Shown here: one piece after another, positions 1 through 21,840 of the stretch
Layout of the letters: each line of letters begins with the position of its first letter
Numbering within the stretch: the first letter of the stretch is position 1
IMG/VR virus record: IMGVR_UViG_3300006754_000220
Location: 1 to 21,840 of that record
Length of the DNA: 21,840 nucleotides
From: a virus
Reading direction: 5' to 3' (one strand)
Position numbers and translations under genes: made by a program
Notes under the pieces: generated by a model
Told to the model about the DNA's origin: nothing
The model's database searches: none
The model's input: the letters and a program-made list of their open reading frames with translations, nothing else

Positions 1-1
1 A

Positions 2-115
2 GAAATGATTAAGGCTGTAAATGCTGTTCACGAAAGATTAGAACGAATGGAACGTAGATTAACTTTAATGGAAAAAGTTTTAGAGGAAATCGCAAAAGGA
101 AAAGGAGAAAGATAA
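2..115 (+). CDS. C-terminal end of a small charged coiled-coil protein (partial)
   Basis: An open frame enters from the left edge and ends at TAA 113-115, leaving 37 residues (visible end: EEIAKGKGER). It is a highly charged helix with heptad-like spacing of Leu, Met and Val (ERLERMERRLTLMEKVLEEI), so a short coiled coil is likely. Its stop overlaps the ATG of the next gene (TAATG), and AAAGGAGA lies within its last codons, so it serves as the leader for that gene. Small coiled-coil proteins placed before a small membrane protein occur in phage lysis cassettes of the XhlA type, but no endolysin is visible here. The function is unknown. Confidence 0.6.
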   Translation, partial: EMIKAVNAVHERLERMERRLTLMEKVLEEIAKGKGER

Positions 116-297
116 TGAAAGCACCTGAAAGAACTGATAGGTTTTTATTACCCACTATGACAGTGGTAGGTAGTATTTTATTAATAGGAGATATATGGGG
201 AGGGATGAGCTCATACTGGGCTCTTCTATATGGTCCATTATTATTAATGGGGCATGGACAAGAATATAAATTCTTAGATTTAATTAGGAAACACTAA
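115..297 (+). CDS. Small membrane protein, holin-like candidate at best
   Basis: A 60-residue protein with a charged N-terminus (MKAPERTDRF), a first hydrophobic segment at about residues 11-29 and a second at about 34-46, then a charged tail ending LIRKH. The size and two-segment topology would fit a small holin or another phage inner-membrane protein, but there is no family motif to decide. The start is fixed by the TAATG overlap with the preceding gene and by AAGGAGA just upstream. Its own stop overlaps the next ATG in the same way. No lysis enzyme is adjacent in the visible sequence, so holin is a guess from topology only. Confidence 0.6.
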   Translation: MKAPERTDRFLLPTMTVVGSILLIGDIWGGMSSYWALLYGPLLLMGHGQEYKFLDLIRKH

Positions 298-845
298 TGA
301 CAAACAAGGTTGCTATTGTAGGCAATGGACCAGCAAGGAATTTATATCCAGGAACTTTCGATGGAGACGTATGTCTTAATAATGTTCCTCAACTTAATGT
401 TGAATATAATTTTACAAGCATAGTTGATAGAAGATGTTTTGAATATATTCATAAAGAGAAATTACATTTTCCTAAACCTATTTTAACTACTAACGAATTA
501 TTTGAGCTGTCAAAGAAGTGGCAGTTTACAACTGAAGTCAAACCAGTATACGAATTAAAATTAATGAATTCGGCAACTACTGCGGCATACTACTTTGCTC
601 AGACATATGATGAAATATGGTTATATGGGTGTAATGCTTTATGGAGCACAGAAGTAAGTAGTCATCAAGACGAAATTATATATAGACACAAAAGAAGGAA
701 TGATCTATATCAGCAATGGCGAACTAAATGGGAACAAGTTTGGATTACTGATAAAAAGTTTGTTATAGTGTGTCCAGAAGGGACAGAAGGAATTGATTAT
801 GGCGACAACGTCAAATGGAACAGCCCCAGCCCTCTATCTGCTTAA
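297..845 (+). CDS. Glycosyltransferase-like protein, Rossmann type (GT42/DUF115-like)
   Basis: A protein of 182 residues. The N-terminus KVAIVGNGPARN matches the glycine-rich nucleotide-sugar loop seen in Campylobacter Cst-type sialyltransferases (GT42) and in DUF115/MAF-like proteins, where the loop reads like AGNGPS. A second segment at about residues 92-115 (NSATTAAYYFAQTYDEIWLYGCN) resembles the SG-x-A-x-x-A helix followed by the strand that ends at the CMP-binding pocket in those families. The C-terminal half carries basic and aromatic residues (HKRRNDLYQQWRTKW). It is much shorter than Cst-II (about 290 residues), so it is a minimal domain and its activity is not assured. It lies just before the adhesin block. 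A role in glycan modification of virion or host surface is inference. Confidence 0.45.
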   Translation: MTNKVAIVGNGPARNLYPGTFDGDVCLNNVPQLNVEYNFTSIVDRRCFEYIHKEKLHFPKPILTTNELFELSKKWQFTTEVKPVYELKLMNSATTAAYYFAQTYDEIWLYGCNALWSTEVSSHQDEIIYRHKRRNDLYQQWRTKWEQVWITDKKFVIVCPEGTEGIDYGDNVKWNSPSPLSA

Positions 846-871
846 TCACTGCTGGGAATTCGTGATTAAGC
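840..871 (+). other. Perfect 10-bp stem-loop spanning a stop codon
   Basis: GCTTAATCAC at 840-849 pairs perfectly with GTGATTAAGC at 862-871 around a 12-nt loop. The left arm contains the TAA stop (843-845) of the glycosyltransferase-like gene. What follows is CCCTTATTG and then T-rich sequence rather than a clean T run, so it is a poor intrinsic terminator. It may end, process or protect the 3' end of the upstream transcript. Confidence 0.5.
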
Positions 872-900
872 CCTTATTGAAGTCTTTATTATTCAAAAGT

Positions 901-908
901 CATAAATA
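901..908 (+). promoter_or_regulatory. Late-promoter-like box CATAAATA, copy 1
   Basis: CATAAATA lies 35 nt upstream of the ATG at 943. It is one of four ATAAATA boxes in the window, each in an intergenic gap, and it resembles the T4 late promoter core TATAAATA. A weaker sigma-70 reading is possible: TTGAAG at 877-882, an 18-nt spacer, then CATAAA. The gene start also has AGGAG at 932-936. Confidence 0.5.
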
Positions 909-942
909 AGTGTGTGGAACGGAAACCAATTAGGAGCTTTTA

Positions 943-1785
943 ATGACTATTACACTCAGACAAGAATCAGCGACAGGGGCAACAACAAAAGGCTCCTCGT
1001 TAACATTCGCAGAATTAGATAATAATTTTAAACATTTATTAAACCTTGGAACAGTCCAAGTAACAGCAGACTCAGGAACAGCACAAACATTAGGTGAGTC
1101 AGGTGTTCATTCAATACTTACTATTGCAGGAGCAGGTGGGGCATCAACAGCCATAGCGGCACCAGATAGTGCTGGAGAAACAGTAGTAACAGTTACATCA
1201 AGTGGAATTTCAAATGTTGTTGAAGATACAACACCGCAACTTGGCGGAGCATTAGATGTTAATGGACAAAACATTGTTTCAGTATCAAATGGCAATATTG
1301 CTATTGTCCCAAATGGATCAGGAAACATTTCTTTAACTCCAACATCAGGAAATATAACTTTAGGTGCAACTAACTATCCAACAGCAGATGGTAGTGCGGA
1401 TCAATGGATTACAACTGCAGGAAACGGAACTTTAAGTTGGACAAATAACTTATATAACGCAACATTAAAAGATTATAAAGAAACAATTTACGCCAGCGGA
1501 GCTACAACAGGAACAATTACTCCTAATTGCACCAACGGCAATGTTCAATCAATAACACTAACAGGTTCTATTACGTTAAATGCTCTTGGTAGTCCAGAAG
1601 CTGGACATAGCATGACATTGATTGTTAGACAACCATCATCAGGCGGACCATACACATTATCTTCGTCAATGAAATTTGCAGGTGGAACAAAAACATTATC
1701 CACTACTGCAAATGCTTATGATATTATTAGTGTAGTTTACGACGGAACAAATTATTACGCATCGCTGTCAACAGATTTTAGTTAA
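943..1785 (+). CDS. Tail fibre / virion adhesin protein
   Basis: A protein of 280 residues, rich in Ser, Thr, Gly, Ala and Asn with very little charge. The N-terminus (MTITLRQESATGATTKGSSL, then TFAELDNNF) is a module I recognise from many marine phage structural proteins and is probably the virion-attachment end. A middle part with short glycine and asparagine-rich repeats follows (QLGGALDVNGQNI, SNGNIAIVPNGSGNISL), typical of fibre shafts. The C-terminal ~115 residues look like a beta-rich head domain ending in SVVYDGTNYYASLSTDFS. It is the first gene after the putative late box and has a good AGGAG site. It is probably part of the host-contact apparatus. The exact position on the virion cannot be told. 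Confidence 0.7.
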   Translation: MTITLRQESATGATTKGSSLTFAELDNNFKHLLNLGTVQVTADSGTAQTLGESGVHSILTIAGAGGASTAIAAPDSAGETVVTVTSSGISNVVEDTTPQLGGALDVNGQNIVSVSNGNIAIVPNGSGNISLTPTSGNITLGATNYPTADGSADQWITTAGNGTLSWTNNLYNATLKDYKETIYASGATTGTITPNCTNGNVQSITLTGSITLNALGSPEAGHSMTLIVRQPSSGGPYTLSSSMKFAGGTKTLSTTANAYDIISVVYDGTNYYASLSTDFS

Positions 1786-1797
1786 GGAGATTATAAT

Positions 1798-3351
1798 ATG
1801 CCTTTAGGAGCATTTAGATTAAACAGTCTTGCTAAACTTCAATCAGCAGGCGCAGTAAATTATATCTGGGACGACATTTATTATTTGGATGAAACTGACT
1901 GGGAAACAGTAGAACAAGACAGTGGAACAGCGGCTTGCGGAATTCATATATCAGAAGATGATGGCACTAAGATGTATCTTCTGCATACAAATGATAAGAT
2001 ATATCAGTATACACTTTCAACAGCCTACGACGTTAGCTCAGCCTCTTATGCTTCTAAGACAATAGACTTGTCCAGCGAAGGCGACATGAAAACAGATATG
2101 TGGATGAGTGAAGACGGTGTTAAACTTTTCCTTTGTGGAAGAACTTTAGACACAGTTCGTTCATACACAATGAGCACACCCTGGGATATTTCAACTGTAA
2201 GTTATGACAGTAAAAGTTTAGACGTTAGTGCTAAAGAAACAGCCCCAAGGGGAATATTTGTTGGCGACGACGGTGCAGAACTTTATGTTGTTGGCACTAT
2301 AAATGCAGACATCCATCAGTATACAATGTCTACGCCATATGATTTAGCGACTGCTAGTTTTACAGCAACTAAAGATACAAGTGGTGAAGCAGTAGGACAA
2401 GCACACGGAATTCAATTTAATAGAAATGGCGAAGTTTGTATTATGTCTAACGGTGACACCTCTAAATGGCAAGAATATAATTTAAGCACACCTTGGGATA
2501 TTTCAACAGCGTCAGCAGGGACTAGTAGAACTAGAACTTATGAATGGATTCCAACAGGAATGTATATTACTCCAGACGGGAAAAATGTTTATGGAACAAC
2601 AAGTCCTGACTACGCATATGATCGCATTTCACAATATAAATTAACTACAGGTATTACAATGGCGGCAGATTCTTTTAGTGCAAACTTAGAATTAGCTGTT
2701 CCTTATGCTTACAAACTGTCAGGGTTTTCAGATGTTGCACCTCGTAGAAATGCAGGTTTAACAACAAACCTTGATTGGTATGGTGGAAGTCCTAAGAGTC
2801 GTGCTACAATGGTAGCGGCAGGGACAGCATTTAAATTCGCTGACTATGGTGGATGTGGAAAATTTGATCAGTCAGGTTCTCTTATAGCGAGTTACCATGC
2901 TACAAAGTATCCAGTAACATTTCCAACTTGTGCATCTGGCACTAATAGTTATTGTGTTGAATTTTGGATCAAAGCCACTGACGCAACTACTAATAATAAC
3001 TGGCACCTTAGTTCAGGCGACAGCGGAGGACGTTGGTTGTTTGGATTTAATACTGGTTCAACTATAAGTTTTGGTAATGAAAATAATATTGGTATAGGAA
3101 CTTCATGGACTCATATTGCTATTGTTTTACACAGTGGCACGAAGTATTTCTACAAAGATGGCGTTAACCAAGGAGCATGGTATTCTGGTAATACAGGATT
3201 TACAGATCTTCACGTTGGAGCTTTCACGGCATCAGCAGGTGCAAACTTTAGAGGGTATATGCAAGACTTAAGAGTTTATGTTGGCACTCATAAGTATCCA
3301 AGTGGCACTACATTTACACCGCCAACCCAAATGGTATCAAGTTTTTCATAA
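1798..3351 (+). CDS. Adhesin with propeller-like repeats and a LamG/ConA-like lectin domain
   Basis: A protein of 517 residues. Residues ~45-290 hold five imperfect repeats of about 50 residues. Each starts with a pattern like GIxxxxDGxxxY and ends with a signature like IYQYTLSTxxDxSTAS (IYQYTLSTAYDVSSAS, SYTMSTPWDISTVS, HQYTMSTPYDLATAS, EYNLSTPWDISTAS). This suits beta-propeller blades. Residues ~350-510 look like a concanavalin A/laminin-G type sandwich: CVEFWIKATD, then WTHIAIVLHSGTKYFYKDGV, then FRGYMQDLRVYVG. These domains usually bind carbohydrate. It sits between two fibre-like genes, with a GGAGAT site 5' of its ATG. It is likely a receptor-binding protein, and the ligand is unknown. 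Confidence 0.7.
   Translation: MPLGAFRLNSLAKLQSAGAVNYIWDDIYYLDETDWETVEQDSGTAACGIHISEDDGTKMYLLHTNDKIYQYTLSTAYDVSSASYASKTIDLSSEGDMKTDMWMSEDGVKLFLCGRTLDTVRSYTMSTPWDISTVSYDSKSLDVSAKETAPRGIFVGDDGAELYVVGTINADIHQYTMSTPYDLATASFTATKDTSGEAVGQAHGIQFNRNGEVCIMSNGDTSKWQEYNLSTPWDISTASAGTSRTRTYEWIPTGMYITPDGKNVYGTTSPDYAYDRISQYKLTTGITMAADSFSANLELAVPYAYKLSGFSDVAPRRNAGLTTNLDWYGGSPKSRATMVAAGTAFKFADYGGCGKFDQSGSLIASYHATKYPVTFPTCASGTNSYCVEFWIKATDATTNNNWHLSSGDSGGRWLFGFNTGSTISFGNENNIGIGTSWTHIAIVLHSGTKYFYKDGVNQGAWYSGNTGFTDLHVGAFTASAGANFRGYMQDLRVYVGTHKYPSGTTFTPPTQMVSSFS
2173..2507 (+). repeat. Direct nucleotide repeats under the propeller blades
   Basis: The 23-nt segments at 2173-2195 and 2485-2507 are identical except for one base (AGCACACCCTGGG against AGCACACCTTGGG, then a shared ATATTTCAAC). 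They encode the STPWDIST part of blades two and four. Related but more diverged copies encode the same point of the other blades. This suggests recent duplication or gene conversion within the gene. Confidence 0.65.
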
Positions 3352-3360
3352 GGAATAATA

Positions 3361-3516
3361 ATGGCTATAAAATATACTGTATATTACACAAAAGACTCAG
3401 AAGAAAAAACACATATTCATAATTTTGATAATGAACCAACTTGGACAGAACTTGAAGCAATTAAAGATGATTTCGAGTATGACGAAATAACAAATTGGGT
3501 TAGGGAGGATGTATAA
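3361..3516 (+). CDS. Small acidic protein, unknown function
   Basis: A 51-residue ORF (MAIKYTVYYTKDSEEKTHIH ... NWVREDV), strongly acidic, with an aromatic-rich N-terminus that could form a beta strand. No membrane segment and no known motif. It is supported by the context: AAGGAAT at 3350-3356 precedes the ATG, it fills the gap between two adhesin genes, and its TAA overlaps the next ATG as TAATG. A regulator or chaperone of the neighbouring fibre protein would be plausible, but this is only positional inference. Confidence 0.65.
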   Translation: MAIKYTVYYTKDSEEKTHIHNFDNEPTWTELEAIKDDFEYDEITNWVREDV

Positions 3517-4142
3517 TGGCATGGCCTAGTGGAAGTAAAGCACCAACTACAAATGTAGATGCCGGCACAGATTCAATTACAAGTGCAAGAGCAGATATTA
3601 AACAAAACATTGATAATGTCAATGACATTATTGATCACTTAAACATTTCTTCCCCAACAGATGGAGACGTATTAAAATATAGTTCTTCAAGTGGTAAGTG
3701 GGAACAAGTAGCATCAACGTCAATAAGCAGTAATACTAAATTTGCAGTTTTCAACAGGGCTTCCACAGGCACAGATGAATTAGTGAGTGGCACTACCTAT
3801 AGAGCAGGCCTTAATGTCCACCTCGATCCAGATAGTATTATGGGTGCTATGGATTCAGCAGGCGGTAATACTTTTGATCTAAGTGCAGGAAGTTATATTA
3901 TAATGCCAATGAGCATTATGGCAGACAGTAATACTGCCGATATTAGTTTATGGAATGATACAGATGACAGTTTAATTCTTACTGGGAGTTGGGATCAAGT
4001 CCATAACATTGATGAAGCTATATTAGAATTCCTTAATCCTACATTTACATTAGCCGGCACTAAAACTTGCAGTTGGCGTCAGACTTACTCTGGAATGACA
4101 TTGGGTAGTTACGCTGGAACACATCTGCTTATTAAAATATAA
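3516..4142 (+). CDS. Virion fibre protein with a marine-phage N-terminal module
   Basis: A protein of 208 residues. The first ~45 residues (MAWPSGSKAPTTNVDAGTDS, then ITSARADIKQNIDNVNDIID) form a module found at the N-terminus of many marine phage fibre-like proteins and probably fold as a helical attachment region. A linker GDVLKYSSSSGKWEQV follows, a motif common before fibre head domains. The last ~130 residues are beta-rich (FAVFNRASTGTDELVSGTTY ... GSYAGTHLLIKI) and could be a jelly-roll head. It is coupled to the small gene upstream by TAATG. The role in host binding is inferred from composition and place. Confidence 0.65.
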   Translation: MAWPSGSKAPTTNVDAGTDSITSARADIKQNIDNVNDIIDHLNISSPTDGDVLKYSSSSGKWEQVASTSISSNTKFAVFNRASTGTDELVSGTTYRAGLNVHLDPDSIMGAMDSAGGNTFDLSAGSYIIMPMSIMADSNTADISLWNDTDDSLILTGSWDQVHNIDEAILEFLNPTFTLAGTKTCSWRQTYSGMTLGSYAGTHLLIKI

Positions 4143-4181
4143 AACATAATTAACCACATACTCTTTATTAGATTGTTATCC

Positions 4182-4189
4182 AATAAATA
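4182..4189 (+). promoter_or_regulatory. Late-promoter-like box AATAAATA, copy 2
   Basis: AATAAATA lies 44 nt upstream of the ATG at 4233 in a 90-bp gap. A perfect 10-bp palindrome TGTTATAACA (4194-4203) follows five bases later, roughly where transcription would start. No good -35 element is visible at 16-18 bp. The next gene has AAGGAG at 4219-4224. Confidence 0.5.
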
Positions 4190-4232
4190 GTAATGTTATA
4201 ACAAACAAGTAAAAACCTTAAGGAGTTTATAA

Positions 4233-4676
4233 ATGAGCAACGCATCAAATTATACCGAGGATCGCACTTTAGATTATTGGTTAAAAGCAAATTCGGCGTC
4301 TTCTACTTCTCCTTCTACTGTCTATATTGCACTTTTTACAAGTGACGACTCAGCAGGAGCGACATTAGAAAACTTAGAAGCGGGAACATTAACTAACGAA
4401 GTAACAACATCAGGAACAGCATACGTCAGACAAACAATAGCCTTTGGAGCTATTTCAAATGGTAGTGTTTCGTCTAGTGGAACAGTAACATGGACAACAG
4501 CAACTGCCAATTACGGCACAGTAACACACGTGGCCATTATGGACACTAATTCTACAAGTGATTCAGCAGGTGCAGGAAACGTTCTTTTCTATGGTGCTTT
4601 AACATCAGCCAAAATCATAGAAACGGGTGACACGTTTCAAATTACAGCAGGTTCACTTACGGTATCATTAGCATAA
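4233..4676 (+). CDS. Small virion protein of the MSNASNY type
   Basis: A protein of 147 residues. MSNASNYTEDRTLDYWLK, then VYIALFTSD, VRQTIAFGAISNGSVSSSGT, YGTVTHVAIMD and GNVLFYGALTSAKIIETGDTF match a widespread family of small phage virion-associated proteins, usually annotated as hypothetical or tail-fibre-associated. The pattern is a beta sandwich built from Ser/Thr-rich strands. It is full length for that family (about 130-150 residues) and heads the second putative late unit. I know the family only as a structural or fibre-region protein and no activity is known to me. Confidence 0.65.
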   Translation: MSNASNYTEDRTLDYWLKANSASSTSPSTVYIALFTSDDSAGATLENLEAGTLTNEVTTSGTAYVRQTIAFGAISNGSVSSSGTVTWTTATANYGTVTHVAIMDTNSTSDSAGAGNVLFYGALTSAKIIETGDTFQITAGSLTVSLA

Positions 4677-4700
4677 TAGTCACTTTAAGGAGTCCTTCTT

Positions 4701-5927
4701 GTGACGCAATATGTTAATTCTGCTAGTTATATTGCCGATGACTATGTAACTTCCGATTACATAGGAACGACGGCTGACGAATATGTTACTTCAGGTTATG
4801 TAAGTGGTATTACCTACGGTGAAGCATCGCTTACATCTTCTGCGGCAACATTAACAGCCACAGCCACCTTTGCAATATTTGGAACTGCTACTCTTAGCAG
4901 TTCAGCTACATTAACAGCAACCCCTACAAGAATACGTTATGGCGATGGTGCATTAACATCTACTGCATCATTAACTGCCTCTGGTGCAAGATCTAGAAAT
5001 GGTAGTGCGTCATTAGAAGCCAATGTTGGTGGAACTACTTGGGAAAATGCAGGCACATGGGACAATCCTCGACAAGAGGTTTGGAATAGTTTTACTGTTG
5101 ACGCCCTTATAGTTCTACTAGGAGAAGCTAACCTTTCAAGTGCATTTACACTTACAGCAGACGGAGATTACACAGCAAGTGGAATTAGTATTGTTGCAAG
5201 TGCAGGAACACTAACAGCAACCCCTAATAGAATTAGGAATGCTGAATCTAGTATTAGTGCCTTTGTAACTACTGTTCAAGTAGCCGCAAGAACAAGAACA
5301 TTTGGTGCAGAATTAACAAGCTCGTTTAATTTAACAGCTGAGGCAGTAGTTGTTAAAACAGGTGAAGCCGCTCTTTCTACATCTTGTTCACTTACAGCAG
5401 ACGGCGGAGTAATAAGAGAAGGCATATCAATACAAGCCAGCCTTGGCACATTAACAGTTGCCGCTGATAGAATTAGAACTAGTAGTGCAAGTTTAAGTGG
5501 TGCATTTAATTTAACAGCCGTTGCTACAATAAATGGTGAAGCAAGTCTAAGTTCAAGTGCAACATTAACAGTTGACGGCAATGCAACCTTTGTTGGGTCA
5601 TCATCTTTAAGCACAACCACTAGTCTTAGTGCATTAGGCGGAGTATTATTTTCTGGAGCGGCTTCGTTAACGGCATTTAATACAGTTGTTACAGTTGGAT
5701 CCATTTACACTATTGATCCATATAGGGTATATTCTATACCATCTGACACTAGAATTTTGCAAATAGTGGAAGAACCCCGCAAATCTACAGTGAAAACAGA
5801 AAATCGTGTAAATAGTATTATAGATGAGACACGTGATATTGCAGTGAAGAGCGAAACACGAAAATCAATAGTTCAAACATTAACTTTGGTGGAAACTGCA
5901 ACTTCACCATTGGATACAAGGGAATAG
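4701..5927 (+). CDS. Repetitive fibre-like protein of ~20-residue repeats
   Basis: A protein of 408 residues. It starts at GTG, supported by TTAAGGAGT at 4684-4692 and by adjacency to the previous gene. After an N-terminal segment with its own short repeats (YIADDYVTSDYI, EYVTSGYVSG), about 13 repeats of 18-22 residues run from residue ~40 to ~330, with the core G-x-A-x-L-x-S-x-x-x-L-T-A. They are interrupted once by a tryptophan-rich insert (TTWENAGTWDNPRQEVWN). The C-terminal ~60 residues switch to a charged repeat of the E-x-R-x-x-x-V type (EEPRKSTV, ETRDIAV, ETRKSIV). This is a fibrous virion component or spacer; similar repeat proteins lie beside fibre genes in marine phages. Enzymatic function is unlikely. 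Confidence 0.6.
   Translation: MTQYVNSASYIADDYVTSDYIGTTADEYVTSGYVSGITYGEASLTSSAATLTATATFAIFGTATLSSSATLTATPTRIRYGDGALTSTASLTASGARSRNGSASLEANVGGTTWENAGTWDNPRQEVWNSFTVDALIVLLGEANLSSAFTLTADGDYTASGISIVASAGTLTATPNRIRNAESSISAFVTTVQVAARTRTFGAELTSSFNLTAEAVVVKTGEAALSTSCSLTADGGVIREGISIQASLGTLTVAADRIRTSSASLSGAFNLTAVATINGEASLSSSATLTVDGNATFVGSSSLSTTTSLSALGGVLFSGAASLTAFNTVVTVGSIYTIDPYRVYSIPSDTRILQIVEEPRKSTVKTENRVNSIIDETRDIAVKSETRKSIVQTLTLVETATSPLDTRE
4818..5690 (+). repeat. Degenerate ~60-bp tandem repeats inside the repetitive fibre gene
   Basis: Units coding for LSSSATLTA-like segments recur about every 60 bp. Some nucleotide blocks are still identical, for instance AACAGCAACCCCTA at 4913 and again 300 bp later at 5213, and CTTACAGCAGACGG at 5151 and 5391. 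Preserved identity between distant units suggests that the array can expand or contract by recombination. Confidence 0.6.
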
Positions 5928-5930
5928 AGA

Positions 5931-6260
5931 ATGCCAACACTAACAGGATTTCAAGAAGATAGGGTAGGTGCATGGATTGAGAAGGATCCATATGCTGTCC
6001 TAGATTATTCTCTTGATTGGACTAATTGGATGCCAACAGGCGATACAATATCATCAATCACAGTTACAGCTGAAACAATAGATGGTGACGCTTCAGCATT
6101 AGCAATAGATTCTTCATCTAACACCAACTATATTGTAACAGCAAATATATCAGGTGGAACAGCTGGCAATATCTACAATGTAGAATATAAAATGATAACA
6201 GCAAATGGATTACGTGATTCAAGAAACTTTAGAATTAAAGTATTAGAGAGACAAGCATAA
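5931..6260 (+). CDS. Fibre-tail adaptor-like protein
   Basis: A protein of 109 residues. The pattern is EKDPYAVLDYSLDWTNWMPTGDTISS, a strand-rich middle (YIVTANISGGTAGNIYNVEY) and DSRNFRIKVLERQ. This matches the small phage family often annotated as fibre-tail adaptor: a DPxAxLDYxxDWxxWL motif near the N-terminus, then an SGGTAGxxYxV core and an R-x-F-x-I-x-V end. It forms a small immunoglobulin-like sandwich. It sits immediately before the terminase genes and overlaps TerS by TAATG, closing the adhesin block. The family match is from memory of the motif. Confidence 0.65.
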   Translation: MPTLTGFQEDRVGAWIEKDPYAVLDYSLDWTNWMPTGDTISSITVTAETIDGDASALAIDSSSNTNYIVTANISGGTAGNIYNVEYKMITANGLRDSRNFRIKVLERQA

Positions 6261-6586
6261 TGAGTGAAGATAATAAAAACCACCCGGGCTCAAAAAAGAA
6301 AACTATAGATAGAGATCTAGTTTATAAACTTGCTTGTATTCAGTGCAGTGATCAAGAGATTGCAGAAGTAGTAGGCGTAACAGCTAACCTGCTTAGAAAA
6401 AGATTTAGAGCATTATTAGAAAAAGGTAAAGAAACAGGTAAGCAAAGTCTTAGACGTTCAATGTGGGAAAAAGCAATGAATGGTGATACAAGAATTCAAA
6501 TCTTTTTGTCAAAACAATATTTAGGTATGAAAGACGCACCAGAAGATATACACAACAACACACCTCTTCCGTGGGAGGACAAATAA
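6260..6586 (+). CDS. terS: Terminase small subunit-like DNA-binding protein
   Basis: A protein of 108 residues. After a basic N-terminus (HPGSKKKTIDR), residues ~18-50 form a helix-turn-helix with the cadence CSDQEIAEVVGVTANLLRKR. A helical part follows and then RRSMWEKAMNGDTRIQIFLS and KQYLGMKD, the segment seen in many small terminase-like phage proteins. TerS recognises the packaging site and loads the large subunit. The position immediately upstream of terL, two bases away, is the usual one. The length is short but normal for compact TerS proteins. A pac or cos site was not identified. Confidence 0.7.
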   Translation: MSEDNKNHPGSKKKTIDRDLVYKLACIQCSDQEIAEVVGVTANLLRKRFRALLEKGKETGKQSLRRSMWEKAMNGDTRIQIFLSKQYLGMKDAPEDIHNNTPLPWEDK

Positions 6587-6587
6587 T

Positions 6588-7844
6588 ATGCCATTAAGCC
6601 AAGCTCAAAAAGATATTTGCGATAGTGCTAAAGACAAACGATTTGTTGTGTCTGTTTGTGGAAGACGTTTTGGAAAAACATTTGTAAGCATGAGAGAATT
6701 AGCAAGAGCGGCATCACAACCTAACAGCCAAGTTTGGTATGTTAGTCCAAGTTATAGAATGTCAAAAGGAATTGTTTGGGATCAATTAAAAAATAAATTA
6801 AAAGACTTACGTTGGATTGAACAAAGCAATGAAGCAGAATTAAAATTAAGATTAAAAAATGGATCAGTTATACATTTGAAAGGCGCAGACAATCCAGACT
6901 CTTTAAGAGGTGTAGGTTTGGATTTTATTGTTATGGATGAGTTTCAAGATATTAGTAAGAGAACATGGACAGAAGTTTTAAGACCAACTCTGTCAGACAA
7001 GGCAGGTAGAGCATTGTTCATTGGAACTCCAAGAGGTGTTGGTTCTTTCAGTCATGAAATGTATACTATGGCACAAGAAACTGATGACTGGGCCGCTCAT
7101 ACATACACAACATTAGATGGTGGCAATGTTCCTGAAAATGAAATAGAACAAGCAAAAAGAGATATGGATCAAAAAACATTTGAACAAGAATATCTTGCTA
7201 CTTTTAATACCTATAGTGGTGTTGTTTATTATAACTTTGATAGAAGCTATACTGTTAAAAAAGCAGATGCATATTCACTTCATGAATTACATTGTGGAAT
7301 AGACTTTAACGTTGATCCTATGTCTTGTTCAGTATCAGTAATTGAAGGTAATACAATACACTTCATTGATGAAATTGTAATGAACGGATCTAATACAGAT
7401 GAAGTTTGTGATGAATTAAAAAGACGTTATCCTAAATCAAGAATTATAATGTATCCAGATCCAGCTGGTAAACAACGTCGTTCAAGTGCAGGTGGTAGAA
7501 CAGATATTAGTATTTTACAAAATGCTGGATTTAGAGTTCTTGTTAGAAATAACCATACTCCTGTAAGAGACAGAATAAATGCCGTTAATGCAAAATTAAA
7601 AAACACAAAAGGAACACCAAGTTTGTTTGTTGATCCTAAGTGTAAACAAATTATAAGTTCTTTAGAACGTATAGTATACAAACCCGGAACATCCATTGTT
7701 GACAAGGATGGAGATTTGGATCATATGGCTGACGCAGTGGGCTATCTAGTAGACTACCTTTATCCACTTCGAACTGAATATGAAGCTTCTGCACCGCAGA
7801 GATGGGCATTTTCAGGAACCAATAACACAAGGAGTTATAGATAA
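6588..7844 (+). CDS. terL: Terminase large subunit
   Basis: A protein of 418 residues, the DNA-packaging motor. Walker A is CGRRFGKT at ~24-31 and Walker B is LDFIVMDE at 111-118, with D117/E118 as the magnesium and catalytic acidic pair. A coupling motif LFIGTPRG follows at ~143-150. The C-terminal RNase H-like nuclease has D239 (GIDF), D291 (YPDPAG) and D378/D382 (DLDHMADAVGY) as metal-binding candidates. The length is normal for a terminase of the Terminase_6 type. The start is supported by GGAGGA at 6574-6579. It ends in a TAATG overlap with the portal gene. All key residues are present, so it should be active. Confidence 0.95.
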   Translation: MPLSQAQKDICDSAKDKRFVVSVCGRRFGKTFVSMRELARAASQPNSQVWYVSPSYRMSKGIVWDQLKNKLKDLRWIEQSNEAELKLRLKNGSVIHLKGADNPDSLRGVGLDFIVMDEFQDISKRTWTEVLRPTLSDKAGRALFIGTPRGVGSFSHEMYTMAQETDDWAAHTYTTLDGGNVPENEIEQAKRDMDQKTFEQEYLATFNTYSGVVYYNFDRSYTVKKADAYSLHELHCGIDFNVDPMSCSVSVIEGNTIHFIDEIVMNGSNTDEVCDELKRRYPKSRIIMYPDPAGKQRRSSAGGRTDISILQNAGFRVLVRNNHTPVRDRINAVNAKLKNTKGTPSLFVDPKCKQIISSLERIVYKPGTSIVDKDGDLDHMADAVGYLVDYLYPLRTEYEASAPQRWAFSGTNNTRSYR

Positions 7845-9202
7845 TGCCTGTTATTAGAGATAAAGTGATTAAAGGAGATGGAACTATCGCTGTTGATTAC
7901 ATTACTGCTCATCATGCCGCATACAAACATTACCTTAATAGGTGGCAGTTTCTTGGCGATTCATATACTGGTGGTTATGATTATTTCTTAGGAAAATATT
8001 TAGAACCTTATTATTATGAATCTAAAGATGACTATCAAAAAAGATTAAGAGCAATAGGATTAGACAACCATGTTAGAAGCATTGTTGGAATTTACAATTC
8101 ATTCTTATTTAGAAAACCTGTCAAAAGAGATCTTGGACAATTAGAAAATGCTCCAGGAATAAATGCGTTCATGAAAGACGCAGACCTTGATGGTAGAAGT
8201 TTTGATGCGTTTGTTTCTGAAATGAGTTCATTAGCAATGGTATATGGAAACGTATGGGTTGTCATTGATAAACCTAATGTGCAAGTTGGCACAAGAGCTG
8301 AAGAATTACAACAAGACATTAGACCGTATGTTTCAATGTTTACACCAGACAATGTTTTAGACTGGGCATACACAAGACGACAAAACGGTTTATATGAATT
8401 AACATATCTAAAAGTAAAAGAAGAGATAGTAGAAGACAAACAATACATTAGAGAATACACACCAGACGAAGTTAATGTATATAGAATTGATGGTAATAAA
8501 AAAACAGGCGAATTATATACTAGCACACCTAACTACTATGGCAAAATTCCTGCAGTTCCTATCTACGCACAAAGATCAAATATAAGAGGCGTAGGTGTTA
8601 GTGCTGTTGGCGACATAGCAGACATACAAAGAGAATTGTATGAGATGGGTTCTGAAATAGAACAAATTATTAGATTAACAAACCATCCGTCACTTGTAAA
8701 ATCTGTAGACACAGAAGCTACAGCTGGTGCTGGATCAATAATTCAAATGCCAGCAAATTTAGATGGAAATTTAAAACCTTACTTGTTACAACCTAACGGT
8801 GCATCGATTGAAAGTGTATTAAGTGCTATAAGAACTAAAGTAGATTCAATAGATAGAATGGCATCCTTAGGTGGAATTAGAAGCATAGAGAGTCGTAGAC
8901 TTTCAGGCATTGGATTACAAACAGAATTCCAAATGCTTAACGCGAAGCTGGCAGACTTTGCCTCAAACTTAGAACTTGCAGAAGAAAAAATATGGAGATG
9001 CTGGGCTATGTATCAAGGCATGGCATTTGACGGTGAAATTATATATCCACGTTCATTCTCAATCCAAGATAAAGCAAATGATATTGCTATGTTAAAAATG
9101 GCCAAAGAAGCAAACATTACTGATGAAAAAATAAATGCTGAGATTGATAAAAGGATATTTGAAACTATATCTGAAGGGTTTATTGAAGACATTGGTGAAT
9201 AA
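7844..9202 (+). CDS. Portal protein
   Basis: A protein of 452 residues, directly after terL and coupled to it by TAATG. The N-terminus (YKHYLNRWQFLGDSYTGGYD, YLEPYYYESKDDYQKRL) is typical of a siphovirus portal family with an early YxxR region. RSIVGIYNSFLFRKPV is a common portal segment. A long helical C-terminal part contains DIQRELYEMGSEIEQIIR and LEIAEEKIWRCWAMYQG-like sequence, consistent with the stem and crown helices. Length and order fit. Twelve copies are expected at the capsid vertex as channel and terminase docking site. No fusion to a capsid maturation protease is seen. Confidence 0.85.
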   Translation: MPVIRDKVIKGDGTIAVDYITAHHAAYKHYLNRWQFLGDSYTGGYDYFLGKYLEPYYYESKDDYQKRLRAIGLDNHVRSIVGIYNSFLFRKPVKRDLGQLENAPGINAFMKDADLDGRSFDAFVSEMSSLAMVYGNVWVVIDKPNVQVGTRAEELQQDIRPYVSMFTPDNVLDWAYTRRQNGLYELTYLKVKEEIVEDKQYIREYTPDEVNVYRIDGNKKTGELYTSTPNYYGKIPAVPIYAQRSNIRGVGVSAVGDIADIQRELYEMGSEIEQIIRLTNHPSLVKSVDTEATAGAGSIIQMPANLDGNLKPYLLQPNGASIESVLSAIRTKVDSIDRMASLGGIRSIESRRLSGIGLQTEFQMLNAKLADFASNLELAEEKIWRCWAMYQGMAFDGEIIYPRSFSIQDKANDIAMLKMAKEANITDEKINAEIDKRIFETISEGFIEDIGE

Positions 9203-9423
9203 TGGGCCAGTTTATTCCAGATAGGGATTTTATAAGTGAAATTCCAACAGAAAAAAGAATAAGAGATGTCCTTGAAGACTATAATAAAAACGTTTGGAAG
9301 TTTGAAGTTAAAGATTCTAAAGCGGCTGGTGTAAGAGCTAGAAATAACTTATTAGAATTTTATCAACTTTGTAAAATAAGAAGAAAAGAAATTTTAGAAC
9401 GAAAAAAGAAGATAGTGTATTAA
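9202..9423 (+). CDS. Small basic protein behind the portal, unknown
   Basis: A protein of 73 residues, Lys/Arg-rich, predicted helical. The C-terminal half (SKAAGVRARNNLLEFYQLCK, then IRRKEILERKKK) resembles small proteins found next to portal or scaffold genes in many marine phages, with a recurring K-A-A-G-x-R-A-R-x-x-L-x-E motif. It overlaps the portal stop by TAATG. It may bind DNA or a capsid component because of its strong positive charge, but I know no established function. Confidence 0.65.
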   Translation: MGQFIPDRDFISEIPTEKRIRDVLEDYNKNVWKFEVKDSKAAGVRARNNLLEFYQLCKIRRKEILERKKKIVY

Positions 9424-9434
9424 GGAGAAACATT

Positions 9435-9542
9435 ATGAAAATTAAAGACTTTAAAGTAGAGTGGAAACTAAACTGGAACAATATCGTTTACCTAGTAATA
9501 GGTTGGGGACTTGCGGCAGTTTTTTACCATTGGGTGATATAA
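9435..9542 (+). CDS. 35-residue single-span membrane protein
   Basis: MKIKDFKVEWKLNWNNIV, then a hydrophobic stretch YLVIGWGLAAVFYHWVI at the C-terminus, making one membrane span. TAAGGAG at 9421-9427 gives a strong ribosome site eight bases before the ATG. It is the last gene of its unit before the third late-type box. It is too small for a family call. Insertion in the host membrane is likely from the sequence alone. Confidence 0.5.
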   Translation: MKIKDFKVEWKLNWNNIVYLVIGWGLAAVFYHWVI

Positions 9543-9565
9543 TTGACTTTATAGTAGTCTTAATG

Positions 9566-9580
9566 CCGTTAAATTAACGG
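9566..9580 (+). promoter_or_regulatory. 15-bp perfect palindrome, operator candidate
   Basis: CCGTTAAATTAACGG is a perfect inverted repeat around A9573. It ends 15 bp upstream of the TATAAATA box and would overlap the -35 position of that promoter. Dimeric regulators bind such sites. Alternatively the RNA could fold into a 6-bp stem with a three-base loop, followed by TTTAT, as a weak terminator for the portal unit. Confidence 0.4.
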
Positions 9581-9595
9581 TTTATGCTCATTTAG

Positions 9596-9603
9596 TATAA
9601 ATA
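9596..9603 (+). promoter_or_regulatory. Late-promoter-like box TATAAATA, copy 3
   Basis: TATAAATA exactly matches the T4 late promoter core and lies 64 nt before the ATG of the scaffold gene in a 124-bp gap. A weak sigma-70 alternative exists: TTAACG at 9574-9579, a 16-nt spacer, then TATAAA. This copy is the closest of the four to consensus, in front of the scaffold and capsid genes, which need strong late expression. Confidence 0.55.
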
Positions 9604-9666
9604 ACATTACATACTGCTATTAGAGGGCAGGTGGTAGAACTCAACCAATAACAAAGAGGTAGATAA

Positions 9667-10377
9667 ATGGACGCAGAGAACACAGCGGTTAAACAACCTG
9701 AGCAAACTGATGCTCAACCAGAAATAGGTGAAAAGCAGGTAGATACACAAGTATCTGAGAAACAAGATAACACACACTCGCAAGAAGACGTAAATCGTAT
9801 TGTTGCAGATAGAGTGGCAAGAGAAAAGTTAAAGTTTGAAAAGAAATATTCAGGCGTTGACTTAGATCTTTACAAAGAGTTAGTAGAAGAAAAAGAAACG
9901 CAACGTCAAACAGATTTGAAAAAGCGTGGGCAGTTCGAAGAAATGTTGAAAGAGCAGGCGGAGAAATTCAATGGCAAAATTCAACAGTATGAAAGCGAAC
10001 TTACTTCTATTAAAGTAGACGGTGCACTTCTTAATGAAGCTAGTGGCCAGAAAGCAATTAACCCACAGCAAGTGGTTCAATTGTTAAAAGGTCAACTTAA
10101 ACTTAATGAAGGTGGCACAGTTGATGTAACAGATCAAAATGGACAAGTTAGATATGATGAAAGTGGTAACCCACTAAAAGTGTCTAAGTTGGTAAATGAG
10201 TTTCTCACAGCAAACCCACACTTTGTTACAGCAGGACCAAGTGGTTCTGGAACTGGACAAGGAATAGGCAAGCAAGATAACTTGGTTGACAACGATGTAT
10301 CAAAACTTGATATGAGTAATGCAGAACATCGTAAGCAATATGCAAAAGTAATGCGAGCGAAAGGCATACACATTTAA
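9667..10377 (+). CDS. Capsid scaffolding protein
   Basis: A protein of 236 residues, low in hydrophobics. The N-terminal ~45 residues are disordered and Gln/Glu-rich. EDVNRIVADRVAREKLKFEK and the long charged helix to residue ~120 (KKRGQFEEMLKEQAEKFNGK) form a coiled coil. GQVRYDESGNPLKVSKLVNE, then FLTANPHFV, near residues 155-185 is the conserved segment of many scaffold proteins of this class, and the C-terminus is basic (RKQYAKVMRAKGIHI). The place directly before the capsid gene supports the call. It would guide shell assembly and leave or be cleaved on maturation. No protease domain is seen in it. Confidence 0.8.
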   Translation: MDAENTAVKQPEQTDAQPEIGEKQVDTQVSEKQDNTHSQEDVNRIVADRVAREKLKFEKKYSGVDLDLYKELVEEKETQRQTDLKKRGQFEEMLKEQAEKFNGKIQQYESELTSIKVDGALLNEASGQKAINPQQVVQLLKGQLKLNEGGTVDVTDQNGQVRYDESGNPLKVSKLVNEFLTANPHFVTAGPSGSGTGQGIGKQDNLVDNDVSKLDMSNAEHRKQYAKVMRAKGIHI

Positions 10378-10418
10378 GTTTACTGATACTTGCTTATAAC
10401 AGCTAAAGGAGACTGAAA

Positions 10419-11261
10419 ATGGCACAAGAAGTAACTAGTTCGATTATTAGCGAACTTTATAGTGACATAGTTCAGGCGGCTCAATTCACACTTTCTGAAG
10501 GAACTGTGATTCGACCTCTTGTAAGAAACTATGATAATACCGGAACGGCGGGCCTAGTGGCACAAGTTCCAATTTACCCAAGTTTGGCGGCGGCGGCCTT
10601 AACCGACGGAACTGATTTGGCAAACACAGCATTCAACACCACTGAGAAAACAATCACAGCGGCTGAAGTTGGTGCTATGGTAACATTAACTGACCTTGCA
10701 AATGCAACTGCAAGTCAGGATGTTGGAAGTGCAATCGGACGTCAATTAGGCGACGCAATGGCGAAAAAAGTAGACGATGATTTAGCGGCTCTTTTCTCAG
10801 GATTTTCAAATTCTGTAGGATCAGGCGCGGCAGAAGTTAGCGTTGACTTATTTTTCTCAGCGGCGGCTACACTAAGAAACAACAATGCACCAGGACCATA
10901 CGTTTGTGTGATTCATCCTTACCAAGCATACAAACTAAAAAGTTTGTTAGCAGGTAACGGTAACACACCAATGAACAATACGGACCTTGCAAACGAAGCC
11001 CTAAGAACAGGATATGTAGGAACTATTGCAGGAATGCAAGTGTTTGAATCATCTTGTGTAACAGGTGACTCAGCAGGTGCTTATGTTGGAGCGGCTTTCT
11101 CAAGAGATGCTTTAGGCATCATGTGGAAGTGGAATGCGAAAATTGAACCATCTCGTGACGCAAGTTTAAGAGCTACAGAAATTGTAGGAACTTGTGCTTA
11201 TGGCGTTGGTGAAATTATCGACAGCTACGGTGTAGGTATTATGGGTGATGCAAACCTATAA
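10419..11261 (+). CDS. Major capsid protein (HK97-fold candidate)
   Basis: A protein of 280 residues. The segments ITAAEVGAMVTLTDLANATA and DVGSAIGRQLGDAMAKKVDD fit the spine helix and P-domain of HK97-like capsid proteins. AAATLRNNNAPGPYVCVIHP and YQAYKLKSL is the usual beta strand plus helix near the A-domain, and ends such as VGTCAYGVGEIIDSYGVGIM close the fold. GGAGACTG precedes the ATG. A strong terminator follows the gene, as is common after the most expressed gene. No long N-terminal delta domain is present, which agrees with a separate scaffold gene. Confidence 0.8.
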   Translation: MAQEVTSSIISELYSDIVQAAQFTLSEGTVIRPLVRNYDNTGTAGLVAQVPIYPSLAAAALTDGTDLANTAFNTTEKTITAAEVGAMVTLTDLANATASQDVGSAIGRQLGDAMAKKVDDDLAALFSGFSNSVGSGAAEVSVDLFFSAAATLRNNNAPGPYVCVIHPYQAYKLKSLLAGNGNTPMNNTDLANEALRTGYVGTIAGMQVFESSCVTGDSAGAYVGAAFSRDALGIMWKWNAKIEPSRDASLRATEIVGTCAYGVGEIIDSYGVGIMGDANL

Positions 11262-11276
11262 GGTTAGTATAACTTA

Positions 11277-11298
11277 AAATTGATTTAGTGGTCAATTT
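11277..11298 (+). other. AT-rich hairpin just before the capsid terminator
   Basis: AAATTGA (11277-11283) pairs with TCAATTT (11292-11298) across an 8-nt loop. It stands seven bases upstream of the terminator stem. A 3'-end stabilising hairpin for the capsid mRNA is possible. A 7-bp AT-rich stem could also arise by chance. Confidence 0.35.
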
Positions 11299-11304
11299 AT
11301 AATT

Positions 11305-11341
11305 AAGGGCGGTTCTTTCGCATAGGGATCGCCCTTTTTTT
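11305..11341 (+). terminator. Rho-independent terminator after the capsid gene
   Basis: AAGGGCG (11305-11311) pairs with CGCCCTT (11330-11336). The stem can extend by four further pairs, including two wobble pairs (GTTC with GGAT), around the loop TTTCGCATAG. A run of seven T follows. It is the only classic intrinsic terminator in the window and separates the scaffold-capsid unit from the connector-tail unit. Confidence 0.9.
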
Positions 11342-11389
11342 ATCTACTACTCCGTTTTCCGGTAAATGAAGCTGGTATTACACCAATAC

Positions 11390-11397
11390 GATAAATA
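11390..11397 (+). promoter_or_regulatory. Late-promoter-like box GATAAATA, copy 4
   Basis: GATAAATA lies 64 nt upstream of the ATG at 11461, exactly the distance seen at the scaffold promoter. It stands 49 bp after the capsid terminator, where a new promoter is needed. A short inverted repeat GTATT-ACACC-AATAC (11375-11389) abuts the box. A second AT-rich hexamer, TATAAA, occurs at 11402-11407, without a good -35 element. Confidence 0.5.
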
Positions 11398-11460
11398 ATA
11401 CTATAAACAAAACTTGGTCGGAGAAGGACTTCGAGCAATTAAAAAGGACAGTATCCTAAT

Positions 11461-11910
11461 ATGCCAACACTAGCAACGATATCAGACATTCAAGAATATG
11501 AACCAGACATTCAAGATTTTGGTATTCCTGAATTTTCTTCAGAAATAACTAAAGCACAGAATGACGTATTTCGCGACCTGCGTATACGATGGTGGCCTAC
11601 TTACATAGTTGGTCGATATGATATCACAAAAGTATCCAACGCAAGTGAACCAGATGATGACTTATACACAACAAGTCAACTAACTCGAGCCACGTGTTAT
11701 AACGCACTTGGTTTCCATATCTACCCTAAACTGGCTAAATTTGAGCCAGACCAAGATTTGTTTGAAAGAAAAATGGAATTTTACAGACAAGAATACGAGA
11801 GAGAATTAGATCTTGTATTAAGAGACGGTGTAGAGTATGATGCAGATAGTTCTGGAACAGTTAGCGAATCCGAAAAAGAACCTACGCATTACCTACGCCT
11901 TAAAAGGTAA
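11461..11910 (+). CDS. Head-tail connector/adaptor-like protein
   Basis: A protein of 149 residues, the first gene after the capsid terminator. It is mainly helical and acidic: EYEPDIQDFGIPEFSSEITK, then AQNDVFRDLRIRWWPTY, TSQLTRATCYNALGFHIYPK and FERKMEFYRQEYERELDLVL. The helical layout with a trailing long helix, the size and the place between capsid and tail completion genes fit a ring adaptor of the gp6/Ad1 kind. The C-terminus DADSSGTVSESEKEPTHYL reads like a flexible or calcium-loop-like tail (DADSSGTVSESE is close to an EF-hand loop, but there is only one). I recognise no exact family. Confidence 0.6.
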   Translation: MPTLATISDIQEYEPDIQDFGIPEFSSEITKAQNDVFRDLRIRWWPTYIVGRYDITKVSNASEPDDDLYTTSQLTRATCYNALGFHIYPKLAKFEPDQDLFERKMEFYRQEYERELDLVLRDGVEYDADSSGTVSESEKEPTHYLRLKR

Positions 11911-11915
11911 GGTAA

Positions 11916-12365
11916 ATGTCAAACAGAGAATCCGTTACAAAAAACATTATTGATGTCTTGAAGGATGTGAGTCCTCCACGCCCAGTATTTGTGACACGAG
12001 AACCATTCGATGTTGACAAACTAGCAATGACACAATTCCCTGCCTTATTAGTAACTTCAGGAAACGAATCAAGAGAAGATCAAGCCATGGGCGGTTATAG
12101 ACGTGGCATTATTGAAATTAATATTAGAGGTTTTGTGCGTTCAGATGGCAGGAAAGGGTCTGTTCAATCTGTAGACGAAAAAAGAAATAATTTAATTGAA
12201 CGCATAGAAGAAGCATTGAACACTACTCGGAATAGAGAATTGGCTACTGCCAGAGCGGCTACAACTCACGTAACTTCGGTTGAAATAGTTGATAGAACTC
12301 CGCCTTTGGGCGAGTTTTCGATGGTTGCAGAAGTGCATTATTCATTTAGCAAAGGAGTAGTATAA
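11916..12365 (+). CDS. Tail terminator / tail completion protein candidate
   Basis: A protein of 149 residues. The layout is helix, strand PALLVTSGNESRED, strand GIIEINIRGFVRSDG, helix EKRNNLIERIEEALNTTRNR and final strands TTHVTSVEIVDRTPPLGEFS and MVAEVHYSFSKGV. This is the alpha-beta order of lambda gpU/gpZ-type tail completion proteins, where the last strand extends the sheet. It lies between the connector and tail tube genes, as expected for the ring that stops the growing tail tube and joins it to the head. AAGGTAAATG precedes it with only five bases between genes. The family call rests on fold pattern and position, not on a sequence signature. Confidence 0.6.
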   Translation: MSNRESVTKNIIDVLKDVSPPRPVFVTREPFDVDKLAMTQFPALLVTSGNESREDQAMGGYRRGIIEINIRGFVRSDGRKGSVQSVDEKRNNLIERIEEALNTTRNRELATARAATTHVTSVEIVDRTPPLGEFSMVAEVHYSFSKGVV

Positions 12366-12739
12366 TGGGTGTAACAAAATATACACAAATGATAGATAAC
12401 AACGGTCAGGTTGTAAGTATTGAACCTAACCGTGTTGAACGATTTCTTGGTGAGGGTTGGACCTTAGTTGGTCAAGAACAACCTAAACCAGAAAAAAAGT
12501 CACGGAAACGCAAAAGCAAAAAAGATAAAATCAGTGCAGATGCCCAAGTGACTTCAACAACATCGGAGGATGAAGTAAAATTATCAGGTGACATAACAGT
12601 TGGTGATAAGACTTGGACTGAAGAAGAATTAGAGTCTAAGCCTTGCATTAGTTGTGATGAACCTGATCATTCTTATAATGAATGTTCGGAAGACAACTGG
12701 ACATTTTCTGACGATGATTTAGCTAAAAAGGAGAACTAA
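12365..12739 (+). CDS. Basic-acidic linker protein with a CCHC zinc-knuckle pattern
   Basis: A protein of 124 residues. The first ~35 residues (VTKYTQMIDNNGQVVSIEPN, then RVERFLGEGWTLV) look like a small beta domain that recurs in phage proteins. Residues 41-55 are strongly basic (KPEKKSRKRKSKKDK), then an acidic Ser/Thr-rich linker. Residues 94-107 read CISCDEPDHSYNEC, which is exactly C-x2-C-x4-H-x4-C, the spacing of zinc knuckles. The tail is acidic (SDDDLAKKEN). It is coupled by TAATG to the gene before and lies before the tail tube. A nucleic-acid or protein-binding role is possible. I know of no established function for it. Confidence 0.65.
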   Translation: MGVTKYTQMIDNNGQVVSIEPNRVERFLGEGWTLVGQEQPKPEKKSRKRKSKKDKISADAQVTSTTSEDEVKLSGDITVGDKTWTEEELESKPCISCDEPDHSYNECSEDNWTFSDDDLAKKEN

Positions 12740-12740
12740 A

Positions 12741-13148
12741 ATGGCTACATTTACCGGAGAAAACGGAAAAGTCGATATTACTGCTGAAGATTCAGCAGGA
12801 ACAACTACCGTTGCCGAAGTTCGTTCCTGGACTGTTGAACATTCAAAAGATGTGATTGAAGATACAGTTATGGGCGATGCGGCAAGAACATACCAAAGTG
12901 GACTACATCAGTTCACAGGATCAATGGAAGTAGTATACGATTCTACGCATACTGCAGGAACAAACGCCTTTGATCCAGCACAAGATGGGGCTCTATCAGT
13001 AGAGTTTTATCCTGACGCGACAACAGGACAGAAGTTTACAGGTTCTGTTATTACTACATCCGTATCAAGAACAGCATCGTATGATGACCTTGTTACGGCA
13101 ACTGTTAACTTCCAAGGAACTGGCGCACTAACTATCGCGTCTGTATAA
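12741..13148 (+). CDS. Major tail tube protein
   Basis: A protein of 135 residues. The pattern MATFTGENGKVDIT, AEVRSWTVEHSKDVIEDTVM, YQSGLHQFTGSMEVVYDST, ALSVEFYPD, FTGSVITTSVSRTASYDDLV and TATVNFQGTGAL is typical of small siphovirus tail tube proteins (lambda gpV / TP901-like fold): a beta sandwich with a long hairpin and a DLVTATVxFQGTG end. Hexamer rings would stack along the tape measure. It has a strong AAGGAG site 12728-12733 and lies directly before tail completion and chaperone genes. No sheath gene follows, so the tail should be non-contractile. Confidence 0.85.
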   Translation: MATFTGENGKVDITAEDSAGTTTVAEVRSWTVEHSKDVIEDTVMGDAARTYQSGLHQFTGSMEVVYDSTHTAGTNAFDPAQDGALSVEFYPDATTGQKFTGSVITTSVSRTASYDDLVTATVNFQGTGALTIASV

Positions 13149-13150
13149 TT

Positions 13151-13447
13151 GTGTTAACAATTAGGATACTAGGATCCCGTAAGGTGATGAGGAGTCTTGA
13201 AAGAGAAAAAGATTCTTTCATTACCAGGGTGGCAAATGATATTTTAGGAGTTGCTCGTGGAAAAACTCCTATAGATAAAGGACAGGCAAGACGTGGTTGG
13301 CGCCTAGACTCACGCTTCAAGATGAAGAGTGTTGTCAATCGTGTTCCCTATATTGTCCATTTAGAAGAAGGCCACTCAAAACAAGCACCTAATGGTATAA
13401 TAGGGCCTACCGTTAGGGAGATATCACAAAGGAGATATAAACTATGA
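13151..13447 (+). CDS. HK97 gp10-like tail completion protein
   Basis: A protein of 98 residues. IRILGSRKVMRSLEREKDSF, then ARGKTPIDKGQARRGWRLD, and VPYIVHLEEGHSKQAPNGI, is the classic gp10-like pattern: an N-terminal helix, A-x-x-x-x-P-x-D-x-G-x-x-R-x-x-W, then YxxxLExGxSxQAPxGx. Start choice: GTG at 13151 keeps the N-terminal strand (IRILG) but has no clear ribosome site. ATG at 13187 has one but would remove this strand, so GTG is preferred. The end overlaps the next gene by ATGA. The place after the tail tube is unusual against the typical order before it, but it occurs. Confidence 0.75.
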   Translation: MLTIRILGSRKVMRSLEREKDSFITRVANDILGVARGKTPIDKGQARRGWRLDSRFKMKSVVNRVPYIVHLEEGHSKQAPNGIIGPTVREISQRRYKL

Positions 13448-13782
13448 CCGTAATGAATAACATTACAGGCCACTTCAAAGAAAGACTAGCAGGTGGCTTA
13501 AAAAAGATAACTGTTCCCGAATGGAAAACAGATATCTATTATAAAGGTGCCTACCCTTTTGCTGTTGAAAGTAAAATTATTGCTTTACAACAACAAAATA
13601 AAACTGTAGAAGCACTTGTGGAAAGTCTTATTTTAAAAGCATTGAATCCAGATGGAAAACCTCTGTTTAATAGAATGGACAAAAACACTTTAATGAATGA
13701 AGCAGACCCGGCTGTATTGCTAAAGGTTTGTTCAGAGTTAAACAATGCGACAACTGATTATGAGGAAATCGCAAAAAACTAA
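13444..13782 (+). CDS. Tail assembly chaperone, short form (gpG-like)
   Basis: A protein of 112 residues from the zero frame, ending ...EEIAKN. It is mostly helical and lies right after the tail tube and completion genes and before the tape measure, the fixed place for the gpG-type tail assembly chaperone. It overlaps the upstream stop as ATGA, with AAAGGAG at 13429-13435. The last sense codons are GCA AAA AAC before TAA, which makes a slippery A AAA AAC at 13773-13779. The chaperone would coat the tape measure and recruit tube subunits but is not in the finished virion. Confidence 0.85.
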   Translation: MTVMNNITGHFKERLAGGLKKITVPEWKTDIYYKGAYPFAVESKIIALQQQNKTVEALVESLILKALNPDGKPLFNRMDKNTLMNEADPAVLLKVCSELNNATTDYEEIAKN

Positions 13783-13967
13783 AAGAGGACACTGAACTCC
13801 AGTTATTGTTTCGAATTGCTGAAACATTACATAAAAGCATTGAAGAAGTAATGCAACTCAGTGTCCTGGAAATCATGACGTGGTATGAGTGGTTTAAACT
13901 ACAACATGATAGAAGTAAGGAGACCTTAAGTGGCAACACAGCAAATAGAAATCCGCGCCGTCGATAA
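13444..13967 (+). CDS. Tail assembly chaperone, -1 frameshift long form (gpGT-like)
   Basis: Join of 13444-13779 with 13779-13967 after a -1 slip on A AAA AAC (13773-13779). The extension adds 62 residues, for 174 in all: LKEDTELQLLFRIAETLHKS, then IEEVMQLSVLEIMTWYEWFK and LQHDRSKETL to the TAA at 13965-13967. The segment SVLEIMTWYEWFKL has the acidic-aromatic motif common in the T part of such chaperones. The extension has no credible start of its own and runs 38 nt into the tape measure gene, as usual. In lambda the same kind of -1 slip gives gpG and gpGT in a fixed ratio. Confidence 0.85.
13773..13867 (+). other. -1 ribosomal frameshift site with a long-range RNA stem
   Basis: The slippery heptamer is A AAA AAC at 13773-13779. 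After a 6-nt spacer (13780-13785), AGGACACTGA at 13786-13795 pairs perfectly with TCAGTGTCCT at 13858-13867, giving a 10-bp stem. The 62-nt loop can hold two smaller hairpins: GTTTC 13808-13812 with GAAAC 13821-13825, and ATTAC 13826-13830 with GTAAT 13848-13852. The 6-nt spacing is in the range expected of a stimulatory structure. Complementarity is read by eye. No energy was calculated. Confidence 0.75.
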
Positions 13968-16425
13968 AACTCGTGGGACGCTTAATAAAGTCCAAAAAAA
14001 CCTGGGCAGAATTGACAAATCAGCCAAAGGTATCAGCCTTTCGTTTGGAAGAATTGCCGCGGCGGCTACTGGTGTATTTGCTGGATTAGGTTTAGTAAAA
14101 GCCGCTACTGGTTTAATAGAAGTAGGTAAATCATTAGAAAATCTTGAAGTTCGATTAAAACTCTTATATGGTTCAGCTTCTGAAGGTGGTGCGGCATTTG
14201 ACGAAATGAACAAGTATGCTTCTGAGGTTGCATTTAGTTTAGAAGAAATTCAACAAGGTGCTGGATCATTAGCGATTGTAACTAAAGACGCAGACGAACT
14301 TGCAAATGTGATGAGGTTGACAGGTAATGTGGCCGCGGCCACAGGATTGGATTTTGCTACATCATCTCTACAAATGCAGAGGGCGTTGACTCAGGGTATA
14401 TCCTCGGCGGATATATTTAGAGATAAAGGTGTAGCCAATATGTTAGGTTTCGCCGCTGGTGCAACTGTATCAGCAGAGCAAACAAGAGAGGCATTTGAAA
14501 GAGTATTTGGCAAAGGTGGTAAGTTTGGAAAGGCCACAGAAATGTTAGCAGATACATTGGAGGGCACACTTTCAATGATAAGCGATAAAGTATTCAACTT
14601 CAAGAAAAGAATGTTAGAAGTTGGAGCATTTGACTCTTTAAAAATACAAGCATCAGCATTAAACGATAAACTAACAGAAATGAAACCCGAACTTGATGCT
14701 TTGGCAAAATTATTTGGCGACAAATTAGGATTTGGTGTTTTTCAAGTGGCTGAGTTTATTAAAGGCCTTAACATAAGTATGCAGGATCTAATAGTTGGTG
14801 CCAAAGTGGTAGCGGCAGTATTAGGAGGTGCAGGACTTCTTGCAGTTGTTAAAGGACTTACTCTTGGCATTCGGTCTTTAACATTAATGATCGCCAGAAA
14901 TCCATTAGGCTTGTTAGCCGTAGCGGCATCAAGTTTAATTGTATGGCTTAGCATGGAGAATGGACTTGGCAAAACTATTACTCAAGTTATTGCAGTCTTT
15001 AAAAGACTTGGACAACTTGCAGAAAAACTTGCAAAATTCCTCTATGATCAATTAGGTAAAGTATTAGATTTCTTAACAGAACAATTTGATAGGTTTGTTG
15101 GTGGTGTTATACGTGGTTATAATGCTATAGCGAGATTTATACCATTCTTAGACGAAGTAGAATCTAGTGGAGCCCAAGTAAGAGCAGGTCTAAAGGCTCT
15201 TGCTGTCGAAGGATTTAACTATGTTGACAAAGCAATAGGTGATACTGGAAAGTCCATAACAAAATACATTGACATCAACAAACTTGCTAATGATGCAATG
15301 AAAAACGCAAAACTGCTTCTCGAGGATTTAACAATGGAGTGGCGGCAAGCGGGTATTACATATGACCAAGCTAGTGTGCAACAGCGAGAAAAGTATGATG
15401 CTCTTATAAAAACTGCTAAAGCCTTACAGGACTTAAAAGATGCAGAGCAAGAAGCCAACGCGGCGGGACAAAAAAATAATCAAACAACTGCCGCGGCAGT
15501 ATCAATATATAAAGAAAAAGCAGACGCAATGATTAAAGCCGCATCTCAGCTGAACAGGGAGATGGCTGAAAACGAGATTGAAACTCTTAGAAAAATTAAA
15601 GACCACGCTTTAGAAATTCAGAAAGCGTCACTTGAAGCTAAAAAAATAACAGAAGATGAGTTTAGAGAAAGTAAAATTGCAATTGAAAAGAACTTGCAAG
15701 AACAAATTACTCAACTTGAAGCCGACGAATTAGAAAAACGAGAAGCCCGACACAAAGAGTCAATGGAAAAAAGATTGATGGCGTCTAGAGGATCACTGAG
15801 TGACGCAATTACTGATGAAGACAAAGCATTATGGAAGAAACAAGGTGTTGAGAAAAAGAAAAAAGATTTAATTGACGAAAGAGCAAAATGGGAACGAATG
15901 TCCACTATCGAGCAAACAGCATTTGGTATTGGTCAAGCAAAAGCATTGTTTGGGGCATTAGGTAAAGAGAATAAAAAGTTTTTTGCGGCACAGAAAGCAA
16001 TGGCTATTGCAGAAGCACTTATTAACACATACCAAGGTGCCACAAAAGCATTAGCACAAGGTGGTATATTAGGCATCTTTATGATGGCTGGTGTATTAGC
16101 GGCAGGGTTTGCACAAATATCTGCCATTAGGGCACAGACGGCACAACGAGGTGGAACTGTATTAGGCGGAGCCACAGCATTAGTTGGTGAAGACGGACCT
16201 GAACTTATTGTTCCTAAACAAAGTTCAACAGTCATCCCAAGAGAAGTAGCAGATGCTGTTGGGGGCATTAGTGGAGACATGGGCGGTGAAGTAAATGTAA
16301 ACTTTAACATAACAACAGTTGATGCAAGGGACTTTGATCAACTACTTGTTGAAAGACGTGGAACTATTGTTGGTATTATTAACAATGCTATGAATCAACA
16401 AGGCAAAGTGGGAGTAACTGCTTAA
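13930..16425 (+). CDS. Tail tape measure protein
   Basis: A protein of 831 residues. It starts at GTG with AAGGAGA at 13917-13923. The N-terminal ~200 residues (IEIRAVDKTRGTLNKVQKNL, SLENLEVRLKLLYG, DFATSSLQMQRALTQGISSA) are the TMP core region. Hydrophobic segments lie at ~290-342 and ~710-732, and long charged helices at ~540-640. The C-terminus carries LGGATALVGEDGPELIVPKQ, which is the usual GExGPElv end of siphovirus tape measures. At about 1.5 angstrom per residue the tail would be near 125 nm. No peptidase or lysozyme motif is visible inside. It ends in TAATG, now leading into the homing-type gene. Confidence 0.9.
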   Translation: MATQQIEIRAVDKTRGTLNKVQKNLGRIDKSAKGISLSFGRIAAAATGVFAGLGLVKAATGLIEVGKSLENLEVRLKLLYGSASEGGAAFDEMNKYASEVAFSLEEIQQGAGSLAIVTKDADELANVMRLTGNVAAATGLDFATSSLQMQRALTQGISSADIFRDKGVANMLGFAAGATVSAEQTREAFERVFGKGGKFGKATEMLADTLEGTLSMISDKVFNFKKRMLEVGAFDSLKIQASALNDKLTEMKPELDALAKLFGDKLGFGVFQVAEFIKGLNISMQDLIVGAKVVAAVLGGAGLLAVVKGLTLGIRSLTLMIARNPLGLLAVAASSLIVWLSMENGLGKTITQVIAVFKRLGQLAEKLAKFLYDQLGKVLDFLTEQFDRFVGGVIRGYNAIARFIPFLDEVESSGAQVRAGLKALAVEGFNYVDKAIGDTGKSITKYIDINKLANDAMKNAKLLLEDLTMEWRQAGITYDQASVQQREKYDALIKTAKALQDLKDAEQEANAAGQKNNQTTAAAVSIYKEKADAMIKAASQLNREMAENEIETLRKIKDHALEIQKASLEAKKITEDEFRESKIAIEKNLQEQITQLEADELEKREARHKESMEKRLMASRGSLSDAITDEDKALWKKQGVEKKKKDLIDERAKWERMSTIEQTAFGIGQAKALFGALGKENKKFFAAQKAMAIAEALINTYQGATKALAQGGILGIFMMAGVLAAGFAQISAIRAQTAQRGGTVLGGATALVGEDGPELIVPKQSSTVIPREVADAVGGISGDMGGEVNVNFNITTVDARDFDQLLVERRGTIVGIINNAMNQQGKVGVTA

Positions 16426-16428
16426 TGA

Positions 16429-16457
16429 TTGACTTTCACTCTACAGTATGTTATAAT
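16429..16457 (+). promoter_or_regulatory. Sigma-70 promoter of the homing-type gene, sense strand
   Basis: TTGACT at 16429-16434, a 17-bp spacer, and TATAAT at 16452-16457. This is a near-perfect host housekeeping promoter. Transcription would begin near 16463-16465, right at the in-frame ATG at 16464, so the transcript would be leaderless or nearly so. It lies just after the tape measure stop codon and is unlike the ATAAATA boxes that precede the structural genes. Confidence 0.7.
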
Positions 16458-16463
16458 AATGTT

Positions 16464-16868
16464 ATGACAAACAAAATGAAAAAAGCGTATACGCAACAAA
16501 AAGGTGATGCCAAAAAAAGAGGCATTGAATTCAAATTAACATTTGAAGAATGGCGTAATTGGTGGGGCAATGATTTTGAAAATCGTGGCGTTGGATCAGA
16601 TAAACTTGTAATGGCAAGATATGGTGATGTTGGTGCATATGAATTATCTAACATCAAAAAAATTACTTTTGGTGATAACTGTCGTGAAAGCAAAGGTCAA
16701 TTTGAAAAAGGTTATACACCTTGGAATAAAGGAATACCAGGCACAGGCAGAAAAGGTAATCCTATAACATTTGAAGGTGTTACATATACAGATATAAAAG
16801 AAGCCACAGAACAAACAGGATTAAGTAGAAAACAAATTTACTGTAGAGTAAAAAAGGAGTTTGCGTAA
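16464..16868 (+). CDS. Homing-endonuclease-associated DNA-binding protein (NUMOD-like)
   Basis: A protein of 134 residues from ATG 16464. An in-frame ATG at 16425, overlapping the tape measure stop, would add 13 residues (MIDFHSTVCYNNV) but these cover the promoter, so 16464 is preferred. DAKKRGIEFKLTFEEWRNWW, DKLVMARYGDVGAYELSNIK and NCRESK form a domain seen in many phage orphan genes. QFEKGYTPWNKGIPG resembles a NUMOD3-like linker, and ITFEGVTYTDIKEATEQTGL, then SRKQIYCRV, a NUMOD1-like helix-turn-helix. No complete catalytic HNH or GIY-YIG motif is visible. It is probably a mobile DNA-binding gene. It stands between the tape measure and distal tail genes with TAATG at both junctions. Confidence 0.65.
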   Translation: MTNKMKKAYTQQKGDAKKRGIEFKLTFEEWRNWWGNDFENRGVGSDKLVMARYGDVGAYELSNIKKITFGDNCRESKGQFEKGYTPWNKGIPGTGRKGNPITFEGVTYTDIKEATEQTGLSRKQIYCRVKKEFA

Positions 16869-17488
16869 TGGCTTATATAGGATTTTTTCCAGTTAGTTTA
16901 GGATTTAAAGCTCTTAAATTTAAACAAAAAACAATTACAAAGAAAACAGAAACAGCAAGTGGCAGAACTGTTAGAGCAACGAATGCCACTACACTATGGC
17001 AGGGCGTTTTAGCTTTTCCATCTACATCGGCTGGTGACTTTAGGGCAGTTCAAGCCTTTGTTGCTAGATGTCAAGGTAGTTTAAATGAGTTTGATTTAGT
17101 TGTTCCAACTATATCAGATACCAGTGGCAGTTATCCAAGTCAAGTAACTTTTCCAAGTGCGGCATCAACGGCCGCTGGATCGACTAGTATTGCTGTAACA
17201 TCAGATCAAACAAGTAAAACAATTTTAAGAGCAGGCGATGTTATTAGGTTTTTTAATCATACAAAAGTTTACATGGTTACAGAAGACGCTACTACTGACG
17301 GAGCAGGCGCAGGAACAATACAATTTCAACCAGCATTAGTTACAGCAGTGGACAGCGATAGTGCTGGAGAACCTATATCTGTTAACCAAGTCGCATTTAG
17401 ATTTATAATTTCTAATGATTTACAAGAATATGGTTACGATAATCAAGGATTTGTAAGTTTTGAAATAGATGTGCAAGAGGTTTACTAA
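16868..17488 (+). CDS. Distal / minor tail protein
   Basis: A protein of 206 residues, beta-rich: MAYIGFFPVSLGFKALKFKQ, ASGRTVRATNATTLWQGVLA, DFRAVQAFVARCQGSLNEFD, then a Ser/Thr-rich middle (AASTAAGSTSIAVTSDQTSK) and VAFRFIISNDLQEYGYDNQG, ending EIDVQEVY. The order tape measure, ~200-residue beta protein, hub protein, ..., J-like protein is the order of the baseplate/tip genes in lambda-like phages and gene transfer agents. It would form the ring below the tail tube. It is coupled to the next gene by TAATG. I cannot fix the family (gpM-like or DUF2460-like). Confidence 0.65.
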   Translation: MAYIGFFPVSLGFKALKFKQKTITKKTETASGRTVRATNATTLWQGVLAFPSTSAGDFRAVQAFVARCQGSLNEFDLVVPTISDTSGSYPSQVTFPSAASTAAGSTSIAVTSDQTSKTILRAGDVIRFFNHTKVYMVTEDATTDGAGAGTIQFQPALVTAVDSDSAGEPISVNQVAFRFIISNDLQEYGYDNQGFVSFEIDVQEVY

Positions 17489-18051
17489 TGGCACGACTAG
17501 CAGGTGGAAACACTAACACAGCATTAGCCAGAGATGCTATTGTAACTTATTTGCTATTAGATCTAAATGGCACATATTACACAGACGCTCCTTATGATAT
17601 TGTTTACGATTCTAAAACATTCTCAGCACAAGGAATCTTTTTAAGTATTACCTCAGCAAGTGAAACTTCCGAATTATCAATCACAAGTATTACAATAACC
17701 TTAAGTGCTTTAGATCCAACAACAGTTTCTACGTTTGCAGTTAGTTCTCTTATTAATAAAGATGTTGTTATACATAGAGCATTAGTTGACCAGACTGACA
17801 ATAGTATTATAGATGATAGCACAGGCGATGGACCTATTTTAATATTCCAAGGTCGTGTTGCTGGCTATCAAATTAATGATGCAGAAAAAACAGCAGGACT
17901 GGCTATCCAAGTAGACAGTTTATTTTCTAACTTTGAAAAAGTAAGTTGTCGTAGAACAAATTTAAAAAACTTCCAAAGAGAATATCCGGCAGACTTTAGC
18001 ATGGAATATTCACATGAAGCAATTAAAGATATACGTTGGGGCAAAAAATAA
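17488..18051 (+). CDS. Tail hub protein (gpL/DUF2163-like)
   Basis: A protein of 187 residues. The N-terminal half (ALARDAIVTYLLLDLNGTYY, YDSKTFSAQGIFLSI, SELSITSITITLSALDPTTV) and the middle (KDVVIHRALVDQ, PILIFQGRVAGYQINDAEKT) match the strand order of hub proteins of the DUF2163 / lambda gpL type. The end VSCRRTNLKNFQREYPADFS, then HEAIKDIRWGK, resembles the C-terminal CRRTNxxxxQ...D region that carries a metal centre in lambda gpL. Here only one Cys is present, so an iron-sulfur site of the four-cysteine type is not supported. It is coupled at both ends by TAATG. Confidence 0.65.
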   Translation: MARLAGGNTNTALARDAIVTYLLLDLNGTYYTDAPYDIVYDSKTFSAQGIFLSITSASETSELSITSITITLSALDPTTVSTFAVSSLINKDVVIHRALVDQTDNSIIDDSTGDGPILIFQGRVAGYQINDAEKTAGLAIQVDSLFSNFEKVSCRRTNLKNFQREYPADFSMEYSHEAIKDIRWGKK

Positions 18052-18530
18052 TGATTAGAGAATTTGAACCCAAAGATTTAAACGGAATTTTAAACATAGC
18101 AAAATATCATGCTGGTGAATTAGAATTCAATTCAGTAATACCCATTGACGATGTTTATTTGTCAAAGCAATTAAAAAGAATATTAATGAATGATGGTATT
18201 AAATGTTTAGTAGTAGAAAAACATAATGACATTATAGGTTATGCTATATTCTACCTACATACTAAATTATGGAACCCTACTTTGTTTGGGCAGTTAGCTT
18301 TCTTTTATATTTTAGATGGCGAACGTAATAAAGTAATTGCAGATATGTTATGGTCAGAAGTTATAGCAGTCTGTAAAAAACACGGAGCACAGTTTTTTGA
18401 AAGTGATATTTGTGCATTTAATAAAGACTGGATAGGATCAGCAGATGCAATAGACAGAGCATCAACATACTTTGAACACAAGAATGGTAGTCATTGTGGC
18501 AATCATTATATACATAGGATACCAGCATAA
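18051..18530 (+). CDS. GNAT-fold acetyltransferase-like protein in the tail-tip operon
   Basis: A protein of 159 residues. The ATG at 18051 overlaps the upstream stop (TAATG); a longer reading from 18036 would run inside the hub gene and is not preferred. MIREFEPKDLNGILNIAKYH, KCLVVEKHNDIIGYAIFYLH, GQLAFFYILDGERNKVIADM and LWSEVIAVCKKHGAQFFESD follow the GNAT order of strands and helices. The usual R/Q-x-x-G-x-G/A acetyl-CoA loop is replaced by GERNKVIA, so binding is uncertain. It takes the place where many tail operons have a NlpC/P60 peptidase. It may modify a virion or host protein, or be a structural exaptation. Confidence 0.6.
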   Translation: MIREFEPKDLNGILNIAKYHAGELEFNSVIPIDDVYLSKQLKRILMNDGIKCLVVEKHNDIIGYAIFYLHTKLWNPTLFGQLAFFYILDGERNKVIADMLWSEVIAVCKKHGAQFFESDICAFNKDWIGSADAIDRASTYFEHKNGSHCGNHYIHRIPA

Positions 18531-18534
18531 TGAA

Positions 18535-18882
18535 TTACCTATTCCTTTTCCAATATTTGTTTGTTGTATTACGTTCAACTTCGTCTCGTTTGTTATCTTT
18601 AACAGTTCCATTATACAAATGGTTAGGATTTACACAAGGTGGATTATCGCAAGTGTGGCACACTAGAGGTTTATTTGGATCTAATCCTTTTGAGATGTGC
18701 ATAGAATATCTATGTGCTTGCCAATGTTTGCCATCAACAAAAAATTTGCCATATCCTTCTTCATGCGTAGTTGCTGTCCAAACCCAACAAGAACCTGTTT
18801 TATCTACTTTAGACCAAAAGCGTTTAATTGGATCGCCTTTACGTCTACCTAACCCTAATCTAATTTGGTTTCCATGTAACAT
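18535..18882 (-). CDS. HNH homing endonuclease, antisense in the tail operon
   Basis: A protein of 115 residues from the ATG at 18880-18882, which has GGAG six bases upstream; another in-frame ATG at 18892-18894 would add four residues. GSCWVWTATTHEEGYGKFF, WQAHRYSMHISKGL and VCHTCDNPPCVNPNHLYNGT, then VKDNKRDE, is a complete HNH_3-type nuclease: AHR, then VCH with the catalytic His, CDNP-CVNP-HL and the Asn/His metal site, ending DN..D. It lies convergent to the GNAT gene, with stops only a few bases apart, and is the only + strand interruption. Such free-standing enzymes cut alleles lacking the gene. Its own promoter precedes it on the - strand. Confidence 0.85.
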   Translation of the reverse strand: MLHGNQIRLGLGRRKGDPIKRFWSKVDKTGSCWVWTATTHEEGYGKFFVDGKHWQAHRYSMHISKGLDPNKPLVCHTCDNPPCVNPNHLYNGTVKDNKRDEVERNTTNKYWKRNR

Positions 18883-18913
18883 TGTAAACTCCATTAAGTT
18901 AAATTATAGTAGT

Positions 18914-18942
18914 ATTGTAACACAAAATATAGGAGATGTCAA
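18914..18942 (-). promoter_or_regulatory. Sigma-70 promoter of the HNH gene, antisense strand
   Basis: Read on the - strand: TTGACA (complement of 18937-18942), a 17-bp spacer, and TACAAT (complement of 18914-18919). Transcription would start near 18907, giving a leader of about 25 nt to the preferred ATG. The -35 element covers the six bases just before the GTG of the tail tip gene and the spacer covers its AGGAG site. A weaker + strand candidate faces it: TTGTAA 18882-18887, 17 bp, TATAGT 18905-18910. Confidence 0.75.
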
Positions 18943-21369
18943 GTGGGCGGTGTAATTGAATGGATAGGTGAAGTTATTGGCACTATTATTAGTGTCATTG
19001 TAGAATTTGTCGGCGACATTTTCAGTTTCCTATTAGCACCATTTGGCACACCTGATGTTCCAGATCAACCACAAGCAGATCAACAAGCGACTGGTGTAAC
19101 TGTTACAAAGCAAGGAACCAATGTTGCTATACCTGTTGTTTATGGATTTAGAAGAGTTGGAGGAGTTATTGTTCATGCAGAAACAGGTTCAACAAATAAT
19201 CAATATCTATGGGCCGTTTACGCATTGTCAGAAGGACAAATCCAAGGTGTAAAAAGAATTATAGTTGATGACGTTGAATTACCTTTGCCTAGTGAATATA
19301 CATCTGGCAATGGATTTTCAACAGGCGGTTTTTATTCTAATGGGTTTGATGTTCCTGTTAATAAGGACAGGTTTAATGGAAGAATAAGATTTCAATGCTT
19401 TGATGGTGGATCAGGTAATCCATCAGTAGCAAGTCTAATGTCCGATGCACCGGTTTGGCCAGGTAAAGATAGAACTATGACTGGTGTTGCTTATGTGGCA
19501 ATGCGTTTTGAATGGAAAGAAATTAAAACACAAGACGACGCTAATAATAATCCTTTTAGAGGCGGAATACCACAAGTTCAATTTGATATTTGTGGTAAGT
19601 TAATTTATAATGTAAGAAATATGGCTCCAGTAGGAGTTTTAAATTTAGCTAATGACTATGCAGACCTAAGTAAAAGTTATAATGCAAATCCGGCTAACTG
19701 TATTTTAGATTATTTGATGAACCCACGCTATGGTGCAGGTATTCCTAAAGAACAAATTAACGCATATAGTTTTTGGGTTGCCGCAAACAAATATGATCAA
19801 ACAGTAACTTATAATAATACCTACACAGGCAAGGCATTAACTTGTAATACTGTTGTTGACACTAACAATAAAATTTTATCTAATGTAAAAAATTTAATTG
19901 GTGGTGGTAGAGGCATTATGCCGTATATACAAGGTAGGTATAAATTAAAAGTTGAAGATGGTGGACACGCCACAGACATTACCTCAACAACTGTTGATAT
20001 TGCATATGACGTTGACAAGAATGTTGTCCATGGCGGCATTACTTTACAAGGTGAAAGAAAAAGAACCAAATTAAATCAAGCAATAGTAAACTATGTTGAT
20101 CCTGATTTAGAATTCACTAACCAACAAGTTTTTTATAATGTAAGTGCTGATAAAACTATAGACAATGATGAAGAGTTGTCTAAAGAATTTACATTCCATA
20201 CAATTACAAATAAAGCAATGGCATATGAAAATGCTAGAATGATTTATTTGAAATCAAGACAACAACGTTCTGTTAAATTTAGAGCAACACAAGAACTTCA
20301 TGCAGTTGAAGTTGGCGATGTTATAAGAATAACAGATACAACTTTACAATTAACAAACGTATCATTTAGGATAGTAAGAGTAGATTTAAATCCCGACTTG
20401 ACTGTCAACATTAACGCAGTGGAACATGATGCGTCTATATATCCTGCAACTGGAGGCGTAGGACAATTAGATGTTCCACCGCCAATTTATAGTCCAGATC
20501 CTATTTCTTTACGTCCAAGACAACGAGGTGCTCCAATTAGTCCAATTGGAATTGTTCCTCCAAATGAAGATCCAGATAGTTCAGGTGAGCCTATAGAAAC
20601 TAATCCACTGCCACCAAGACCACCTATAAACTTCTTTGACGTAAGTTTGTTTAAAGCATATGATCAAGTTGACATCATTAATGTTCCTAATAAATTTGCA
20701 GTAAAAGATCAGTTTGGAATTGAAGGCTATGGACTAACAAAATTTAGTGGGTTTCATGTTAATATTAGTAGCACAAAAGGATTAGCATTTCATAATCCTA
20801 ATGTAATTGGCACAGACAAAGAAGGTAGTCTAGTGTATGCAACTAAACAAACATCAACCTTTGATGGTAAGACATATACATTAAACAAACCTATTTCAAA
20901 TGATTATTTGTTTTATCGTAACAGTCAAGATCTTGTTACTGGAGCATCACAACAGATGGACGTAGGGTTGTTTTTAAATTTACCAGCTAACCCATCCTTT
21001 GATTCAATTCGTATTAGATACTTTATTAATGAATCGCAAAGGGCTGAAGGCGAAACTCCAATCTCTGGACCTTTTCACTTTATAAAGTTTGGAACTAAAG
21101 GTTTTAGTGATCACAAAGATATTAATTTTGTGAAATTTGATTGGAGCAGAGTGATTAGTGGTGGAAGAGAATATCATGCAGATGGTAGTAATTTAGGAAA
21201 TTATACATATTACGATCCTATTATAGGAAGTAATTTAACAGGATCAAATATTGAAGCGTATCTTAATTATTTGTTACAAAATCCATTAGTTGCTGTGGCA
21301 GGAATGGATGCAGGTGTAAGTCCTGCTGGAGGTGATAGTCAAGTGACAAGTCACAATTTAGGAACTTAA
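18943..21369 (+). CDS. Tail tip / host-specificity protein (J-like)
   Basis: A protein of 808 residues. It starts at GTG with AGGAG at 18931-18935. The N-terminus is hydrophobic and amphipathic (GTIISVIVEFVGDIFSFLLA), as in many tail tip proteins. The segment VTVTKQGTNVAIPVVYGFRR, then VGGVIVHAETGS, and LWAVYALSEGQIQGVKRIIV, is the well-known J/tip N-terminal pattern. LNLANDYADLSK and CILDYLMNPRYGAGIPKEQI is the adjoining conserved segment, followed by a hub-like beta domain to ~520. A proline-rich linker lies at ~505-565 (PPPIYSPDPISLRPRQ ... NPLPPRPPINF). The remaining ~240 residues are probably phage-specific. It would close the tail tip and take part in DNA injection and receptor contact. 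Confidence 0.85.
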   Translation: MGGVIEWIGEVIGTIISVIVEFVGDIFSFLLAPFGTPDVPDQPQADQQATGVTVTKQGTNVAIPVVYGFRRVGGVIVHAETGSTNNQYLWAVYALSEGQIQGVKRIIVDDVELPLPSEYTSGNGFSTGGFYSNGFDVPVNKDRFNGRIRFQCFDGGSGNPSVASLMSDAPVWPGKDRTMTGVAYVAMRFEWKEIKTQDDANNNPFRGGIPQVQFDICGKLIYNVRNMAPVGVLNLANDYADLSKSYNANPANCILDYLMNPRYGAGIPKEQINAYSFWVAANKYDQTVTYNNTYTGKALTCNTVVDTNNKILSNVKNLIGGGRGIMPYIQGRYKLKVEDGGHATDITSTTVDIAYDVDKNVVHGGITLQGERKRTKLNQAIVNYVDPDLEFTNQQVFYNVSADKTIDNDEELSKEFTFHTITNKAMAYENARMIYLKSRQQRSVKFRATQELHAVEVGDVIRITDTTLQLTNVSFRIVRVDLNPDLTVNINAVEHDASIYPATGGVGQLDVPPPIYSPDPISLRPRQRGAPISPIGIVPPNEDPDSSGEPIETNPLPPRPPINFFDVSLFKAYDQVDIINVPNKFAVKDQFGIEGYGLTKFSGFHVNISSTKGLAFHNPNVIGTDKEGSLVYATKQTSTFDGKTYTLNKPISNDYLFYRNSQDLVTGASQQMDVGLFLNLPANPSFDSIRIRYFINESQRAEGETPISGPFHFIKFGTKGFSDHKDINFVKFDWSRVISGGREYHADGSNLGNYTYYDPIIGSNLTGSNIEAYLNYLLQNPLVAVAGMDAGVSPAGGDSQVTSHNLGT

Positions 21370-21370
21370 T

Positions 21371-21840
21371 ATGGCTGGCAACGGATACTTTGCAGAAGGA
21401 ATTTATCAACCACTATCAACACAGACGTGGGCTAACCTAACCAGTGGCTGGGACACTTATACAGACAGCTGGAATTTAACTCCTACTTTACCGTTAACAT
21501 ATACAACAGACATTGTTGACTATGGACGTATAGAAAAATTATTACCTTTAACATTAGTAAGCAAAACAGGAACAATGACAACAACTATTGTCTATGGTGA
21601 TACTGTTGACAGTTCAGGTGGAACAATAGATAGTAGCACAAGCCTAGTAGTAAATGTAGGCGATACTGTAACTGCTATTAAGGCAAGATATTTTCAATTT
21701 ACTTTTAGTTTAAATTATGGAGATAGTGCTGGTGCTGAAGCAACACCTAACATAACAAATATTCAAACAGATCTAAATGCAGAAAAAATTACAGCAAGTT
21801 TTGATTCTATTGAATCAAGTTCATTAGGTGGATCAACAGG
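21371..21840 (+). CDS. Tail/virion protein, N-terminal part (runs off the window)
   Basis: An open frame from ATG 21371 to the end of the window, 156 residues visible. The ATG comes one base after the tail tip stop, with AGGA at 21357-21360. The protein is rich in Thr, Ser, Asn and Tyr and begins MAGNGYFAEGIYQPLSTQTW, ANLTSGWDTYTDSW. Strand-like parts YGRIEKLLPLTLVSKTGTMT, TIVYGDTVDSSGGT and ARYFQFTFSLNY suggest a beta-rich domain. It follows J and is probably another fibre or tip component. The family is not recognised. The C-terminus is missing. Confidence 0.65.
   Translation, partial: MAGNGYFAEGIYQPLSTQTWANLTSGWDTYTDSWNLTPTLPLTYTTDIVDYGRIEKLLPLTLVSKTGTMTTTIVYGDTVDSSGGTIDSSTSLVVNVGDTVTAIKARYFQFTFSLNYGDSAGAEATPNITNIQTDLNAEKITASFDSIESSSLGGST

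Follow-up and report, generated by a model that had tools for sequence, protein, structure and literature searches.

Frameshifting by -1 in tail chaperone genes is already known and widespread among phages, and its stimulation by an RNA stem is likewise established. In the lambda G/GT system, with the slip site G GGA AAG, the major tail protein, the chaperone, the -1 extension and the tape measure protein follow one another in this order, and the heptamer lies near the end of the chaperone ORF. HK97 gp13-type chaperones offer a second point of reference through their fold. Furthermore, E. coli dnaX combines the A-rich heptamer A AAA AAG with an upstream Shine-Dalgarno-like sequence and a downstream stem of about 10-11 bp, and in IS911-type elements an A-rich slip site is followed on its 3' side by a three-way junction whose stem closes a large loop. 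Cultured pelagiphages related to the virus studied here (HTVC111P, HTVC112P, HTVC202P and HTVC026P) encode homologous chaperones and extensions. Yet some tailed phages have no apparent stimulator, and certain ones seem to shift without stimulatory signals altogether (Atkins et al. 2016, PMC5009743).

The stretch of DNA that we analysed (the window, 21,840 nucleotides, from a virus record of 21.8 kb) has a GC content of 37% and carries a siphovirus-type structural module with terminase, portal, major capsid, major tail protein, chaperone and tape measure genes. The chaperone gene sits between those of the major tail protein and the tape measure protein, directly upstream of the latter. From comparison of this locus with its relatives we conclude that the marine phage very probably makes two forms of its tail-building chaperone by a one-base slip of the ribosome. 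We are highly confident in assigning the element to programmed -1 ribosomal frameshifting as in lambda G/GT, with a long-loop stem as the putative stimulator and probable Shine-Dalgarno-like help. Its parts, with the evidence for each, are as follows.

13444 to 13782, forward strand: putative tail assembly chaperone, short (G-like) form, frame 0, 112 aa (ORF, PHROG 344, predicted fold, gene position)
13762 to 13765, forward strand: GAGG, Shine-Dalgarno-like, 7 bases 5' of the slip site (conservation, codon constraint)
13773 to 13779, forward strand: slippery heptamer A AAA AAC (sequence; invariant in relatives)
13780 to 13782, forward strand: frame 0 stop TAA, directly 3' of the slip site (sequence)
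13779 to 13967, forward strand: -1 frame extension (T-like domain), 62 codons and the stop at 13965-13967 (open frame, protein-level selection)
13786 to 13795, forward strand: 5' arm of the stem, AGGACACTGA (10 bp with 13858-13867; covariation; synonymous constraint)
13796 to 13857, forward strand: 62-base loop, coding, without conserved internal structure (synonymous constraint, RNAalifold, folding, helix search)
13858 to 13867, forward strand: 3' arm of the stem, TCAGTGTCCT (pairing with 13786-13795; covariation; synonymous constraint)
13930 to 16425, forward strand: tape measure protein, with a GTG start within the end of the -1 extension (PHROG 3336, E=2e-16)

Like lambda, the window has the gene order described above and, shortly before the chaperone ORF ends, a heptamer of the X XXY YYZ form, but it differs in the slip site A AAA AAC and in the conserved downstream stem. 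With dnaX it has in common the A-rich heptamer, the upstream Shine-Dalgarno-like sequence and the length of the stem; unlike dnaX, its heptamer ends in C instead of G, its loop spans 62 bases, and the fusion is the product of the frameshift, the stop lying in frame 0. The IS911-type junction resembles it in having a stem around a large loop, but the window has no conserved inner hairpins. In the open-access literature we found no description of the window's stem element, and we regard as new the element itself with its long unstructured loop, its proof by comparison, and the different designs seen in sister phages. Comparison gives strong proof here of a putative downstream stimulator at a tail chaperone site, which occurs in many marine virus contigs.

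Support for the identity of the short protein comes from profile and structure comparisons. The window chaperone matches PHROG 344 (tail assembly chaperone) at E=4e-4, as do 16 of 17 of its homologues (best E=5e-6), and its AlphaFold2 model (mean pLDDT 77) matches 2ob9, the tail assembly chaperone of HK97, ahead of all other PDB chains (E=5e-4, TM 0.55-0.61). A tail assembly chaperone with the HK97 gp13 fold is therefore supported by sequence profile and predicted model; a Pfam search matched neither the chaperone nor the extension. The -1 frame runs for 62 codons to its stop and is free of stops in 84 relatives, whereas frame 0 has 5.1 stops and the +1 frame 3.7 stops per 45 codons; its median dN is 0.35 versus a pS of 0.69 in these relatives. 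These figures support the extension as coding sequence under purifying selection at the protein level. Both the chaperone assignment and the 62 additional residues opened by a -1 slip, as proposed in a preliminary description made from the sequence alone, are thereby borne out. The extension is absent from the annotation of the phage records examined (L397:3880-4032, L398:3824-3970, L082:12308-12519), which can now be corrected; in the HTVC111P and HTVC112P records an antisense ORF is annotated where it lies.

At its 3' end the chaperone ORF reads GCA AAA AAC TAA, exactly the -1 slip site first noticed there. The heptamer is kept in 79 of 79 aligned relatives and throughout the enlarged set of 88 introduced below, and the frame 0 stop of relatives is TAA or TAG, or lies one codon further on. 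In E. coli, A_AAA_AAC is far less slippery than A_AAA_AAG (Atkins et al. 2016, PMC5009743), which counts against frameshifting here; together with the tailed phages that seem to shift without stimulators, it makes a weak site combined with a stem plausible for a low-frequency product. Upstream, GAG is present in 81 of 88 sequences of clade A, the clade containing the window, and GAGG in 68 of 88. In 244 clade A pairs of less than 85% identity, from which we estimated synonymous constraint, the Glu codon at GAG 13762 was the same in 244 of 244 informative pairs, versus an expected fraction of 0.56. We consider GAG(G) a candidate that probably gives Shine-Dalgarno-like help to slipping. It lies only 7 bases from the heptamer, however, whereas Shine-Dalgarno sequences that stimulate -1 shifts are found 9-14 bases before it (Atkins et al. 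2016, PMC5009743), and AGGGAG in the E. coli dnaX genome sequence is at 10. The preliminary description had mentioned neither GAG(G) nor the other arrangements of the sister clades.

The two arms, AGGACACTGA and TCAGTGTCCT, form 10 bp with zero mismatches after a spacer of 6 bases (13780-13785), which is the same in relatives and falls within the 5-9 bases typical of 3' stimulatory structures (Atkins et al. 2016, PMC5009743). At this distance the stem would meet the mRNA entry channel during decoding of the slip site. The fold of 13779-13880 has -26.7 kcal/mol (z = -3.7 versus dinucleotide shuffles, 0 of 200 being as stable). Against controls that keep the -1 protein, the result is less sharp: among synonymous codon permutations 7.3% were as stable and 2.2% had an equally long stem near its position, and among sequences resampled from the phage's own codon usage the figures were 0.1% and 1.1%. 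The comparison with codon-preserving shuffles that had been suggested at the outset thus shows a stem length that is only moderately unusual (1-2%), and a stability whose rarity depends on the control. Since 1-2% of such controls carry an equal stem, the single sequence is suggestive rather than conclusive, a doubt that is removed by the comparative evidence. As a separate observation, the upstream AGGA can pair weakly with the 3' arm (13763-13769 with 13861-13867), giving a possible competing fold; this pairing arises because the GAGGA motif is repeated, and with a mean of 0.80 over 7 bp in relatives it is weaker than the stem.

Searching with the chaperone, we obtained 84 related stretches of viral sequence and retained 80; the set was then widened by profile queries and queries with distant members. 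In the first set, the stem was found at the same place in 78 of 78 distinct clade A loci, the 5' arm starting at offset 4-7 and the 3' arm ending at offset 86-89, or at 90-91 in four sequences with one inserted codon. The layout hardly varies, spacer 6 going with a 3' arm end at offset 87, or at 90 after the codon insertion; taken singly, 71% of these loci had a stem at p <= 0.05 versus codon shuffles. An independent pattern scan of viral contigs, in which 29 arm spacings were allowed, returned at least 119 matches. Those listed showed two spacings only, one codon apart (113 and 6 of the 119 listed), and all 116 listed matches with enough upstream sequence encode the same chaperone. In an alignment of 79 sequences, 96.8% of the pair cells were paired, versus 33-43% when the arms were slid by 1-3 columns, and 26 cells had changed on both sides versus 6.2 +/- 2.0 in shuffles (0 of 500 reaching 26), counts that serve as a guide only, given the relatedness among the sequences.

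Nine more distant loci brought the set to 88 distinct relatives, mostly marine virus contigs together with the freshwater phage DSL-LC06. Here we looked for loss of the pairing without compensation, and found instead that at least 8 of the 10 pairs are kept in 88 of 88 sequences, all 10 in 61 of them, with changes compensated. On a tree of the upstream chaperone gene, parsimony gave about 18 double and 32 single pair-keeping changes versus 14 losses, where an inferred double change may represent two single steps with an unsampled intermediate. Varied positions show the pair types CG/UA/UG, AU/GC/GU, CG/UA/GC and UA/AU/GU. Among the clearest compensated cases are the arms of DSL-LC06 (GAGGATGCTGAA/TTTAGCATCCTC) and of the locus L179 (AGGATAGAGA/TCTCTATCCT), with L261-L266 being similar. 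Furthermore, synonymous codon identity clearly exceeds expectation at GAG 13762, the slip site, 13785-13796 and 13857-13868, runs close to expectation across the loop, and climbs once more in the overlap between extension and tape measure gene, as double coding predicts. On this comparative evidence the stem is a real, selected element at a suitable distance from the slip site, and its preservation by matched base changes in 88 relatives indicates that it most likely helps the slip. Among genome contigs a single locus turned up, L163, where element and chaperone both recur on a 28-kb contig assigned to a Porticoccaceae bin; it is perhaps a phage contig in the bin, and perhaps a hint of a gammaproteobacterial host, although one locus is too slender a basis for a host assignment.

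Four features are consistent with -1 ribosomal frameshifting: the spacing, the strength of the stem, the stop that immediately follows the heptamer, and GAGG 5' of the slip site. In the scheme that we infer, which extends to the slipping, its stimulation by stem and GAGG, its level and the function of the fusion, most ribosomes would stop at TAA and yield the 112-residue chaperone (G), and a minority would slip back one base on A AAA AAC while AAA occupies the P site and AAC the A site. Slipped ribosomes would add 62 residues to give a G-T fusion which, by analogy with lambda, might connect the tape measure protein with the major tail protein. The stem would hinder forward movement and so raise the slip rate, and GAG(G) 7 bases 5' would probably add a Shine-Dalgarno-like pull.

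Of the alternatives, the one that survives best, although we consider it improbable, is that the 3' element is a pseudoknot or a branched structure and not a simple long-loop stem. The 62-base loop has the room for it, and the loops of relatives are on average slightly more stable than codon shuffles (z -1.3, where G gene segments give -0.3 to -0.9). However, in the window itself synonymous-codon shuffles of the loop fold just as well (-10.6 versus -10.2 for the native loop), RNAalifold on 79 relatives returned nothing beyond the main stem, and a search of all helices between 40 bases upstream and 150 bases downstream gave the stem (0.97-1.0) as the only one with a mean pairing above 0.9. For an H-type pseudoknot as stimulator, this search showed no conserved second helix joining the loop to downstream sequence, and for an IS911-like three-way junction no hairpins conserved inside the stem. 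The two further loop hairpins once drawn for the window, by which the start of the extension would be a branched RNA, can indeed be drawn, but they confer no excess stability and are not conserved; hence that claim fails, and branching is possible in some members without being a conserved feature. A search of Rfam with 13600-14100 gave chance matches only, none at gathering score. The absence of conserved inner structure does bear on the simple stem that we favour, as a stem closing over 62 such bases is less stable than a compact hairpin.

A further counterpoint to the long-loop stem as stimulator is that sister clades retain the fusion without it. In the tree, each of the three clades, A, B and C, is monophyletic. 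Clade B (56 distinct loci, with HTVC202P and HTVC026P) encodes homologous proteins and likewise has A AAA AAC followed by TAA; its slip site, however, always consists of nine A's and then C, the stem is absent, and GAG occupies the upstream position in only 4 of 56. Clade C (HTVC111P and HTVC112P with 44 distinct loci) has A AAA AAG and, 5 bases downstream, a compact 7-bp hairpin (AGCGACC/GGTCGCT) with a short loop instead of the window's stem, and like the window it carries GAGG 7 bases upstream in HTVC112P and most relatives of that phage.

With its A9C run and no stem, clade B makes transcriptional slippage worth considering. If RNA polymerase slipped and inserted one extra A in the run, the same -1 product would result, leaving another role to the stem, and A9 runs do slip in bacterial transcription (PMC5009743). 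In clade A, though, the run is A6 in the window and about half of the members and A7 in the rest, with two exceptions at A9, generally short of the homopolymer of about nine that such slippage calls for. Moreover, the stem lies downstream of the run at ribosome-entry distance, whereas the stem-loop known from polymerase slippage folds within the RNA exit channel and so on the upstream side (PMC5009743). We consider polymerase slippage at the window very unlikely, and would give equally little credence to a conserved pairing that regulates something other than frameshifting, for instance tape measure initiation or mRNA stability. The stem does end about 60 bases 5' of the tape measure start at 13930, but it keeps a fixed position with respect to the slip site and leaves the ribosome binding site of the tape measure gene uncovered, and constraint acts jointly on GAG(G), slip site and stem. 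Finally, the pairing is hardly conceivable as a by-product of protein conservation, since the arms do encode conserved residues (the E-D-T-E and L-S-V-L motifs), but their codons are conserved far beyond what the residues require, and residue changes (T to V, A or R; S to D, N or T) usually come with a change of the partner, compensated changes that contradict it.

Returning to ribosomal frameshifting as the preferred reading, the sister clades constitute a natural experiment on the balance between slip site and stimulator. Across them, upstream GAG(G) accompanies the stem, and a longer A run accompanies its absence. It is conceivable, though we lean slightly against it, that one lineage has three interchangeable ways to the same G to G-T ratio: A6-7C with GAG(G) and a long-loop stem; A9C without a stem, maybe partly by transcriptional slippage; and A6-7G with GAGG and a compact hairpin. 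Slip-site strength would be traded against the stimulator, the proteins staying homologous. As three clades amount to few independent events at most, this trade-off is only a hypothesis.

Two other genes of the window deserve mention. On the reverse strand, 18535-18894 holds a 119-aa ORF that looks HNH endonuclease-like by eye (CHTCDNPPCVNPNHL), with no Pfam match at E <= 0.01; the annotated HNH gene of DSL-LC06 sits elsewhere, 3' of its major capsid gene. Furthermore, the tail module includes a GNAT acetyltransferase at 18036-18530 (Pfam PF00583, E=1e-5), and DSL-LC06 has a gene annotated as an acetyltransferase at the corresponding position.
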